Below, piece by piece: positions 1-64,000 of a stretch of 64,000 bases of DNA (positions are counted from its first letter, which is position 1; every line of letters starts with the position of its first letter). The notes beneath the pieces are model-generated. The model was not told the origin of the DNA, ran no database searches, and saw only the letters and a program-made list of their open reading frames with translations. The stretch lies in assembly GCF_018595675.2 (NCBI RefSeq), contig NZ_CP092333.1, positions 3,372,001-3,436,000 on the forward strand, in the 5' to 3' direction. Made by a program: the position numbers and the translations under genes. This stretch comes from Flavihumibacter fluvii (GTDB lineage: Bacteria; Bacteroidota; Bacteroidia; Chitinophagales; Chitinophagaceae).

Positions 1-1
1 C

Positions 2-562
2 AGCATCACGATTGACTGTCATAAATGGTTGAATGTACCATACGACAGCGCCATTTTCCTGGTAAAGGAGGAATACCGCAATTTACAGGTTGAAAGCTTC
101 CAGAATTCCAACGCTCCATACCTTGAAGATCCGCTGGCCAACTTTTCCTACATGAACTTTCTACCCGAAAACTCCAGGCGTCTGCGGGCACTCCCCGCAT
201 GGTTCACGCTAAATGCTTATGGCAAAAAAGGGTACTGCGATATCGTTGAAAATAGTATTGAACTGGCAAAACAACTGGGTGAAAAAATTGAAGCAAGCCA
301 AGTTTTTCACTTGCTGGCACCGGTGCGGCTAAACACCGTTTGCTTTACATTGGCAGAAGTTGTAGAACAGGTGGACTTACACCAGTTTCTTGACAAGCTT
401 ACAAAAGAAGGAAAGGTGTTTATGACACCAACCGTTTTCAAGGGATACGCCGGTATCAGGGCAGCTTTCGTAAATTGGCGCACTACTGCCGATGATATTG
501 AATTGGTCTGGCAGGAAATGAACCGCGCATACGCTGCGTTCAAAAAACAAACAGTCAAATAA
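2..562 (+). CDS. PLP-dependent group II decarboxylase, C-terminal part (5' end outside window)
   Basis: This is the C-terminal part of a pyridoxal-phosphate-dependent decarboxylase or aminotransferase-fold enzyme (aromatic-L-amino-acid/glutamate decarboxylase superfamily). The frame is open from the window edge, so the gene starts upstream. The first visible codons read SITIDCHKWLNVPYDSA, the family's PLP-lysine motif; the Schiff-base lysine is codon 23-25. A TTG at 29 would begin after this lysine and is not a credible start. The rest holds the small C-terminal domain, ending in an 'MTPTVFKGYAGIRAAFVNWRTT' region that usually closes the active site. The substrate cannot be told from this part. 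A short gap separates it from the oxidoreductase that follows. Confidence 0.85.
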   Translation, partial: SITIDCHKWLNVPYDSAIFLVKEEYRNLQVESFQNSNAPYLEDPLANFSYMNFLPENSRRLRALPAWFTLNAYGKKGYCDIVENSIELAKQLGEKIEASQVFHLLAPVRLNTVCFTLAEVVEQVDLHQFLDKLTKEGKVFMTPTVFKGYAGIRAAFVNWRTTADDIELVWQEMNRAYAAFKKQTVK

Positions 563-582
563 TAAGTAGTAAGTAAACCAAT

Positions 583-1593
583 ATGAAAGCGGTAATTCTA
601 AAAGACTTTGGCAGCGTCGATAATTTTGAAACGGCTGATGTATCACAACCCGTGATGCAGGATAATGAAGTGCTGGTGAAGATCAGGGCAACAGCATTTA
701 ACCCCATCGATTACCAAATGCGCCGTGGTGATGGTGAAAAGAAACTGCTAAATTCTGGAATCCTAGGACGTGAATTTTCCGGAAAGGTAGCCGCAGTAGG
801 TAAAGCTGTCAGGGGTTTTGCACCAGGTGATGACGTCGCCGCTTACGTCGGCAGCCTCGGATCCAACGGTACTTATGCCCAATATATCAGTGTGCCACAG
901 CAAATGCTGGCAAAAAAGCCCACGGGTTTATTGTTTGCACAAGCGGCGGCGTTGCCCCTGGTTGGGCTCACTGCATTGCAGTGTGTGGAGCGCTTGCAAC
1001 TTACATCGGAAGACAGGGTGTTTGTCAGTGGCGCGGCCGGCGGCGTAGGAACCATCTTGCTGCAATTGCTTTTGCATGCCGGTATTCAACAGATCACCGC
1101 TACAGCCGGTAGCACAGAAAGCAAGGCACACTTGCGTTCGTTAGGATTGCAGGAAAATCAGGTTATCGACTACCGTCAGAATGACCTGGCAGAGTGTGTG
1201 ATGATGGCGGCCTCAGGAAAAGAATACGATTGCTGCATCGATCTGGTAGGTGGAACAATGGCGGAGCTCTGCGCAGCTATCCTCAAAGTCCAGGGTACCT
1301 ATGTTGATGTGACCTACCTTGCTACGGAAGCTGCCCGTAGCCTGTTGTTCGACAAAGCTACTGTCATATTGAATGTTGCCAATTACGCCAATGCTCTTTG
1401 CGGAAAACCAGCGCAATTAGCTGTTTATGGCGAAAAATTGCGCGCGCTTTTTCAGCGTGTCGAAGCAAACCTGATAAAACCGCCACTTGTGGAGATAGTC
1501 GGCAATCTTTCTGACGAAACAGTAAAAAGGGGCCATCAATTACTCGAAGCAAATGGAGCAAAAGGAAAAAAGCTTGTAATGCTGGTGGAGTAA
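583..1593 (+). CDS. NADPH:quinone oxidoreductase-like (zinc-free MDR family) enzyme
   Basis: A 336-residue medium-chain dehydrogenase/reductase of the quinone oxidoreductase branch. The N-terminal GroES-like fold begins MKAVILKDFGSVDNFE and carries the family's NPIDYQMRRG segment. The Rossmann nucleotide-binding motif follows as VSGAAGGVGTILLQL near residues 149-163. No structural or catalytic zinc cysteine cluster is visible, which fits the zinc-free quinone reductase group using NADPH. The gene starts 20 bp after the decarboxylase and may share its transcript. The natural substrate is unknown; such enzymes reduce quinones or alpha,beta-unsaturated carbonyls. Confidence 0.85.
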   Translation: MKAVILKDFGSVDNFETADVSQPVMQDNEVLVKIRATAFNPIDYQMRRGDGEKKLLNSGILGREFSGKVAAVGKAVRGFAPGDDVAAYVGSLGSNGTYAQYISVPQQMLAKKPTGLLFAQAAALPLVGLTALQCVERLQLTSEDRVFVSGAAGGVGTILLQLLLHAGIQQITATAGSTESKAHLRSLGLQENQVIDYRQNDLAECVMMAASGKEYDCCIDLVGGTMAELCAAILKVQGTYVDVTYLATEAARSLLFDKATVILNVANYANALCGKPAQLAVYGEKLRALFQRVEANLIKPPLVEIVGNLSDETVKRGHQLLEANGAKGKKLVMLVE

Positions 1594-2018
1594 GAAGAAA
1601 ATGGAGTCATCCCACTTTAGTCTTTTGGAAAAAAACCTGCCATACGCAAATACATTTAAATGAGGATGTTAATTGGCGTGCAGTCTATTTGGTCTTCATG
1701 CCTGCCGTAAATAAAGTTGCCGCCTTCATTTGAGACGGCTTCCCTGCCACCTGTATATAGATATGCAATGGTAGCCAATCCTTCAGGCAGCACGGACAGA
1801 CTACGAATAAAAGTAGTGCAACATGCAAACCAAATTTTACAAGTAAAACCGCAACACGAAAGTGTTGTTACCAATCACGGGTTCCAGGATGATATTGGCA
1901 AAGGCAAATATTTCTCACAATTATATAAGGCCTGGGGATTAAAGTGTAACGATGGTCATTGTCCGAAATTTTTCCTTTGCGTTGTAATCATTATTTCCGA
2001 AAAGAAAATTTCTAAAAC
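1594..2018. other. Gene-free interval of about 425 bp
   Basis: I see no convincing gene. Two short open frames overlap here in opposite directions (1656-1874 minus and 1717-2022 plus). Neither has a recognisable domain, a TAnnTTTG promoter or a neighbour that would explain it. The minus frame has a protein-like stretch (LATIAYLYTGGREAVSNEGG) and could be the relic of a decayed gene, but this cannot be established from sequence alone. Confidence 0.4.
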
Positions 2019-2438
2019 ATGAAAGATCTGATGCTAATCCTCCATTTTATAGGCCTGACAATGGGTTTGGGAACCGGTTTTGCAAATGCTTTTTTGGGGA
2101 AAGTTGCTTCCAAAATGTCCGCAGCAGAAGCAACAAAATTCCGTTTACATTCACTCGTATTAAGTAAGATGGGTTATATCGGAATAACGTTATTGGTTAT
2201 TTCGGGGTTGTACATGATTACTCCCTATTGGAAAGTACTTTCAACAATGCCGCTATTAATTGTCAAATTGATTTTGGCAGCGGTGCTCATTCTGCTTATT
2301 TCATTAATAGGTATTGCAGGGAAAAAAGCAAACAACGGCGATGCGGAAGTTCAATTAAAAAAAATGGAAACGCTTGGAAAACTAGCTTTACTAACAGGTA
2401 TTGCTATCATTGTCCTTGCTGCAAATATTTTTCATTAA
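2019..2438 (+). CDS. Small four-helix membrane protein (unknown function)
   Basis: A 139-residue integral membrane protein with four hydrophobic segments, at about residues 3-24, 48-68, 77-101 and 117-137. An early LHFIGLTMGLGTGFANAF helix carries a histidine and several glycines. The pattern resembles the DUF2269/CopD-like family of small bacterial membrane proteins, in which conserved histidines may bind haem or metal, but I cannot assign it firmly. The start codon ATG at 2019 directly follows a stop-rich stretch. It stands alone between two gene-free intervals. Confidence 0.7.
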   Translation: MKDLMLILHFIGLTMGLGTGFANAFLGKVASKMSAAEATKFRLHSLVLSKMGYIGITLLVISGLYMITPYWKVLSTMPLLIVKLILAAVLILLISLIGIAGKKANNGDAEVQLKKMETLGKLALLTGIAIIVLAANIFH

Positions 2439-2792
2439 ACAATAAGAAAATAAGCAGTAGTAAATATTTTTAACTGGCGGCAGGATACTATTTCCTACTG
2501 CGAATCTTATTGTAGCCGGGAAGATTCGAGATGAAAAACATCCGGTTTCGGGGGCCGGAAACCCAGATTCATCCTGAAAGAAAGATGCTTATCGCTACTA
2601 TTCAACAAGTCATTAATTCATTGTTCCTGTAATTGATAATTCCTGCTGCAACTTCTTACAACTGCCTTTCGTTATAATAAACTTTTCATTCCCGGGTTTC
2701 ATCAACCGTTAAGAATGGTCCACATATGAGTTTGACACCTTATGTGAACCATTCTTTTGAAGAGCTGATTACAATTGGATGCAGCGTGCAGT
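2439..2792. other. Gene-free interval with a long inverted repeat
   Basis: About 350 bp between two convergent membrane-protein genes. No open frame of interest is present. The only structure I see is the inverted repeat at 2711-2756. Confidence 0.5.
2711..2756 (-). terminator. 16-bp inverted repeat, possible terminator of the DoxX gene
   Basis: The arms 2711-2726 and 2741-2756 are complementary at 15 of 16 positions around a 14-base loop. The single mismatch becomes a G.U pair in RNA read from the minus strand, so the hairpin is better formed on the DoxX transcript, whose gene ends at 2793. There is no strong U-run after it, so a role as a classical terminator is only likely, not shown. Confidence 0.45.
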
Positions 2793-3236
2793 TTAGGCAA
2801 TTGCAATCTTTTTATCTGCCGAATACTTACCCGCTCCTTTTAACAATGTAATCAGCGAAAGAGTAATGATGGCCAGATGGTATTCAAAGCCTTCACCTTT
2901 GGCAGTGCCATTCCAGTTCATGAAAAAGCCGTTTTGCCAGTGCACGGTAACAATGCTGCCGAGCATCAGGAAAATAACAGCGATGGTCCAAAACCGAGTT
3001 GCGAAACCTGCGAGTAGACAAAGGGCGCCAACGAACTCCGTTAGAATTATGAGCAAGCTCAAAAGCCAGGGAAATCTCATCACTTCGGTGAAGTAGCCCA
3101 TGGTGCCGGAGAAGCCATAACCTCCCAGCCAGCCAAAACTTTTTTGAAGGCCGTGAGGTAAGAGAATCAGGCCCAGGGCCATTCTACTGAGAAAGCCGGT
3201 CCAGTGATTGCCGGTAGAAAAAAACATCTGTTTCAT
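2793..3236 (-). CDS. DoxX family membrane protein
   Basis: A 147-residue protein of the DoxX/SURF4 type with four membrane segments. The first helix carries the family's typical RMALGLILLPHGLQKSFGWLGG pattern, where R and the HGLQK segment are characteristic. It also has the LTEFVGALCLLAGFATR second helix and a final ITLSLITLLKGAGKYSADKK end. DoxX proteins are described as parts of thiosulfate:quinone oxidoreductase or of redox-stress complexes, but most homologues have no known role. It is transcribed leftward and ends near a long hairpin. Confidence 0.88.
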   Translation of the reverse strand: MKQMFFSTGNHWTGFLSRMALGLILLPHGLQKSFGWLGGYGFSGTMGYFTEVMRFPWLLSLLIILTEFVGALCLLAGFATRFWTIAVIFLMLGSIVTVHWQNGFFMNWNGTAKGEGFEYHLAIITLSLITLLKGAGKYSADKKIAIA

Positions 3237-3335
3237 TTTTGTCGATATTTAGATTGTAATAAATTGTTTGGTGAGCCAGGAGAGTTTGTTGGGGGGTAAC
3301 CGAGGGTATTGCGGTCGTCATTGCCCTTTCCGTTA

Positions 3336-3644
3336 TCAGAGATCCAAAGCATGCCATGTTGCGCCGAAAATGCAACCAGGGAAATGAGCATAAACAGAGC
3401 ATTGCTGCCGTTGCAGGTTGATTAGGTAAACCTGGCTGCCTGTTTGTTGCTCCATGGTGAATAGTCCTGGAACCAGCTGGTGGCTTCCATGGACTTTAAA
3501 ATCAGAAGAAACATTGTCCAGTACTTTAAAAATACGCAGGAGACGTACTTCCTTCATCTCTTTCAGTGCGCCAGTTACGATGTATTCGGCTACCCTTTTT
3601 GTAGGGTCTGAACTACTGTGATAAACGCTTGTTATAGCTGCCAT
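3336..3644 (-). CDS. Hypothetical short open frame, doubtful
   Basis: A 102-codon open frame beginning MAAITSVYHSSSDPTKRVAEYIV. The first 65 residues look protein-like (LLRIFKVLDNVSSDFKVHGSHQLVPGLFTMEQQ), while the end is rich in Cys and His and unlike a folded domain. I recognise no family. It lies at the edge of a decayed region, so it may be a shortened relic of a larger gene rather than a working gene. Confidence 0.3.
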   Translation of the reverse strand: MAAITSVYHSSSDPTKRVAEYIVTGALKEMKEVRLLRIFKVLDNVSSDFKVHGSHQLVPGLFTMEQQTGSQVYLINLQRQQCSVYAHFPGCIFGATWHALDL

Positions 3645-4773
3645 TTAAATTTTTTATTACTTAGTTTATGCAAACGGCTTTTTCGATTTCTGTTATATTT
3701 TTGAAAAGCGGGCGACACCGTTTGCTATTGTTATCTTAAGTAAAGTCTGTACGAATTAGTTAGAGCATAGTTGCCGACATGCAGACCGGCTGCAATTTGA
3801 CAACGCTAAACTGTCCTCGACGAATAATGCTGCCATAGAATTAATTCAAGCGCTACAGGGGCGCGGCATTAGTAATTACTAAATGCGTTGCCTCAGTGGA
3901 CGGTCTGATTAGGTTGGCTATAACCAGCAACATATTCAGCTCATGCTTGACTGTAATACTGGTTTTTTATGAAAGATGTTACATGGCTCATTGTTTAGCA
4001 TCAATTGAAAATCACTACGGCTCAATCATTAAGAATTCTATTTATTCCCGCTAAGTTAAAACCAGCCATGGCCATCACTTTTATATCATAATGGCTTTGT
4101 TGTACAAAATTTTTTAAACAGGTTCGGTTTTCTTCCGTCAGCGCAAGCGCTGTGATGCCTTACCCATATGACTTGCTGCTAAAAGAAACTTTACAGTTCA
4201 GTGATGTGGTCTTAAAAATTAGGATACAAACCATCCTTTCAAATTTCCGATTGCTGGGTATGAGATACCGATTTCAAATGCTGGTTCACATATGGTTTGA
4301 GCCAAACTTCTTTTTACAGAAGGAATATTCCTGTTGCGTTCTGCACTAGTGAACAAGAAACGCTGAAGTAAACCAGCTAATTAATTTTTGCGTGGTTGGT
4401 TATGAAAACGTTTCAATTAAAATTGCCTTCCATAGTCATAAATGTGAAGGACAATCTGCTTGGTAAAGTCTTCCTTTAGAAAGCCATTGGAGGTGTTTCG
4501 ATGGCAGAGATGATTAGGCGCCTGGGAATACCGGAGTAAATATTTTCACATCAGCGCATGAGTGAAATGTTACGACTTTTTTTACAGGGGTTGGCTATCG
4601 CATGCCCTGCTGTGGGATGAACTGTGGAAGACTGGCCATTATTAAAGAAGCAGATCAGTTTGAATAACCCAAAAAGTTACTCAGATCCCTTAAGAGCATA
4701 TGTAATACTGAATGCCATTAAAACAAATACGCTCATATACAACTAATTATCAATCATATATAAGCGTATTTAG
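3645..4773. other. Gene-poor, AT-rich interval of about 1.1 kb
   Basis: No frame here reads as a known protein; the longest (4152-4349) has no recognisable features. Stop codons are dense in all frames and the base composition is more AT-rich than around it. Short protein-like patches (for example near 3823-3882) suggest old, decayed coding DNA. I find no terminal inverted repeats that would mark an insertion sequence. Confidence 0.45.
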
Positions 4774-4845
4774 TAGTCCCGACAGGAATCGAACCTGTAT
4801 CTAAAGTTTAGGAAACTTCTATTCTATCCATTGAACTACGGGACC
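4774..4845 (-). tRNA. tRNA-Arg (anticodon CCT)
   Basis: Read on the minus strand, the sequence folds into a full cloverleaf. The acceptor stem GGTCCCG/CGGGACT has a G1.U72 wobble. The D stem is GTTC/GAAT, the anticodon stem GAAGT/ACTTT, and the 7-base anticodon loop TTCCTAA. The T arm is ACAGG-TTCGATT-CCTGT. The loop gives anticodon CCT, which reads AGG (Arg). No CCA is encoded at the 3' end. It stands alone between the decayed region and the VOC gene. Confidence 0.93.
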
Positions 4846-4941
4846 AGGATTATTCATCCGGGGCAGCAAAAATAATGGTTTTGGCTATTCGATGGCCGTT
4901 TACCCATAAAAGCGTAGTTTAATGCCCCAGAATTTACCAAT

Positions 4942-5406
4942 ATGAAACTACGCATTATCGCCGCCTTTGCCCTGCTGGCCTGCATTCCAGCCAGTTTAAG
5001 TGCCCAGCAAAAAAAGGCCCCTACCATCCGGGCCAACCATGTGGCCCTTTACGTGACCAACCTGGCCACCAGCACCCGTTTTTACCAGGAACTCATCGGA
5101 CTGGATACCATCCCCGAGCCTTTCCACGATAAAAAACATACCTGGTTCAGCATCGGCGACAAAGCCCACCTGCACCTGATCCAGGGCCGCACCACCGAAC
5201 CGGTTCCTTCCAAAAACTCGCATATCTGCTTCAGTACCAGTCGCCTGGATGAAGTCATCAAAACCTTTATCCGGGAAAAGATCCCCTTCGAAGACTGGGC
5301 CGGTACGGCATCCGGGGTTACCCATCGTGTAGATGGCATCCGGCAGATCTATTTCAAGGACCCGGACGGGTATTGGATCGAAATCAATGACGACTTCCAG
5401 CCCTAA
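4942..5406 (+). CDS. Exported VOC (glyoxalase-like) family protein
   Basis: A 154-residue protein with an N-terminal signal peptide of about 21 residues (hydrophobic run IIAAFALLACIPASLSA, then Gln). After it comes one vicinal-oxygen-chelate domain: ANHVALYVTNLATSTRFYQELIGL at its start and IRQIYFKDPDGYWIEIND at its end. The final Glu and the early His are in the places of the usual metal ligands. The export signal suggests a periplasmic location, which is less common for this family. The enzyme activity cannot be predicted. Confidence 0.85.
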   Translation: MKLRIIAAFALLACIPASLSAQQKKAPTIRANHVALYVTNLATSTRFYQELIGLDTIPEPFHDKKHTWFSIGDKAHLHLIQGRTTEPVPSKNSHICFSTSRLDEVIKTFIREKIPFEDWAGTASGVTHRVDGIRQIYFKDPDGYWIEINDDFQP

Positions 5407-5423
5407 AGCTGCCGACCCTTCCC

Positions 5424-5431
5424 TATCTTTG
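5424..5431 (+). promoter_or_regulatory. -7 promoter element TATCTTTG for the TPR gene
   Basis: Matches the Bacteroidota -7 consensus TAnnTTTG. It lies 17 bp before the ATG at 5449, so transcription would start just upstream of that codon. Confidence 0.6.
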
Positions 5432-5448
5432 CGGTCCATTTGACAATT

Positions 5449-6099
5449 ATGAAGTTTTACAATCTCGTTATCCGTTACAGGCTGTTTATCGGAATCGCCT
5501 TCCTGGTGCTGGCGATCGTGACCAATATTTTCGGGGGCTTCTGGCCCGCTTTCCTGCCTTACCTGATCGGGGCTATCCTGATCTTCGGACATTTCTTCTT
5601 TGGCCCTATGCGTCTTATCCAGGAACATATGGAATCGGGCGATATGGATGCAGCCGAGAAAGTGCTGGCCCAGATCAAATACCCTAACCTGTTGTACAAA
5701 CCTATCCGGTCGGTGTATTTTACCCTGAAGGGCAATATTGCCATGATGAAGCAGGATTATGTGGGAGCAGAAAAAATGATGAAAAAAGGCATCGACCTGG
5801 GTATGCCCATGAAAGAAGCAGAAGGCGCCAGCCTGTTGCAAATGGGTATGATGGCCATGCAGCGGAGCGACCTCAAAGGCGCAGAAAACTATATCCGTTC
5901 CGCCTTACGCAAAGGCTTGCCAGATAAGGAAAATGAAGCCGCGGCTTACCTGCAGATGTGCAGTATCATGATGACCAAGCGTGAATTCAGGAGTGCAAAG
6001 GACTTTTTCCGTAAGGCAAAAGCCCTTAAACCGACAACACCGCAAATCGTCGACCAGATCAAACAAATTGAGAAGTACATCGCGCGGATGCCCGGTTAA
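5449..6099 (+). CDS. Membrane-anchored tetratricopeptide-type protein
   Basis: A 216-residue protein. Two adjacent membrane segments (about residues 9-28 and 32-51) are followed by a soluble helical domain that reads as TPR-like repeats (AAEKVLAQIKYPNLLYKPIRSVYFTLKGNIAMM, GAENYIRSALRKG, SAKDFFRKAKALKP). I chose ATG at 5449 over an in-frame TTG at 5440, because the TTG lies almost at the predicted transcription start. The TPR part should be cytoplasmic and bind other proteins; the partner is unknown. It ends with a 4-bp convergent overlap with the SRPBCC gene. Confidence 0.8.
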   Translation: MKFYNLVIRYRLFIGIAFLVLAIVTNIFGGFWPAFLPYLIGAILIFGHFFFGPMRLIQEHMESGDMDAAEKVLAQIKYPNLLYKPIRSVYFTLKGNIAMMKQDYVGAEKMMKKGIDLGMPMKEAEGASLLQMGMMAMQRSDLKGAENYIRSALRKGLPDKENEAAAYLQMCSIMMTKREFRSAKDFFRKAKALKPTTPQIVDQIKQIEKYIARMPG

Positions 6100-6563
6100 G
6101 ACCAGCGGCCAAAAAGATCCTCCACTTTTTTATACCGGAAATTAAAGATGTCATCCAGTTGCCTGCGTACAAACAGGCTATTGGCTATATCCCCCAAGAC
6201 CCATAAGGGGAGTTTATAATGGACGATATCGGTCATTTCAACCCCGCCTTCAATTGATTTGAAATGGTGCTGGTGGTGCCACATCGTATATGGACCGAAC
6301 CTTTGTTCGTCAACAAAATACCGGCCCTCCTGCACATGAGTAATTTCGGTCATCCAGTATAATGGAATATTGAACAATGGCTTAACAGTGTATTCAATGA
6401 TCTGTCCCGGGTACATTTTCGCACCATGGTGCGCCGAGATGATGTGAAAACCCATTTTGGCGGGCGTTATATCTGCAAGGTTAGCCGGACTAGAAAAAAA
6501 ATCCCAGGCTTTTTCGAGGGTAACGGGTAGCTTTTGAACAGTCTTCAGGTTATAAACAGCCAT
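6096..6563 (-). CDS. SRPBCC-fold ligand-binding protein
   Basis: A 155-residue protein of the START/Bet v1-like (SRPBCC) fold. It has a typical beginning (VQKLPVTLEKAWDFFSSPANLADITP) and the YWMTEITHVQEGRYFVDEQRFGPYTMWHHQHHF segment common in a branch often annotated as 'cell division protein' or 'ligand-binding SRPBCC'. No signal peptide or membrane segment is visible, so it is likely cytoplasmic. The ligand is unknown. The gene converges on the TPR gene. Confidence 0.8.
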   Translation of the reverse strand: MAVYNLKTVQKLPVTLEKAWDFFSSPANLADITPAKMGFHIISAHHGAKMYPGQIIEYTVKPLFNIPLYWMTEITHVQEGRYFVDEQRFGPYTMWHHQHHFKSIEGGVEMTDIVHYKLPLWVLGDIANSLFVRRQLDDIFNFRYKKVEDLFGRWS

Positions 6564-6627
6564 ATTTTGAATTGTTATTTAACAACCACCCAGTTGTAAA
6601 AAGGTTCGGGATCTCTGTAAAAGCGGC

Positions 6628-6635
6628 TAAGTTTG
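6628..6635 (+). promoter_or_regulatory. -7 promoter element TAAGTTTG for the lipoprotein gene
   Basis: A TAnnTTTG match placed 25 bp before ATG 6661. An upstream in-frame TTG at 6640 would sit at the predicted transcription start, so this element supports the ATG as the start codon. Confidence 0.55.
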
Positions 6636-6660
6636 CATCTTGAAAAAATTACCGACAACA

Positions 6661-8091
6661 ATGGCTTCACCGCGTCCCGTTTTTACTTATACCCTGCTGT
6701 TGCTGGCCATTTTCGTGGCAAGCACCAGCCTGCTCGAAGGATGCGCGAATATTATCCCACCCTTGGGTGGCCCCAGGGATACCCTGCCACCAAGGCTGAT
6801 GAATGCAGACCCGCGGGATTCCCTCAGGAATTTTACCGGCAAAAAAATCGTCTTCACTTTTGATGAATATGTACTGCTCGACCAGGTCCAGGAAAACCTG
6901 GTGGTTTCGCCGACACCCAAAATAAACCCCGTTGTAGAATCCCATTTGCGCACGGTCACCGTTCGCATCAAAGACACCCTGGAACCGAACACCACTTATG
7001 TGATTGAATTCGGCAAGGCCATCCGCGACGTAAATGAAAACAATCCAATCAAAAATTTCCGCTATATATTTTCAACCGGTACTTATTTGGATTCGATGGA
7101 ACTATCCGGGAAAGTATTCCTGGCTGAAACCGGGAAAACCGACAGTACCCTTATCGTTATGCTGCATAGAAACCTCACCGATTCGGCAGTTACAAATGAA
7201 AGGCCCAGGTATTATACAAAAGTTGATAAGGAAGGAAATTATACTTTTAAGAACATCGCGCCAGGCACCTATGCCTTGTATGCCCTTAAAGATGAAGGAA
7301 GTACCAGGCGCTATTTGTCAAACGCCCAACTCTTTGGATTTGCACCGGAACCGGTTCAGCTAAACGGGCAGCAACAACCAGTTACTTTATATGTTTATGC
7401 AGCGCCTTCAGAAGTAAAAAAACCGAAGACTACCACTGCTGCGGCAGCGCCAAAAAAGAAAAATGAAGAAGAAGATAAAGACCGGCGCTTAAAATATACC
7501 CTTAGCCTCGAAAATAACCAGCAGGATGTGCTGAAACCATTGCTGATCAGGTTTGCAGCTCCACTGAAAGAATACGATAGCACGAAAATCAGGTTCCTGG
7601 ATAAGAAATACGCAGCCATTACCGATTACCGTTTGGAATGGGATACGACAAATACCATCCTGACCCTGCATTACGACTGGCCGGTGAACGAGGAGTATGT
7701 GCTGATCGCAGAAAAAGGCATGGGTGCTGACAGCCTGGGCAAATCGCAGTTAAGGAATGATACCCTTCGTTTCAAAACCCTGAAAGAAAGTGATTACGGC
7801 AGTATAAAATTCAGGTTCACCAATCTTGACACCACCCGGAAACCTGTTTTGCAGCTTGTTCAGAGTGACAAAATCATGTTCAGTTATCCTATCACTAACC
7901 GCGAACTGAAAATCAGGCGTTTCAAACCGGCTGAATTCGAGTTGCGGATGTTATATGATACCAATGGCAATGGGAAGTGGGATTACGGCGACTTTTACAA
8001 AACCCGCCAGCAACCGGAAAGGGTGCAGTCCATCTCCAAGAAACTGGTCGTAAAAGGCAACTGGGATAATGAAGTGGATATAACCCTATAA
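6661..8091 (+). CDS. Large lipoprotein with Ig-like domain (SbsA-type)
   Basis: A 476-residue predicted lipoprotein. The N-terminus has a hydrophobic stretch and a lipobox LLEGC with the acylated Cys at residue 28. Next comes a Bacteroidota-typical NIIPPLGGPRDTLPP segment and a bacterial Ig-like domain (FTGKKIVFTFDEYVLLDQVQENLVVSP, then LEPNTTYVIEFGKAIRDVNEN). A carboxypeptidase-regulatory-like beta domain follows (GNYTFKNIAPGTYALYALKDEG), then an acidic/lysine-rich linker and a second Ig-like part. It should sit in the outer membrane, facing the periplasm; no surface-export signal follows the Cys. The role is unknown but probably structural. recR follows after 9 bp. Confidence 0.8.
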   Translation: MASPRPVFTYTLLLLAIFVASTSLLEGCANIIPPLGGPRDTLPPRLMNADPRDSLRNFTGKKIVFTFDEYVLLDQVQENLVVSPTPKINPVVESHLRTVTVRIKDTLEPNTTYVIEFGKAIRDVNENNPIKNFRYIFSTGTYLDSMELSGKVFLAETGKTDSTLIVMLHRNLTDSAVTNERPRYYTKVDKEGNYTFKNIAPGTYALYALKDEGSTRRYLSNAQLFGFAPEPVQLNGQQQPVTLYVYAAPSEVKKPKTTTAAAAPKKKNEEEDKDRRLKYTLSLENNQQDVLKPLLIRFAAPLKEYDSTKIRFLDKKYAAITDYRLEWDTTNTILTLHYDWPVNEEYVLIAEKGMGADSLGKSQLRNDTLRFKTLKESDYGSIKFRFTNLDTTRKPVLQLVQSDKIMFSYPITNRELKIRRFKPAEFELRMLYDTNGNGKWDYGDFYKTRQQPERVQSISKKLVVKGNWDNEVDITL

Positions 8092-8096
8092 CTTTG
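8089..8096 (+). promoter_or_regulatory. -7 promoter element TAACTTTG for recR
   Basis: A TAnnTTTG match that overlaps the stop codon of the lipoprotein gene and lies only 4 bp before the recR ATG, so the recR transcript from this site would be essentially leaderless. Confidence 0.6.
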
Positions 8097-8100
8097 CACC

Positions 8101-8715
8101 ATGCAACTACCCTCCGCTTTATTGGAACAGGCTGTGAATGAGTTCAGCAAGCTTCCCGGCATCGGGAAAAAGACAGCACTCCGATTGGTGTTGCACTTGC
8201 TGAAACAGGATCCTGACAAGGTTGAGGCCTTTGCAACAGCCATTACGCGTATGCGCAATGAGACCCATTTGTGCCAGCGTTGTTTCAATATATCGGACAG
8301 CCTGCTTTGTACAATATGCTCCAATCCCATGCGCAAGCAGGATATCATCTGTGTAGTGGAAAGTATCCGCGATGTGATCGCCATCGAAAGCACGCAACAA
8401 TTCAACGGTACCTACCATATCCTGGGCGGCATCATTTCCCCGCTGGATGGGGTTGGTCCGGACCAGCTGCATATCAACCAATTGATCCAGCGCACAAAAG
8501 ATGGAAATGTCACTGAGATCATATTCGCATTAAATCCCACTATCCAGGGAGATACCACGATCTATTATATACAGAAAAAACTGCAGCCTTCCCCTATTAA
8601 GATCACAACGATCGCCCGTGGAATTTCGTTTGGCGGCGAGCTGGAATATGCCGATGAAATGACCCTGGCGCGCAGCCTCCAGCACCGCATGCCCATTGAA
8701 CAGCTCCGCGTCTGA
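8101..8715 (+). CDS. recR: Recombination mediator protein RecR
   Basis: A 204-residue RecR, which with RecO and RecF loads RecA onto gapped DNA. It has the N-terminal helix-hairpin-helix (FSKLPGIGKKTALRLV) and a four-cysteine zinc finger at C58, C61, C70 and C73. The Toprim domain begins ICVVESIRDVIAIE and carries the Walker-like C-terminal part ARGISFGGELEYADEMTLARSLQHR. The length is normal for the family. It has its own promoter inside the end of the lipoprotein gene. Confidence 0.96.
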   Translation: MQLPSALLEQAVNEFSKLPGIGKKTALRLVLHLLKQDPDKVEAFATAITRMRNETHLCQRCFNISDSLLCTICSNPMRKQDIICVVESIRDVIAIESTQQFNGTYHILGGIISPLDGVGPDQLHINQLIQRTKDGNVTEIIFALNPTIQGDTTIYYIQKKLQPSPIKITTIARGISFGGELEYADEMTLARSLQHRMPIEQLRV

Positions 8716-8721
8716 CTCCCC

Positions 8722-8749
8722 GTTCACTGTTTACCGTTCACCGTTCACC
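8722..8749. repeat. Tandem heptamer repeat, four units (GTTCACC type)
   Basis: Four adjacent 7-bp units (GTTCACT, GTTTACC, GTTCACC, GTTCACC) lie right behind recR and just before the metH promoter at 8759. A related heptamer array occurs at 24549-24613. Confidence 0.7.
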
Positions 8750-8758
8750 CACTTTACT

Positions 8759-8766
8759 TATCTTTG
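8759..8766 (+). promoter_or_regulatory. -7 promoter element TATCTTTG for metH
   Basis: A TAnnTTTG match in the recR-metH interval. It predicts a transcription start near 8771 and therefore an untranslated leader of about 148 bases before metH, unusually long for this window. The leader holds short hairpins, including a 6-bp CCAGTA/TACTGG stem, but no known riboswitch core that I can recognise. Confidence 0.55.
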
Positions 8767-8918
8767 CCCCCACAGGCGGATTTATTTATTGTTCGGCCTG
8801 CTTAAAACTGAACTAATAAATGCCTCCGGAATTCCCTTCTTGGTTTCCCCGCGTTTATTGAGCTCAGGACCACCAGTATTTTACTGGCGTATTTTTATTG
8901 ACCAATAAATAGCAAGAA

Positions 8919-9938
8919 ATGACCGATATCAGGCAAGAATTACAAAAACGAATACTCATTATCGATGGTGCGATGGGGACCATGATCCAGAGGCATCATC
9001 TTAAAGAAGAAGATTATCGCGGGGAGCGATTTTCCAACTGGCCTTCGGACCTGAAAGGCAATAACGACCTTTTATGCCTTACCCAGCCTGGTATCATTGA
9101 AGGCATTCACCGTGAGTATTTAACTGCCGGTGCCGACATCATCGAAACCAATACCTTCAATGCACAGCGGGTTAGCCTTGCCGATTACCAGATGGAAGCA
9201 CTGGCATACGACATCAACTATGCCGCCGCTAAAATTGCTAAAAAAGCTACGGCTGATTTCAACCGGCAAAACCCGGAAAAACCCCGTTTCGTAGCAGGTG
9301 CCATAGGCCCAATGAATAAAACCCTTAGCCTGTCGCCCGATGTGAATAATCCGGGTTTCCGCGGACTGCTATGGGATGAGGCTGTTTCGGCCTATTACGA
9401 ACAGGTTAAGGCCCTTGTTGAAGGCGGCGTGGACCTTTTATTGGTGGAAACCATTTTTGATACCCTGAATGCCAAAGCAGCGATCTATGCCATTAAAAAA
9501 TATTTCCAGGATACGCACCAGCCGGAACTGCCCATTATGATCAGCGGAACCATTACGGATGCATCCGGACGAACATTAAGCGGGCAAACCCTGGAAGCAT
9601 TTTATATTTCCCTGATGCACGCCAGGCCATTGAGCATAGGCCTCAACTGTGCCCTTGGAGCGGCAGACATGCGCAGCCATATCGAAGAGCTCAGCCACAT
9701 TGCTTCCTGTTATACTTCTGCTTATCCAAATGCCGGACTGCCCAATACCATGGGAGAGTATGATGAACAGCCAGAACAAACTGCGCATTTCCTGGAAGAC
9801 TGGGCCCGCGAGGGATTTGTAAATATTGTTGGCGGTTGCTGCGGTACAACCCCGGACCACATCCGCCATATTGCCGAACACGTTAAAAAATTTCCACCCA
9901 GGCAACTGCCTGTAGTTGAAACTGCCAATGCATCATGA
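8919..9938 (+). CDS. metH: Methionine synthase, homocysteine-binding module (split MetH, N-terminal half)
   Basis: A 339-residue protein that equals the first domain of cobalamin-dependent methionine synthase. It binds and activates homocysteine on zinc. It starts with the family's [18 protein letters not shown] motif. The three zinc cysteines are in GLNCALG and GGCCGTTP. In E. coli MetH this domain is fused to the folate, cobalamin and reactivation domains; here those are in the next gene, which overlaps by 4 bp (ATGA), so the two parts are translationally coupled. The pair together makes one complete MetH. Confidence 0.95.
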
Positions 9939-12649
9939 ATAGCATCAAACCATACCTGCGACTTGCCGGCCTGGAACCATTAGTGGTTCGTCCGGAGACC
10001 AATTTTGTAAATATCGGAGAGCGGACCAATGTAACAGGATCGAAAATGTTCGCCCGGCTGATCCGCGAAAACAAATACGAAGAAGCCCTTTCCGTTGCCC
10101 GCCAACAGGTGGAAAACGGCGCACAGATCATCGATGTAAATATGGATGACGCCCTGCTGGATGGCGTCCATGCAATGACCACCTTCCTGAACCTGGTGCA
10201 AAGCGAACCCGATATCGCCCGCATTCCCATCATGATCGATTCTTCAAAATTTGAGATCATCGAAGCCGGCCTCAAATGTGTACAGGGAAAATGCATTGTA
10301 AACTCCATCTCCATGAAGGAAGGAGAAGAGAAATTCATCCGTGAAGCGAATATCTGCCGGTTATTCGGAGCGGCAGTAGTGGTGATGGCATTTGATGAGG
10401 TTGGCCAGGCAGATACGCTGGAACGTAAAGTGGAGATCTGTACCAGGGCCTATAAAATACTGACTGAAAAGGTGGGCTTCGATCCGCAGGATATCATTTT
10501 TGACCCGAATATTTTTGCGATAGCGACCGGACTGGAAGAGCACAATAACTATGGTGTGGATTTTATAGAAGCAACACGCATCATCAAACAAAGAATGCCC
10601 CTCGCTAAAATAAGCGGCGGTGTCAGCAACCTCTCTTTTTCCTTCCGTGGAAATGATCATGTGCGCGAAGCCATGCACAGCGTATTCCTTTTCCATGCCA
10701 TTAAAGCGGGCATGGATATGGGTATTGTGAATGCCGGCCAGTTGGTGGTGTATGATGAAATAGAACCCTTACTTCGGGAACTGTGCGAAGATGTGATCAT
10801 GAACCGCAACAACGACAATAATGAGGCCACTGAAAAGCTGATCAATTTTGCGGAAACAGTGAAAGCAAAAGGCAAAGCCATTGTAAAAGATGAAGCCTGG
10901 CGCAATGAAACCGTTGAAGCAAGGCTGACACATGCACTCATCAATGGCATCACCGATTATATCGATACTGACACTGAAGAAGCCCGTCAAAAATATCCGC
11001 GGCCGCTGGATGTGATCGAAGGCCCATTGATGGATGGCATGAATGTAGTTGGCGATCTCTTTGGTGCGGGAAAAATGTTCCTGCCGCAGGTGGTGAAAAG
11101 TGCGCGGGTCATGAAAAAAAGTGTAGCCTGGCTCACCCCGTATATTGAAGAAGAAAAGAAAAACAATCCACTCGCCAGGCAAGGTAATGCACCAAAAATA
11201 TTACTGGCTACTGTAAAAGGCGATGTGCATGATATCGGTAAAAATATCGTGGGTGTAGTGTTGGGTTGCAATGGGTATGATATCATTGACCTGGGCGTAA
11301 TGGTACCGGCAGACAAGATCCTGGAAACCGCACAAAAAGAAAAAGCAGACATCATTGGACTCAGTGGGCTCATCACTCCTTCGCTGGATGAAATGGTCCA
11401 TGTAGCCCATGAAATGAAGCGCAGGGGCATGTTGCAACCATTGCTGATAGGCGGTGCAACAACCAGCCGTATGCATACTGCCGTGAAAATTGCGCAACAA
11501 TATGATAACGGCGTGGTGCATGTACTGGATGCTTCCCGAAGCGTAACAGTGGCGGGTACATTACTGAACAATGAGAATAAGCAAAAATTCCTGCAGGATA
11601 TTAATGTGGAATACGAAAAACTGAGGGACGATTTCCAGCGAAAGAGAGCCATAAAACAATACATCGATTTCCCGGCAGCACAAAAAAATAAAGTACCGGT
11701 GGACTGGGATAATTTTGAACCGGTTGTGCCAAAATTTACCGGTACCAAAGTTTTTGATTCGGTAGACCTGGAGTTATTGTCGCACTATATTGATTGGGGG
11801 CCGTTTTTCATCGCCTGGGAACTGGGCGGCAAATTCCCGCAATTACTGGAAGACGCCGTTATAGGAAAGGAGGCCACCAAATTATACCATGATGCCAAAG
11901 CCCTATTACAAAAGATCATATCCGAAAAATGGCTGACAGCGAAAGCAGTGATTGCCTTCTATGAAGCCAATACAGACGGAGCCGATACTATTGTCGTGAA
12001 ATGTGAAATTGCCGGAACCAAAACAGCATTTGAAGAACACAGGCTGGAAACCATCCGGCAGCAGATAAAAAAAGCACCGGGCCAGCCGAATTTTTCACTG
12101 GCCGATTTCATTGCGCCTGCAAGTACTGGTAAAAAAGATTATATCGGCGCATTTTCAGTGACCATAGATGGCATTGAAGAACATCTTCAACGGTTCCAGC
12201 GAGAGCATGATGATTATAATAAAATCATGTTGCAGGCATTGGCCGACCGCCTGGCGGAAGCCTTTGCAGAATGGCTGCATGAGCAGGTAAGGACGAATTA
12301 CTGGGGATATTCTTCCGGCGAAAAATTATCTGTAGAGGGTATGATCAAGGAAGATTATACCGGAATCAGGCCAGCACCGGGTTATCCAGCCTGTCCAGAC
12401 CACACAGAAAAATATAAGCTCTTCACGCTATTAGGCGGGGAAGATGCAACCGGTATACACCTCACTGAATCCCTGGCCATGTATCCGGCATCCTCGGTTT
12501 GTGGCTGGTATTTTTCACACCCGCAAAGCCAGTATTTTGGGGTGGGTAAAATAAAAGATGACCAGTTGCAGGATTATGCAAAGAGAAAGGAAATGCCCAT
12601 AGAAGATATTACCCGCTGGCTCAGGCCTATTTTGGAAGATGAAGCATAA
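9935..12649 (+). CDS. metH: Methionine synthase, folate/cobalamin/reactivation modules (split MetH, C-terminal part)
   Basis: A 904-residue protein with the remaining MetH domains in the usual order. First is a pterin-binding TIM barrel ([20 protein letters not shown], and [11 protein letters not shown]). Then come the four-helix cap and the Rossmann cobalamin-binding domain with the cofactor histidine in [26 protein letters not shown]. The SAM-binding reactivation domain closes the protein ([15 protein letters not shown] near the end). It transfers methyl from methyl-tetrahydrofolate through cobalamin to homocysteine bound by the previous gene's product. The start codon overlaps that gene's stop. 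Confidence 0.96.
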
Positions 12650-12669
12650 ATGCCAATAAAACCATTGCT

Positions 12670-12999
12670 ATGAATTGGGTAATCTTAATCATTGCAGGAC
12701 TATTTGAAGTGGGTTTTGCAACCTGCCTGGGGAAAGCCAAAGAAAGTACGGGTCCAGTTTCATCTTATTGGATGATCGGATTTTTCATTTGCCTGGCGAT
12801 CAGTATGGCGCTTTTGTATAAGGCTACGCAAACCTTACCGATAGGAACGGCTTATGCTGTATGGACCGGCGTGGGTGCAGTAGGAACTGTCCTGGTGGGC
12901 ATCCTGTACTTCAAAGAGCCTGCGGAGTTCTGGCGTTTATTTTTTCTGACTACGCTGATCGCCTCTATCATCGGGTTGAAATTTGTCTCTTCACAATAG
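12670..12999 (+). CDS. sugE: SMR family transporter, SugE/Gdx type
   Basis: A 109-residue small multidrug resistance protein with four membrane helices. It carries the essential membrane glutamate in the first helix (IIAGLFEVGFATCLGKAKES). The third and fourth helices read LPIGTAYAVWTGVGAVGTVLVGILYFKEP and FLTTLIASIIGLKF. The GxGAVG packing motif and overall pattern point to the SugE/Gdx branch, whose members export guanidinium in characterised cases. It works as an antiparallel dimer in the inner membrane. The gene follows metH by 20 bp and overlaps the CPBP gene by 9 bp at its 3' end. Confidence 0.88.
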   Translation: MNWVILIIAGLFEVGFATCLGKAKESTGPVSSYWMIGFFICLAISMALLYKATQTLPIGTAYAVWTGVGAVGTVLVGILYFKEPAEFWRLFFLTTLIASIIGLKFVSSQ

Positions 13000-13761
13000 G
13001 CCCAATTCATGTAACTCGAGGAAACAGGTTGTTGCGTTAAAGAAAAAATGGATGAAAATTCCATACCAGATAGTATGGGTCCTTTGCCTGACGTAGCCAA
13101 GGAATAATGCGAAAGGCAATAACCAAACAAAGGAAATAATGCTCATGTGAATGATGGCGAAGAGTAAAGCCGTCATTACAACGGCCTGCCGGCTATGCAT
13201 GATCTTCAAAAGCCCGGACTGGATCACGCCCCTGTAGGCCAGCTCCTCTGAAAATGCCGGAAAAAAAGCGATCAGCAACAACATACTGATCTTTGGAAAT
13301 GGCAGGTTCCGGAAAGAAGCATAATAGTATAATTCCCGGTCAAAGACACTTCGGTTGATCCATTTAACACCATAGTTTACGCAAATTGCACTGACGATGG
13401 CCACAGTAACCACCAATAGCAAACGCCACCAGGAAAACTTATGCCAGGTCAATATAGGAGCCACCAGTTCCCGCATCCTGTATGCATAAAATATGGCACA
13501 GAGGAATAAAAAACTATCAACAATGATCAGGCCGGTAATGGTTTCGCTGGCAGGTGGCCAGAAATTAAAGACCAGGCATACTACCAGGTTTATGCTGAAG
13601 AAACCAACCACGAGTGTACGGTAACGTTCGTAAGCGCCTTCCCATTCTTCATTGGGAACAGTTGGACTACCGCACTGGTAACAAACAACCGCATCATGTT
13701 CCAGGCGGCTTCCACAGGCGGAGCAGGTATCAGTTTCAATAATTTCTTCTTCGTTCGGCAT
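12991..13761 (-). CDS. CPBP intramembrane protease with N-terminal zinc ribbon
   Basis: A 256-residue membrane protein. The first 35 residues hold a zinc ribbon (C13, C16, C27, C30), then about seven membrane segments. The CPBP/Abi motif 1 (EELAYRG, E172-E173) and later histidine motifs (AIIHMS, and IHFFFNATT) mark it as a Rce1-like intramembrane metalloprotease. The added zinc ribbon suggests contact with another protein or nucleic acid. It is the last gene of a leftward group (LOG, VOC, CPBP). No substrate can be predicted. Confidence 0.85.
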   Translation of the reverse strand: MPNEEEIIETDTCSACGSRLEHDAVVCYQCGSPTVPNEEWEGAYERYRTLVVGFFSINLVVCLVFNFWPPASETITGLIIVDSFLFLCAIFYAYRMRELVAPILTWHKFSWWRLLLVVTVAIVSAICVNYGVKWINRSVFDRELYYYASFRNLPFPKISMLLLIAFFPAFSEELAYRGVIQSGLLKIMHSRQAVVMTALLFAIIHMSIISFVWLLPFALFLGYVRQRTHTIWYGIFIHFFFNATTCFLELHELGLL

Positions 13762-13784
13762 AAAATATATCCCAAGGTAAAGGA

Positions 13785-14174
13785 TTAGCAGGTAATCTCA
13801 ATCCGGTTGCCTTCCGGATCCAAAACCACTGATTCATAATACCCGTCACCAGTCTGGCGCGGACCATCAAGTACCTGGAAGCCTGCATCATGCAGGGATT
13901 TCGTAAGCGTGTCAACAGCTTCGCGGGAACCGACAGACATCGCAAAGTGGATAAGGCCAATATACTGGTCAGCCACGTTGTTCAAATTGTCAGGAATACC
14001 ATCACGTTGCATCAGTTCAAGCCTTGCACCATTCCCGAAACTCAGGAAATAGGACCTGAATTTCTTTACCGGGTTATGGTAACCTTCATTCGAAACAGCA
14101 TTGAAGTAGGTGATATAAAATTGCCTAAGTTCTTCAAGCCGGTTAGTCCAGATAGCAATGTGTTCAATATGCAT
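13785..14174 (-). CDS. VOC family protein (glyoxalase/bleomycin-resistance fold)
   Basis: A 129-residue single-domain protein. It begins MHIEHIAIWTNRLEELRQFYITYFNA and ends YYESVVLDPEGNRIEITC, both typical of vicinal-oxygen-chelate proteins; His5 and the terminal Glu are in metal-ligand places. No export signal is present, so it is cytoplasmic. It starts 6 bp after the LOG gene and is probably co-transcribed with it. Activity is unknown. Confidence 0.85.
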   Translation of the reverse strand: MHIEHIAIWTNRLEELRQFYITYFNAVSNEGYHNPVKKFRSYFLSFGNGARLELMQRDGIPDNLNNVADQYIGLIHFAMSVGSREAVDTLTKSLHDAGFQVLDGPRQTGDGYYESVVLDPEGNRIEITC

Positions 14175-14180
14175 GATAAA

Positions 14181-14912
14181 TTATTTTTTCTCAAATAACC
14201 ACCAGCGTTTCCTGCGCGGCTTAACAGCGTAATTGGTTTTGATATACTTGCTGATATGCTCCATGGCTTCATCAATGCTGTCTGTCAGTAATACCAGGTT
14301 GATGTCTTCCGGACTAATGGTCTTCTGTTCCGCCATGAAGTGCAGGTAATCGATTACCGGTTGAAAATAAGCCTTACCAACCAATACGATAGGAAACTGG
14401 GTGATGGTGCGGGTTTGTACCAGGGTAAGCGTTTCATAAAATTCATCCATGGTGCCAACACCACCGGGGAAAATAATAAATGCGAAGGAATATTTCACCA
14501 GCAGGACTTTACGTACAAAAAAGTGTTCAAACGTAATTGAGGTATTAACATACGGGTTAACTTTCTGTTCAAAAGGCAATTGGATATTACAGCCAATAGA
14601 CTTTCCGCCCGCCTCAAATGCCCCGCGATTGGCGGCTTCCATAATACCCGGACCGCCGCCGGTCATGGTATTAAATCCGAGTGCAGCAATATGGGCGCCG
14701 CAATCCCTGGCTTTCGCATAATAAGGATGATTTTCCCCGAACCTCGCCGAGCCGAAAACGGTGATGCAAGGTCCGATGAAATGGAGCGTCCTGAATCCTT
14801 TGATAAACTGCCTGAATACACGGAAGGCAAAGAGTAATTCATAACTACGGTCTTTAGGCCCTTCAAGATAAATATGTTCTTTGGGTGGAATTATCGGCTT
14901 AAACTGCGTCAT
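14181..14912 (-). CDS. LOG family protein (cytokinin riboside 5'-monophosphate phosphoribohydrolase type)
   Basis: A 243-residue Rossmann-fold protein of the TIGR00730/LOG family. It has both signature motifs, GGGPGIMEAANRGA and FPGGVGTMDEFYE, which bind the nucleotide and carry the catalytic residues. Family members cleave nucleoside monophosphates to base and ribose 5-phosphate. The N-terminal extension of some 60 residues is usual for the longer bacterial branch. It is first in a leftward group with the VOC and CPBP genes. Confidence 0.9.
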   Translation of the reverse strand: MTQFKPIIPPKEHIYLEGPKDRSYELLFAFRVFRQFIKGFRTLHFIGPCITVFGSARFGENHPYYAKARDCGAHIAALGFNTMTGGGPGIMEAANRGAFEAGGKSIGCNIQLPFEQKVNPYVNTSITFEHFFVRKVLLVKYSFAFIIFPGGVGTMDEFYETLTLVQTRTITQFPIVLVGKAYFQPVIDYLHFMAEQKTISPEDINLVLLTDSIDEAMEHISKYIKTNYAVKPRRKRWWLFEKK

Positions 14913-14950
14913 TTCAATATTTTTGATAAATCGTGCAACAATTTAATTAA

Positions 14951-15730
14951 ATGAAACGGGTTATGCGTATAATATCTTACAATGTAAATGGCATAAGAGC
15001 TGCTATAAATAAAGGTTTTACCGAATGGCTGAAAACTGACCCTGCAGATATCATCTGCCTCCAGGAGACAAAGGCGCATCGCAATAATGTTGACTACAAA
15101 TCAATACAGGCACTAGGATTCAGTGATTACTGGTATTCCGCTGAGAAGAAAGGATATAGCGGGGTGGCCATTTTCAGTAAAATAAAACCGGATAACGTAG
15201 AAATGGGAAATGGTTTTATGCAGAGTGATGCAGAAGGAAGGGTGATCAGGGCAGACTATGGAGATATTACACTGATCAATGCTTATTTCCCATCCGGAAC
15301 TTCCGGTGACGAAAGGCAGGAGTATAAATACCAGTGGCTGGAAGAATTTTTCGGTTATACGGAACTGTTGCGGAAAGAAAGGCCAAAACTGATTGTATGC
15401 GGCGACTATAATATTGCACACAAGGAGATAGATATCCATGACCCGAAAGGCAATAAGAAATCTTCAGGGTTCCTTCCTGAAGAGCGGGAATGGATGGATA
15501 AATTCTTTGGTAACGGATGGGTGGACAGCTTCCGGCAATTTCATCCGGAACCGGCCCGTTACAGTTGGTGGAGCCAGCGTTTTCCCAGTGTTCGATTGAA
15601 CAATAAAGGATGGCGGATTGATTATATCAATGTAACCAAAGATTTACAACCCCAGTTATTGGATGCTGAAATATTCCCGGAAGTTAAACACAGCGACCAT
15701 TGTCCGGTTTACCTCAAACTGAAATACTAA
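14951..15730 (+). CDS. xth: Exodeoxyribonuclease III / AP endonuclease
   Basis: A 259-residue XthA-type enzyme that cuts DNA at abasic sites and trims 3' ends. The motifs are in order: RIISYNVNGIRAA, the catalytic Glu in ICLQETKAH, VCGDYNIAHKEID, and the final GWRIDYINVT and KHSDHCPVYLKL with the catalytic Asp-His. A second ATG at 14963 gives the more usual start MRIISYN; I keep the first ATG but either is possible. The DUF4286 gene follows closely on the same strand. Confidence 0.95.
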   Translation: MKRVMRIISYNVNGIRAAINKGFTEWLKTDPADIICLQETKAHRNNVDYKSIQALGFSDYWYSAEKKGYSGVAIFSKIKPDNVEMGNGFMQSDAEGRVIRADYGDITLINAYFPSGTSGDERQEYKYQWLEEFFGYTELLRKERPKLIVCGDYNIAHKEIDIHDPKGNKKSSGFLPEEREWMDKFFGNGWVDSFRQFHPEPARYSWWSQRFPSVRLNNKGWRIDYINVTKDLQPQLLDAEIFPEVKHSDHCPVYLKLKY

Positions 15731-15740
15731 AATACCCCAG

Positions 15741-16046
15741 ATGGTCATATATAATGTAACGATCAAAATAGAATGGGCCATCCATGAAGCCTGGCGTAAC
15801 TGGATGCTCGAAGAACATATGCCCGAAGTCGTGGCCACAGGATGCTTTGTAAAATGCCAATTGTTGCGGCTTTTGGAGATCGATGAAACAGATGGCCCCA
15901 CTTTTGCTGCACAGTATATGGCGGTCAGCCTAGAAGACTATTCCACTTATATAAGGGAACATGCCGCAGGCATGCGCAAAAAAGTAACTGAAAAATGGGG
16001 AAACCAGGTGGTCGCATTCCGGTCCCTGATGGAAGTTGTGCACTAA
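15741..16046 (+). CDS. DUF4286 family protein
   Basis: A 101-residue protein that matches the Bacteroidota family DUF4286 in length and in its opening (MVIYNVTIKIEWAIHEAWRNWMLEEHMPEV). The fold is expected to be a ferredoxin-like dimeric barrel. There is no signal peptide. It starts 10 bp after xth and is probably co-transcribed. Function is unknown. Confidence 0.85.
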   Translation: MVIYNVTIKIEWAIHEAWRNWMLEEHMPEVVATGCFVKCQLLRLLEIDETDGPTFAAQYMAVSLEDYSTYIREHAAGMRKKVTEKWGNQVVAFRSLMEVVH

Positions 16047-16304
16047 TTGTGGATAACAAAAACCCTGGCAGACAGTTTCAATAATTAAAAAAAGCCGGTT
16101 GCTGGAACGCAGTACTGGCGGGCATTTCAGCTATTATTTCCTGAAACCCTTGCCTGCATTGGGTTTCGCTGATCCAGAGAAAAAAAAACCGCGTGGTTTT
16201 ACGCTTCCTGTTTCCGCTATAATGCTGATTTGGTGCGGGTTCCAGCAAAAGCTACCCTTCCATTAAAAAAAACAAAAAAATAATTGTTGGAATAAAAAAC
16301 CGTC

Positions 16305-16312
16305 TATATTTG
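16305..16312 (+). promoter_or_regulatory. -7 promoter element TATATTTG for the HU gene
   Basis: A TAnnTTTG match with a TTG about 18 bp upstream (16284-16286), close to the expected -33 element. It leaves a leader of about 25 bases before the ATG. The 295 bp between DUF4286 and HU hold nothing else that I can identify. Confidence 0.65.
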
Positions 16313-16341
16313 TTCTGCTTAAAATTCTAAAATTTCACACT

Positions 16342-16611
16342 ATGAACAAAGCTGAATTAATCGCAAAAATTGCCGATGACGCAGGCATCACAAAGACCCA
16401 GGCAAACGAATCACTGGATTCATTTATTGAAGCAGTTACCAAGACACTGAAAGGTGGCGGAAAAGTAACGCTGGTAGGTTTCGGTACTTTCTCTGTTTCT
16501 AAAAGAGCAGCTCGTAATGGTCGCAACCCACAAACAGGTGCTGTGATCAAAATCAAGGCTAAGAAAGTTGCCCGTTTCAAGGCAGGTAAAGAACTGTCTT
16601 CTAAATTATAA
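16342..16611 (+). CDS. hup: DNA-binding protein HU
   Basis: An 89-residue histone-like HU/IHF protein. It begins [36 protein letters not shown]. The minor-groove-binding arm is [30 protein letters not shown], with the intercalating proline in RNPQTG. It bends and compacts DNA as a dimer. It has its own strong promoter and a strong terminator just behind it, so it is a single-gene unit. Confidence 0.96.
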
Positions 16612-16633
16612 CACTGCGCCAACAGCATTATGA

Positions 16634-16684
16634 GGGGGGAGTGGAGTAGGATTTATGCTTACTCCACTTCTCCCCTTTTTTTTT
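16634..16684 (+). terminator. Rho-independent terminator after the HU gene
   Basis: A G-rich 5' arm (GGGGAGTGGAGTA) pairs with TACTCCAC..CTCCCC across a small loop and is followed by a run of T. It sits 22 bp behind the stop codon. Confidence 0.8.
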
Positions 16685-16685
16685 G

Positions 16686-16693
16686 TATTTTTG
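16686..16693 (+). promoter_or_regulatory. -7 promoter element TATTTTTG for the THX gene
   Basis: A TAnnTTTG match that follows directly on the HU terminator's T-run and lies 28 bp before the THX start codon. Confidence 0.55.
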
Positions 16694-16721
16694 CGCTTTA
16701 AACAACTAAACAACCAGTATT

Positions 16722-16844
16722 ATGGGAAGAGGTGATAAAAAAACCAAAAAAGGAAAAATTTTCAAAGGTTCTTTTGGAAAAAGCAGGATTGCCAGGCCAG
16801 CACAGGCAAAAAAAGCCAAAGCCCAGGTAGTTGTGCAATCTTAA
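16722..16844 (+). CDS. 30S ribosomal protein THX
   Basis: A 40-codon gene reading MGRGDKKTKKGKIFKGSFGK and then a basic tail. This is the THX family found in Thermus and Bacteroidota, in which a short, lysine-rich peptide sits in the head of the 30S subunit and stabilises rRNA folds. The opening MGxGDKKTxKGKIxxGSxG is almost diagnostic. The tail here (to QVVVQS) is longer and rich in Ala/Lys compared with the Thermus protein. It has its own promoter and terminator. Confidence 0.9.
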   Translation: MGRGDKKTKKGKIFKGSFGKSRIARPAQAKKAKAQVVVQS

Positions 16845-16855
16845 TTGATGGGATG

Positions 16856-16896
16856 AAAATGTGAAAATGCCTTTAGTTCGTTTTCACATTTTTTTT
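16856..16896 (+). terminator. Rho-independent terminator after THX
   Basis: AAAATGTGAAAA pairs with TTTTCACATTTT around a loop, followed by more T residues. It lies 12 bp behind the THX stop. Confidence 0.75.
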
Positions 16897-16918
16897 GGGC
16901 GGATGTGATCCTGATGGT

Positions 16919-18217
16919 TCAATAGAATAATTCCAGGTTGATCATGAAGACGCTACCGTTTGATCCAACTGAGGTGGGGAAACTGCTATAGCCAACAGGT
17001 GATTTTTTGGCAAATATGACTTCAGGATTCACGCGGAATGATTTATTCCTGAAAGGAAACCAGTTCAGGCCAAGGTTGAATTCTGATGGAGTACCATATT
17101 GCCCGAAGACGGTACCCGCTACACCATAGGCCTGTAAAGTCTTATCAAGCAACATAGCTGATGCCTGGGTGCTGAAGCCATGGTCATACAGGTTGCTTAC
17201 CGGGATGGGACCCGTGGTCTCCAGTTTGGAGACCCAACGAAAAAAATAATCGGCATCCAGTGCAAATCCCTTCCATTTAAGTCCGCCGGTAATACTCGAC
17301 ATTTCATATTTAGCAGCAATGACACTGGCATCGGTGTTAAAGGCGTTGATCGTAAACAATCCGGTACCATCTGATAACCTGATCTGGGAATTATCGGGCG
17401 CTTCTGAATCCGGTTGCGACTGCCTGGTTTCGTTGCTCCGGGTATATGAAACACCCAAAATGGAAGCCACCTTATCATGTTTCTCAAAATCCCCGTAAGG
17501 TCCCACCCTGCCATAATTATTCGTGATGCGCCATATTGCTGTACTCCAGGTATCAAAGCCATCATCCATTTGCCCGGCGTCAATACCCAGCTGGCTCAGG
17601 TTATTACCTAACATGGTGTGGTAATAAATATTCTTCGTGATCTCCCCCTGCATCCAGATGCCCATTGTAAATGAGCCCCGAAAAAACTCTTCTGTCATGG
17701 TACGGGCGTCCATCCTGTGCCATGCCGGAAACTGGCCATATACTGAGCGATTAGTTGGCAGTCCGCCGATACCTGTACCAATATCAAAGTGCTTATTGAT
17801 CTGGTATTGGAAATTACCACCTACAACCACCTGAGCGGCCTGTCCCTGGCTGGTGTTGGACGTCCATACATAGGTGAGATACCTGAATTTCGGCGTAAAG
17901 AGCCAGCCTTTAAAATAGAGCATCACTTTCTGGAACTGCAGGTCATTTCGCTTGTCAACATACTTTTTCCGATCGAAAGCATCCGTATAAAATGAATCCA
18001 ACCCCTTCTGGTTCAGGTATCTTGTGGATGCATACACCGAAAAAGTGAGCGCACCGTCGGGTTTGTTGATCAGCTGGAATCCCTTTCCGGGCACATGTGA
18101 AAGGACGGCTTTAACTGTATCCTCTTCCTCATAAGGAGCTGCAGGAATCTGCGCCCATGCGCTGATGGCATAAAGGTGGAGGAAAATCAGGAAGACTCTG
18201 ACTTTGAAATAATCCAT
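16919..18217 (-). CDS. Outer-membrane porin-like beta-barrel (phosphate-selective porin O/P type)
   Basis: A 432-residue outer-membrane protein. It has a signal peptide (VFLIFLHLYAISAWA, cleaved before Gln), then many alternating hydrophobic/polar strands and a C-terminal aromatic residue (FMINLELFY), as usual for a barrel. Segments such as LQFQKVMLYFKGWLFTPKFRYLTYVWTSN and the overall length fit the porin O/P-like family seen in Bacteroidota. The substrate is unknown. It is the last gene of the leftward group pdxH-porin, 80 bp behind pdxH. Confidence 0.72.
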   Translation of the reverse strand: MDYFKVRVFLIFLHLYAISAWAQIPAAPYEEEDTVKAVLSHVPGKGFQLINKPDGALTFSVYASTRYLNQKGLDSFYTDAFDRKKYVDKRNDLQFQKVMLYFKGWLFTPKFRYLTYVWTSNTSQGQAAQVVVGGNFQYQINKHFDIGTGIGGLPTNRSVYGQFPAWHRMDARTMTEEFFRGSFTMGIWMQGEITKNIYYHTMLGNNLSQLGIDAGQMDDGFDTWSTAIWRITNNYGRVGPYGDFEKHDKVASILGVSYTRSNETRQSQPDSEAPDNSQIRLSDGTGLFTINAFNTDASVIAAKYEMSSITGGLKWKGFALDADYFFRWVSKLETTGPIPVSNLYDHGFSTQASAMLLDKTLQAYGVAGTVFGQYGTPSEFNLGLNWFPFRNKSFRVNPEVIFAKKSPVGYSSFPTSVGSNGSVFMINLELFY

Positions 18218-18297
18218 AAAAAAATATTCGGATAAATAATCCTACATCAGAGATAACCAGTTGAGACAAACGAATCCGGGTTATGAATATACGAATT

Positions 18298-18942
18298 TTA
18301 AGGAGCAAGCCTTGCAATTTGCCATTGCCCGTTCTCCTGGAGCGTATAGGAGATGCGGTCATGCAAGCGGCTGGGCCTCCCCTGCCAGAACTCAATGTTC
18401 ACGGGCTTTACACGGTACCCGCCCCAATGCAGTGGCCGGGGAATTGGTTTGCCGGCAAAGGCCTTTGTTAATTCTGCTTCATTCTTTTCAAGGATGGCCC
18501 TGTCTTCGATTACCTGGCTTTGTGGTGATGCCCAGGCCCCGATACGGCTGCTTTCCGGCCGGCTGGAGAAATACAGGTCACTCTCTTCCGTACTGACTTT
18601 TTCAATCAACCCGGTAATGCGCACCTGCCTTTCCAGTTCTTTCCAGAAAAAAACCAGGCATGCCCTGGGATTTTCATCCAGTTGCTGGCCTTTAAAACTC
18701 TGGTAATTGGTAAAAAAAACAAAACCCGCATCATCATATCCCTTCAATAATACGATCCTTGCAGCTGGTAGTCCGTCTGAAGAAGCTGTGGCCAGGGTCA
18801 TGGCATTGACTTCATCGATCTGGCTGCTGATCGCTTCGGACCACCATTGGTCAAATTGCCTGATCGGATTGGGCTGAACATCATTTTCGCTGAGGGAATG
18901 CCGTTTATATTCTATACGGATATCTGAAATGGGTCTTGACAT
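18298..18942 (-). CDS. pdxH: Pyridoxine/pyridoxamine 5'-phosphate oxidase
   Basis: A 214-residue FMN enzyme that oxidises pyridoxine or pyridoxamine 5'-phosphate to pyridoxal phosphate. It shows the normal order of PdxH motifs: [35 protein letters not shown], the [14 protein letters not shown] segment, and the C-terminal [27 protein letters not shown] that contacts substrate and FMN. The length is typical. A TAACTTTG promoter element lies upstream on the minus strand. Confidence 0.96.
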
Positions 18943-18958
18943 GGGTCCAGTTTGCCCG

Positions 18959-18966
18959 CAAAGTTA
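18959..18966 (-). promoter_or_regulatory. -7 promoter element TAACTTTG for pdxH
   Basis: A TAnnTTTG match on the minus strand, 16 bp before the pdxH start codon, in the gap behind the coiled-coil gene. Confidence 0.5.
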
Positions 18967-18973
18967 AGGCGAA

Positions 18974-20005
18974 TCAGATAGATGGATCATCTTTATCAGG
19001 CGTGGAAGTGAACTGCGTAGCTTTTGCCAGCAACTGTTCTATCTCACTGATCCTGCGCATCTGGCTGTGCAATTTATTATGGTGTTCGGCAACCTGTTGC
19101 AGGTCCTGGTTCAACTCTTCGAGGTAGCTGGCTTTTTTCTGTAATTGCATGCGCTGGAAATTAGCTTCACGAAGTTTATCCTCTACATCTGAAAGATTAC
19201 GCAAGTTGCGCTGGTTCTCATCCAGCAGGTTGAGGTATTTCATTTTTAACTCATCCAGTTCCTTGGTGACCTTGAAGTAAGAGTCCTGCATTTCTGCGTA
19301 GGAGCTGCCTTCTTTCTGGCTATTGGCAACATGGGCCTCGAGCTTATGCATTTTCTCGAGCAGTCCGTTATAATCTGCATATACTTTCTCGAGCCTTTGC
19401 TGCATTTCTTCACCCAGCCTGTTTTGCTGGCGCAAGGCACGGATATCATTCTCTTTTTCTACCAGTTGCACGCGCATATCTGCCATTTGCTTGGTCAGCA
19501 GGTCATTGGCATGGACCAGTTCCAGCTGCTTCTGCTCCATATGCTTCAAGGTTTCGATCTGTGTGAGCAGCTGCTGCATCCGCTGGTTATGCTGCATCAT
19601 ATGTTGCTGGGCATCCTGCAATTCCTGCAGGTATTCGGTGGTTTTTCGTGCCGGACCAGCCAACTCAGCCTGGCTTTCCAGCAACTCTTCCCTTTCCTGC
19701 CGCACCGAATCAATTTCCATTGCCAGGAATTGTTCGTTATCGTGCGCCAGTTTTAATTCATGCTGAAGTTTCTGCAAACGCTTTTCGAGGTTCTCGGTAT
19801 CGTTGAAGTATTTGAGCTTCCATTCGTCAGCTTCCTGGATAGCTGCAGAGTCTTCACCCTGTAATAATTGTAAACGGGTATTCTTTCTGGAAGTGAGGAA
19901 CATTTGAATAGCAAATCCGAGCGCGATGGCCCCAATTTGAAAAATGATGATTTCTACTATCCCCACGGAGATCCTTATTACCAATAAATTGAATAACGTC
20001 AACAT
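18974..20005 (-). CDS. Membrane-anchored coiled-coil protein
   Basis: A 343-residue protein with one N-terminal membrane segment (about residues 8-36) followed by some 270 residues of heptad-rich, charged coiled coil with many Gln, Glu and Leu. The last 15 residues are unstructured and acidic. There is no catalytic motif. It may act as a spacer or scaffold at the inner membrane. I do not recognise a named family. It lies between pyrH and pdxH on the same strand, with a terminator between it and pyrH. Confidence 0.75.
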   Translation of the reverse strand: MLTLFNLLVIRISVGIVEIIIFQIGAIALGFAIQMFLTSRKNTRLQLLQGEDSAAIQEADEWKLKYFNDTENLEKRLQKLQHELKLAHDNEQFLAMEIDSVRQEREELLESQAELAGPARKTTEYLQELQDAQQHMMQHNQRMQQLLTQIETLKHMEQKQLELVHANDLLTKQMADMRVQLVEKENDIRALRQQNRLGEEMQQRLEKVYADYNGLLEKMHKLEAHVANSQKEGSSYAEMQDSYFKVTKELDELKMKYLNLLDENQRNLRNLSDVEDKLREANFQRMQLQKKASYLEELNQDLQQVAEHHNKLHSQMRRISEIEQLLAKATQFTSTPDKDDPSI

Positions 20006-20072
20006 AACGGGCGGAGTTTTCAGGGTAATTTCTTCTTTAGGGGCTTCAGTGGGATATTAAGACAGGCGATTA

Positions 20073-20101
20073 AAAAACCACCCGGATTAAAGGTGGTTTT
20101 T
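20073..20101 (-). terminator. Rho-independent terminator behind pyrH
   Basis: AAAAACCACC and GGTGGTTTTT form a perfect 10-bp stem. Read on the minus strand it ends in a T-run and lies about 70 bp behind the pyrH stop; the symmetry would let it work in both directions. Confidence 0.75.
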
Positions 20102-20169
20102 CAAGACACAATGTAATAACGATATGCCAATTATGCAAGCAGGATGGGGCATTCGCGTAAAAGTACTCG

Positions 20170-20895
20170 TCAGCCCTTCACCAGTGTCCCCACTTTTTCG
20201 CCCAATACCACCCGCATCAGGTTACCGGGTTTATTCATATCAAATACAATAATGGGCAGGCTATTCTCCATACAAAGCGTAAATGCGGTCATATCCATCA
20301 CTTTGAGGTTTTTATTAATGCAGTCGCGGAAGCTGATCGTCTCAAATTTGGTGGCAGTCGGGTCCTTTTCAGGGTCAGCGGTATAAATGCCATCAACCCG
20401 GGTACCTTTTAGGATAACGTCGGCCTTGATTTCGATTGCCCTTAAGGAGCCTGCCGTATCTGTGGTGAAATACGGGTTTCCGGTTCCGGCCCCAAAGATC
20501 ACCACCCGGTGTTTTTCCAGGTGCCGGATCGCGCGACGCCGGATATAAGGTTCTGCAATCTGTTCCATTTTAATGGCACTTTGCAGGCGCGTGAAGACAC
20601 CCTCTTTTTCGAGTCCGGCCTGCACAGCCATACCATTGATAACGGTCGCCAGCATACCCATGTAATCGCCATGTGCCCTCTCGATACCGGTATCGGCTTC
20701 ATTCATACCGCGGTAAATATTACCACCGCCGATCACCAGGGCCACTTCTACCCCGGCTTTCACCACGGCCTTTATTTCTTTGGCATATTGTGCTATGATG
20801 GAATGGTTGAGGGGTTCATAACCATTCACTCCACCTTCACCCATCAGTGCCTCGCCGGATAACTTCAATAAGATTCTTTTGTACCTGGGTTCCAT
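20170..20895 (-). CDS. pyrH: UMP kinase
   Basis: A 241-residue bacterial UMP kinase of the amino-acid-kinase fold, which makes UDP from UMP and ATP. The motifs are [13 protein letters not shown] at the start, [28 protein letters not shown] and [19 protein letters not shown], with the C-terminal [24 protein letters not shown]. In many Bacteroidota pyrH directly follows tsf; here the same strand and order are kept, but an ABC exporter pair lies between them. Confidence 0.96.
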
Positions 20896-20935
20896 ATGGG
20901 CTTGCTTTTCTTGTGGTGCAAAGAAAGGATATTTT

Positions 20936-20943
20936 TATCTTTC
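20936..20943 (+). promoter_or_regulatory. Probable -7 element TATCTTTC for the ABC transporter genes
   Basis: Differs from TAnnTTTG only in the last base. It lies 7 bp before ATG 20951 and is the main reason for choosing this start over an upstream in-frame ATG at 20879 that overlaps pyrH. Confidence 0.4.
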
Positions 20944-20950
20944 CGGAATT

Positions 20951-21754
20951 ATGGAACCGATTATCTGTATCAGGGATCTCTGTAAATCTTATGGAAGCAA
21001 GCAGGTACTGAATCATATCAGCCTCGATATCTATCCCGGCCAGGTGTTGGGTTATATAGGACCCAATGGTGCCGGGAAAAGCACGACCGTAAAAATATTG
21101 TGTGGTTTGCTGTCAGATTTTGAAGGATCGGTTACTGTTAAGGGCATCGACCTGCGCCATGACCCGCTGGCGGTGAAACGCATCATCGGTTATGTACCTG
21201 AACTGGCCGAATTGTACGAAGTGCTGACCGCTATGGAATTCCTTGAACTGGTAGCCGGTCTCTATGGCATTGACCCGGATGTATCCGCAGCCCGCATTCC
21301 GAAAATGCTGGCCGCTCTCGGCCTGGAAGCGCATATGCACCAGCGCATGGATACCTTCAGCAAAGGCATGCGCCAGAAAGTGCTGCTGATATCCGGACTG
21401 ATCCACAATCCCGATATACTCATATTGGATGAACCCCTGAGTGGCCTGGATGCCAATAGCGTGATCATCATCAAGGAACTGATCAGTAAGCTGGCCGCAG
21501 AGGGCAAGACCATATTTTATTGCAGCCATATGATGGATGTCGTAGAAAAAGTGAGTGACCGAATTGTACTCATCAATAACGGGGTGATAGTGGCCGACGG
21601 CAGCTTTGAAGAATTACAGGCCAGCCAGGGAAAAGGCAGTCTTGAAAATATTTTTGCGCAACTTACGGCCAGCAGTTCGCTGCACAATGCAGCCAGTGAC
21701 CTGGTCTCTGCCTTTGGCAACCCGGCAAACCCTTCAAGCCTACCGAATGAATAA
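20951..21754 (+). CDS. ABC transporter ATP-binding protein
   Basis: A 267-residue ATPase subunit. Walker A is GPNGAGKST, the signature motif is the degenerate TFSKGMRQKV, Walker B is ILILDEPLSGLD, and the switch histidine is in YCSHMMD. The arrangement resembles exporters of the ABC-2/Bacteroidota multidrug type. The start MEPIICIRDLCKSYG begins right at the domain edge; an upstream ATG at 20879 would add an unlike tail overlapping pyrH. The permease gene overlaps the 3' end by 8 bp, so the two are coupled. Confidence 0.9.
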   Translation: MEPIICIRDLCKSYGSKQVLNHISLDIYPGQVLGYIGPNGAGKSTTVKILCGLLSDFEGSVTVKGIDLRHDPLAVKRIIGYVPELAELYEVLTAMEFLELVAGLYGIDPDVSAARIPKMLAALGLEAHMHQRMDTFSKGMRQKVLLISGLIHNPDILILDEPLSGLDANSVIIIKELISKLAAEGKTIFYCSHMMDVVEKVSDRIVLINNGVIVADGSFEELQASQGKGSLENIFAQLTASSSLHNAASDLVSAFGNPANPSSLPNE

Positions 21755-23435
21755 GATCAGCCTGGGTTTATTCAAACTGGTTTTATGGCCATCGGCAATT
21801 TACCGCCAATGGGGAATTGACACCCACCAGCTTTCGCTGATTTTACGGGCCAAGCTCACCATGGATGACCGGCGCCCGAATACCTTCCAGCAAACCCGCG
21901 CAGGACAGAAAAAAGAAGGCATCAGCAATGCTATGCTGGGCACCATGCTGATGGCCCTGGTGATGGGACTGGTGAACCTGGTCGCATTTGCTTTTGGCAA
22001 AGATGATATCACCCACCTCAGCTTTTTCTTCATGGCCTTCATGTTTTTACTGGCCTCGGTACTGATCACCGATTTTACTTCGGTACTGATCGATGTGCGC
22101 GACAATATGATTTTACTGCCGCGGCCGGTGAATGACAGGACCATCCTGATGGCCAAATTGCTGCACATCATTGTGCACCTGAACCGGGTTATATTGCCCA
22201 TGAGCATCCCCGTTATTATTTACATGGTCATTCAAAAAGACTGGTGGGCTGCTGTTACCATTTTCATCCTGATCGCACTGGCTTGTCTCTTTGCCATCTT
22301 CCTGGTGAACGCAGTATACCTGTTGGTCCTGAAACTGATGTCACCCGAAAAATTCAAATCCTTTATCGCCTGGTTCCAGGTGGGTTTTGTAATCTTTTTG
22401 TATGGGGGATACCAGGTCTTCCTTCGGCTGACTGACCGCAGCGATTTCCAGGAGTTCAGTTTGGCTGATAATATCCCCGTTCGTTTTTTCCCACCCTATT
22501 GGTTTGCGCGGGCCTGGACGGCCATGAATGGTGAAGGCGGGGTGTACGGCTGGCTTTGGGTGGTGCTCATCCTGTTAGCCAGCCTGGGTTGCATCTGGAT
22601 AGTGATTCAATACCTCGCCCCTGCGTTTAACAGGAAACTCTCGATGATACATGGTAGTGGTGGCCAGGATGTTACTGTTCAGCCAACGCCGGGAGCTTTG
22701 CCTGCTTCGAATAAAAGCCGGGGTACTGCAAACAGGCTATCAGGCTTGGTCACTAATGATGCAGCAGGCCGGGCCGCTTTCCTGTTTTCCTGGCGATGGA
22801 CCAACCGCAACCGGGGATTCCGCATGCGGGTGTATCCGACGATCGGGTATGTGGTGGTTTGGGTAGTACTGATGCTGCTGAATAAAACCGGTGAGAAGAG
22901 TATTGCGCCATATAGTTTCATCCTGTTGATTTATTTAAGTTCTTTTATCATCATCAGTGCCATTCAGCAGGTGTCACTTTCTGATGATTATAAGGCGGCC
23001 TGGATCTTTTACAGTTACCCGGTTAAAACGCCCGGTGTTGTGATCAAAGGAAGTTTCATCAGCCTGCTTTGTAAATTTTACCTGCCGCTGGCCCTGATTT
23101 TATTGGCGGCCGGAATTGCCTGGAAGGGACTGGGCATAGTACCCAACCTGTTGCTCGGATTGTCAAACCAACTGGCGATTTGTTGCATTATTTTATTGAT
23201 GGGCACAAAAGCCTTCCCGGCTTCGCGACCTATAGAGATGAAAGACCGCTCCGGCAATTTTTTAAGGAGTATGCTGATGTTGCTGATCACGGGGGCAACC
23301 GGGCTTGCCCATTTTCTGGTCTTCAAATTCACAGCTGTTGTAGTGCTGCTTACCATATTAAGTGTACTGGCCAACTGGTTGCTGCTGAAAAAAATCGGTG
23401 AGATCAGCTGGAAGGAGATCAGGGAATTGGGTTGA
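21747..23435 (+). CDS. ABC transporter permease
   Basis: A 562-residue membrane protein with about 12 hydrophobic segments in two halves, separated by a hydrophilic loop near residues 300-350. It starts MNKISLGLFKLVLWPSAIYRQWGID inside the end of the ATPase gene (8-bp overlap). An in-frame ATG at 21606 lies wholly within the ATPase gene and reads as non-protein, so I reject it. With the preceding ATPase it would form an exporter in the inner membrane; the substrate is unknown. Confidence 0.82.
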   Translation: MNKISLGLFKLVLWPSAIYRQWGIDTHQLSLILRAKLTMDDRRPNTFQQTRAGQKKEGISNAMLGTMLMALVMGLVNLVAFAFGKDDITHLSFFFMAFMFLLASVLITDFTSVLIDVRDNMILLPRPVNDRTILMAKLLHIIVHLNRVILPMSIPVIIYMVIQKDWWAAVTIFILIALACLFAIFLVNAVYLLVLKLMSPEKFKSFIAWFQVGFVIFLYGGYQVFLRLTDRSDFQEFSLADNIPVRFFPPYWFARAWTAMNGEGGVYGWLWVVLILLASLGCIWIVIQYLAPAFNRKLSMIHGSGGQDVTVQPTPGALPASNKSRGTANRLSGLVTNDAAGRAAFLFSWRWTNRNRGFRMRVYPTIGYVVVWVVLMLLNKTGEKSIAPYSFILLIYLSSFIIISAIQQVSLSDDYKAAWIFYSYPVKTPGVVIKGSFISLLCKFYLPLALILLAAGIAWKGLGIVPNLLLGLSNQLAICCIILLMGTKAFPASRPIEMKDRSGNFLRSMLMLLITGATGLAHFLVFKFTAVVVLLTILSVLANWLLLKKIGEISWKEIRELG

Positions 23436-23474
23436 CTTTAAATAATTAGTTTACCAATATGCGATGTATCCATT

Positions 23475-23610
23475 TCACGCAAAGGCGCAAAGAAGAAGAG
23501 GCGCAAAGGACTATTATATTACTTAACGTCTTTGCGGCTTTGCTCCTTTGCGGCTTTGCGTGATTCTCCTTTGCGTGATTCTCCTTTGCGTGATTCTCCT
23601 TTGCGTGATT
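23475..23610. repeat. CGCAAAG-type inverted and tandem repeats
   Basis: The left arm (from 23475, CACGCAAAGGCGCAAAG) is the near reverse complement of CTTTGCGGCTTTGCGTG in the right arm (23527-23563). The right arm then runs on into three perfect tandem 15-bp units CTCCTTTGCGTGATT at 23566-23580, 23581-23595 and 23596-23610. It lies between convergent gene ends (ABC permease and tsf) and does not code for a plausible protein. The units have no spacers and are not a CRISPR array. Confidence 0.85.
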
Positions 23611-23633
23611 GTCAACACAAAATGAAATAACGA

Positions 23634-23661
23634 AAAGAGCCACCCAAATGAGTGGCTCTTT
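23634..23661 (-). terminator. Hairpin terminator behind tsf
   Basis: AAAGAGCCAC and GTGGCTCTTT form a perfect 10-bp stem with an 8-base loop, 22 bp behind the tsf stop, as expected for the end of the rplM-tsf operon. The T-run after it on the minus strand is modest. Confidence 0.7.
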
Positions 23662-23682
23662 CTATTCATTAAAAACAAATTG

Positions 23683-24519
23683 TTATCCTAAAGCTACACG
23701 CTTGAACTCGCTTACTTTAACATCACCTGCAGATTTCAGGTAGTCAGCAACACTCATTCCACCGTCCTTCACGAAGGCTTGCGCCAGCAGGGTGTTTTCC
23801 TTGAAGAAGGCATTCAGTTTACCGGCAGCGATCTTCTCGATCATCTCTGCAGGCTTACCCGCCATCTTAGGGTCAGCAGCAACTACGTCTGTGATGATGG
23901 CCTTCTCACGGGCAACAACATCAGCAGGAATTGATTCCGGATCAACTGCCAGCGGGTTCATTGCTGCGATCTGCATCGCAACATCTTTACCGGCATCAGC
24001 AGCCGCTTTGTTCAGTCCAACCAATACACCCATACGGTTTGCACCATGGATATAGGAGGCTACATATTCTGCATCGATACGCTCGAATTTAGAGATGCCG
24101 ATCTTTTCGCCAATAGAAGCGAGTTTATCATTTACCAGGTCAGCAATTTTCTGGCCATTGATCGCCACGTTATTCAGCTCATCAGCACTCTTCACATTGT
24201 TAGCGATGGCTGCATCCATAATGCTTTGGGCAAAAGCAACGAAATCGGCATTCTTGCTTACGAAATCAGTTTCGCAGCTAACACATAAAGCGATACCGGT
24301 TTTGTTATCGGCAGTAGTTTTAGCCAGCACCACACCTTCTTTAGCATCACGGTCGCTGCGCAGGGCAGCCACTTTAGCACCTTTCTTACGCAGCCAGTCG
24401 ATAGCCGCTTCGAAATCGCCATTATTTTCAGTGAGGGCTTTGCGGCAATCCATCATACCTGCACCGGTTGCCTGGCGCAGCTTATTGATATCCGCAGCTG
24501 TAATTGTTACAGTAGACAT
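23683..24519 (-). CDS. tsf: Elongation factor Ts
   Basis: A 278-residue nucleotide-exchange factor for EF-Tu. It has the N-terminal UBA-like domain with LRQATGAGMMDCRKALTENNGDFEAAIDWLRKKG and the core dimer domain (CVSCETDFVSKNADFVAFAQ, and VLVGLNKAAADAGKDVAMQIAAMNPLAVDPESIPADVVAREKAI). The sequence is close to the Bacteroidota form. It is the last gene of the leftward rplM-rpsI-rpsB-tsf group and is separated from rpsB by a strong heptamer inverted repeat. Confidence 0.97.
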   Translation of the reverse strand: MSTVTITAADINKLRQATGAGMMDCRKALTENNGDFEAAIDWLRKKGAKVAALRSDRDAKEGVVLAKTTADNKTGIALCVSCETDFVSKNADFVAFAQSIMDAAIANNVKSADELNNVAINGQKIADLVNDKLASIGEKIGISKFERIDAEYVASYIHGANRMGVLVGLNKAAADAGKDVAMQIAAMNPLAVDPESIPADVVAREKAIITDVVAADPKMAGKPAEMIEKIAAGKLNAFFKENTLLAQAFVKDGGMSVADYLKSAGDVKVSEFKRVALG

Positions 24520-24548
24520 ATTGAGGAATTAACTAAGTTAAAAATATA

Positions 24549-24613
24549 GTGAGCAGTAAGCAGGAAACAGTGAGCAGTTCTTCACTGCTTCCTGCTTACT
24601 GCTCACTGCTTCC
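24549..24613. repeat. Heptamer arrays in inverted orientation between rpsB and tsf
   Basis: Left side: four 7-bp units GTGAGCA, GTAAGCA, GGAAACA, GTGAGCA (24549-24576). Right side: the complementary units TGCTTCC, TGCTTAC, TGCTCAC, TGCTTCC (24586-24613). The arms 24548-24566 and 24589-24607 are a perfect 19-bp inverted repeat, so the transcript would form a long hairpin inside the ribosomal operon. The heptamers resemble those at 8722-8749. Confidence 0.85.
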
Positions 24614-24620
24614 TTTCTAA

Positions 24621-25508
24621 TTATCTCGCTCCGGTTCTTTTCGGGCTATTCGGAACACGACGTTTTGTTGTTCCGCCAGGACCACCGGTACCCGGACCGG
24701 CACCACGGCCACCGCGGCCACCACGGGCAGCTTCAGCCTGGGCTTCAGCTTCCAGACGTGCAGCGCGTTTTTCATTCTCGTCGTTGCTATCGTCAACATC
24801 CTCGTCTTTCGCAGCTTGTCTTTCAGCAAGACCTTCAGCGATTGCAGCAGTGATGTATTCGATAATGATGGCGATACTTTTTGTAGCATCATCATTTGCC
24901 GGGATCGGGAAATCAATTTTATTCGGATCACAGTTGGTATCCACCATACCGAAAGTAGTAATACCGAGACGCTTGGCTTCTGCCAGGGCAATATGTTCAT
25001 GACCGATATCGATGATGAACAAAGCGGCAGGGATACGACCCAACTGGGCGATACCACCTAATACTTTTTCCATCTTTTCTTTATCACGGGTCAGGGTCAG
25101 GCGCTCTTTCTTGGTGATATTATCCAAAGTACCGTCACCCAGCATTTTCTCAATGCTCTGCATTTTCTTCACGCTCTTACGAACCGTGTTGAAGTTGGTC
25201 AGCATACCACCGAGCCAACGCTCAGTTACAAATGGCATGTTCACGCGTTGTGCGCACTGGGTAGCGATTTCTTTCGCTTGTTTCTTGGTACCAACGAACA
25301 TGATCTTCTTACCGCTGCGGGCGATCTGCTTCAGGGCAGCAGAAGCTTCCTGCAGGCTTTCGGTCGTCTTGTTCAGGTCGATGATATGAATACCTTTCTT
25401 CTCAGCGAAGATATAAGGCAACATTTTCGGGTTCCACTTCTTCTTGAGGTGACCGAAGTGTACGCCCGCCTCAAGCAATTGCTGTTGCAACGAAGTATTA
25501 TTTTCCAT
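24621..25508 (-). CDS. rpsB: 30S ribosomal protein S2 with a long Gly/Arg-rich C-terminal tail
   Basis: A 295-residue S2. The conserved core (LLEAGVHFGHLKKKWNPKMLPYIF, VGTKKQAKEIA, RWLGGMLTNFNTVRKSVKKM, IDIGHEHIALAEAKRLGI, MVDTNCDPNKIDFPIPANDDATKSIAII) is normal. The last 55 or so residues are extra: an acidic stretch (DEDVDDSNDENE), an alanine/glutamate helix and an RGGRGGRGAG-type low-complexity end. Typical S2 proteins end near residue 240. The tail is predicted disordered and basic at its end. It lies between rpsI and tsf. Confidence 0.96.
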   Translation of the reverse strand: MENNTSLQQQLLEAGVHFGHLKKKWNPKMLPYIFAEKKGIHIIDLNKTTESLQEASAALKQIARSGKKIMFVGTKKQAKEIATQCAQRVNMPFVTERWLGGMLTNFNTVRKSVKKMQSIEKMLGDGTLDNITKKERLTLTRDKEKMEKVLGGIAQLGRIPAALFIIDIGHEHIALAEAKRLGITTFGMVDTNCDPNKIDFPIPANDDATKSIAIIIEYITAAIAEGLAERQAAKDEDVDDSNDENEKRAARLEAEAQAEAARGGRGGRGAGPGTGGPGGTTKRRVPNSPKRTGAR

Positions 25509-25535
25509 TATAGACTGATTGATAGTATGATTAAA

Positions 25536-25925
25536 TTAACGCTTACTGAACTGGAAGCTTCTACGTGCTTTCTTCTTACCTGGTTTCTTACGCTCCACAT
25601 TACGAGGATCGCGGTGCAGGAATCCACCGGCTTTCAGGGTCGGGCGGAATTCAGCATTTACTTCAAGCAGTGCGCGGGCGATACCCAGCTTTGCAGCTTC
25701 AGCCTGGCCTTTAACACCACCACCAGTTGCATTGATCACGATATCGAACTTGTCGATCGCTTCAATGGCTTTCAGTGGACCTACCACCTGGTTCTGTAAA
25801 TAAACCAGCGGGAAATACACTTTATAATCTTTATCGTTTACAGTGATCTTGCCATCGCCCTTGCTGAGGAACACGCGGGTTACTGCAGCTTTACGACGAC
25901 CTAAACCATTTTTTTGCTTTTCCAT
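25536..25925 (-). CDS. rpsI: 30S ribosomal protein S9
   Basis: A 129-residue S9, with the start GLGRRKAAVTRVFLSKGDGKITVND and the conserved C-terminal RDPRNVERKKPGKKKARRSFQFSKR whose last Arg reaches the P-site tRNA. It lies 32 bp behind rplM and 27 bp before rpsB on the same strand. Confidence 0.97.
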   Translation of the reverse strand: MEKQKNGLGRRKAAVTRVFLSKGDGKITVNDKDYKVYFPLVYLQNQVVGPLKAIEAIDKFDIVINATGGGVKGQAEAAKLGIARALLEVNAEFRPTLKAGGFLHRDPRNVERKKPGKKKARRSFQFSKR

Positions 25926-25957
25926 GTATTGTGGAATTTGAAAATTTTGAATGTGGA

Positions 25958-26401
25958 TTAGAATTTCAGTTCTTTAGGCTGCTGTGCAGTATGCGGATGA
26001 TTGCCACCTGCATAAACAAACAACTTTTTGTACATTTTGCGGCCCAGGCGATTCTTTGGTAACATGCCTTTTACTGCACGCTCGATAACCACTTCCGGGC
26101 GACGCTTCAGCAGGTCCTGCGCTACTTCTTCCTTACGGCCACCGGGGTAACCACTGAAATTTTCATACACTTTCTGCTCCATTTTGTTACCTGTGAACTG
26201 AACTTTGTCAGCATTGGTAACAATAATAAAATCACCACAATCAACGTGTGGGGTATAATACGCTTTGTTCTTACCACGCAAAATGGCCGCGATTCTGGCG
26301 CACATACGACCTACGGTTTGATTGGTACCATCTACAACGTACCAATTACGTTGCACAGTAGCCTCGTTCGCATGCTTGGTGGTGAAATGTAATTTGCTCA
26401 T
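25958..26401 (-). CDS. rplM: 50S ribosomal protein L13
   Basis: A 147-residue L13: WYVVDGTNQTVGRMCARIAAILRGKNKAYYTPHVDCGDFIIVTNADKVQFTGNK followed by the conserved RAVKGMLPKNRLGRKMYKKLFVYAGGNHPHTAQQP. First gene of the leftward translation operon; the upstream region holds no clear TAnnTTTG element. Confidence 0.97.
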   Translation of the reverse strand: MSKLHFTTKHANEATVQRNWYVVDGTNQTVGRMCARIAAILRGKNKAYYTPHVDCGDFIIVTNADKVQFTGNKMEQKVYENFSGYPGGRKEEVAQDLLKRRPEVVIERAVKGMLPKNRLGRKMYKKLFVYAGGNHPHTAQQPKELKF

Positions 26402-26574
26402 TTAACTTAATTTAGTTGGCTACCTCCAACCAGGTAGTCCATTTGATGAAATAAATCGGAGCGCAAAGGTAGGACAGACCAGTATTTAATTCCAAGAAAT
26501 CGGCAGACTATTTTTCACGCACCATTCATAACCAACTGATAATCAATAAATATTTTTACACAAAATTTTAGTAG

Positions 26575-27177
26575 ATGGCAAATTTGAACCTCGGACGCAC
26601 CCAATTTGGCGATCCGGCCAATACAGGGAACACCTTATCTGAAGCGGAAACCCTGGCTCTTTTACAGGAATGGGTCCCCAATGAGCGCCTGCAGTTACAC
26701 ATGCGTCAGGTTGGTGCCGTGATGAAGGCATGGGCCCTGGAACGGGAAGGACTACCTGAATCAGAAGCCCACAAATGGTGGATGGCCGGCGTTCTGCATG
26801 ATGCCGACTGGGATAAATTCCCCGACGCCCATTGCCGCATCATTATTGAAGAACTGGAACGCCGCCAGATCGATCCGGCAGTCATTCGCACCATTGCCAG
26901 CCATGGCCCGCGTCATTTTGGGGTAGAACCGGAAACGTCCATGGAAAAGATGATCTATGTATTTGATGAGTTATCAGGCTTTATCCATGCCGCAGCACTG
27001 ATCAGGCCTACCCGGTATGAAGGTATGGATGTGAAATCGGTACAAAAGAAACTGAAAACCCCATCCTTCGCTGCGCAGGTGAACCGCGATGAAATTGCAG
27101 ATGCGGTAAACAGGATTGAAGTGCCACTGGAAGAGATCCTGGCATTTATCATTGAAAAACAGGCGGCAGTTGTTTGA
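26575..27177 (+). CDS. HD-domain phosphohydrolase-like protein
   Basis: A 200-residue protein with one HD domain. The motif reads GVLHDADWDKFPDAH (His-Asp pair), preceded by LHMRQVGAVMKAWAL and followed by IRTIASHG. This is the HDIG-type arrangement of small predicted nucleotide phosphohydrolases. There is no signal peptide. The gene ends 3 bp before the convergent Crp/Fnr gene. The substrate is unknown. Confidence 0.82.
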   Translation: MANLNLGRTQFGDPANTGNTLSEAETLALLQEWVPNERLQLHMRQVGAVMKAWALEREGLPESEAHKWWMAGVLHDADWDKFPDAHCRIIIEELERRQIDPAVIRTIASHGPRHFGVEPETSMEKMIYVFDELSGFIHAAALIRPTRYEGMDVKSVQKKLKTPSFAAQVNRDEIADAVNRIEVPLEEILAFIIEKQAAVV

Positions 27178-27180
27178 TCC

Positions 27181-27888
27181 TCACTTTAAATCCGCAATAC
27201 GGATCAATTTATTTACATCAAGTACAATGATTTTCCTGCCCCTGGTTTCCAGGATCCTGTCTTCCTTAAATTCGGAAAGGACCCGCACAACATGCTCCCT
27301 GGCCGTTCCAACCATGCTGGCCAGGTCGTCGCGGCTCATGTTTATTTCTACCGGCATACCTGCCTGGAAATTGACTTTATACTTTTCTCGCAGCACGATT
27401 AATTGGAGCGCCAACCTTTCCCTGACAGATTTTTGCGCAAACATATTGAGGCTGTTGGCCAAAACTGCAAACTCATGACTGAGCGTTTTTAATAACCGCC
27501 TGCTTAAAATATCTGAATGTTCCAGGGTTTCTAAAAAATCACTTTTGGGAATAAAGGCAATCCTGCTTTCTTCAATAGCTGCTGCCGAATCGGGATACCG
27601 GTCTTCAGAGAGTATGGCATGATAGCCCAGTAATTCACCGGTATTAGCTAAATAAATGATATGCGCCTTACCGTCATTATCCAGTTTGTATTTTTTTACT
27701 TTGCCTTCTGCGATGTAGAAAATTCCAGAAGGATATGAACCCTCCCTGAATATGATCTCGCCCTTTTTATACACCTGTTCGGTTTTGTTAGCGGTAAGAG
27801 AGGCCAGCACATCAGGCGGCAGGTCTGCCAAAACTGATTCGCTTTTGAAATCCCACTTATCAATTGGGAAAATACCACTGATGCTCAT
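27181..27888 (-). CDS. Crp/Fnr family transcriptional regulator
   Basis: A 235-residue regulator. The N-terminal cyclic-nucleotide-binding-like barrel (YKKGEIIFREGSYPSGIFYIAEGKVKKYKLDNDG) is followed by the dimer helix and a winged helix-turn-helix (INMSRDDLASMVGTAREHVVRVLSEFKEDRILETRGRKIIVLD). There are no FNR-type cysteines for an iron-sulfur cluster. I prefer ATG 27888 over a GTG at 27894, because a TAAATTTG element ends 6 bp before it. It is divergent from the GcvH-like cluster and shares a palindrome with it. Confidence 0.9.
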   Translation of the reverse strand: MSISGIFPIDKWDFKSESVLADLPPDVLASLTANKTEQVYKKGEIIFREGSYPSGIFYIAEGKVKKYKLDNDGKAHIIYLANTGELLGYHAILSEDRYPDSAAAIEESRIAFIPKSDFLETLEHSDILSRRLLKTLSHEFAVLANSLNMFAQKSVRERLALQLIVLREKYKVNFQAGMPVEINMSRDDLASMVGTAREHVVRVLSEFKEDRILETRGRKIIVLDVNKLIRIADLK

Positions 27889-27893
27889 AGGCA

Positions 27894-27901
27894 CAAATTT
27901 A
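27894..27901 (-). promoter_or_regulatory. -7 promoter element TAAATTTG for the Crp/Fnr gene
   Basis: A TAnnTTTG match on the minus strand, 5 bases before ATG 27888; the mRNA would be almost leaderless. Confidence 0.55.
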
Positions 27902-27914
27902 CCAAATTAAAAAT

Positions 27915-27926
27915 TGACAAATGTCA
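27915..27926. promoter_or_regulatory. Candidate Crp/Fnr binding palindrome TGACAAATGTCA
   Basis: TGACA-AA-TGTCA is a perfect inverted repeat in the 95-bp region between the divergent Crp/Fnr gene and the GcvH-like cluster. Its centre is about 64 bp before the likely start of the rightward transcript, which is a usual activator distance for this regulator family, and it overlaps the upstream part of the regulator's own promoter. A second TTGACAA half-site lies at 27936-27942. Confidence 0.5.
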
Positions 27927-27971
27927 CATTTTCGATTGACAAGGCTTACCGTAGCGCCTCCTTATCTACAG

Positions 27972-27979
27972 TAGCTTTG
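27972..27979 (+). promoter_or_regulatory. -7 promoter element TAGCTTTG for the GcvH-like cluster
   Basis: A TAnnTTTG match 4 bases before ATG 27984, again predicting an almost leaderless mRNA. Confidence 0.6.
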
Positions 27980-27983
27980 CGCC

Positions 27984-28376
27984 ATGAATGTAGAAAGAAC
28001 CAAAAAGAAGGACTTGTATTATACTGGTGATCATGAGTGGATAGACTACCAGGGTTCAGTAGCTTATATGGGTATTTGCTTATTTAAGCTGATTGGTTTT
28101 AAACAGGTACAGGAAATACGTTTTAATGACGCATCAGGATTTAAAAAAAAGGGGGAAGTAATTGCCAGCCTTAAATACAATGACTATAACATTTCAGTCC
28201 ATATGCCGGTTGACGGAAAAATTCTGCAGGTGAATGAAAAATTACAAAATGGCAATCCGAATTTTTTGCTGGACTGTGCTGAAAGCAGCGGATGGATCGC
28301 ATTGATAGCGCCAACACTTCCCCATGAAAGGTATGACCTGATTCATCCCAAAAAATATAAGTTCAAAGCGAAATGA
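27984..28376 (+). CDS. GcvH-like (lipoyl-domain-fold) protein, altered lipoylation site
   Basis: A 130-residue protein resembling the glycine cleavage H protein. It opens LYYTGDHEWIDYQGSVAYMGICLFKLIGFKQVQEIRF, like HxWI..xGxxxxGIT..A...LGD in GcvH, and has the second-half pattern MPVDGKILQVNEKLQNGNPNFLLDCAESSGWIALI. In true GcvH the lipoyl lysine lies eight residues before the Pro of APVSG; here that place is Asp67 and the nearest lysine (K64) is three residues further off. It may therefore not be lipoylated in the usual way. It is first in a cluster with a methyltransferase and a carbonic anhydrase, overlapping the former by 4 bp. Confidence 0.75.
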   Translation: MNVERTKKKDLYYTGDHEWIDYQGSVAYMGICLFKLIGFKQVQEIRFNDASGFKKKGEVIASLKYNDYNISVHMPVDGKILQVNEKLQNGNPNFLLDCAESSGWIALIAPTLPHERYDLIHPKKYKFKAK

Positions 28377-28978
28377 CGATAACCGGAGATCAACAGATAG
28401 CGGAACACTGGTTTAATTCAGATACTGCGTTCAACCAGGTATACCCACCAGAAATTCAACGTTTGGCTAAACGGCATTGGACGCCCTTGCAGATTGCCCA
28501 AAAAGCTGCAGATTTCCTGGCCACCGAAAATAATGTGCGGGTTTTGGATATAGGAAGTGGTGCCGGGAAATTTTGCCTGGCTGCAGCATTCTATAAACCA
28601 ACAGCTTCATTTACAGGCGTTGAACAGCGTAAAAACCTGGTTAATATTGCAGAAACAGCCAGGCAAATCCTACAACTGGAAAATGCTTCATTCATTAATG
28701 CCAATTTCACCCAGGTTGACTTCAGCAAATACGATCATTTTTATTTCTATAATGCCTTTTATGAAAACCTGGCCTGCACTGATAAAATAGATAACAGTAT
28801 AGATTATTCCAGGGAACTGTACAATTATTACAACATGTATTTATACAAGCTGCTTCAGCAGACTCCAAGCGGAACGAAGCTGGCAGCATACCACAGCCTT
28901 GAGGATGAAATGCCGGCAGGATTCCGGGTTGTTAAAACTGAAATGGACAGCATGTTAAAATTCTGGATAAAGTTATAA
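28373..28978 (+). CDS. Class I SAM-dependent methyltransferase
   Basis: A 201-residue Rossmann-fold methyltransferase. Motif I is VLDIGSGAGKFCLAAAF and the acidic loop that binds the SAM ribose is FTGVEQRKNLV. A HFYFYNAFYENL segment stands in the place of motif IV. The substrate is not predictable; the fold could modify a small molecule or a protein. The ATG overlaps the stop of the GcvH-like gene (ATGA), so both are likely made together. Confidence 0.82.
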   Translation: MTITGDQQIAEHWFNSDTAFNQVYPPEIQRLAKRHWTPLQIAQKAADFLATENNVRVLDIGSGAGKFCLAAAFYKPTASFTGVEQRKNLVNIAETARQILQLENASFINANFTQVDFSKYDHFYFYNAFYENLACTDKIDNSIDYSRELYNYYNMYLYKLLQQTPSGTKLAAYHSLEDEMPAGFRVVKTEMDSMLKFWIKL

Positions 28979-28985
28979 GTTCCCC

Positions 28986-29687
28986 ATGCAAACCAACTAT
29001 TCGCCAATATTCAACAGGGCAGTCCTTATATTACAAATTACGCTGCTTTTATTCATTATGAATGGCTGTAAGCAGAATAGCCGAGATACGGTTAACAATA
29101 CATCAGCTTCGGTAAATCATTTGCAACGGTTATTAAATGGTAATGAACGATTTTCCCATTTGAAACCCAGGCATCCCGATGAAGACTTACAACGGCTAAA
29201 GGAGGCTGCCATAGTGCAACACCCATATGCTGTTGTAATTTGTTGTTCAGATTCGAGGGTGTCGCCGGAACTACTATTTGATGAAGGGATCGGCGACCTC
29301 TTTGTAATTCGAACAGCTGGAAATATAATAGGGGGCGTGGAAATTGGAAGCGTAGAATATGCCGTGGAACATCTGGGTGTAAAATTAATTGTGGTTATGG
29401 GCCATGAAAACTGCGGTGCAATAAAGGCTTTCGTCGAAGGCGGAAATGCACCTGGCCATATTAAGGACATTGTGGACAGCATAGGCAATGAATCTGAAAT
29501 AATTGCTATTCCAAAAAACAACAAGGATCGGCTGGAAAAATGTGTAACTGCAAATGTACTACATGCCGTAAAGCAACTCCAGCAACAATCATTGATTCTA
29601 CAGGAAAAAAAATCAGAAGGGGATATTCAAATTATAGGTACAAGGTATGATTTGAATGATCTGAAAATTACAATTCTCCAACCATAA
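28986..29687 (+). CDS. Beta-carbonic anhydrase, exported (possible lipoprotein)
   Basis: A 233-residue beta-class carbonic anhydrase that interconverts CO2 and bicarbonate. The zinc ligands are C87 in CCSDSR (with Asp89 and Arg91), H140 and C143 in GHENCGA. Unlike the usual cytoplasmic forms it has an N-terminal hydrophobic stretch (about residues 12-25) ending in MNGC28, a plausible though imperfect lipobox. It would thus act in the periplasm, tethered to a membrane. It follows the methyltransferase by 7 bp. Confidence 0.88.
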   Translation: MQTNYSPIFNRAVLILQITLLLFIMNGCKQNSRDTVNNTSASVNHLQRLLNGNERFSHLKPRHPDEDLQRLKEAAIVQHPYAVVICCSDSRVSPELLFDEGIGDLFVIRTAGNIIGGVEIGSVEYAVEHLGVKLIVVMGHENCGAIKAFVEGGNAPGHIKDIVDSIGNESEIIAIPKNNKDRLEKCVTANVLHAVKQLQQQSLILQEKKSEGDIQIIGTRYDLNDLKITILQP

Positions 29688-29697
29688 ATACCAGTAT

Positions 29698-29973
29698 ATG
29701 TCAATAATACTACATGAATACAGCACAAAACTAATGAATAAGATACTGGTTTCATCTTCACATGAAGAAGTTAAACGGCATATTCATTCCATAAAAAAAA
29801 CACTTGAAGAGAAGAATGTTAGCGGTCATGCCATTTCTGGATTCTTTGAAAATATTATTGCCGATCTTGAGTCATTAAGCCCAATGCATAAAAATGCGCA
29901 GGAATGGAGTAATATCCAGATAGCAAGGATTTTCTTACACAGAACAAAAAATGAAATAATTATTCCGCAATAA
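29698..29973 (+). CDS. Small hypothetical protein
   Basis: A 91-residue protein of unknown family, mostly helical, with a charged central part (HSIKKTLEEKNVSGHAISGFFENIIADLES) and no signal peptide. It lies 10 bp behind the carbonic anhydrase and 15 bp before the DUF1275 gene and has the same codon style, which supports it as a real gene of the cluster. Confidence 0.65.
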   Translation: MSIILHEYSTKLMNKILVSSSHEEVKRHIHSIKKTLEEKNVSGHAISGFFENIIADLESLSPMHKNAQEWSNIQIARIFLHRTKNEIIIPQ

Positions 29974-29988
29974 CCCATTTTTCAAACA

Positions 29989-30729
29989 ATGCTAAAACAC
30001 CAGGGAGTACGGCGTACACATATTCACAATGTCAGATTGGCTATTCTATTAAGCCTTACTGCTGGCCTGGTAAACAGTGAGGGGTTCCTGGGATTTTCAG
30101 TATTAACGACCAATGTAACCGGCCATGCGGCTTTATTTGCAGAAAATATTTCTATTAAAGAATGGGCAAATTCGTGGGTGATTGCCCTGTGGATGCTGCT
30201 CTTTTTAGGTGGTGCTTTTATTTCAAGTTTCATCATTGATGTAATAGGAAAAAATCAACGGTATTCAAATTTAATACCAATCTCCCTTGAATTTTTAATC
30301 CTGGTGATCATTGGGATCATAGGTAACCATTATAGAACAAATGAGGTTGCAAGTCAATTATTTGCAGGCAGTTTATTGTTTGCCATGGGTATGCAAAATT
30401 CTTTAGTGTCAATGATATCCAAATCTGTTGTGCGAACAACCCACTTAACAGGAACCTTTACTGATTTAGGAATTGAACTGGCACAGTTAAGATTTATAAA
30501 ACCTGAAAAAAAGCGGGAATTAAGGTCACGCATCTGGCTTAAACTATTTATTATTTCTTCTTTTATTGCAGGTGCTATCATGGGTGCATATGCCTTCAGG
30601 AGTTATCATTATTATTCCTTTTTTATCCCGGCAGGGGTCCTGGTATTTACCTTATTGTATGATATATTACGGGTCACTGCAAAGTGGTATTACCGGAAAA
30701 TCGAAAAAAAGTTATCTTTTAACGGGTAA
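29989..30729 (+). CDS. YoaK/DUF1275 family membrane protein
   Basis: A 246-residue protein with six predicted membrane segments. The family pattern is clear: LLSLTAGLVNSEGFLGFSVLTTNVTGHAALFAENI near the start and GMQNSLVSMISKSVVRTTHLTGTFTDLGIELAQ in the middle. DUF1275 proteins are distantly related to transporters and have no proven role. It is the last gene of the Crp-linked cluster and converges on the NUDIX gene. Confidence 0.88.
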   Translation: MLKHQGVRRTHIHNVRLAILLSLTAGLVNSEGFLGFSVLTTNVTGHAALFAENISIKEWANSWVIALWMLLFLGGAFISSFIIDVIGKNQRYSNLIPISLEFLILVIIGIIGNHYRTNEVASQLFAGSLLFAMGMQNSLVSMISKSVVRTTHLTGTFTDLGIELAQLRFIKPEKKRELRSRIWLKLFIISSFIAGAIMGAYAFRSYHYYSFFIPAGVLVFTLLYDILRVTAKWYYRKIEKKLSFNG

Positions 30730-30749
30730 TATTTTACTGAAGCCAGATG

Positions 30750-31490
30750 CTAGGCGTTTTCAGTTTTCGTGGCTGCTTTTCTACTGTCACCGATTTTTCG
30801 GATGGCCTTGTCAAATTTTTCTTTATTAAACTCATACAGCTTGCCTGGACGGTGTGGCACATCTTCTTCCAATTCATTAAGGTCTGTCAGCCAGTCCATC
30901 ACAAAAAATTTCTTCCTGAAATTTCTCCTGTCGAGCCTGGTATTCAGGATTGCTTCATACAGGCATTGTAATTCCCTCAGGGAAAATTTCCTGGGCAGCA
31001 GATTGAATACCAGTGGATGGTCTTCAATTTTTTCCCGTAACTGGTCAAGGCAGGATTGCAGGATTTCCTTGTGATCGAAAGCCATTTCGGTAATATCATT
31101 CACAGGATGCCAGTGTAGTTCGTTATCTGATAATTTCAACTGGTGGTTCTTGATATTGACCAGGGAAAAATAAGCCACGGTAATCACCCTGCCAGCGGGG
31201 TGGCGGTTGGGCTTTCCAAATGTCTTCACTTGTTCGAGGTATACATCATCAAGCCCGGTTCTTTCCTTCAGTATCCTATAGGAAGCTGCTTCAATGTCTT
31301 CATCCGGCCGAACAAGGTCACCCAGTAAGGACCACTTCCCTTTATACTCCTTGATATTGCATTTGATCACCAGTACCTTCAATTCATTATCCTCAAACCC
31401 GAAAATCACACAATCTACCGAAAGGGCTATCCTGAAATAGTCGTCGTCGTTCAATTCGCCCAAATGGCTAAACCTGGAAATTTGCTTCAT
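30750..31490 (-). CDS. NUDIX-type transcriptional regulator (NrtR/AraR-like)
   Basis: A 246-residue protein. The first 140 residues are a NUDIX domain (YFRIALSVDCVIFGFEDNELKVLVIKCNIKEYKGKWSLLGDLVRPDEDIE), the rest a winged helix (PRKFSLRELQCLYEAILNTRLDRRNFRKKF). The NUDIX box is degenerate: the region GDLVRPDEDIEAASYRILKE lacks the full REUxEE set of metal-binding acids, as in NUDIX-derived sensors that bind rather than cleave a ligand. In Bacteroides a member of this class responds to arabinose. The regulated genes here are unknown. Confidence 0.82.
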   Translation of the reverse strand: MKQISRFSHLGELNDDDYFRIALSVDCVIFGFEDNELKVLVIKCNIKEYKGKWSLLGDLVRPDEDIEAASYRILKERTGLDDVYLEQVKTFGKPNRHPAGRVITVAYFSLVNIKNHQLKLSDNELHWHPVNDITEMAFDHKEILQSCLDQLREKIEDHPLVFNLLPRKFSLRELQCLYEAILNTRLDRRNFRKKFFVMDWLTDLNELEEDVPHRPGKLYEFNKEKFDKAIRKIGDSRKAATKTENA

Positions 31491-31646
31491 ATAGCTGGTC
31501 TAATGGTTTCCTTAGCTTCAAAAATACCGGATGCGTAGTATTGTAAGTCCAGTTTTTGGATTTTTCTTTTGCCATTCATAAAAAATAAGTCCTGCTTTAC
31601 AGTTTTAGGTTTATTAACCTTGGACGAGGGTATTTAACTTTACTAC

Positions 31647-33737
31647 ATGTATACACCCAGACAAACCAGCGAGTGGCAGCTTAAAACGACGGATTTGTTG
31701 CAAAAGCTGCCTGGTATAAAAAAGGGAGATATAGAGGTTTTGCGCGATGTGCTGCGTTTTCACGAATACCGTTACTATGTTCTGGATGCTCCATTGATAG
31801 CAGATTACGAATACGACCAGTTGTATAAAGGCCTGGAGCGGTTGGAAGCAGCGCTTCCCGAATTGGTGACGCCGGACTCGCCTACACAAAGGGTGGCGAA
31901 CGGCCTCAATCCATCCTTTCCCACTGTGTCGCACCTTGTACCCATGTTATCACTGGATAATTCTTACAATGCGACCGACCTGGTTGATTGGGATCGCCGG
32001 GTGCGGGAAGGTGCTGGGGAAACCAGCATTGAATATTGTGTGGAACCAAAATTTGACGGGGCAAGTATTTCACTGATTTATGAAAAAGATTTGTTTGTGC
32101 GGGGAGCAACAAGGGGCGATGGCGTCCAGGGCGATGATATTACCACCAACATCAGGCAAATCAGGTCGGTACCCCTTTCGGCAAGGTTTTCGTCTTATGG
32201 CATCCAGCAGATTGAAATCCGTGGTGAGGTGTTGCTTACCAAAAAGCATTTTAAAGCTTTCAACGATAAGCTGGCTGAACAAAACCTGCCGCCATTGGCC
32301 AATCCGAGAAATGCCGCCGCTGGCTCCCTTCGGATAAAAGATCCTTCAGAAGTACGGCGAAGAAATCTGGAAGCGTTTTTATACCATGTCAGTTACCATT
32401 CGGATGAGGACGGTGTGCCGGCAGAATTACTTACACATTCGGGTACCCTGGAAATGTTGTGGGATCTTGGTTTCAGGAGTCCGAACAAGGAAAAGAAAGT
32501 GTTTTCCGGAATAGATGCCGTAGTGGCTTATTGCCAGGAATTTGAATCGGGAAGGGATGCTCTTCCCTATGAAATTGACGGCATGGTCATTAAGGTCAAC
32601 CGGTTGGACCTTCAAGATAAACTGGGTATGACCACCCATCACCCCAGGTGGGCCATTGCATACAAATTCAAGGCAAGGCAGGCCACCAGCCGGCTAAGAT
32701 CCGTGGAATTCCAGGTTGGCCGAACCGGTGCGATTACACCCGTTGCTAAAATTGATCCGGTTCCAATTGGCGGGGTTACTGTAGGGTCCATCAGCTTGTT
32801 TAATGAAGATGTGATCCGTGAAAAAGACCTGATGATTGGGGACAGGGTGCTGGTTGAACGGGCGGGGGATGTGATACCTTATATCGTGAAATCGCTGCCT
32901 GAAGCGCGAAATGGCGGGGAGCATAAGATAGAATTTCCAACTGATTGTCCGGAGTGCGGATCGCGGTTGTTCAAGGAAGAAGGCGAAGCTGTCTGGCGTT
33001 GTGTGAATATAGATTGCCCGGCGCAGGTGGTGGAACGTATCATCCATTTTGTATCGAAAGATGCCATGGATATCAAGAGTTTCGGGGAAGCCAATGTGCG
33101 GAAATTTTATGAGTTGGGTTATCTCAGGGATATTCCATCCATATACCAGCTGCCTTTTGACCAGATCAGGGGCATGGAAGGGTTTGGTGAGAAATCGATC
33201 AGCAATTTATCAGCGGCCATCGAGCAATCCAAACAGCAACCGCTGCACAGGCTGATTTTCGCCCTCGGAATCCGTTATGTGGGGGAAACTACCGCTAAAA
33301 CACTGGCTCAATCGGTTAGCCACCTGATGGACCTTAGCCGGATGAGCCTGGAAGAATTGCAGCAGCTGGAGGATGTTGGTGTGAAAGTGGCAGCCAGTAT
33401 CCATCAGTTTTTTAAGAACCGCGGTAATCTTAAGCTGCTGAAGGAGCTGGAGGAAATTGGGCTGAATTTTAAAAGCGAAAAGAAGGAAACACTTACAGAT
33501 GGCGAACTTTCAGGCCAAACCTTCCTTTTCACGGGAACCCTTAACCGATTGAAAAGAAGTGATGCTGAGGCCATGGTAGAAGAAAGGGGTGGCAAAATAT
33601 TGAGCGGGGTAAGCAGTAAGCTCAATTACCTGGTGGTAGGCGATGATGCCGGCTCCAAACTGGAAAAGGCAAAAAAGATCCCCCAGATCCAAATTATTAC
33701 GGAGGAGGAATTCCTGAAATTGGTGGAGAATGGATAA
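31647..33737 (+). CDS. ligA: NAD+-dependent DNA ligase
   Basis: A 696-residue LigA with the full set of domains. The Ia domain (FHEYRYYVLDAPLIADYEYDQLY) binds NMN. The nucleotidyltransferase domain has the adenylated K135 in EPKFDGAS. The OB fold comes next (QVGRTGAITPVAKIDPV), then the Cys4 zinc finger (CPECGSRL to CVNIDCPAQ) and the helix-hairpin-helix repeats. A BRCT domain ends the protein (LSGQTFLFTGTLNRLKRSDAEAMVEERGGKI). Length is normal. It seals nicks in replication and repair. It has no close neighbour on its strand. Confidence 0.97.
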   Translation: MYTPRQTSEWQLKTTDLLQKLPGIKKGDIEVLRDVLRFHEYRYYVLDAPLIADYEYDQLYKGLERLEAALPELVTPDSPTQRVANGLNPSFPTVSHLVPMLSLDNSYNATDLVDWDRRVREGAGETSIEYCVEPKFDGASISLIYEKDLFVRGATRGDGVQGDDITTNIRQIRSVPLSARFSSYGIQQIEIRGEVLLTKKHFKAFNDKLAEQNLPPLANPRNAAAGSLRIKDPSEVRRRNLEAFLYHVSYHSDEDGVPAELLTHSGTLEMLWDLGFRSPNKEKKVFSGIDAVVAYCQEFESGRDALPYEIDGMVIKVNRLDLQDKLGMTTHHPRWAIAYKFKARQATSRLRSVEFQVGRTGAITPVAKIDPVPIGGVTVGSISLFNEDVIREKDLMIGDRVLVERAGDVIPYIVKSLPEARNGGEHKIEFPTDCPECGSRLFKEEGEAVWRCVNIDCPAQVVERIIHFVSKDAMDIKSFGEANVRKFYELGYLRDIPSIYQLPFDQIRGMEGFGEKSISNLSAAIEQSKQQPLHRLIFALGIRYVGETTAKTLAQSVSHLMDLSRMSLEELQQLEDVGVKVAASIHQFFKNRGNLKLLKELEEIGLNFKSEKKETLTDGELSGQTFLFTGTLNRLKRSDAEAMVEERGGKILSGVSSKLNYLVVGDDAGSKLEKAKKIPQIQIITEEEFLKLVENG

Positions 33738-33781
33738 ACGCATACTGCTTTTATGGAATATCTTTTCGTAACTTTAGAAAA

Positions 33782-34354
33782 ATGGGAACGATGGTAAAAT
33801 CATTAACAGGCGAAGCCTGGAAGCCCTTACAGTTTCCGGGATGGAAACATCTTCGCAAACAATACGCATTATCTTCCAGTGGCCGGGTAGCGAGTTACAC
33901 GGATTCGGTAACGGAAGACGGTAAGTTATTGAACGGATCGCTTACTACAGGCTATAAAACGCTAAACCTTCATCGTCCGGGTAACAATGGCACTTTGTAC
34001 ATACATCGTGAAATTGCCCGTCTCTTTTTGAAGAAGCCTTCTACCAAGCACCGGTACGTGATCCATATCAATCATAACAAAATTGATAATTCAGTCAAGA
34101 ACCTGAAATGGGCGACACTGGAAGAAATGATTGAGCACCAACAAAACAGTCCGGCTAAGGTGGCTTATAAGAAAGTGCAGGCCAACCGTGCCACGGGGTT
34201 AAAATTGAATGCAACCCAGGTAAAGTCCATCAAAAAAACTTTGGGTGCCAAGAACAGGACCCTCACGATTCGGCAGCTTGCGGAAAAATATGGCGTTAGT
34301 GAAATGACCATGTACCGCATCAAGAGCGGCGAAAACTGGGCTAAAGTAAAATGA
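33782..34354 (+). CDS. NUMOD4/HNH-like protein with C-terminal helix-turn-helix
   Basis: A 190-residue protein. The N-terminal part reads as a NUMOD4-type DNA-binding motif (WKPLQFPGWKHLRKQYALSSSGRVASY). A HNH_3-like endonuclease core follows (GYKTLNLHRPGNNGTLYIHREIARLFL, and VIHINHNKIDNSVKNLKWAT). The end is a helix-turn-helix (LTIRQLAEKYGVSEMTMYRIKSGENW). This order is typical of phage and intron homing nucleases, but no intron, intein or phage gene is near. It stands alone 44 bp behind ligA and is followed by a REP-like palindrome. It may be a free-standing homing nuclease or a domesticated DNA-binding protein. Confidence 0.8.
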   Translation: MGTMVKSLTGEAWKPLQFPGWKHLRKQYALSSSGRVASYTDSVTEDGKLLNGSLTTGYKTLNLHRPGNNGTLYIHREIARLFLKKPSTKHRYVIHINHNKIDNSVKNLKWATLEEMIEHQQNSPAKVAYKKVQANRATGLKLNATQVKSIKKTLGAKNRTLTIRQLAEKYGVSEMTMYRIKSGENWAKVK

Positions 34355-34361
34355 TTTTCCT

Positions 34362-34407
34362 TGTCTGACATCTTAAAGATGTCAGACACCTATAGATGTC
34401 AGACACC
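34362..34407. repeat. REP-like palindrome plus extra half-copy (TGTCTGACA type)
   Basis: The arms TGTCTGACATCTT (34362-34374) and AAGATGTCAGACA (34376-34388) are perfectly complementary around one base. Then comes CCTATA and a third, direct copy of the right arm (34394-34407). A relative of this element lies at 51128-51154. Confidence 0.85.
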
Positions 34408-34424
34408 CCTACCTTTTTGGTAAG

Positions 34425-34451
34425 AACCGGCTATTGAAACCGGTTTTTTTT
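34425..34451 (+). terminator. Rho-independent terminator behind the NUMOD4 gene
   Basis: AACCGG and CCGGTT form a short stem around a 9-base loop, followed by eight T residues. It lies 70 bp behind the gene and after the REP-like element. Confidence 0.65.
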
Positions 34452-34473
34452 ATGCTAACAAAAAAAACAGCAG

Positions 34474-35142
34474 ATGCTGCAGACATCCACTTTAAGTTTC
34501 CTGAAATCGTTGAAAAAAAACAATAATAAACCGTGGTTCGATGAAAACCGAAAAAATTACGAAGCGGCAAAAAAGGATTTCGAAGGGTTGGTACAACAAG
34601 TGATTAACACCCATGGAAAAAACGATCCGGCTATTGCAAACCTGAAAGCAAAAGAATGTATGTTCAGGATCAACAGGGACGTCCGATTTGCCAAGGATAA
34701 ATCTCCCTACAAAACCAATTTCGGGGCAAGCATCAATGCCGGTGGAAAAAAATCAATGCGGGCAGGGTATTATATCCATATAGAGCCCGGACAAAGTTTT
34801 GTTGGTGGTGGTTTATACATGCCCCAACCGGCTGACCTAAAGAAAGTGAGGCAGGAAATTGATTATAACCTTGCTGAGTTCAAAGGCATCATTGACGGGA
34901 AAAAGTTCAAAACGATCTTTGGCGGATTATCCAATGATCCGGAGCTCAAAATCACCAGGGTTCCACAAGGATTTGAAAAAGATTCCCCGGCAGCAGATTA
35001 CTTAGTGTTTAAAAGTTTCATTGCGATGCAACCTGTTTCAGATACCGCAATCACAGAAAAAAAAGTGATCCAAACTATTGTAACTGCCTTTGCTGCGCTG
35101 CAGCCATTGCTTGGTTTCCTGAACAGAAATATTGAAGAATAA
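34474..35142 (+). CDS. DUF2461 / TIGR02453 family protein
   Basis: A 222-residue protein of a widespread family of unknown role. The diagnostic parts are present: LSFLKSLKKNNNKPWFDENRKNYEAAKKDFEGLV at the start, then MFRINRDVRFAKDKSPYKTNFGASINAGGKKS and the GYYIHIEPGQSFVGGGLYMP strand. It has no signal peptide and no known catalytic site. It follows the terminator of the NUMOD4 gene. Confidence 0.92.
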   Translation: MLQTSTLSFLKSLKKNNNKPWFDENRKNYEAAKKDFEGLVQQVINTHGKNDPAIANLKAKECMFRINRDVRFAKDKSPYKTNFGASINAGGKKSMRAGYYIHIEPGQSFVGGGLYMPQPADLKKVRQEIDYNLAEFKGIIDGKKFKTIFGGLSNDPELKITRVPQGFEKDSPAADYLVFKSFIAMQPVSDTAITEKKVIQTIVTAFAALQPLLGFLNRNIEE

Positions 35143-35151
35143 CCAATTATC

Positions 35152-36852
35152 ATGAAAATATGCTTACTGATGGTCTGCTGCCTGCTGGCAAATACATTAC
35201 CTGCACAAAATATACGGGTGAATATTTCTGCTGCAAAAGCGCAACAGGTTTATGATGGCCGCCTTTTGCTATTGGTTGCAAAAAATAACAACACTGAACC
35301 ACGTTTCCAGATAAGCGATGGACCTGCGACGCAACTAGTATTCGGGATGGATGTAGATAACTGGAAAAAAGGCACTCCACTGCAAATGGACCCGCAATCA
35401 TTCGGGTATCCTATCCGGCAGATCAGCGAGATCCCTGAAGGCGATTATTATGTACAGGCATTACTGCATGTTTATGAGACATTTAAAAGAAAAGATGGCA
35501 GTACGGTCAAGCTGCCCATGGACCGTGGTGAAGGTCAGCATTGGAATATTGCACCGGGAAACCTGTATTCGAAACCTGTAAAACTGCACATTTCAAAAAA
35601 CCTGAAAACCACTTTTCAACTTGACCAGGTAATTGCCCCAATTCCTGAACCTGCAGACACAAGATATATTAAACATATAAAGATCCAAAGCAAGCTGCTT
35701 ACAGAATTTTGGGGACGTCCAATGTTCCTGGGAGCACATATTCTGCTGCCCGAAGGTTGGGATTCCCATCCTGACGTCAAATATCCGTTGGCTATCATGC
35801 ACGGCCACTTCCCGGAAGATTTCGCCGGATTCAGAACAAGCCCGCCAGACGAAAACCTTATTCCAGATACTGTTGAAAGATTCAACCTTATCGGCTATAA
35901 CCGCATTGTACAACAAGAAGCCTATGATTTTTACAAACAGTGGACCGGACCACATTTTCCAAGGGTCATTGCTATTGAAATACAACATGCCAATCCATTT
36001 TATGATGATTCCTATGCAGTAAATTCAGCCAACCTTGGTCCATATGGTGATGCCATTACCTATGAGCTCATCCCGGAAATAGAAAAAAGGTTTAGGGGTA
36101 TAGGAAAAGGCTGGGCAAGATTTATGTACGGTGGATCCACTGGCGGATGGGAAGTACTTGCCGCGCAGGTATTTTATCCCGATGAGTACAATGGCTGCTA
36201 TGCTGCTTGTCCGGATCCAATTGACTTCAACCATTACATGACAGTAAATATATACAAAGACAAAAATGCCTACCGCCTGGAAAGTGACTTCAAGCCAACG
36301 CTTCGCCCGGGTCACCGTGACTACCTGGGGCATATCAGTGCTACGATTGAAGATAACAACCATCGTGAGTATGCGCTTGGTTCCAAAAGCCGCAGTGGTG
36401 ACCAGTTCGATATCTGGGAAGCTGTATTTTCACCAATAGGCAAAGATGGTTACCCTGAGCGCATCTGGGATAAGGTAACCGGCCAGATCAACCCGGTTAT
36501 TGCTGATTACTGGAAAGAACATTATGATCTAACGAATATCATCAAGCGCGATTGGAATAAGATCGGGGAAAAACTTGCCGGTAAAATCCATATTTATGTT
36601 GGAGACATGGATAACTACTACCTCAACAATGCAGTGTATACGGCAGAGGATATGCTGAAGAAATTAACCGGTCCGGCTTGTGGCTGCGAAGTAGATTATG
36701 GCGACAGGGCCGAACATTGCTGGAACGGTGACCATAGCCAGCCGAATTATATCAGCCGGCTACGGTATCATTCCATGTTTATCAAAAAATGGGTCAGTGA
36801 AATACCCGCCAGGGCGCCTGCAGGAGCAGATACCAGTTCCTGGAGATATTAA
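35152..36852 (+). CDS. Exported alpha/beta-hydrolase (esterase-type)
   Basis: A 566-residue secreted protein. Signal peptide: ICLLMVCCLLANTLPA, cleaved before Gln. An N-terminal beta-rich domain of about 160 residues comes before the hydrolase fold (YPLAIMHGHFPEDF). The nucleophile is Ser329 in the elbow YGGSTGGWE. A late acidic residue (VGDMDNYYLNN) and His in AEHCWNGDHSQ are in good places for the other triad members. The substrate is unknown; esterase-family relatives act on acylated sugars or peptides. It lies 9 bp behind the DUF2461 gene. Confidence 0.75.
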   Translation: MKICLLMVCCLLANTLPAQNIRVNISAAKAQQVYDGRLLLLVAKNNNTEPRFQISDGPATQLVFGMDVDNWKKGTPLQMDPQSFGYPIRQISEIPEGDYYVQALLHVYETFKRKDGSTVKLPMDRGEGQHWNIAPGNLYSKPVKLHISKNLKTTFQLDQVIAPIPEPADTRYIKHIKIQSKLLTEFWGRPMFLGAHILLPEGWDSHPDVKYPLAIMHGHFPEDFAGFRTSPPDENLIPDTVERFNLIGYNRIVQQEAYDFYKQWTGPHFPRVIAIEIQHANPFYDDSYAVNSANLGPYGDAITYELIPEIEKRFRGIGKGWARFMYGGSTGGWEVLAAQVFYPDEYNGCYAACPDPIDFNHYMTVNIYKDKNAYRLESDFKPTLRPGHRDYLGHISATIEDNNHREYALGSKSRSGDQFDIWEAVFSPIGKDGYPERIWDKVTGQINPVIADYWKEHYDLTNIIKRDWNKIGEKLAGKIHIYVGDMDNYYLNNAVYTAEDMLKKLTGPACGCEVDYGDRAEHCWNGDHSQPNYISRLRYHSMFIKKWVSEIPARAPAGADTSSWRY

Positions 36853-36853
36853 A

Positions 36854-37846
36854 TTACCCTAATAGTCCTTGTTGCAGGAGATATTCCGCAATCTGTACAG
36901 CATTTGTTGCAGCACCTTTGCGAAGGTTATCACTTACGATCCACATATTAAGTGTATTGGGTTGAGACTCATCACGACGCAAACGGCCAACAAAAACCTC
37001 ATCCCTTTCATGTGCATCTTTAGGCATCGGATACTTAGCATTGGCCGGATCATCAACTACAACAACGCCTGGAGCTGAAGCAAGTAAAGACCGTACTTCA
37101 TCAAGGTCAAAATCATTGGCGAACTCTACATTTACGCTTTCGCTGTGCCCGCCCATCACCGGAATACGAACCGTAGTTGCAGTAACCCTGATGCTATCGT
37201 CGCGCATGATCTTCTTAGTCTCATTCACCATTTTCATTTCTTCCTTCGTGTAACCGTTATCGAGGAATACATCGATCTGTGGAATGGCATTCATATCAAT
37301 CTGGTATCTGTACGCCATTTCGCCTTCAACCCCCTGCCGCTCATTCATCAGTTGGGTCACGGCTTTAACACCCGTTCCGGTAACGCTTTGGTAGGTAGAT
37401 ACAACCAGCCTTTTAATCTTGTATTTTTTATGCAATGGATTCAGCGCCACCACCATCTGGATGGTAGAACAGTTTGGGTTGGCAATTACTTTATCGCTTC
37501 CGGTAAGGGCATCGGCATTGATCTCAGGGACTACCAGCTTTTTGGTTGGGTCCATCCGCCAGGCAGATGAATTGTCGATGACGGTGATACCGGCTTCCGC
37601 AAACTTAGGGGCCCACTCCAGGGAAGTGCCGCCACCTGCTGAAAACAAAGCCACAGCAGGTTTCGCAGCGATAGCATCGGTCATGCTCACCACCTTGTAT
37701 TTCTTACCCTTGTATTCCACTTCTTTACCAACAGATTTTTCAGAGGCGACTGGAATCAGTTCTGTAACCGGAAAATTACGTTCGGCCAGGACCTGTAACA
37801 TTTTGGTGCCAACTAACCCGGTAGCACCTACAACTGCGACTTTCAT
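36854..37846 (-). CDS. asd: Aspartate-semialdehyde dehydrogenase
   Basis: A 330-residue NADP enzyme that makes aspartate semialdehyde, the branch point to lysine, threonine, methionine and isoleucine. The motifs are VAVVGATGLVGTKMLQVL at the start, FSAGGGTSLEWAPKF, the catalytic cysteine in NPNCSTIQMVVALNPLH, and the VMGGHSESVNVEF substrate histidine region. The length fits. It is a single-gene unit with an unusual 5' leader that holds a short peptide gene and a terminator (see 37870-37990). Confidence 0.96.
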   Translation of the reverse strand: MKVAVVGATGLVGTKMLQVLAERNFPVTELIPVASEKSVGKEVEYKGKKYKVVSMTDAIAAKPAVALFSAGGGTSLEWAPKFAEAGITVIDNSSAWRMDPTKKLVVPEINADALTGSDKVIANPNCSTIQMVVALNPLHKKYKIKRLVVSTYQSVTGTGVKAVTQLMNERQGVEGEMAYRYQIDMNAIPQIDVFLDNGYTKEEMKMVNETKKIMRDDSIRVTATTVRIPVMGGHSESVNVEFANDFDLDEVRSLLASAPGVVVVDDPANAKYPMPKDAHERDEVFVGRLRRDESQPNTLNMWIVSDNLRKGAATNAVQIAEYLLQQGLLG

Positions 37847-37869
37847 GTTCGATTGCTTGCTTTTGGTTT

Positions 37870-37899
37870 AAAAAAAAGCCTCCCCGTTTGGGAAGGCTT
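37870..37899 (-). terminator. Intrinsic terminator in the asd leader (attenuator hairpin)
   Basis: On the minus strand AGCCTTCCC pairs with GGGGAGGCT (one U.G) around a 4-base loop and is followed by eight T. It ends only 23 bases before the asd ATG. No other gene on this strand ends here, as the next gene upstream runs the other way, so its only transcript is the asd one. The stem is perfect only in the minus-strand RNA (a C.A mismatch on the plus strand). Confidence 0.85.
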
Positions 37900-37927
37900 G
37901 AGTCTATTTTGTGAACATACACTACAA

Positions 37928-37990
37928 TTACACACCTTCCTGGTTCGGGAGCTGTTTCTTAATCTTAGTTGTATGTTTCATCATTGTCAT
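37928..37990 (-). CDS. Candidate leader peptide of the asd attenuator
   Basis: A 20-codon open frame that starts with the codons for MTMMKHTTKIKK. Of these first 12 residues, three are Met, three Thr, four Lys and one Ile, all amino acids derived from the Asd product; only His6 is not. It starts about 35 bases behind a TATATTTG promoter element and ends 28 bases before the terminator stem. Its last codons hold GGAAGG, complementary to CCTTCC in the terminator's 5' arm. It has no other features of a working protein. Confidence 0.65.
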   Translation of the reverse strand: MTMMKHTTKIKKQLPNQEGV

Positions 37991-38024
37991 GGAGTGCGAA
38001 TTTAAGCTGCAGGGTTTTTTCACC

Positions 38025-38032
38025 CAAATATA
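38025..38032 (-). promoter_or_regulatory. -7 promoter element TATATTTG for the asd leader
   Basis: A TAnnTTTG match on the minus strand with a TTTTTG about 17 bp upstream of it. It puts the transcript start near 38019, about 30 bases before the leader peptide. It overlaps the oppositely directed element at 38031-38038 by two bases. Confidence 0.6.
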
Positions 38033-38038
38033 ATTTTG
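38031..38038 (+). promoter_or_regulatory. -7 promoter element TAATTTTG for the lamin-tail gene
   Basis: A TAnnTTTG match on the plus strand, 38 bp before ATG 38077. No clear -33 element is seen. Confidence 0.5.
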
Positions 38039-38076
38039 CTATTGTCCTGCAAAAAGATGTTGATTAGTTTCAACCC

Positions 38077-39768
38077 ATGTTGAGAAAATGCCTGTTGACC
38101 ATAGTTTTATTTTCGGCTGTAACCCTTTCAGCACAAGCTTTTCAGGTGGCCATCACTGAACTGATGCCCGACCCTGAACCAGCCATTTCCTTACCTCCGG
38201 AAGAATTTATTGAACTAACGAATGTTAGTGGCAAACCGATCGATATTTCAGGATGGCAGTTGTCAAATGGCCGGACAACCGCCAGATTACCTGACAGTGT
38301 ATTCCTTGCAGCCGACAGTATCCTGATCATTTGCAGCAGCCGTTCAGCAGATCAGTTTGCCCGGTTTGGAAGCACCCTTGGGGTAACGCACTTTCCTGCT
38401 TTATCCAATGAGGACGACACAATAGTACTAACGAACCTTACAGGTTTAGTGATTCATGCCGTGGCCTATTCCGGCAAATGGTACAGCCGGGAATGGCCAT
38501 CAGGCGGAAGAAGCCTCGAAATGATCCAGCTGCAAAATTCCTGCAGCCAGCAAAACAATTGGGGACCCAGTAAAGCCATTACCGGTGGTACGCCCGGGCA
38601 AGCAAACAGCCTGGCCAGTGAGCCAACAGAAGGCCATCGCTTCACACTTTTATATGCCTTCTGCAAAACCGATAGTGCGGTTGTATTGGTCTTTGACGAT
38701 GCGATCGATGCCGGATCAATCAGCCTCCCGGGTGCCATTCAAACTGATCCGGCTGTACAATTTAATTCAATGCACATTGAGGGCCAATTACATAACCAGT
38801 TAGTTTGTACACTCGCTAAACCCCTGGTCCCGCATCAATTGATTGAAATTAGCGCAGATGGCATTACCAGCTGCCTGCATCAGCCGACGGGTGGCATAAG
38901 GCGGGTGAAAGTTGGCCTCCCAGATCCGGATCCGGAAAAACTGGTCATCAATGAAATACTGTTTGACCCTCCCATAGATGGTGCAGATTACATGGAGTTC
39001 TATAATGCTTCTGATAAGGTGACCAACTTGCAGGACCTCCAGGTTGCAAACAGGAACAGTAGCCGCGAAATCGCCGGTAAAAAAACAATCAGTGCGGGGC
39101 CCAGGTATATATTCCCGGGTGAATACATCGCCATTACAACGGATCCGGATTGGCTCAGCAGGCAATACCTCGTGAAAGATCCTGCAAAGATCGTTACAGT
39201 GGAGGCGCTCCCCGCCTGGCCAAATGAACGGGGAAACGTATTACTCCTCACCACCGATAATTCCATCCTGGATGAATTGATGTATGCTGCTGACTGGCAT
39301 TTTGAACTACTTCGCAATAAAGAAGGTGTTGCATTGGAAAGAAAAGATCCGGGAGCGACCACACAGGATCCGTCGAACTGGCTTTCGGCAGCTACCCATG
39401 CAGGTTATGGTACTCCTGGATATAGCAATTCGCAGTTCATGGCTTTAGCCGGAACTGCACAAAATATTTGGCTGGAACCAGAATTATTCACCCCTAACAG
39501 TGATGGGTTGGATGATGTTTGCAAAATCAGTTACAGGTTCGATCAATCTGGTTTTGTTTTAACCACGAAGATATTTGACCGAAGCGGTATGCTTGTGCGA
39601 ACCCTCGTGAATAATGGACTCTGTGGCCTTCAGGGCTTTTTCCCCTGGGATGGAAAAGATGACAAAAAAAAACAGCTACCACCCAATGTTTACATTGTGG
39701 TAACTGAACTTTTTTCGATAGCCGGCAAAACCATGCGTTTCCGGCATGCCGTTACAATGGGCTATTAA
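38077..39768 (+). CDS. Secreted lamin-tail-domain protein with FlgD/T9SS-like C-terminal domain
   Basis: A 563-residue exported protein. Signal peptide: LLTIVLFSAVTLSAQA. It has two lamin-tail domains: one at about residues 24-160 (ITELMPDPEPAISLPPEEFIELTNVSGKPIDISGWQL) and one at about 290-420 (VINEILFDPPIDGADYMEFYNASDKVTNLQDLQV). The C-terminal part (about 465-563) begins LFTPNSDGLDDVCKISYRF and ends with an Ig-like fold (NGLCGLQGFFPWDGKDDKKKQLPPNVYIV). Such C-terminal domains occur on gliding/type IX-secreted proteins of Bacteroidota. It is likely on or outside the outer membrane; its partner is unknown. Confidence 0.82.
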   Translation: MLRKCLLTIVLFSAVTLSAQAFQVAITELMPDPEPAISLPPEEFIELTNVSGKPIDISGWQLSNGRTTARLPDSVFLAADSILIICSSRSADQFARFGSTLGVTHFPALSNEDDTIVLTNLTGLVIHAVAYSGKWYSREWPSGGRSLEMIQLQNSCSQQNNWGPSKAITGGTPGQANSLASEPTEGHRFTLLYAFCKTDSAVVLVFDDAIDAGSISLPGAIQTDPAVQFNSMHIEGQLHNQLVCTLAKPLVPHQLIEISADGITSCLHQPTGGIRRVKVGLPDPDPEKLVINEILFDPPIDGADYMEFYNASDKVTNLQDLQVANRNSSREIAGKKTISAGPRYIFPGEYIAITTDPDWLSRQYLVKDPAKIVTVEALPAWPNERGNVLLLTTDNSILDELMYAADWHFELLRNKEGVALERKDPGATTQDPSNWLSAATHAGYGTPGYSNSQFMALAGTAQNIWLEPELFTPNSDGLDDVCKISYRFDQSGFVLTTKIFDRSGMLVRTLVNNGLCGLQGFFPWDGKDDKKKQLPPNVYIVVTELFSIAGKTMRFRHAVTMGY

Positions 39769-40691
39769 TTCGTGAGACTGATATCAAAATTAACCAGGTC
39801 TACAAATTGCTGGATACGGTCTTCAATATCTGCCTGGGAAATTTCCTGCATCCGCGTGGTACCAAATTTTTCCACACAAAAGGAAGCCAGGGCAGACCCT
39901 TTAATAATGGCATTTTTCATATTCCCGAAAGAAATGTCCCTCGTAGCTGCGAGATGGCCAACGAATCCGCCTGCAAATGTATCACCGGCGCCAGTTGGAT
40001 CGAATACATCTTCCAGGGGTAAGGCTGGCGCAAAGAAAATCTTGTCATTATGAAACAGCAAAGCACCATGTTCACCCTTTTTAATAACCAGGTATTTGGG
40101 GCCCATTGTAAGGATCTCTTTGGCCGCTTTAACCAGCGAAAACTGACCGCTTAACTGGCGGGCCTCACTATCATTCACCATCAGGACGTCCACTTCTTTC
40201 AATACTTCTTCGAGGTCGGCCATAGCGGAATCCATCCAAAAATTCATGGTATCCATGACGATCAGTTTAGGCCTTTGTTTCATCTGCCTGATGACGCTAA
40301 GCTGCAGCTTAGGCATCAGGTTGCCCAGCATCAGGAATTCAGAATCCTGGTAAATTTCAGGTACTACAGGGTCAAATCCGGCCAAAACATTCAACTGGGT
40401 TTCGAGCGTATCCCGGGTATTCATGTCAAGGTGGTACTTTCCCGCCCAGAAAAAAGACTTTTCATCCTTTTTAACCTGGACGCCATTTAAATCAACGCCC
40501 CGGGCAGCCAGGGCATCAAGGTCTGCTTTGGGAAAATCATATCCAATTACAGAGATCTGGTTGATGGGGCGTACGAAATTTGAAGCGGCCAGGGCCAGGT
40601 AGGTAGCAGATCCGCCGATAATCCGGCCACTCTTCCCGAAAGGGGTTTCAATGGCATCGAAAGCCATAGTACCAACAACGATCAATGACAT
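39765..40691 (-). CDS. PfkB-family carbohydrate/nucleoside kinase
   Basis: A 308-residue ribokinase-like enzyme. It has an early GG motif (GKSGRIIGGSATYLALAASNF) and the C-terminal signature DPTGAGDTFAGGFVGHLA with the catalytic Asp. The start is ATG 40691 (MSLIVVGTMAFDAI); the frame stays open far upstream, but that part is antisense to the TetR gene and lacks protein character. The substrate may be adenosine or a sugar; the family pattern does not decide. It is divergent from the phenylacetate operon and has a 4-bp convergent overlap with the lamin-tail gene. Confidence 0.85.
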   Translation of the reverse strand: MSLIVVGTMAFDAIETPFGKSGRIIGGSATYLALAASNFVRPINQISVIGYDFPKADLDALAARGVDLNGVQVKKDEKSFFWAGKYHLDMNTRDTLETQLNVLAGFDPVVPEIYQDSEFLMLGNLMPKLQLSVIRQMKQRPKLIVMDTMNFWMDSAMADLEEVLKEVDVLMVNDSEARQLSGQFSLVKAAKEILTMGPKYLVIKKGEHGALLFHNDKIFFAPALPLEDVFDPTGAGDTFAGGFVGHLAATRDISFGNMKNAIIKGSALASFCVEKFGTTRMQEISQADIEDRIQQFVDLVNFDISLTN

Positions 40692-40765
40692 AATGCGGTA
40701 TAATTTGGCGCGAAAGTAGCCGAATTTTTCCGAATTCCCGGCGTTCGACGAGGCTTTGCGCTCTA

Positions 40766-40779
40766 CTAACTGCCGTTCG
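40766..40779. promoter_or_regulatory. Candidate PaaR-type operator at the tetR-paaE promoter
   Basis: CTAACTGCCGTTCG fits the inverted-repeat pattern CNAAC-N4-GTTNG reported for the phenylacetyl-CoA-responsive TetR repressor PaaR of Thermus. It lies between the expected -33 position and the -7 element at 40784, so a bound repressor would block the promoter. A second site with the same TACTAAC start is at 42473-42486. Confidence 0.6.
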
Positions 40780-40783
40780 TTTG

Positions 40784-40791
40784 TATATTTG
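40784..40791 (+). promoter_or_regulatory. -7 promoter element TATATTTG for the tetR-paa operon
   Basis: A TAnnTTTG match ending 6 bases before ATG 40798. It excludes an upstream in-frame ATG at 40756 as the main start. Confidence 0.6.
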
Positions 40792-40797
40792 GAGGTT

Positions 40798-41388
40798 ATG
40801 GCGAAGATCAAAAACAAAAATAACGGCACCAAGAAGGAGGTGATTGTAGAAGCCGCTACCCGGCTTTTCAGGGAAAAGGGTTTTAAAGCTGCATCAATGC
40901 GGGACCTGGCTGAAGCCGTTGGCGTGGAAGCCGCCAGTTTATACAACCATATCCAGTCGAAGGAAGAGTTATTACAGGAGATCTGCTTTAAGGTGGCCAA
41001 CGCTTTCAACCAGAGATGCGATGAGGTGGAAAGCAGCGACATTCCAACGATCAAAAAAGTGGAAGCCATGTTAAGGTTCCATATCAGGATGATGTTCGAC
41101 AACTATGAAATGGTGATCGTGGCGGACCGTGACTGGAAACATTTATCGGACCCCTATCTCTCTAATTTCCATAGCCAGCGGCGGATTTACCGTAAACGAC
41201 TGGCAGGAATTATTGAACGCGGTATAGAACAAAAGGAAATCAAACCGGTGGATGCCCCTACAGTAGTACTCATCATGCTGCATGCTGTTAATGGTATTGA
41301 AAGCTGGCACCGAAGTAAAGAAAAGATAAGTGCCAAACAGCTCGAAGAAAACATGGTGCTGATCATGATTGAAGGATTAAAAGCATAA
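40798..41388 (+). CDS. TetR family regulator, probable repressor of phenylacetate genes (PaaR-like)
   Basis: A 196-residue TetR protein. The DNA-binding part is KKEVIVEAATRLFREKGFKAASMRDLAEAVGVEAASLYNHIQSKEELLQEI; the rest is the helical ligand-binding and dimer domain. It is the first gene of the paa operon, 2 bp before paaE. In other phyla TetR-type PaaR proteins repress these genes and let go on binding phenylacetyl-CoA. That role here is inferred from location and from two matching operators (40766 and 42473). The start ATG 40798 is set by the promoter position. Confidence 0.85.
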   Translation: MAKIKNKNNGTKKEVIVEAATRLFREKGFKAASMRDLAEAVGVEAASLYNHIQSKEELLQEICFKVANAFNQRCDEVESSDIPTIKKVEAMLRFHIRMMFDNYEMVIVADRDWKHLSDPYLSNFHSQRRIYRKRLAGIIERGIEQKEIKPVDAPTVVLIMLHAVNGIESWHRSKEKISAKQLEENMVLIMIEGLKA

Positions 41389-41390
41389 GC

Positions 41391-42476
41391 ATGTCGATCC
41401 ATTTTCATTCGCTGGCCATCAGCGATATCCGCCAGGAAACCAGCGATTGCGTGTCGGTTGCATTTGAAATTCCTGACCAACTGAAGGATATTTTCAGGTT
41501 TCGTGAAGGACAAAATATCACTTTACGCACCATAATCAACGGGGAAGAAACCAGGCGCTCCTACTCCATCTGCAGTTCCCCGGCGGACCAGGAATTGAGG
41601 GTTGCAATAAAAGCGGTTGACCATGGCCGTTTTTCCAATTTCGCCAACAATAATCTTAAAAAAGGTGACCGGATCGATGTACTTCCGCCAACTGGCAAAT
41701 TCAACACAGAATTACAACCTTTGCTAAAGAAACAATACGTTGCATTTGCTGCCGGAAGCGGCATTACACCTATCATTTCAATCATAAAAACAGTCCTGGC
41801 CACTGAGCCAGACAGTGAATTTACCCTCGTTTATGGCAACCGCAACAGGGGTTCGATTATTTTCAGGGAAGCACTGGAAGCCCTCAAAAACAAATACATC
41901 ATCCGGTTCAGGATCATCCACATCTTAAGCAGGGAAGTGACGGATGCCTCCATAAATTACGGCCGGATAAATGCCGATAAATGCAGGCAATTACAGGAAG
42001 GATTGATCAACTGGCTGGAAACAGACCACTTTTTTTTGTGCGGGCCGGAAGACATGATCTTTTCTGTTCGCGATTTCCTGTTGGCGGCTGGTGTTGATGG
42101 TGCAAAAATTCATTTTGAACTATTTACGACGCCTGGACAAGAAAATTCAACTACACCATCGAAGGAGAAAATTATAGCCGGCACGGGTCCGCTTTCCAAC
42201 ATTACTGTAAAGCTCGATGGTATTGCATTCACTTTTGATCTTGGTTATAACAGCCAAAGCATTTTAGATGCAGCATTACAAAAGGGTGCAGACCTGCCTT
42301 ATGCCTGCAAAGGTGGCGTTTGCAGCACCTGCCGGGCAAAACTGGTGAGCGGGCAAGTAGATATGGACCAGAACTATGCGCTGGAACCTGAGGAGCTGGC
42401 GGCCGGGTTTATACTCACCTGCCAGTCGCATCCCAGGACACCCGCCGTGGTAGTAGATTTTGATGCCAAATACTAA
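41391..42476 (+). CDS. paaE: Phenylacetyl-CoA epoxidase, reductase subunit PaaE
   Basis: A 361-residue electron-transfer protein. An FAD-binding part comes first (RSYSICSSPADQELRVAIKAVDHGRFSNF). It is followed by an NADPH-binding part (VAFAAGSGITPIISIIKTVL, and HFFLCGPEDMIF) and a C-terminal plant-type 2Fe-2S domain with CKGGVCSTC and a last Cys in LTCQSHP. It passes electrons from NADPH to the PaaAC di-iron centre. In E. coli paaE is the last epoxidase gene; here it is the first, split from paaABCD by a promoter with its own operator. Confidence 0.95.
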   Translation: MSIHFHSLAISDIRQETSDCVSVAFEIPDQLKDIFRFREGQNITLRTIINGEETRRSYSICSSPADQELRVAIKAVDHGRFSNFANNNLKKGDRIDVLPPTGKFNTELQPLLKKQYVAFAAGSGITPIISIIKTVLATEPDSEFTLVYGNRNRGSIIFREALEALKNKYIIRFRIIHILSREVTDASINYGRINADKCRQLQEGLINWLETDHFFLCGPEDMIFSVRDFLLAAGVDGAKIHFELFTTPGQENSTTPSKEKIIAGTGPLSNITVKLDGIAFTFDLGYNSQSILDAALQKGADLPYACKGGVCSTCRAKLVSGQVDMDQNYALEPEELAAGFILTCQSHPRTPAVVVDFDAKY

Positions 42477-42486
42477 CATATGTTAG
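42473..42486. promoter_or_regulatory. Candidate PaaR-type operator at the paaA promoter
   Basis: CTAACATATGTTAG is a perfect 14-bp palindrome that fits CNAAC-N4-GTTNG. It includes the paaE stop codon and overlaps the likely -33 position (42483-42486) of the promoter whose -7 element is TACATTTG at 42507. Confidence 0.65.
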
Positions 42487-42506
42487 CATAATAATGCCGT
42501 AATAAC

Positions 42507-42514
42507 TACATTTG
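42507..42514 (+). promoter_or_regulatory. -7 promoter element TACATTTG for paaA
   Basis: A TAnnTTTG match 4 bases before ATG 42519, so paaABCD could be read from an internal, leaderless promoter, controlled by the operator 20 bp upstream. Confidence 0.6.
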
Positions 42515-42518
42515 AACC

Positions 42519-43478
42519 ATGAATATGCAAGATGTTGACCTATCACCGGAATTGCAGTTTCAGGGTAAAATAGACCAGGAAATCCGCATTGAGCCAAAAG
42601 ACTGGATGCCGGAAAAGTACCGGCAAACCCTGGTCCGCCAGATTTCCCAGCATGCACACAGTGAAATCGTAGGTATGTTGCCTGAGGGAAACTGGATCAC
42701 CCGAGCCCCATCCCTTCGCCGGAAAGCGACTTTAATTGCCAAGGTACAGGATGAAGCCGGCCATGGACTTTACTTATATAGCGCAGCCGAAACACTCGGA
42801 ACCAGTCGTGATGAAATGATTGCACAACTGCATAGTGGAAAAGCAAAATATTCCTCCATCTTTAATTACCCCACCTTAAGCTGGGCGGATATCGGCGCCA
42901 TTGGCTGGTTGGTAGATGGTGCGGCGATCATGAACCAGGTGCCCTTATGCCGGGCTTCCTATGGCCCTTACGCACGTGCCATGGTCAGAATCTGCAAGGA
43001 AGAAAGTTTCCACCAGCGCCAGGGTTTTGAAATACTCCTGACCTTAAGTAAAGGAACACCAGCACAACGACAGATGTGCCAGGATGCCATCAATCGTTGG
43101 TGGTGGCCCAGCGTCATGATGTTTGGGCCCAGTGATGAATCCTCCCCGCATACCGCACAAAGCATGCAATGGAAGATAAAAAGATTTACCAATGATGAGT
43201 TACGCCAGAAATTTGTGGATGTATGTGCTGAACAGGTCAGGATACTGGGAATGACCATTCCAGATAAAGACCTGAAATGGAATACTGAAAAAGGCCATTA
43301 TGATTTTGGGGACATCAACTGGGAAGAATTCTGGAATGTGATCAGTGGAAATGGGCCCTGCAATAAAGAAAGACTGGCAGCCAGGGTCACAGCACATGAA
43401 GAAGGCAGGTGGGTGCGTGAAGCTGCCATGGCATTTGCTGAAAAGCGGAAAAAGAAAAATGCAAAAGCAGTTGCTTAA
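42519..43478 (+). CDS. paaA: Phenylacetyl-CoA epoxidase, catalytic subunit PaaA
   Basis: A 319-residue di-iron oxygenase subunit that epoxidises the ring of phenylacetyl-CoA with O2. Typical parts: [38 protein letters not shown], the iron-binding [20 protein letters not shown], and the second pair in [15 protein letters not shown]. It also has [20 protein letters not shown]. The length and sequence match PaaA closely. It acts in a complex with PaaC, PaaB and PaaE. Confidence 0.97.
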
Positions 43479-43489
43479 AAAGATATCAT

Positions 43490-43858
43490 ATGAACAGATT
43501 TTGGCAAAAATCCTATTACGGGGATTATGGGGACCGCGAAGTTTCCAAAGCATCGGAACCTGAGACAGGTTCTTCTCCTGCTGACTGGCCGCTATGGGAA
43601 GTCTTTATCCGTAGCAAACAGGGATTGGACCACAAACATGCAGGCAGCCTTCATGCATCGGATGCGCAGATGGCCATTGAAAATGCCCGCGATGTATATA
43701 CCCGCCGGCAGGAAGGCATCAGCATCTGGGTAGTAGAGAGCAAATATGTACATGCGTCAAATCCGGATGAAGCAGCCAGCCTGTATGATCCGGCAAATGA
43801 TAAGGTATACCGCCATCCCACTTTTTATGATTTGCCAGATGAACTGAAACACATGTAA
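43490..43858 (+). CDS. paaB: Phenylacetyl-CoA epoxidase, subunit PaaB
   Basis: A 122-residue structural subunit that bridges the PaaAC core. The conserved core is WPLWEVFIRSKQGLDHKHAGSLHASDAQMAIENARDVYTRRQEGISIWVVESKYVHAS. The N-terminal 30 residues are an extension compared with the E. coli protein; no later start gives a better fit. The gene lies 11 bp behind paaA and ends directly at the paaC start codon. Confidence 0.94.
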   Translation: MNRFWQKSYYGDYGDREVSKASEPETGSSPADWPLWEVFIRSKQGLDHKHAGSLHASDAQMAIENARDVYTRRQEGISIWVVESKYVHASNPDEAASLYDPANDKVYRHPTFYDLPDELKHM

Positions 43859-44668
43859 ATGACCAAAGCACATTTTTTATACACCCTGCATCTAGCAGAT
43901 AATTCCCTGGTAGCGGGCCATAGAAATAGCGAATGGACCGGCCATGGACCTGCACTGGAACAGGATATTGCTATCTCTAATATTGCTTTGGACCTTGTGG
44001 GCCAGGCCCGCAATTTTTACCAGCATGCAGCTGATCTGTATAACGGCCATACTGGTATTTGCCGACCACTCATCAGCTCACCTGCTTTTCAACAGGTAAC
44101 TGGTAGCATAGACGAAGATGACCTTGCTTATTTGCGAGATGTCAATGAATATTATAATGTCCTGATTGCAGAACAAACGAATGGGGATTGGGCCAAAACC
44201 ATTTTGCGCCAGTTTTTCTTCAGTTGTTACCAGCAGTTGGTCTTCGGAAAAATGGTGCAGAGTAAAGATGAACAACTGGCCGCCATTGCTGAAAAATCAC
44301 TGAAGGAAGTGAATTACCATGTAAGGTGGAGCGGCGAATGGGTCATCAGATTGGGTGACGGCACCGCAGAAAGCCATCGCAGGATGCAGACAGCAATTGA
44401 TGCATTATGGCAATACACCGGTGAACTTTTTACACCGGCACCATATGAAACAGAACTTGTTACAGCCGGAATTGGGGTAGATTTATCTTCCCTGCGATCT
44501 GCATGGATTACAAAAGTGCAGGAAACATTTATGGCCGCAACCCTTCCGATGCCTGTTACATCCTGGATGCAACAAGGCGGTAAAACCGGGATACATACCG
44601 AACACCTTGGATTCTTATTGGCAGAAATGCAATATTTGCAAAGAGCCTATCCCAATAGTGAATGGTAA
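43859..44668 (+). CDS. paaC: Phenylacetyl-CoA epoxidase, subunit PaaC
   Basis: A 269-residue ferritin-like subunit that pairs with PaaA. Motifs: LHLADNSLVAGHRNSEWTGHGPALEQDIAISNIALDLVGQARNFYQHAADL, FFFSCYQQLVFGKM, and EKSLKEVNYHVRWSGEWVIRLGDGTAESHRRMQ. It starts directly after the paaB stop. It ends 7 bp before paaD. Confidence 0.95.
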   Translation: MTKAHFLYTLHLADNSLVAGHRNSEWTGHGPALEQDIAISNIALDLVGQARNFYQHAADLYNGHTGICRPLISSPAFQQVTGSIDEDDLAYLRDVNEYYNVLIAEQTNGDWAKTILRQFFFSCYQQLVFGKMVQSKDEQLAAIAEKSLKEVNYHVRWSGEWVIRLGDGTAESHRRMQTAIDALWQYTGELFTPAPYETELVTAGIGVDLSSLRSAWITKVQETFMAATLPMPVTSWMQQGGKTGIHTEHLGFLLAEMQYLQRAYPNSEW

Positions 44669-44675
44669 GCCAGCT

Positions 44676-45185
44676 ATGCTAACTAATACCACCATACCGG
44701 AAGCCGAAAGTAATATCTGGCGTTTGCTGGAAAATGTAATGGACCCCGAAATACCCGTATTGTCTGTAGTTGATCTTGGCATTATTCGTGAAATAAAACT
44801 AACCGGTCATTCAGTTGAAGTGGTCCTTACACCAACCTATACGGGTTGTCCGGCCATGGATGTAATCAGGATGCAAATTAAGATGCAGCTGAGTATGGCT
44901 GGTTATTCCCCTGTAGCCATAAAATCTGTTTTATCACCAGCCTGGACGACAGAATGGATGAGTGAAGCAGGCAAAGAAAAACTGAAAGCATATGGTATTG
45001 CTCCACCTAATGTAAAACAAACAGTCTGCACCCCTGCGTATTTTCAAAGGGAAGAAGCTGTACAATGCCCCCATTGCCGGTCCTACCATACCACCATGAT
45101 CAGTGAATTTGGTTCAACTGCCTGTAAGTCACTGTATCGTTGCCTGGATTGCCGGGAACCTTTTGATTATTTTAAGTGCCATTAA
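44676..45185 (+). CDS. paaD: Phenylacetate degradation protein PaaD (iron-sulfur assembly type)
   Basis: A 169-residue MIP18/SufT-like protein needed to mature the epoxidase complex. The MIP18 core is IWRLLENVMDPEIPVLSVVDLGIIREIKL, then VVLTPTYTGCPAMDVI with the reactive Cys. The C-terminal four-cysteine zinc motif is CPHCRSYHT and CLDCREPF. I take ATG 44676 as the start; an in-frame ATG at 44607 lies inside paaC. It overlaps a possible paaG start by 10 bp. Confidence 0.94.
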   Translation: MLTNTTIPEAESNIWRLLENVMDPEIPVLSVVDLGIIREIKLTGHSVEVVLTPTYTGCPAMDVIRMQIKMQLSMAGYSPVAIKSVLSPAWTTEWMSEAGKEKLKAYGIAPPNVKQTVCTPAYFQREEAVQCPHCRSYHTTMISEFGSTACKSLYRCLDCREPFDYFKCH

Positions 45186-45193
45186 ACATACCT

Positions 45194-45967
45194 ATGCCAT
45201 CCATTTTATTTGAAGTAACAGACCAGGTTGCCCGAATCACACTGAACAGGCCAGAAAAATTAAATGCCTTCAATCGTGAAATGGCTTTCGCCTTGCAGAA
45301 TGCCTTACGCAAATGCGAACCAGACGATATTCGTTGTGTGGTGATTACTGGTTCCGGCAAAGCATTCAGTGCAGGGCAGGACCTTGCCGAAGTAGTTGAT
45401 CCTGCCGGCCCTGGGATGTCGAAGATTTTATCGGAACACTATAATCCTGTCATACAACTAATCAGCGACCTTAAAAAACCAGTGCTGGCCGTGGTTAATG
45501 GTGTTGCAGCAGGTGCGGGTGCTAATATTGCACTTTGCTGTGATATTGTAGTCGCCAGCGAATCCGCCGTTTTTATCCAGGCTTTTTCAAAAATCGGACT
45601 GATCCCTGATAGTGGTGGTACTTTCTTTTTACCACGACTGGTAGGTCGTCAGAAAGCAAGCGCATTGATGATGCTGGGTGATAAGGTGAAGGCAGAAGAA
45701 GCAGAAAAGATAGGGATGATCTACAAATATTTTGAGGACGCTGCCTTCCGGGATGAAGTTGAAAAAATAACCAAAACACTGGCAAATATGCCAACTGCCG
45801 GCCTGGCCTATACGAAAATGGCAATCCAGCTTTCAGCAACTAATACACTTCCAGAACAACTGGCTAACGAAGATGCATTGCAGCAAAAAGCAGCGGCAAC
45901 AGCAGATTTTAAAGAAGGCGTACAGGCATTCCTGGAAAAAAGAGCGGCAAATTTTAAGGGTAAGTAA
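45194..45967 (+). CDS. paaG: 1,2-epoxyphenylacetyl-CoA isomerase PaaG (enoyl-CoA hydratase family)
   Basis: A 257-residue crotonase-fold enzyme that turns the epoxide into the seven-membered oxepin-CoA. It matches PaaG over its whole length: ARITLNRPEKLNAFNREM, GSGKAFSAGQDLAEVVDPAGPGMSKILSEHYNPVIQ, VNGVAAGAGANIALCCDIVVA, FSKIGLIPDSGGTFFLPRLVGRQKA, and DFKEGVQAFLEKRAANFKGK. A start at 45176 is also possible and would overlap paaD. It comes right behind the epoxidase genes, as its role demands. Confidence 0.92.
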   Translation: MPSILFEVTDQVARITLNRPEKLNAFNREMAFALQNALRKCEPDDIRCVVITGSGKAFSAGQDLAEVVDPAGPGMSKILSEHYNPVIQLISDLKKPVLAVVNGVAAGAGANIALCCDIVVASESAVFIQAFSKIGLIPDSGGTFFLPRLVGRQKASALMMLGDKVKAEEAEKIGMIYKYFEDAAFRDEVEKITKTLANMPTAGLAYTKMAIQLSATNTLPEQLANEDALQQKAAATADFKEGVQAFLEKRAANFKGK

Positions 45968-45968
45968 T

Positions 45969-46400
45969 ATGGCAAAAAAAGAATCCGGTTTACACCAACA
46001 AGTAGTAGACCATATGATGAAAGAAGATGCATTCAGCAATTGGTTAGGAATAGAAGTAATTGACATTAAAGAAGGATATAGTAAAATAAAAATGCCTGTG
46101 CGGCCAGAAATGGTCAATGGTCTTGGTATTGCGCATGGTGGCATTGCATTTTCACTGGCCGATAGCGCCTTTGCCTTTGCCTGTAATAACAGAAATAACC
46201 TATCAGTTGCCCTGGATGTGACAATTTCCTTTATAAAAGCTGTTCATATTGATGATGAACTATTTGCGGAAGCAGTTGAAATCCATAATGGCAGAACCAC
46301 CGGTGTGTATCTTATAACAGTTACTAACCAGCGAAATGAACAGGTAGCCTTATTTAAAGGAACCTGTTTCAGGACCGGTAAAAACCTGGTGAATAAATAA
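45969..46400 (+). CDS. paaI: Acyl-CoA thioesterase PaaI
   Basis: A 143-residue hot-dog-fold thioesterase. The core MVNGLGIAHGGIAFSLADSAFAFACNNRNNLSVALDVTISFIKAVHIDDELFAEAVEIHNGRTTGVY is typical of PaaI, with HGG and the catalytic Asp. It frees CoA from dead-end or toxic ring-hydroxylated CoA esters. The start is ATG 45969 (MAKKESGLHQQ); the open frame further up is antisense-like. It lies 1 bp behind paaG. Confidence 0.93.
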   Translation: MAKKESGLHQQVVDHMMKEDAFSNWLGIEVIDIKEGYSKIKMPVRPEMVNGLGIAHGGIAFSLADSAFAFACNNRNNLSVALDVTISFIKAVHIDDELFAEAVEIHNGRTTGVYLITVTNQRNEQVALFKGTCFRTGKNLVNK

Positions 46401-46408
46401 TTGAAAAT

Positions 46409-47011
46409 ATGGTCTATTCATTCAAAGGATTTATCCCTGTAATTGATCCCGGCTCCTTTGTGCATCCGCAAGCCAGTATTACCGGCAATGTGATCATTGG
46501 AAAAAATTGTTATGTGGGACCAGGTGCGGCCTTGCGTGGCGATTGGGGTGGTATAATTCTGGAAGATGGCTGTAATGTTCAGGAAAATTGCACAATCCAT
46601 ATGTTTCCCGGACTTATCGTACGGCTAAGTGCCGGGGCGCATATCGGGCACGGGGCGGTGATACATGGTGCGCAGATAGGGAAAAACTGCCTGGTCGGAA
46701 TGAATAGTGTAATCATGGACCATGTTGAACTGGGTGATGAATCTATTGTTGGGGCCATGAGTTTTATACAGGAAGGCCAAAAGATTCCACCTCGAAGTGT
46801 ATTTGCTGGGAACCCGGCAAAATTCATTAAATCTGTAAGCGAAGAGATGATCAAATGGAAGTCTATGGGCACAGCATTATACCAGGAATTGCCTCAAGAT
46901 ATGCACCGGCATTGGATGCCCTGTGAACCTTTAACTGAAATTCCTTCAGGCAGGCCAGCACAGGAACTATTGTACTCCACCTGGAAAAAAATAAGCAAAG
47001 AGCAGGGATGA
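46409..47011 (+). CDS. paaY: PaaY-like hexapeptide-repeat protein
   Basis: A 200-residue left-handed beta-helix protein (gamma-carbonic-anhydrase-like). It begins MVYSFKGFIPVIDPGSFVHPQASITGNVIIGKNCYVGPGAALRGDWGGI and carries the metal histidines in HMFPG, HIGHGAVIHGAQIG. PaaY is a thioesterase that removes the toxic 2-hydroxycyclohepta-1,4,6-triene-1-formyl-CoA side product. It is the last clearly phenylacetate-related gene; obg follows after 33 bp. Confidence 0.9.
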   Translation: MVYSFKGFIPVIDPGSFVHPQASITGNVIIGKNCYVGPGAALRGDWGGIILEDGCNVQENCTIHMFPGLIVRLSAGAHIGHGAVIHGAQIGKNCLVGMNSVIMDHVELGDESIVGAMSFIQEGQKIPPRSVFAGNPAKFIKSVSEEMIKWKSMGTALYQELPQDMHRHWMPCEPLTEIPSGRPAQELLYSTWKKISKEQG

Positions 47012-47044
47012 GGCTGTACCTTCGTCACTTAATTGTATAGCATA

Positions 47045-48049
47045 GTGTCAGAGAAATCGAATTTTGTAGACCAGATCAAGATATTTTGCCGCAGTGGCCA
47101 TGGTGGTGCCGGCAGCAAGCATTTCATGCGTACCAAGTTTAATGCAAAAGCTGGCCCGGATGGCGGTGATGGCGGCAGGGGCGCACATATCATTTTACGC
47201 GGGAATAAAAACCTGTGGACTTTGCTTCACCTGCGTTATCACAAAAACATACTGGCTGAAAATGGGGAAAGTGGTAGTGGGAATAATTGTTCTGGTCGCA
47301 GCGGAAAAGATGTTTATATAGATGTCCCATTAGGAACAATTGTTTTTGACGATGCAACAGGAGCAAAAGAAGCGGAAATACTCGAAGACGAACAGGAATT
47401 GATATTAATGCCCGGTGGCCGGGGTGGTTTGGGCAATGCCCGTTTTGCCACACCAACTAACCAGGCTCCGGAACACGCACAGCCAGGTGAACCTGGGGTT
47501 GAGGGTTTTAAAGTGCTTGAGTTAAAAGTACTGGCAGATGTAGGCCTGGTCGGATTTCCAAATGCAGGAAAATCAACGCTGTTAAGTGTTATGACTGCAG
47601 CAAAACCAAAGATCGCAGATTATGCATTTACAACTATTAACCCGCAATTGGGAATGGTTGAATACAGGAACGGAAGGTCATTTTGTATTGCCGACCTGCC
47701 TGGGATCATCGAAGGCGCGGCTGAAGGAAAAGGGCTTGGCCATCGCTTTTTACGGCATATCGAAAGGAATTCCATTTTATTATTCCTGATTCCGGCAGAC
47801 AGTAAGGACCATCGGAAAGAATTTGATATTTTGTACAATGAATTGAAGGAATATAATCCCGAAATGTTGCAGAAGGATTTTGTAATTGCCATCAGTAAAA
47901 GTGATATGCTCGATGATGAATTGAAAGAAGCTATTGCGAAAGAACTGCCCACAAATATTCCGCATATTTTTATTTCATCTGTAACGCAAAAGGGATTGCC
48001 AGAACTAAAAGATTTGCTCTGGAAAGTATTGAACCAACCAGGGGATTAA
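47045..48049 (+). CDS. obg: GTPase Obg
   Basis: A 334-residue GTPase for ribosome assembly. The glycine-rich Obg fold comes first ([48 protein letters not shown]). The G domain follows, with G1 [11 protein letters not shown]2 near [10 protein letters not shown]3 DLPGI and G4 SKSD. I choose the GTG at 47045, since [14 protein letters not shown] fits the usual Obg start; a TTG at 47033 would add four unlike residues. There is no in-frame ATG in this region. The short end lacks a long C-terminal domain. Confidence 0.93.
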
Positions 48050-48061
48050 ATTCATCGGATT

Positions 48062-50491
48062 ATGCAAACCGGAAAAGTATTCTTCAGTGATTCACTCCAG
48101 AAATACCCATTGATCCGGTTTCTAGCTAACTTACTGCGTTGCTTTTGGCTATTCTTTCCATCGCTGTTATTTGTCGTTCTGGCCCTGGTCTGTTTCACAC
48201 AGTTAAGTCAGGGAAAGGATATCCTGATATCTTTTACTGAAACATCAGGTACCTTCGGCGGAATACTGCTTTCCAAATTCATTTTTGCTGTTGCGATAAT
48301 TTTCTGGGTTTATGTAAGCTGGTATGCGTCCAGAATGGTCGCCTACATTAAGGAATTCAGGCACAGGGAATCAGTATCAGAATTGAACCCGGGCCTTTCA
48401 ACAGCGGGATACGACGCGATTTTTGCCATGGAATTGCGATTTTTGCATCGCTTTCCAAGGATTATCGGCTATGCCTGTATACTGGTAGTACTGTTATCCT
48501 TAACCATTCTGCTGATCAACAAAAAATGGATCATCCAGCAGCCCTTTCCGATTTTAATTATTGCCGTATTTATTCTTTGGCTTGCAGACCGTCAGATGAT
48601 CAGGCTAAGCAGTTATGGAAAACAGGGCGTTTTACTGAAGATCATTCTCTGGTTGTCTGCTTTCCTTTTGCCCTTCCTGCTCATACTTTATTCAGCGACC
48701 GGACTTTTCCGCAAAGTGCCTTATATTATTGTACTGGTTGTCATCATGCTGGTTGTGTATATGCTGTATATCAACCTACGCAGGCACAGGATGGATGTGC
48801 TGGCAAAAACTTCAAGCATAAGGGCTGCCTATGAAATTACTGGTTCCTGGGATACCTTCATGTATAAATGGATGAGGTTCTATCACCTTCCCCCTGAAGA
48901 AAAAGGCTATTTCATTGCATTCAATTGTATTTGTGCAATCGGGCTGGCTGCCTATTCTTCAGCGATTTTTTCACTTGCTGCCAGCACCCGGATCGGGCCA
49001 TTCCCTTTTGTGTTACTGGCCTTTACAGTGCTAATGGGATTTGGTAATATCATTACGGCGCTTTCCTGCAAATACAGGATCAGCCTGCATTTTTTCATTT
49101 TCGTTTTTGCTGCTTTGCTTCCAACGCCCGATCATCATAAAGTAAGGACAGAATCATTATCGGCAAGGAATCTTCCACCAAATATTTACAAAGACAGGCA
49201 GGATATCAAGGAATACTTTAACAATTGGGTTGCTTCCCGTCCTGAAATTGACAGCTGTTCCAATTACCCCCTATATATTGTACTGGCCAATGGTGGTGCG
49301 TCGCGTTCTGCTTATTGGGTGGCCTCCGTCTTGGGTAAACTGGAAGATGCTTCTATTCAAAAAGGGGGGCTCCGGTTTTCAAAGCAATTATTTTGTTTGT
49401 CGGGTACTTCAGGAGGCGGCGTTGGCATCACCGGATTTTATTCAATGCTGTTGCACCAGGGGGATAAGCCGGCAACGCCATCCTTTGAAAATAGTGCCAG
49501 GAATTTTCTTCGCCAGGATTACCTGACATTTACCCTTGCACGGATGCTGGGTCCGGATTTCTTCAATTACATTCCTGTCTTAAACCTGCTGGTGTCAGAC
49601 GAGGACCGTGCAGATGCATTGGAAGAAGCTTTTGAAAATGCCAAGGATGAGGGAAGTTATTCCGTAGGATTTGATGCCACTTATTTCGACCAGTGTATTA
49701 CCAGAAAAGGGCATCGATCCGACCTGCCGATTTTATTTATTAATACAACAAGGGTAAAAGATGGTAACCCGGGCATCATATCATCCATAGTGCTTGCTCC
49801 GGATTTGTTCAACAGGCGCATCGACGTTATCGATTTATTACAACCCGACAAGACGATCAGATTAAGTACAGCCGCTATACTCGGAGCACGTTTTCCATTT
49901 ATTAGTCCGGCAGGAAGAATTGATAGTTATAAACCGAGGGTAGCTGACAATGAAAAAAATCCCGATTCATTACGTTCACATTATTTTGTAGATGGTGGAT
50001 ATTTTGATAATTCAGGTGCAGGGGTTGTACAGGAAATGATGCGTGCGATACTGCAGATCACTGCCTCTGCCAAAGATTCCCTACTGAAAAAAAGATTCAG
50101 TAAGTTATCTATTGTAGTACTGCACATTACCAATAGTCCACAGGGATCGATTCCGTTAAAACCGATCGGGCCATTTGTAAATGATCTGCTGGCGCCGCTT
50201 CTGACAATTACCGGAGCATTCGATATGCAAACAACCGTGAATGACCGGCGGTTGATGACATATATCAAAGACCTGCAAGGGAGGGCAACCCAATTCGGTA
50301 TAAAATCTGCGAATTATAATCCCATACATTTATATAATGATCCTGAAATCGCCGGTGACACCTTATCGAATGGTCCATTCGCTATGAACTGGTTTATATC
50401 TGATAGTGTTCGTCACCAGATGGATCGAAGGTTGCAACAACAACCGCGACTCCTGAATATCATACAGCAAGGGACCGGACCGGTCAAATAG
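48062..50491 (+). CDS. Multi-pass membrane protein with patatin-like phospholipase domain
   Basis: An 809-residue protein. The first 350 or so residues hold about nine membrane segments. The rest is a patatin-like domain. The oxyanion loop NGGASRSAYW is at 410-419. The nucleophile elbow GTSGGG has Ser450. The DGG motif is in YFVDGGYFDNSG near residue 641. The catalytic dyad of this family is Ser/Asp, so an active lipid acyl hydrolase at the inner membrane is likely. No named family with this domain order comes to mind. It follows obg by 12 bp. Confidence 0.8.
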   Translation: MQTGKVFFSDSLQKYPLIRFLANLLRCFWLFFPSLLFVVLALVCFTQLSQGKDILISFTETSGTFGGILLSKFIFAVAIIFWVYVSWYASRMVAYIKEFRHRESVSELNPGLSTAGYDAIFAMELRFLHRFPRIIGYACILVVLLSLTILLINKKWIIQQPFPILIIAVFILWLADRQMIRLSSYGKQGVLLKIILWLSAFLLPFLLILYSATGLFRKVPYIIVLVVIMLVVYMLYINLRRHRMDVLAKTSSIRAAYEITGSWDTFMYKWMRFYHLPPEEKGYFIAFNCICAIGLAAYSSAIFSLAASTRIGPFPFVLLAFTVLMGFGNIITALSCKYRISLHFFIFVFAALLPTPDHHKVRTESLSARNLPPNIYKDRQDIKEYFNNWVASRPEIDSCSNYPLYIVLANGGASRSAYWVASVLGKLEDASIQKGGLRFSKQLFCLSGTSGGGVGITGFYSMLLHQGDKPATPSFENSARNFLRQDYLTFTLARMLGPDFFNYIPVLNLLVSDEDRADALEEAFENAKDEGSYSVGFDATYFDQCITRKGHRSDLPILFINTTRVKDGNPGIISSIVLAPDLFNRRIDVIDLLQPDKTIRLSTAAILGARFPFISPAGRIDSYKPRVADNEKNPDSLRSHYFVDGGYFDNSGAGVVQEMMRAILQITASAKDSLLKKRFSKLSIVVLHITNSPQGSIPLKPIGPFVNDLLAPLLTITGAFDMQTTVNDRRLMTYIKDLQGRATQFGIKSANYNPIHLYNDPEIAGDTLSNGPFAMNWFISDSVRHQMDRRLQQQPRLLNIIQQGTGPVK

Positions 50492-50576
50492 GGTATGCCT
50501 TCTCCGGTGATAAGACCCAATACGAAACCGTCAATACACTATACCTTGGGCGGATGATGATGGTTAGTTTTATTCC

Positions 50577-51134
50577 ATGAAAGTTATTGCAGGAGAAGTA
50601 TATCACATTTATAATCGCGGAAATCAAAAACAGCAATTGTTTTTTGATGACAGGAACTACGGATACTTCCTTGAAAAAATGGTAGAATACCTTGTACCAG
50701 TTACAGATATCCTGGCATGGACCCTGATGCCCAACCATTTCCATTTCCTGGTACAGGCCAGTAAACTGAGTGCTGCACTCATTTATGATCGACAGTTGCC
50801 GATCTCCAATTTATCAGAGGCCCTGAGGTTGATGCAATGTACCTATACAAAGGGATTTAATGCGCAATATGAAAAATCAGGAAACCTGTTTCACCAAAAA
50901 TTCAAATCAAAAATCATGGATGACAATAAACAGGAAAATGCCAGAAATGTGTTGCACTATATTCATTGGAATGCTGAGAAGGCCGGTTTAGTGACCCGCC
51001 CGGATGACTGGGCTTATTCTTCCTACCATGAATACCTGCACCCCGAAATAACCGGTTTTTGCAACAAGGAACTTGCGATGCAGATACTTGACCTGACCCG
51101 TCAAGAGATTCTTTTAGGGGGGTCAATTGTCTGA
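50577..51134 (+). CDS. REP-associated tyrosine transposase (RAYT, Y1 transposase family)
   Basis: A 185-residue HUH-type single-strand DNA transposase-like protein. The pattern is clear: GEVYHIYNRGNQKQQLFFDDRNYGYFLEKM, then the metal-binding HUH motif in AWTLMPNHFHFLVQ, and further on the region YTKGFNAQYEKSGNLFHQKFKSKIM with the likely catalytic Tyr, followed by YIHWNAEKAGLV. Such proteins act on REP palindromes and are often domesticated single copies. Its stop codon lies inside the REP-like palindrome at 51128. It interrupts the space between the patatin and glycosylase genes. Confidence 0.9.
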   Translation: MKVIAGEVYHIYNRGNQKQQLFFDDRNYGYFLEKMVEYLVPVTDILAWTLMPNHFHFLVQASKLSAALIYDRQLPISNLSEALRLMQCTYTKGFNAQYEKSGNLFHQKFKSKIMDDNKQENARNVLHYIHWNAEKAGLVTRPDDWAYSSYHEYLHPEITGFCNKELAMQILDLTRQEILLGGSIV

Positions 51135-51154
51135 CACCTTTAAGGTGTCAGACA
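51128..51154. repeat. REP-like palindrome holding the stop codons of two convergent genes
   Basis: TGTCTGACACCTT (51128-51140) and AAGGTGTCAGACA (51142-51154) are perfectly complementary around one base; CCTATA follows. Each arm contains TGTCTGA, whose TGA is the stop of the transposase gene on the plus strand (51132-51134) and of the glycosylase gene on the minus strand (51150-51148). It is a relative of 34362-34388 with paired base changes in both arms. Confidence 0.9.
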
Positions 51155-51747
51155 CCTATATCCTTCCATTTCCAAAGGTGAAGGCAGGCATAGGTTCGGT
51201 AGGGTGACCATTTTGCGGAAATTTTTTGCATTTTCTCTTTGAATGCTTTTTTATGTGTATTGTCCAATTTATAGAGTTTGATCATGGCTTGTTGAATCCC
51301 AAGGTCATCAGCGGCGAAAACATCCTCGCGGCCGAGGGCAAACATCAGGAGCATCTCGGTGGTCCAGCGTCCAACGCCTTTGATTTGGGTAAGATGCGCA
51401 ATCACTTCCTCATCGCTCATTTTCTTGAGTTGCTTCCATTCCATCCCATGTTCCAATGCAAATTGGGCCACATTTTGTATATATCGTGCCTTAGCATTAG
51501 ATAAACCTATACCGCGCAAAGTTTCATAGGGAGTAGCCAGGATTTGTTCGGGGGTAGGGCTTCGGTCTTCGTACAAATCGAGAAACCGATTCCAGATTAC
51601 AGCAGCGACTTTGGTAGACAATTGCTGGCTCATAATAGACCCGCAAAGATGCAGGTACACCTGCTTTTCCTTCTTAAGTTTAATTGGCGCATTTGCCAAT
51701 GTTTTGGCCAGCTTTTTATCTTTGGCCAGGTGCTCGATATATGACAT
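51148..51747 (-). CDS. DNA-3-methyladenine glycosylase (AlkA-like, HhH-GPD family)
   Basis: A 199-residue base-excision repair glycosylase. It has the HhH-GPD motif, [44 protein letters not shown], with the catalytic Asp in that last part. A typical beginning is [27 protein letters not shown]. It lacks the N-terminal TATA-like domain of E. coli AlkA, as is normal for the short form, and shows no Fe-S cluster cysteines. Its last codons and stop lie in the REP palindrome. It is divergent from mnmD. Confidence 0.92.
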
Positions 51748-51763
51748 ACCCGAAAGTTAATAA

Positions 51764-51771
51764 TAACTTTG
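51764..51771 (+). promoter_or_regulatory. -7 promoter element TAACTTTG for mnmD
   Basis: A TAnnTTTG match only 4 bases before ATG 51776. On the other strand, TAACTTTC lies 4 bases before the glycosylase start, so both divergent genes seem to be leaderless. Confidence 0.6.
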
Positions 51772-51775
51772 GCTA

Positions 51776-52468
51776 ATGGAAAGAATCCTTCAATCTACGG
51801 CAGATGGATCAGTTACTATTGCAATTCCATCCTTAGAGGTAACCTACCATTCGAAACATGGCGCCATCCAGGAATCACTGCATATATATATCGAAGCCGG
51901 ATTGAAGCCCATCCTGAAAAGCGAACCAAAACAAATTGATATTCTTGAAATGGGATTCGGAACCGGGTTAAATGCAATACTTACATTAATGGAAGCGGGA
52001 AATATTCCCATCAGGTATGAATGCCTGGAGCCCTTTCCGGTTCACCCGAATATGGCTGGCCAATTAAACTATTGTGAAATTTTGAAACGTGAAGATCTTT
52101 CAGAAAAACTCCTGCAGATGCACCAGTCTGACTGGGAAACAGAAATCAGCATCCAACCCAATTTTACTCTAATCAAACATTTAAAAAAACTCACAGATTA
52201 TAATCCTGTACACCGATTTGACCTTATTTACTTTGATGCATTTGGACCGAATACGCAACCAGAACTTTGGACAACAGAAATCTTCAGCACCCTATTTAAC
52301 TGCCTTAAAGAAAATGGCATCCTCGTAACCTACTGCAGTAAGAGCGAAGTGAGGCGAGCCATCCTTGCTGCGGGATTTACTGTAGAAAAAATCCCTGGTC
52401 CATGGGGAAAAAGAGAAATTCTCAGAGCAAAAAAGAACGGATTACAACCATTATGGAAAGAAAAGTAA
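51776..52468 (+). CDS. mnmD: tRNA 5-aminomethyl-2-thiouridine methyltransferase MnmD
   Basis: A 230-residue free-standing MnmD (DUF752). It adds the last methyl to the mnm5s2U34 wobble base. Its motifs are QIDILEMGFGTGLNAILTL (SAM binding) and FDLIYFDAFGPNTQPELWTTEIFSTLFNCLKENGILVTYCSKSEVRRAILAAGFTVEKIPGPWGKREILRA, including the DAF(G/S)P active-site motif. The MnmC oxidase half is absent, as usual in this phylum. It begins behind the divergent glycosylase gene. Confidence 0.92.
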   Translation: MERILQSTADGSVTIAIPSLEVTYHSKHGAIQESLHIYIEAGLKPILKSEPKQIDILEMGFGTGLNAILTLMEAGNIPIRYECLEPFPVHPNMAGQLNYCEILKREDLSEKLLQMHQSDWETEISIQPNFTLIKHLKKLTDYNPVHRFDLIYFDAFGPNTQPELWTTEIFSTLFNCLKENGILVTYCSKSEVRRAILAAGFTVEKIPGPWGKREILRAKKNGLQPLWKEK

Positions 52469-52491
52469 TTAAGCTGGGATAGAATGAAAAA

Positions 52492-53196
52492 TTATAACCA
52501 GAAACCTGCCCGTAGTGCAAGGCGCCTGTATTCAATGTTTCTTACCTGTGATTCCTGAACGAAATTTGTTTTTTGCATGCGATACCCTATACTCAACAGA
52601 AAACCGGCAGACCGGTTAAATGGAATTTTCACACCAAGCCCACCGGCATACATAAGCCCACCCCCAAAATCACTTCCTGCCGAAGAATTTTGGGTGATGT
52701 TAATACCATAACCTGCATCAATAAAATAAAAAGGAATAATGGTGCCATTTTTACTGATGTCGCCCCGAATACTGCCAAATACAGGTATGATACTTTGAGT
52801 GGCATAAAGGTCAACACCAGCGCCGATGCCTGTAAATAAATACTGGTTGAATTTGTACCCATTAACCATCTGGAATGAAAAGGCAGCTGTTGTAACACCC
52901 TCAATCGTTGTTTTTCCGGCAACTAACGGACCTAACTCTGTAAAATGGGCAAAGCCTTTATCCTTATAAGAAAAGGTACGGAAACGGGCCTCCTTGCTGA
53001 TAAAATCAATTTCATCCTTTCGAAATACCCAAATGCTGCCATCTGCAGTCTGGATCTTCACCTGCAATGCTGAGTCTGCCAGAATTTTACCCCTTACCGC
53101 CCCGCCATTCTTCAGGTGGATAACATCATCTGAATTCTTCTGGGCAATTGCCACATGCATACCCAACAATAAAATCCAAATAAATATACCTCTCAT
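52492..53196 (-). CDS. Outer-membrane beta-barrel-like protein of unknown function
   Basis: A 234-residue exported protein. Signal peptide: FIWILLLGMHVAIA, then Gln. The N-terminal 60 residues are a small beta domain (DDVIHLKNGGAVRGKILADSALQVKIQTADGSIWVFRKDEIDFI), common in Bacteroidota surface proteins. The rest is made of alternating strands ending in RLALRAGFWL with a terminal aromatic pair, as in an eight-stranded barrel. It is last in a leftward group behind the LytTR regulator (10-bp gap) and may be its target. Confidence 0.7.
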   Translation of the reverse strand: MRGIFIWILLLGMHVAIAQKNSDDVIHLKNGGAVRGKILADSALQVKIQTADGSIWVFRKDEIDFISKEARFRTFSYKDKGFAHFTELGPLVAGKTTIEGVTTAAFSFQMVNGYKFNQYLFTGIGAGVDLYATQSIIPVFGSIRGDISKNGTIIPFYFIDAGYGINITQNSSAGSDFGGGLMYAGGLGVKIPFNRSAGFLLSIGYRMQKTNFVQESQVRNIEYRRLALRAGFWL

Positions 53197-53206
53197 GCAA
53201 AACTAT

Positions 53207-53968
53207 TTATTGTTCCGCCCACACCCTGAAAGCATTTACACGTTCCCTGCTCACAAGCAATTCAACATGGCTACCTGCAACTTTAACAGTGAGTTTTAAC
53301 CTTCCATTGATATAAGGTTTAATTTGTTGAATTGCAGATGACTGAACGATCATACTTCTGTTCGGCCTGAAATATTTTCCAGGATCGAGCACTTGTTCCA
53401 GACTTTCGAGCGTATGGTCAATGATGTAACGGCAACCATCCATAGCAATAAGGTAAACAATCTTATTGTCTGCCTGAAAATATGCAACATCTGCTGCTTC
53501 AACAAAAAAACTCCTGCTTCCGATTTTGACCAGGAACCTTGATTTATACTGATTCCCATTGGTATTCAAAGCAGATAATAGTTTTTTATAATCTATCCCG
53601 TCATTCCCCGTATTTTTCAACCTGTTCATTTTTGTGATGGCCTTATCAAGACTACCTGCACTCACAGGCTTTAATAAATAATCAATACCCATCACAGAAA
53701 AAGCATCCAATGCATACTGGTCAAATGCCGTGGTAAAAATGACCGGTACTTCCAAAGTCACTTTCCGGAAAATATCAAAAGCCGATCCATCTGACAAATG
53801 GATATCCATAAAAACAACATCGGGATGTGTATGGTTCCTGAACCAATCAACCGAGTCGGAGACGCTATCCAGGCATGCGTCAATCAGGGTATCCGGACAG
53901 ACTTGTTTAATCAATACCTGTAATCTGTCGACTGCAGGTTGTTCATCTTCAATAATTAGTGCACGCAT
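53207..53968 (-). CDS. LytTR family response regulator
   Basis: A 253-residue response regulator. The receiver domain has the phosphorylated Asp55 in VVFMDIHLSDG, with ALIIEDEQ at the start and the conserved Lys100 in YLLKPV. The LytTR DNA-binding domain is at about 145-250 (RFLVKIGSRSFFVEAADVAYFQADNKIVYLIAMDGCRYIIDHTLESLEQVLDPGKYFRPNRSMIV). It pairs with the histidine kinase directly upstream (8-bp gap). LytTR proteins bind direct repeats about 21 bp apart; such an array lies at 56008-56057. Confidence 0.93.
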   Translation of the reverse strand: MRALIIEDEQPAVDRLQVLIKQVCPDTLIDACLDSVSDSVDWFRNHTHPDVVFMDIHLSDGSAFDIFRKVTLEVPVIFTTAFDQYALDAFSVMGIDYLLKPVSAGSLDKAITKMNRLKNTGNDGIDYKKLLSALNTNGNQYKSRFLVKIGSRSFFVEAADVAYFQADNKIVYLIAMDGCRYIIDHTLESLEQVLDPGKYFRPNRSMIVQSSAIQQIKPYINGRLKLTVKVAGSHVELLVSRERVNAFRVWAEQ

Positions 53969-53976
53969 ACAGCAGA

Positions 53977-54996
53977 TCAGGTTATTAATGGCAAACTGAC
54001 GCTGAAATAATCAGCATCCTGCTGAATAGAAATGGTCTTTCCCGTAGTCAACTCATAGCGTTGCCGGATGTTATTTAACCCGATTTGTGTTGAAGGTTCA
54101 ACCATATCTTTCTTCTGCAGGTTATTGGTAACAACCAAACCTGCATTTCCGTTCACAGAAATATCAATAACCAGTGGATTTTTTCTGGAAACAATATTAT
54201 GCTTGATCGCATTTTCAATGAGCATTTGCAATGCCCCCGGTACGACCTGCCCTTCCAACAAATTCTCCCTAATGTTCAAACTGACAGAAAGGCTAGCAGG
54301 GAATCTTTTCTGCAAAAGAAATATATATGGTTTGATAAAATCCAATTCTGTACGCAAGGTTACCAGGTCATCATGCTGTGTGTTTAAAATATGCCGATAC
54401 ACTTTCGCAAAAGCCTCAACAAACTCATTTGCATCTGGATTATCCTTTATAACCAGACTCGATAAAACATTCAGGTTATTAAACAGGAAATGGGGATTGA
54501 TCTGGTTCCTGACAGCCTGTAACTGCGCCTGAACTGAAATTTTCTGAAGGGATTCGGCTTCAATTTCCTTTTGTTTATACGCAAACACAAAAACAAAGAT
54601 TGCATTAATCGTATGCAGGAACAGGTTGATCCTTGTAGCATATAATACGGCCAGTTTAAAAGGCAATTTGAGACTTGAAGAAGATATCCCGGCAAGGAAA
54701 ACCCCAATGGCAGCCGTTAGCAAAATTGCCGAAATCATGGAAAAAACGGTTCCGATACCAAAGGACACCACCAGCTTAACCCAGGTATCCTTGCCTGCCA
54801 ACTGTTTTTCAACAATGGGTGCAGCAAATCTATTGCCTTCCCAAACAACAAGTGTCAACAGCACCATAGTGGACATGCAAAGATACCAGGGAGCATGGAT
54901 AGAGTACAGTTCAAACACCTCGGCAAATACCGCATTCAGGTAGGAATATGTACCTAAAGCAACTATAAACAGGTATCGGAACCGGTGGTTAAACAT
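53977..54996 (-). CDS. LytS-type sensor histidine kinase
   Basis: A 339-residue membrane kinase with four predicted membrane segments in the first 140 residues. The His_kinase domain follows: His169 in QINPHFLFNNLNVLSSL, then the ATP-binding N box in GALQMLIENAIKHNIV and the final TQIGLNNIRQRYELTTGK. There is no extra sensor domain, so a membrane or cell-envelope signal is likely. It is co-transcribed with the LytTR gene. The fasciclin gene ends 18 bp upstream on the same strand. Confidence 0.92.
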   Translation of the reverse strand: MFNHRFRYLFIVALGTYSYLNAVFAEVFELYSIHAPWYLCMSTMVLLTLVVWEGNRFAAPIVEKQLAGKDTWVKLVVSFGIGTVFSMISAILLTAAIGVFLAGISSSSLKLPFKLAVLYATRINLFLHTINAIFVFVFAYKQKEIEAESLQKISVQAQLQAVRNQINPHFLFNNLNVLSSLVIKDNPDANEFVEAFAKVYRHILNTQHDDLVTLRTELDFIKPYIFLLQKRFPASLSVSLNIRENLLEGQVVPGALQMLIENAIKHNIVSRKNPLVIDISVNGNAGLVVTNNLQKKDMVEPSTQIGLNNIRQRYELTTGKTISIQQDADYFSVSLPLIT

Positions 54997-55014
54997 GTGG
55001 GAAATTGAACAATA

Positions 55015-55953
55015 TTACAGAATTACCTTGTCAATCACATGCACTACACCATTTGTTGCAGTGATATTGAAGGTAGCTCCAGGTGTTGTAGTAACCACAT
55101 TACTATAGTCATTCGCACTACCTGTCAACTTAACACCGGCAGGTGAAGTATTAATTGTTAAAGTAGCGCCTGTTTTGATAGTAGGGGCAGTGGCACCATT
55201 GATCAGGTCACTGGCATATACATTTGTAGCAATTACATGTTGCTGTACAATTCCAGTTACTGTTTCAACTGATGCTGCATCAATAGCAGCCTGTGTTAAT
55301 CCTGCAGCCTCAAAAGCGGCATTGGTGGGTGCAAATACCGTGAATTTACCCGGACCGGAAACTGCATCAGCGAGTCCGGCTTTTACAACAGCCGACAACA
55401 ATATCGAAAAGCCGGGAGCAGAAGCTATTTCGGCAATGGTTTGCGTTGGTGGAATCAGCACACCATTTATCACATGGATCACGCCATTACTTGCCGGAAC
55501 ATCAGCGGTTTTTACATTTACCCCATTTACAAATACACCATTAGCATTCTTAGAGGCGAAGATTGATTCGCCCTGTAAGGTGGTCACTGCATCACTGGCA
55601 GGTACACCAGAAGAAGGAACTTTAGTTGTCAATACATGATAAGTTAAAATATCCGCCAGCGCCTCAGGGGTAAGGGTAGCTATAACGGCTTCAGTAATTC
55701 CCGCAGCTGTAAATGCAGCGTTATCAGGAGCAAAAACAGTGAATGTACCTGGCTGTGCAAGGTCATCGGCCAGTCCGGCTCTTACAACCGCAGCTTCCAG
55801 GATAGAGAAATTAGGATCTGAAACGACTACATCTGTAATGGTGGGATCAGCAGCAGGTGTCGGATCATCATCTTTATCGCAGGATGAAAATACAACTGCA
55901 CCGGTTAAGGCCATAGCAAACAATAAGGCAGACGATTTAAACATTTTTTTCAT
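55015..55953 (-). CDS. Fasciclin (FAS1) domain lipoprotein, probably surface exposed
   Basis: A 312-residue lipoprotein with the acylated Cys25 in VVFSSC. The residues after it, DKDDD, fit the acidic Lys-Asp-Asp type of signal that sends Bacteroidota lipoproteins to the cell surface. Two FAS1 domains follow (about 42-170 and 172-310). Each has a H1/H2 pattern: AQPGTFTVFAPDNAAFTAAG and SGPGKFTVFAPTNAAFEAAG, and NGVIHVINGVLIPP and NGVVHVIDKVIL. FAS1 proteins act in adhesion. The LytS/LytTR genes lie just behind it on the same strand, and a repeat array lies upstream. Confidence 0.92.
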   Translation of the reverse strand: MKKMFKSSALLFAMALTGAVVFSSCDKDDDPTPAADPTITDVVVSDPNFSILEAAVVRAGLADDLAQPGTFTVFAPDNAAFTAAGITEAVIATLTPEALADILTYHVLTTKVPSSGVPASDAVTTLQGESIFASKNANGVFVNGVNVKTADVPASNGVIHVINGVLIPPTQTIAEIASAPGFSILLSAVVKAGLADAVSGPGKFTVFAPTNAAFEAAGLTQAAIDAASVETVTGIVQQHVIATNVYASDLINGATAPTIKTGATLTINTSPAGVKLTGSANDYSNVVTTTPGATFNITATNGVVHVIDKVIL

Positions 55954-56007
55954 GATTGTAGAATTTGAATATTATAACATCGGATGGCAATGATCGATGA
56001 AGTATAT

Positions 56008-56057
56008 GGAGTGAGTTGTCGAATTACCGGAGTGAGCTGTCGTACCAATGGAGTGAG
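56008..56057. promoter_or_regulatory. Three direct repeats GGAGTGAG at 21-bp spacing (candidate LytTR sites)
   Basis: GGAGTGAG occurs at 56008-56015, 56029-56036 and 56050-56057, exactly 21 bp apart. The first two are alike over 12 of 13 bases (GGAGTGAG-Y-TGTCG). A likely -7 element of the fasciclin gene (TAATATTC, 55967-55974, minus) puts the array at about -46 to -95. It could also serve the mtfA-like gene on the other side. Confidence 0.6.
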
Positions 56058-56108
56058 CCTTATCAATTCAGAGTTGTTATTTCTGGATAAGCCCATTAAC
56101 TTACGAAT

Positions 56109-56873
56109 ATGTTTGGCATTTTATTTTTTCTTGCCGTGATTGCCGGCTGGCTGCTATGGCGGAACCGGCAGAAAACCGTACTGCGGGAAATCCCCCTGCC
56201 CGCCGATTACAACGATATCCTCGAAAAAGAAGTGGCCTATTTCAGGAAATTAAACAATGAAGAAAAAAAACGCTTCGAGGCTGATGTCATTGCCTTTTTA
56301 CAACAAACCCGAATAGAAGGTATTGGCACCCATATAGATGATACAGATCGCTTGCTGGTTGCCTCCAGCGCCGTGATCCCGGTGTTTGGGTTTCCTGAAT
56401 GGACCTATAACAATCTTTCGGATGTTTTAATTTATGACGACCATTTCAACGGGGAATTCAGTGTTGAAGGCCAAAATCGCCAGTTCATGGGCATGGTTGG
56501 AAGTGGCTATATGAATGGAAAAATGCTCTTAAGCAAACCCGCACTGAGGGAAGGCTTCAGCAATAAGACCGATAAAAATAATACGGCGATCCATGAATTC
56601 GTGCACCTGCTTGACAAATATGATGGCGCTATTGATGGCATTCCGGAAGCCCTGGTTGATAAGCAATTTGTTATCCCCTGGCTCGACCTGGTGCACCAGA
56701 AAATGAAAGATATCCTGGCTGGAAAATCAGACATCAATCCATACGGCGCCACAGATAAAACGGAGTTTTTTGCAGTTGCTGCCGAGTATTTTTTTGAACG
56801 ACCCGACCTGCTGAAAATCAAACACCCGCAACTCTTCGAAATGCTGGAAAAAATATTTAAACAAGATCCATGA
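56109..56873 (+). CDS. mtfA: MtfA-type zinc peptidase
   Basis: A 254-residue protein. It has an N-terminal membrane segment (residues 1-17), then a peptidase domain with the zinc motif IHEFVHLLD (H162, E163, H166) and a later glutamate in FFAVAAEYFFERP. In E. coli MtfA is a cytoplasmic peptidase that binds Mlc and so affects glucose uptake; this one appears membrane tethered. Its stop overlaps the start of the lactonase gene (ATGA). Confidence 0.88.
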   Translation: MFGILFFLAVIAGWLLWRNRQKTVLREIPLPADYNDILEKEVAYFRKLNNEEKKRFEADVIAFLQQTRIEGIGTHIDDTDRLLVASSAVIPVFGFPEWTYNNLSDVLIYDDHFNGEFSVEGQNRQFMGMVGSGYMNGKMLLSKPALREGFSNKTDKNNTAIHEFVHLLDKYDGAIDGIPEALVDKQFVIPWLDLVHQKMKDILAGKSDINPYGATDKTEFFAVAAEYFFERPDLLKIKHPQLFEMLEKIFKQDP

Positions 56874-57727
56874 TAGCTTCATTATTAGTCAGGATGCCCT
56901 GTGAATTGGGCGAAGGCCCGGTTTGGTACAAGTCGCGGAATAGTTTATTCTGGGTGGATATAATTGGCCAATCCATTCATGAATATATACCGGGAAAAAA
57001 TCATGTCAACACCTGGCCAATCGGTCACATGGTAAGCCTAGTCTTTGAAAAAGACAGGGACAATATGCTATTGGGCATACAAGGTGGACTTGTATCCTTC
57101 AATCTTGTTACACATGAACTTAACTGGCTGGCGGAAATCGAAAAAGACAATCCGCGCAACCGGACAAACGACGGGGGCATTGATGCCCGCGGAAATATCT
57201 GGATCGGTACCATGGAACTCAACTGCCAGCAAAATGCTGGTGCATTATATGTGGTAGACAAAAACTTTGTAGTGACCCGCAAATTAAACCAGCTATCCAT
57301 TCCAAATGGCCTGGTCTTCTCACCAGACCAGCAACATATGTACCATATAGACAGCGAAACAAAAAAGGTGGAATCCTATTCATATGACATAGACCACCTG
57401 GATATCCGACATGAAAAAACGCTCGTCGAAATTCCCGCTGGAAAAGGGAGTCCGGATGGCATGACCATGGATGAAGAGGGTATGTTATGGATAGCGCAAT
57501 GGGGTGGATTTTGCGTATCGCGCTGGGATCCTGGGACAGGAAAACAAATAGGTGCTATTGAAGTGCCGGTTCCCCATGTTTCAGCCTGTATATTTGGGGG
57601 GGATAATTTGGATCAATTGTATATTACAACCGCAAGACAAAACCTGACAGAAGAATCCCGCCAAAAATATCCCGACAGCGGCAGTGTTTTTGTTGCCCAT
57701 CCGGGTGTAAAGGGTTTTAAAAAATAA
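56870..57727 (+). CDS. SMP-30/gluconolactonase family lactonase
   Basis: A 285-residue six-bladed beta-propeller hydrolase. Metal ligands are in place: Glu in CELGEGPVWYKSRNSLFWVDI, Asn in NDGGIDARGNIWIGTM, Asn in SIPNGLVFSPDQQHMYHIDSETKKV, and Asp in GSPDGMTMDEEGMLWIAQWGG. It opens sugar lactones to aldonic acids. It comes right before a sugar-acid dehydratase and an SDR, which suits a non-phosphorylating sugar oxidation path. It overlaps mtfA by 4 bp. Confidence 0.92.
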   Translation: MIASLLVRMPCELGEGPVWYKSRNSLFWVDIIGQSIHEYIPGKNHVNTWPIGHMVSLVFEKDRDNMLLGIQGGLVSFNLVTHELNWLAEIEKDNPRNRTNDGGIDARGNIWIGTMELNCQQNAGALYVVDKNFVVTRKLNQLSIPNGLVFSPDQQHMYHIDSETKKVESYSYDIDHLDIRHEKTLVEIPAGKGSPDGMTMDEEGMLWIAQWGGFCVSRWDPGTGKQIGAIEVPVPHVSACIFGGDNLDQLYITTARQNLTEESRQKYPDSGSVFVAHPGVKGFKK

Positions 57728-57732
57728 CCATT

Positions 57733-59445
57733 ATGAGCCAAAAACTACGCAGCCAGAACTGGTTTGGTAAAGAAGGAAAAGATGGATTCATTTACAGGGC
57801 CTGGATGAAAAACCAGGGAATTCCTGATGAAGAATTTTCCGGCAAACCAGTTATTGGTATTTGTAATACCTGGAGTGAACTTACCCCATGTAACGGGCAT
57901 TTCCGTGAATTGGCTGAGTCTGTAAAAAAAGGGATTCTCCAGGCAGGCGGTTTACCACTTGAGTTTCCGGTAATGTCTTTGGGCGAAACCCTCATCAAAC
58001 CAACGGCCATGCTGTTCCGTAACCTGGCCAGTATGGATGTAGAGGAATCCATTCGCGCAAATCCCCTGGATGGTATCGTTTTGTTGTGTGGCTGCGATAA
58101 AACGACCCCTTCATTAGTAATGGGCGCCTGCAGCGTGAATATCCCAACGCTTGTAGTATCTGGCGGACCTATGCTTACCGGAAAATTCCGCGGACAAAAT
58201 ATTGGCACGAGTGATATATGGCGTTTCAGCGAAGACGTAAAGGTTGGGAAAATGAGCTTGCAGGATATCAGGCAGTCAGAAGCGGCTATGTGCAGGAGCG
58301 ACGGGCATTGTGCGGTGATGGGAACAGCCTCTACCATGGCCTGTATGGTTGAATCGCTTGGCTTATCGCTTCCGGAAAATGCCGCAATCCCCGCCGCTGA
58401 CAGCCGCCGGAAAGTGTTGGCGCAATATTCCGGGCAAAGGATTGTAAGTATGGTAAAAGAAAACCTGCGGTTATCGGATATACTTACCCGGGAAGCATTC
58501 GAAAATGCGATTATGGTAAACGCCGCTATCGGTGGATCAACCAATTTTGTGATCCATTTACTGGCCATCGCAGGTAGAATTGGCATCCCTTTATCTATTG
58601 ATGATTTTGACCGGCTGTCTTTGAACATACCCCTGTTGGCCAACCTTCAACCTTCAGGAAAACATTTCATGGAAGACCTGTTCTATGCTGGCGGATTACC
58701 TGCAGTGATGAAAGAACTGGATAAATTCCTGCATAAAAACTGCATCACGGTAAATGGAAAAACGATCCAGGAAAATTATTCCACTGCCAGTTGTTATAAC
58801 CGGGAAGTAATCGCTTCGCCAGAAACACCTTTCAATGCAACATCGGGTATAGTGGTGCTGAAAGGCAATATCTGTGAAGATGGCGCCGTACTAAAACCTT
58901 CAGCTGCAACACAAGAACTCATGGTCCATACCGGAAGGGCCGTGGTCTTCGAAAATATTGAAGATTATAAATCAAAAATTGAAGACCCCCAGCTTGATAT
59001 AGATGAAACCTGTATCATGGTGTTGAAAAATGTTGGTCCAAGGGGATATCCCGGCATGGCTGAAGTGGGGAATATGGGTTTACCCAAAAAGCTATTGGAA
59101 AAGGGCATTACTGATATGGTACGAATCTCTGATGGCCGGATGAGCGGAACCGGTTTTGGTACAGTAGTATTACATGTAACACCTGAAGCTGCAGTTGGGG
59201 GAAACTTTGCACTCCTTCAATCAGGCGACCTGATCACACTGAATGTGCCCGCAAGAACATTGAACGCGGCACTCACAACCGAAGAATTAGCCCGAAGAAG
59301 AGCCGCCTGGAAGGCTCCTGAACCAGTCACCACGAGGGGGTATGTTAGCTTATACCTTAATACGGTACAACAGGCTAACCTCGGGGCCGACCTTGATTTT
59401 TTAACCGGTCAATCGGGCAGCGAAGTAAGCCGCGACTCACATTAA
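57733..59445 (+). CDS. IlvD/Edd family dehydratase, sugar-acid type
   Basis: A 570-residue iron-sulfur dehydratase. Signature: MSLGETLIKPTAMLFRNLASMDVEE, the cluster cysteine region LLCGCDKTTPSLVMGA, CRSDGHCAVMGTASTM, and the C-terminal RISDGRMSGTGFGTVVLHVTPEA. The N-terminal KDGFIYRAWMKNQGIPDEEFSGKPVIGICNTWSELTPCN pattern is that of pentonate/deoxy-sugar-acid dehydratases rather than dihydroxyacid dehydratase IlvD. With the lactonase before and the SDR behind, it probably makes a 2-keto-3-deoxy acid; the exact sugar (fuconate, rhamnonate, arabinonate) is open. Confidence 0.9.
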   Translation: MSQKLRSQNWFGKEGKDGFIYRAWMKNQGIPDEEFSGKPVIGICNTWSELTPCNGHFRELAESVKKGILQAGGLPLEFPVMSLGETLIKPTAMLFRNLASMDVEESIRANPLDGIVLLCGCDKTTPSLVMGACSVNIPTLVVSGGPMLTGKFRGQNIGTSDIWRFSEDVKVGKMSLQDIRQSEAAMCRSDGHCAVMGTASTMACMVESLGLSLPENAAIPAADSRRKVLAQYSGQRIVSMVKENLRLSDILTREAFENAIMVNAAIGGSTNFVIHLLAIAGRIGIPLSIDDFDRLSLNIPLLANLQPSGKHFMEDLFYAGGLPAVMKELDKFLHKNCITVNGKTIQENYSTASCYNREVIASPETPFNATSGIVVLKGNICEDGAVLKPSAATQELMVHTGRAVVFENIEDYKSKIEDPQLDIDETCIMVLKNVGPRGYPGMAEVGNMGLPKKLLEKGITDMVRISDGRMSGTGFGTVVLHVTPEAAVGGNFALLQSGDLITLNVPARTLNAALTTEELARRRAAWKAPEPVTTRGYVSLYLNTVQQANLGADLDFLTGQSGSEVSRDSH

Positions 59446-59471
59446 ATCAATACACACTTACGAATAATCAT

Positions 59472-60239
59472 ATGGCCACACCAACTCTTTTACATAACCA
59501 GGTCGCCGTAGTAACGGGAGCGGGCCAGGGTATTGGATTTGAAATTTGCCGGCAACTTTGTGCACATGGTGCAAAAGTCGTCCTGAATGATCTCGATGAA
59601 ACACTCGCCACCAAAGCAGTGAAAGCAATAACAGAAGAACAAGGTACCTGCACTGCCCTGCCTGGTGATTCATCCGATGCCACAATTATAGCGGCACTGA
59701 TCAAAACAGCAGTCGATAAATATGGCCGTCTGGATATTGTGATAGCAAATGCGGGTATCACTTTGTTTGGGGGTTTCCTTGAATACCCGGCAACTGCATT
59801 TGACCAGGTAATGAAAGTAAACCTGAATGGTAGTTTTTTCCTGGCACAGGCCGCCGCCAAACAATTTATCCAACAAGGCCATGGCGGAAGTATCTTACTG
59901 ACATCCTCCGTAACAGGCCATCAGGCCCATAAAAACCTGGCTGCTTATGGCATGAGTAAGGCTGCATTGGAAATGCTGGCAAAAAACCTGGTAATTGAAT
60001 TATCTCCCTACAAAATCAGGATCAATACTATTGCACCCGGGGCAACTTTAACAGAAAGAACCCTATCCGATAAGGAATATGAAAAAACATGGTCAGACAT
60101 CACACCGTTGGGTTGTCCTGCCACTTCGGCCGATATCGCCAACGCGGCTATTTTCTTAGTTTCACCCCTGGCCAAACACATTACCGGCCAAAGCCTCATC
60201 ATAGATGGGGGCTGGACCTCAGTAAGTCCATCTCCTTAA
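59472..60239 (+). CDS. Short-chain dehydrogenase (SDR)
   Basis: A 255-residue classical SDR. NAD(P) motif: VVTGAGQGIGFE; then NAG in IANAGITLFGG; the active site Ser in LLTSSVTGHQ and YGMSK (Tyr-x3-Lys); and the C-terminal LVSPLAKHITGQSLIIDGGWTS. It follows the dehydratase by 26 bp and may oxidise the 2-keto-3-deoxy acid made by it. It converges on the DUF1080 gene. Confidence 0.92.
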   Translation: MATPTLLHNQVAVVTGAGQGIGFEICRQLCAHGAKVVLNDLDETLATKAVKAITEEQGTCTALPGDSSDATIIAALIKTAVDKYGRLDIVIANAGITLFGGFLEYPATAFDQVMKVNLNGSFFLAQAAAKQFIQQGHGGSILLTSSVTGHQAHKNLAAYGMSKAALEMLAKNLVIELSPYKIRINTIAPGATLTERTLSDKEYEKTWSDITPLGCPATSADIANAAIFLVSPLAKHITGQSLIIDGGWTSVSPSP

Positions 60240-60256
60240 ATAGCTAATAAAAGTGC

Positions 60257-61042
60257 TTATTTTTTCTTGTAATATTTCTCCAGGTTCATGATCTCCACTT
60301 TCCTGAATTGGATGGGATGACTTTCACTTTGCAATGAAATATATCCTGAAGACAGCAGTTGTCCGTCTTTCTTGGTGGCAGGATCAAAATTACTCACTGC
60401 GCCACCCCCGATCTGCGGTTTATTATACACCAAAACCGTATCACCATTCACAATATGTTTGATAATGGAGTCACCCAAAACCAGCACTTCCGCACGCACC
60501 CACTGGTCTCCATAATAAGTGGCTGAACTGGAATTAATGCAATGGTCTGTTATCAGCTTTCCGTCTTTCACCACATTTGTTCCCGGCGTGCAAAGATTAC
60601 AGGTAGATCTTTTCTCCGTTGAATCCCCGCCTAACAATTGCACTTCAATTGAGATCGGGAAATCCTGGTCTTTCAGCATGGTAGCCGGTGGCTGGCAATG
60701 GACCATGATACCGCTGTTTTTAAAGGCCCAACCCGGACCATCTTTTGCCTGTTTGCCAATGAAGCGATATTCAACTGCAATGAGGTAGTAGGAATAAGGG
60801 GTTTTATAAAATATATGCCCGAATTGTTCATTAAAACTATCGTACCCCTCATACCCTACTTCCATCATACCATCCTTCACCCGGAACGTATTGGCAAAGT
60901 TGTCATTCAACTCATGTTTCGAAATTTTTACTGTCCAGCCTTTCAGGTTTTTACCATTGAACATCTGTTTCCATTTACCCTTATATTGGGCCTCGCTAAA
61001 CAATGCAAATAGCAGGAATGTGCAGGTGATGATGATTTTCAT
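60257..61042 (-). CDS. Exported DUF1080 (3-keto-disaccharide hydrolase fold) protein
   Basis: A 261-residue secreted protein. Signal peptide: IIITCTFLLFALFSEA before Gln. One DUF1080 jelly-roll domain: WKQMFNGKNLKGWTVKISKH at the start, YYLIAVEYRFIGKQAKDGPGWAFKNSGIMVHCQPP in the middle, and GYISLQSESHPIQFRKVEIMNLE at the end, all diagnostic. Some members hydrolyse 3-keto-glycosides. It lies 9 bp behind lutC on the same strand and is likely co-transcribed. Confidence 0.93.
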   Translation of the reverse strand: MKIIITCTFLLFALFSEAQYKGKWKQMFNGKNLKGWTVKISKHELNDNFANTFRVKDGMMEVGYEGYDSFNEQFGHIFYKTPYSYYLIAVEYRFIGKQAKDGPGWAFKNSGIMVHCQPPATMLKDQDFPISIEVQLLGGDSTEKRSTCNLCTPGTNVVKDGKLITDHCINSSSATYYGDQWVRAEVLVLGDSIIKHIVNGDTVLVYNKPQIGGGAVSNFDPATKKDGQLLSSGYISLQSESHPIQFRKVEIMNLEKYYKKK

Positions 61043-61051
61043 ATAATAAAT

Positions 61052-61630
61052 CTACATTATTATTAGAACAGAAAGAGCCTTCGGTCCATGTGCCCCGATC
61101 ACCAGGGATTGTTCAATATCGGCAGTTTTTGAAGGACCGGCAATAAAAACACCATACCCCTCCTTGTCTATTTGAATGGATGCATAGGCCTCATGCATGT
61201 TGGCCACCAGTTCAGTTTTGTGAAGCACAAGTACCAGTTGCTCACAAATGAAAGGCAAAATCCTGTTACCCATTGCTGATTCCATTACCCAGATGGCGCC
61301 ATTCTCAGCCACCCCAAAACTTCCCTTTATGTAGGCCCGGTACACAGACTCCAGAATGGCCGGATCCACCGGAACATCATCCACCTGACCACCAGCCGGT
61401 ACCCTGTTAATGATATATTTTCCGGCGGATCTTTCATTAGTGACCTGCTGCAGTAAAGCCTGCTCATGTGCAACATGTACTACCTCACCGCCTACTGCCT
61501 GCACATACTTAGTAAAGGTTTCCAGTATATCAAAAGGTTGATCAATACTTTTAAAATCCAAAACCGGAAGTGGAATAGCCGTTGGTTTATTTTTTACCAC
61601 ATCACTTAATATTTTTTCACGGCCTGTCAT
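61052..61630 (-). CDS. lutC: LutC/YkgG-type LUD-domain protein
   Basis: A 192-residue LUD-domain protein, the third subunit of the LutABC L-lactate-oxidising complex. The core reads GVAENGAIWVMESAMGNRILPFICEQLVLVLHKTELVANMHEAYA, with IDKEGYGVFIAGPSKTADIEQSLVIGAHGPKALSVLII at the end, as in all LutC. Its start codon overlaps the lutB stop by 4 bp. Confidence 0.93.
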   Translation of the reverse strand: MTGREKILSDVVKNKPTAIPLPVLDFKSIDQPFDILETFTKYVQAVGGEVVHVAHEQALLQQVTNERSAGKYIINRVPAGGQVDDVPVDPAILESVYRAYIKGSFGVAENGAIWVMESAMGNRILPFICEQLVLVLHKTELVANMHEAYASIQIDKEGYGVFIAGPSKTADIEQSLVIGAHGPKALSVLIIM

Positions 61631-62997
61631 ACTTCTTTATTTTTTTTATACCAATCTCGAAAACTCTCTTTAGGGGCATCGGGCATTTCCCTTTGTTTAT
61701 ACCAGGGGTTCAGCGACTTAACCTTCACTAAAAATGAAAGGTTCCTCATCACCCACCTGCCTGCCGAACCCGCAATGCGATACAGGGAAGGCCTTGCCAA
61801 AACGAAAGCCATCATTTTCATGCTATACTTTTTGGATGGAGCAACCAGTCCTTCTTCAGCAATAACCTGTCGCCACTTCCAGAGTTGTTCGTGTATATTG
61901 ATCTTAACCGGGCAAACATTGGTACAAGACCCACAAAGTGTTGATGCAAAAGGCAGGTCGGCATTGGCCTTCATATCCAGGTTGGGATTCAGGATGGAAC
62001 CAATAGGTCCGGCTACAGCGGTATGGTAACTATGTCCACCACTGCGGCGATAGACCGGACAAGTATTAAAGCAAGCAGCGCAGCGAATACATTTCAGGGA
62101 GTTACGAAAATCTTCCCGGCCTAATTGCCTGGTCCGGCCGTTATCCACAATTACAATATGCATTTCCTGCCCGGGCCGGGGCCGGTGAAAATGACTGGTA
62201 TAGGTGGTAATGGGTTGCCCCGTTGCGCTCCTGGCCAGCAGACGGGTAAACACACCAAGGTGTTCGGCTTTGGGAATAATCTTTTCAATTCCCATACAAC
62301 CGATATGGATCTTAGCGGAATGTACCCCCATATCAGCATTGCCTTCATTCGTGCACACCACAAAACCACCTGTTTCTGCCACTGCAAAATTTACCCCGGT
62401 AATCGCCAGCTCAGACTGGATGAATTTTTCCCGAAGGTGGATACGTGCCGCCTGGGTTAAATATTGCGGATCATAATTACCTGCTTCTGTGCCAAGGTGT
62501 TCCTGGAATGTTTCGCTCACATCCTGTTTCTTCAAATGAATGGCGGGCAGTACAATATGGCTCGGTGGTTCTTTACGAAACTGGACGATCCTTTCTCCAA
62601 GATCTGTGTCAATCACTTCTATGCCCGACTGTTGGAGATAGTCATTAAGGTGACATTCCTCAGTGAGCATACTTTTACTCTTTACAATCCTGGTCAAACC
62701 CTGGTCCCGGATAATTTTATGAATAATAGCATTGTGGTCGGCAGCATCCAAAGCCCAATGGACCTGTACGCCATTAGCTGTTGCTTTTTGCTCAAACTCA
62801 GCCAGGTAAACATCCAGGTTGGATAAAGTGTGGTCCTTGATATCTGAAGCCCATTGCCGCAGTTTTTCCCATTCAGGTAATACATGCGCTGCCTTATCCC
62901 TTTTTTGCCGAACGAACCAAAGCGTCTGGTCGTGCCAGTCGGTGCGCTTTTCATCTGCATTAAATGCTTCTGCTAATTTTGCATGTGACGGGTTCAT
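61627..62997 (-). CDS. lutB: LutB/YkgF-type iron-sulfur protein
   Basis: A 456-residue protein of the LutABC complex. The LUD domain comes first (VHWALDAADHNAIIHKIIRDQGLTRIVKSKSMLTEE, ELAITGVNFAVAETGGFVVCTNEGNADMG). Two 4Fe-4S motifs follow, CIRCAACFNTCPVYRRSGG and CGSCTNVCPVKINIHEQLW, and a C-terminal helical part. It oxidises L-lactate to pyruvate with LutA and LutC. It overlaps both neighbours by 4 bp. Confidence 0.95.
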   Translation of the reverse strand: MNPSHAKLAEAFNADEKRTDWHDQTLWFVRQKRDKAAHVLPEWEKLRQWASDIKDHTLSNLDVYLAEFEQKATANGVQVHWALDAADHNAIIHKIIRDQGLTRIVKSKSMLTEECHLNDYLQQSGIEVIDTDLGERIVQFRKEPPSHIVLPAIHLKKQDVSETFQEHLGTEAGNYDPQYLTQAARIHLREKFIQSELAITGVNFAVAETGGFVVCTNEGNADMGVHSAKIHIGCMGIEKIIPKAEHLGVFTRLLARSATGQPITTYTSHFHRPRPGQEMHIVIVDNGRTRQLGREDFRNSLKCIRCAACFNTCPVYRRSGGHSYHTAVAGPIGSILNPNLDMKANADLPFASTLCGSCTNVCPVKINIHEQLWKWRQVIAEEGLVAPSKKYSMKMMAFVLARPSLYRIAGSAGRWVMRNLSFLVKVKSLNPWYKQREMPDAPKESFRDWYKKNKEV

Positions 62998-63731
62998 AGT
63001 TCGGAATTTAGGATTTCAGCAATATGCATTACCCTCGTTTTACTTCCCTTCCTTTTCATAATGCCTTCGAGGTGCATCAGGCAACTAACATCGCCACCGG
63101 TGATAACATCTACATCATTGCTTTCATGTTCTTTGATCCTGTCGACGCCCATTTTTACGCTGACTGCTTCCTCAAACACGCAGAAGGTACCTCCAAAGCC
63201 GCAACATTCATCCGGACGTTCAGGCAAACACAGTTGCAAACCGCTGACCATATTCAACAATGCTGCCGGTTTTGAAAATGCAGGCGCTACCAGTTCAGAC
63301 ATGGAGGAAAGGTGAAGCCCGCGTTGCCCATGACAACTATTGTGTAATCCGACCTTATAAGGAAAGCGGGCAGATAATTTCTCCAACTTCATAACATCTG
63401 TAAGGAATTCTGTGAGTTCATAGATATGGGTACGGATGAATTCGGCTTCAGCAGGGCTTTTACCATCATTCAAATGTTCTTTTATATGCAGCACACAACT
63501 TCCTGATGGTGCTACGATATAATCAACCCCTGAAAAGTTAGCGATAAAATTTTTATCGCATCCGCCTGATAAAGAAGCAAATCCGCTATTGGCCATTGGT
63601 TGGCCACAACAGGTCTGTCCTTGTGGAAATATTATTTCGCAACCCAATTTTCCCAGTAATTGAAAAGTAGCAATCGCCACCTTTGGATAAAACTGGTCAA
63701 TATAACAAGGAATGAATAGTCCGACTTTCAT
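62994..63731 (-). CDS. lutA: LutA/YkgE-type (Fe-S)-binding protein with two CCG domains
   Basis: A 245-residue protein: MKVGLFIPCYIDQFYPKVAIATFQLLGKLGCEI, then a first CCG motif in GQTCCGQPMANSG and a second in DECCGFGGTFCVFEEAVSVKMGVDRI. This is the first gene of lutABC. The partial sugar-kinase gene lies upstream on the same strand, 130 bp away, with no clear promoter between. Confidence 0.95.
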   Translation of the reverse strand: MKVGLFIPCYIDQFYPKVAIATFQLLGKLGCEIIFPQGQTCCGQPMANSGFASLSGGCDKNFIANFSGVDYIVAPSGSCVLHIKEHLNDGKSPAEAEFIRTHIYELTEFLTDVMKLEKLSARFPYKVGLHNSCHGQRGLHLSSMSELVAPAFSKPAALLNMVSGLQLCLPERPDECCGFGGTFCVFEEAVSVKMGVDRIKEHESNDVDVITGGDVSCLMHLEGIMKRKGSKTRVMHIAEILNSEL

Positions 63732-63861
63732 GGTTAATTATTACTGTAAAACTGAACCAGCGCTGCTGCAAAAATCGCATGCTGACAATAGCATATCCGT
63801 TCTTAATTTACCTGATCATAAATGAAATTTAACCTTCCTGACAATAGTCACTACCGCCAAT

Positions 63862-64000
63862 TCAATAAGGTCCTTTAAACTGTTTTACATGGATGAGGTC
63901 TGATGGAATTTTGCGTGTATTCCAGTCTTTATGGATGGCCATGGCAGCCCCTAATGCTGTGGCCTGCGCCAACGAAGCTGCGAATAATTCCACCTGGGGC
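63862..64000 (-). CDS. FGGY-family carbohydrate kinase, C-terminal end (rest outside window)
   Basis: The last 46 codons of a gene that continues beyond the window. The frame reads LFAASLAQATALGAAMAIHKDWN and ends at a TGA (63864-63862). The Q-A-x-A-L-G-A-A pattern is the final helix of FGGY sugar kinases such as L-fuculokinase or rhamnulokinase. In this place, before lutABC, a kinase for a 6-deoxy sugar would make sense: the aldolase product of that path is L-lactaldehyde, later L-lactate. Confidence 0.6.
   Translation of the reverse strand, partial: PQVELFAASLAQATALGAAMAIHKDWNTRKIPSDLIHVKQFKGPY

Follow-up and report, generated by a model that had tools for sequence, protein, structure and literature searches.

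The leader of the Escherichia coli thr operon, an operon of the aspartate family, combines codons for the end products Thr and Ile with alternative stems and a terminator. For lysine we know of no characterised ribosome-mediated attenuator, and attenuation in bacteria has reportedly been treated by Lopatovskaya (2010) and Vitreschak (2004), whose work may bear on the novelty of the leader described here. In Flavobacterium psychrophilum, structured 5' regions lie before amino-acid operons and give clues for leader peptides, according to the part of PMC9723704 available to us. From Sinorhizobium meliloti, the accessible text of PMC10117765 reports SEP5, an sORF that contains six Thr codons and three Lys codons and lies in the 5' UTR of an "aspartate dehydrogenase" gene, as a possible leader peptide, and the same text presents rnTrpL/trpL of Sinorhizobium as a leaderless leader-peptide attenuator. 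The mechanism is classical, and published clues to leader-peptide attenuation in Bacteroidota exist already (PMC9723704). A preliminary description of the locus analysed here proposed an attenuator of asd and regarded it as new to this phylum. We recognised no description of an asd or dapA attenuator in Bacteroidota in the open-licence literature.

The window, a stretch of 64,000 nucleotides from Flavihumibacter fluvii, carries asd, the gene of aspartate-semialdehyde dehydrogenase, on the minus strand, with a leader and an overlapping antiterminator and terminator placed between promoter and gene (Table 1). The asd product scored 430 bits with the TIGR01296 asd_B profile (cut-off 324), and the asd of a Flavihumibacter MAG is about 92% identical to it. 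As first described, 11 of the first 12 residues of the 20-codon leader frame are Met, Thr, Lys or Ile, the terminator with its T8 tract ends 23 bases before the asd ATG, and GGAAGG (37940-37935) is complementary to CCTTCC in the 5' arm of the terminator. Because the neighbouring gene upstream of asd (38077-39768, plus strand) is divergent from it, the terminator cannot end the transcript of an upstream gene. Of 200 dinucleotide shuffles, 199 fold less well than the 161-nt leader (z -3.36).

Table 1 Features of the asd leader and of the gene that it precedes in the window
Feature	Positions	Strand	Description
-33 promoter element TTTG	38025..38028	-	19 or 20 bases before the TAnnTTTG-like box in 66/74 leaders having the box; 20 bases before TAAATTCG here
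-7 promoter element TAAATTCG	37997..38004	-	Matches 5/6 consensus positions of TAnnTTTG
Predicted transcription start	37992	-	Predicted 5' UTR about 2 nt
Leader ORF MTMMKHTTKIKKQLPNQEGV	37928..37990	-	20 codons, ATG 37990 to TAA 37928
Region 1, 5' arm of 1:2 stem (ACATACAA...)	37964..37976	-	Column-pair scan, 1:2 pairing counts
Ile-Lys-Lys, codons 10-12	37955..37963	-	Immediately precede the switch point; part of none of the three counted stems
Region 2, antiterminator 5' arm GGAAGGT	37934..37940	-	Column-pair scan, 2:3 pairing counts
Region 2 distal part, 3' arm of 1:2 stem (...GTGTATGT)	37915..37928	-	Column-pair scan
Region 3, antiterminator 3' arm GCCTTCC, also part of terminator 5' arm	37891..37897	-	2:3 and 3:4 pairing counts
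Intrinsic terminator, 10-bp stem, AAAC loop, T8	37870..37899	-	Sequence and 3:4 pairing counts; AAGCCTTCCC/AAAC/GGGGAGGCTT (37899-37876), T8 at 37877-37870
asd, aspartate-semialdehyde dehydrogenase, presumed controlled gene	36854..37846	-	ATG at 37846; TIGR01296 asd_B profile

The promoter had been placed at TATATTTG (38032-38025), which does fit the TAnnTTTG consensus, taken here from the accessible text of PMC7366714. As a -7 box, however, this candidate was rejected, since the match is kept in only 7 of 66 leaders and its position matches TAnnTTTG in only 1 of 14 Flavihumibacter. The conserved box is instead TAAATTCG, giving a predicted 5' UTR of about 2 nt rather than about 30. Among the 77 asd leaders that we collected, 74 have a TAnnTTTG-like box (5-6 of 6 positions) 4-14 bases (median 7) before the leader ATG, whereas control scans further upstream found one in 42 of 308, and TTTG-N19/20-TAnnTTTG is the conserved promoter arrangement of asd leaders. 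In the window the box ends 6 bases before the ATG, and the leader is therefore predicted to be nearly leaderless. The 5' UTR estimates, about 2 nt for the window and a median of about 3 nt, follow from taking the box at -12 to -5, the span given for F. psychrophilum in the available part of PMC9723704. Since leaderless mRNAs make up 5.5% in F. psychrophilum and 5' UTRs shorter than 10 nt about 3.7% in Bacteroides thetaiotaomicron (available portions of PMC9723704 and PMC7366714), such leaders are few in both species and the asd leaders form an unusual class. The -33 region of the window (38025-38032) is also a perfect TAnnTTTG and may give a second, longer 5' end. To our knowledge the phylum Bacteroidota is without Shine-Dalgarno sequences, and the near-absent 5' UTR raises the question of how ribosomes load fast enough on such leaders.

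The same arrangement was present in all 14 readable Flavihumibacter upstream regions, the window included; in a fifteenth genome (L006) the region upstream of asd ends at a contig end. A family sample of one genome per genus covered 93 genera of Chitinophagaceae with an upstream region; it was without G019 and G024, G045 had no asd match and part of the G029 region reads N. A positional rule (ATG 76-104 nt before the terminator stem, 10-26 codons) kept 66 of the 93 genera, of which three (G053, G056 and G073) were not leader-like by peptide and were dropped from all counts of 63 and 77. A covariance model built from 77 leaders (14 Flavihumibacter and 63 other genera) matched a leader before asd in 65 of the 93 genera, 63 of which are training rows chosen by position; G081 and G108 were missed by the positional rule and matched by the model. 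The other 28 genera gave no match before asd. On the whole single-contig genome of F. fluvii (5.0 Mb), the window leader, itself one of the training rows, was found with E 9.6e-16 and the next best match with E 0.49; there was no second strong copy of an asd-type leader.

Outside the family sample, 22 of 79 named genome contigs holding asd relatives matched the model. The 57 without a match included all Pedobacter, Mucilaginibacter, Sphingobacterium, Flavobacterium, Algoriphagus, Dyadobacter and Hymenobacter records, five Flavobacterium records having no match before asd, and three MAGs named Chitinophaga pinensis; one of the 79 (L050), with only 46 bases upstream of asd, could not match. In a spread of 247 genomes of the class, 32 matched with E no higher than 0.001, and three of these belong to the window's family. 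Family f22 had matches in 16 of its 32 genomes and f37 in 5 of 8. Of 39 such loci that we read, 20 stand before asd (families f22, f29, f37 and f41), two before thrA and one before hisG; the other 16 precede no gene of the five tested. The 20 asd loci of other families yielded 18 peptides, one locus (L310) having no ATG frame and two peptides being identical. Relatives thus carry a short frame of the composition first noted before asd, the leader being present in 65 of 93 family genera and in four more families of the class.

A scan of all column pairs in a MAFFT alignment recovered three helices, 1:2, 2:3 and 3:4, which were chosen on the same alignment as they were counted on and are to that extent favoured over the slid versions used for comparison. 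The 1:2 stem is paired in 75.0% of cells (slid versions 24-59%) and has 69 doubly changed cells against 31.6 in shuffled alignments, with 8 pairs showing a double change, equal to the shuffled mean (8.1). Pairing in the 2:3 stem reaches 95.0% (slid versions 39-73%), and since this stem is nearly invariant it shows little covariation. The 3:4 stem is paired in 93.7% of cells, with 43 doubly changed cells against 12.7. The covarying stems sought among relatives were thus found for 1:2 and 3:4 in cell counts above shuffles. RNAalifold on the same alignment returned the terminator (3:4) only, at -0.97 kcal/mol.

We then computed folds for the stage at which transcription has reached the end of region 3 and region 4 has not yet been made, and barred bases covered by a ribosome from pairing. 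For the window, pairing of region 3 with upstream bases is 0.75-0.79 for A-site codons 2-13; it is 0.36 at codon 14 and 0.02-0.07 from codon 15 to the stop (0.07 at the stop), and 0.02 without a ribosome. When the 77 leaders were aligned on their last Lys pair, 2:3 pairing averaged 0.83 upstream of the pair and 0.65 on it, dropped to 0.36 after one further codon and 0.22 after two, and was 0.23 at the stop. The difference between stall and stop was 0.57 in leaders and 0.03 in shuffles; it exceeded 0.3 in 62 of 77 leaders, with 15 not above that value, compared with 32 of 308 shuffled controls. With three other ribosome footprints the switch stayed in place to within about one codon. For 21 leaders that were not training rows, namely asd leaders of other families and dapA leaders found with the model (two of 23, without a terminator, were dropped), 2:3 pairing fell from 0.78 to 0.18 at the second codon beyond the Lys pair and 0.13 at the third; one of them (L294) had no clear switch and two retained about 0.45 at the stop. 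Without a ribosome, 2:3 pairing averages 0.60 over the 77 leaders, indicating that not every leader has a strong 1:2 stem. An untranslated leader was expected to terminate, which holds in the window and not on average. It was only in computed folds that we saw an antiterminator which is mutually exclusive with the terminator and has its 5' arm hidden by a ribosome standing at the stop. In these folds the mechanism originally put forward was reproduced, a stall at the Lys and Thr codons freeing GGAAGG and a ribosome at the stop covering it.

The peptide is selected at the codon level. In 66 ORFs chosen by position alone, G053, G056 and G073 included, the frequencies of Lys (0.255 vs 0.149 in dinucleotide shuffles), Thr (0.115 vs 0.089) and Met (0.044 vs 0.017) were each matched by none of 300 shuffles, and Ile was not enriched overall (z 1.3). 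Within 13 Flavihumibacter, pN/pS was 0.11 for codons 4-12 and 0.46 for codons 13-20, summed over non-independent pairs; one of the 14 genomes (L010), in which the codons are shifted, was left out. Selection of this kind suggests that the leader is translated. In 57 of 63 leaders an eight-codon block could be anchored on its first four residues only, leaving places 5-8 free. Of these, 29 have Thr and 10 have Ile at place 6 (39/57 Thr or Ile), and Lys occupies place 7 in 48 and place 8 in 47. A stricter pattern of the whole block (49/63) leaves just places 5 and 6 free, as it demands Lys at place 7 and restricts places 1-4 and 8 to small sets. Thr at place 6 uses all four third bases and Lys at place 4 uses both. 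The counted helices do not explain places 6-8, because these places fall in alignment columns 43-51, which lie outside all three.

His, which is conserved, is enriched as well (0.061 vs 0.034 in shuffles) and is not a pathway product. We rejected it as a signal: its CAT codon lies inside the 1:2 stem. A further point against the attenuator reading is that Lys-rich tracts might instead act as an unstructured linker. Both His (place 2) and, in relatives, Arg (place 5) lie within that stem, and their partner bases co-change in part of the sequences. The asd leaders fall into two length classes, the long peptides stopping just after GGAAGG and the short ones just before it, with about 88 nt from ATG to terminator in both; the C-terminal half of the peptide differs between the two forms. 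An equal role for all four amino acids was also rejected, as Lys is constant, Thr typical of the family, Met mildly enriched and Ile not enriched overall. The four signals proposed at the outset are thus unequally supported, weakly so for Met and Ile, Ile showing only as the alternative to Thr at one codon.

Taken together, anatomy, codon selection and the position of the computed switch make a ribosome-mediated transcription attenuator controlling asd by far the best explanation, and we hold it with considerable confidence. The ORF, the selection on its codons, the three alternative helices, the switch position, the conservation and the link to asd were all observed in sequence and computation. 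RNA polymerase would start about 2 nt before the leader ATG, and a ribosome would begin the nearly leaderless 20-codon ORF. When charged tRNA-Lys or tRNA-Thr (possibly also tRNA-Met or tRNA-Ile) is short, the ribosome would stall in codons 2-12 and break the 1:2 stem, leaving GGAAGG free for CCTTCC (2:3), so that no terminator forms and asd is transcribed. At good supply it would pass Lys-Lys to the stop and cover GGAAGG, and the 3:4 terminator would release a transcript of about 120 nt. We infer that amino-acid supply controls asd in this way under starvation, through translation of the leader. That Lys acts as a signal is very probable, and Thr probably does so too; for Met such a role is conceivable, though on balance doubtful, and we would say the same of Ile. 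As far as sequence comparison goes, Lys appears to be the signal common to all leaders, Thr seems to join it in the window's family, and Met and Ile may do so as well. If true, the Bacteroidota studied would have a defined means of controlling asd, the step that the branches of the aspartate pathway share, and a leader peptide that reads lysine.

Related leaders were found at other genes. Within the family, the model has a strong second match upstream of dapA in seven genomes, which represent five genera (G041, G096, G016, G112, G048, G128 and G036), dapA being identified by TIGR00674 in one genome and by protein match in G016, G036, G041, G048 and G096. By eye, 4 of 30 dapA loci have a leader (G096, G016, G041 and G036) and none was seen in the other 26; the dapA of F. 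fluvii itself (L251) is without one. The codon that is Thr or Ile in 39 of 49 asd leaders is Ser or Val in all five dapA leaders, out of seven, that can be aligned (Fisher p 0.0009; 0.003 with one per genus).

These comparisons bear on whether the attenuator senses Lys alone, with the Thr, Met and Ile codons as passengers or set by RNA structure, which we consider unlikely, though it deserves serious weight. At least three Lys occur in 63 of 66 positional ORFs, and in 18 of 18 asd leaders of other families and 7 of 7 dapA leaders, the latter two sets having been found with the model and so being in part selected for it; the switch point coincides with the Lys pair, and the asd leaders of other families are poor in Thr, with at least two Thr in 3 of 18. 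Against Lys as the sole signal, Thr is enriched in the window's family, where at least two Thr occur in 46 of 63 asd leaders, and the Thr/Ile codon, which no counted stem includes, persists there with a varying third base but has been lost from the five dapA leaders that can be aligned.

Twenty weak family-wide matches were inspected by eye. Seven lie before dapA, five before other amino-acid genes (aspartokinase, lysA, an aminotransferase and two hisG-like genes), and eight look like chance terminators behind or inside other genes. The aspartokinase match is in G109 (L216), with the leader MQIKKHNKMMKCITRR; the lysA match (TIGR01048) is in G111 (L217); that in G104 (L218) has a Lys-containing leader before an aminotransferase gene followed by aspartokinase. 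These three genomes carry Lys-containing leaders at other aspartate-pathway genes and have no model match at asd.

Leaders of other composition were also seen. The hisG (TIGR00070) of F. fluvii is preceded by a His-rich leader, MKQFTQQHHHHFLPSR (L203 1501-1622, C1:1048511-1048632), of similar promoter-ORF-terminator build, and HIHHHH leaders lie before hisG-like genes in L223, L224 and L291. Frames ending in a run of Thr, such as MAFISTYTTTTTTITTR, occur in F. fluvii (C1:2428600-2430100) and five relatives (L262-L267); in these six Flavihumibacter they precede a fused aspartokinase-homoserine dehydrogenase gene, with Ile inside the run in 5 of 6. Upstream of the separate homoserine dehydrogenase gene of five Flavihumibacter (L268-L272), no leader was seen by eye. 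Two f40 genomes have the frames MYNSTIIITIIITTGRNLAEE and MTINNTIITTIITTGIKDGGR (L290, L295). In L289 (G177:C39, family f11), a gene of the nitrite/sulfite reductase family is preceded by two Met/Cys-rich frames in tandem, MKAKKSNMKMMNNGMCCCCAFLWRG and MINQNKMMCCCCKSTERWKW, both with a terminator-like hairpin behind them; together they are a possible tandem cysteine attenuator. Judged from the sequences, codon content appears to follow the downstream gene, with Lys at dapA, Thr at thrA and His at hisG. The leaders before asd, dapA, thrA and hisG, with their different codons, make the link between codon and signal testable by natural comparison.

This dependence on the downstream gene argues against a general sensor of translation stress, in which any slowing of the ribosome gives read-through; a stall anywhere in codons 2-13 does give antitermination in the fold, and even so we regard such a sensor as very improbable. 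Lysine riboswitches exist in other phyla, and a terminator with an alternative stem is compatible with any sensor, such as a metabolite-binding riboswitch or a protein-bound attenuator (for example a lysine-sensing one) in which the open frame is incidental. We give this little credence, given the codon-level selection with Thr/Ile-Lys-Lys codons outside the counted stems, the dependence of the computed switch on ribosome position, and a leader composition that tracks the downstream gene. Moreover, no lysine riboswitch was among the 11 Rfam matches up to E 5; these lax matches held no riboswitch family except gltS, a cis-regulatory RNA, at E 3.1, and Rfam at the gathering score found only a tRNA (4774-4845) in the whole window. 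Equally slight is the chance that the terminated RNA or the peptide acts in trans as an sRNA or small protein, for which a short RNA of about 120 nt is predicted and rnTrpL/peTrpL of Sinorhizobium is a precedent in the accessible text of PMC10117765, as long and short forms of the peptide differ in their C-terminal half and the anatomy of an attenuator accounts for the conservation.

Returning to the ribosome-mediated attenuator, we tentatively propose that one nearly leaderless scaffold may integrate Lys and Thr (perhaps Met and Ile) at asd and may have been copied or re-used in related genera at dapA, aspartokinase, the aminotransferase-aspartokinase operon and lysA with codons re-tuned for each branch, so that codon content would be an evolvable address. 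In its anatomy the element resembles known leaders: its best lax Rfam match is Phe_leader (RF01859; 28.3 bits, E 0.0054, below the gathering score of 55), a family that carries Phe codons, in line with a shared attenuator shape, and Thr_leader (RF00506) scores 14.5 bits against a gathering score of 55. The E. coli thr leader differs from the present one, which is nearly leaderless, has Lys and Thr codons and precedes asd as the gene under presumed control. SEP5 belongs to another phylum and, in the portion of PMC10117765 at hand, is conserved only in Sinorhizobium. The likeness to rnTrpL/trpL, which concerns Trp in Alphaproteobacteria and whose action is described in the same portion as being in trans, is that of a leaderless attenuator. 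The leader peptides indicated in F. psychrophilum share the phylum of the asd leader in the window.
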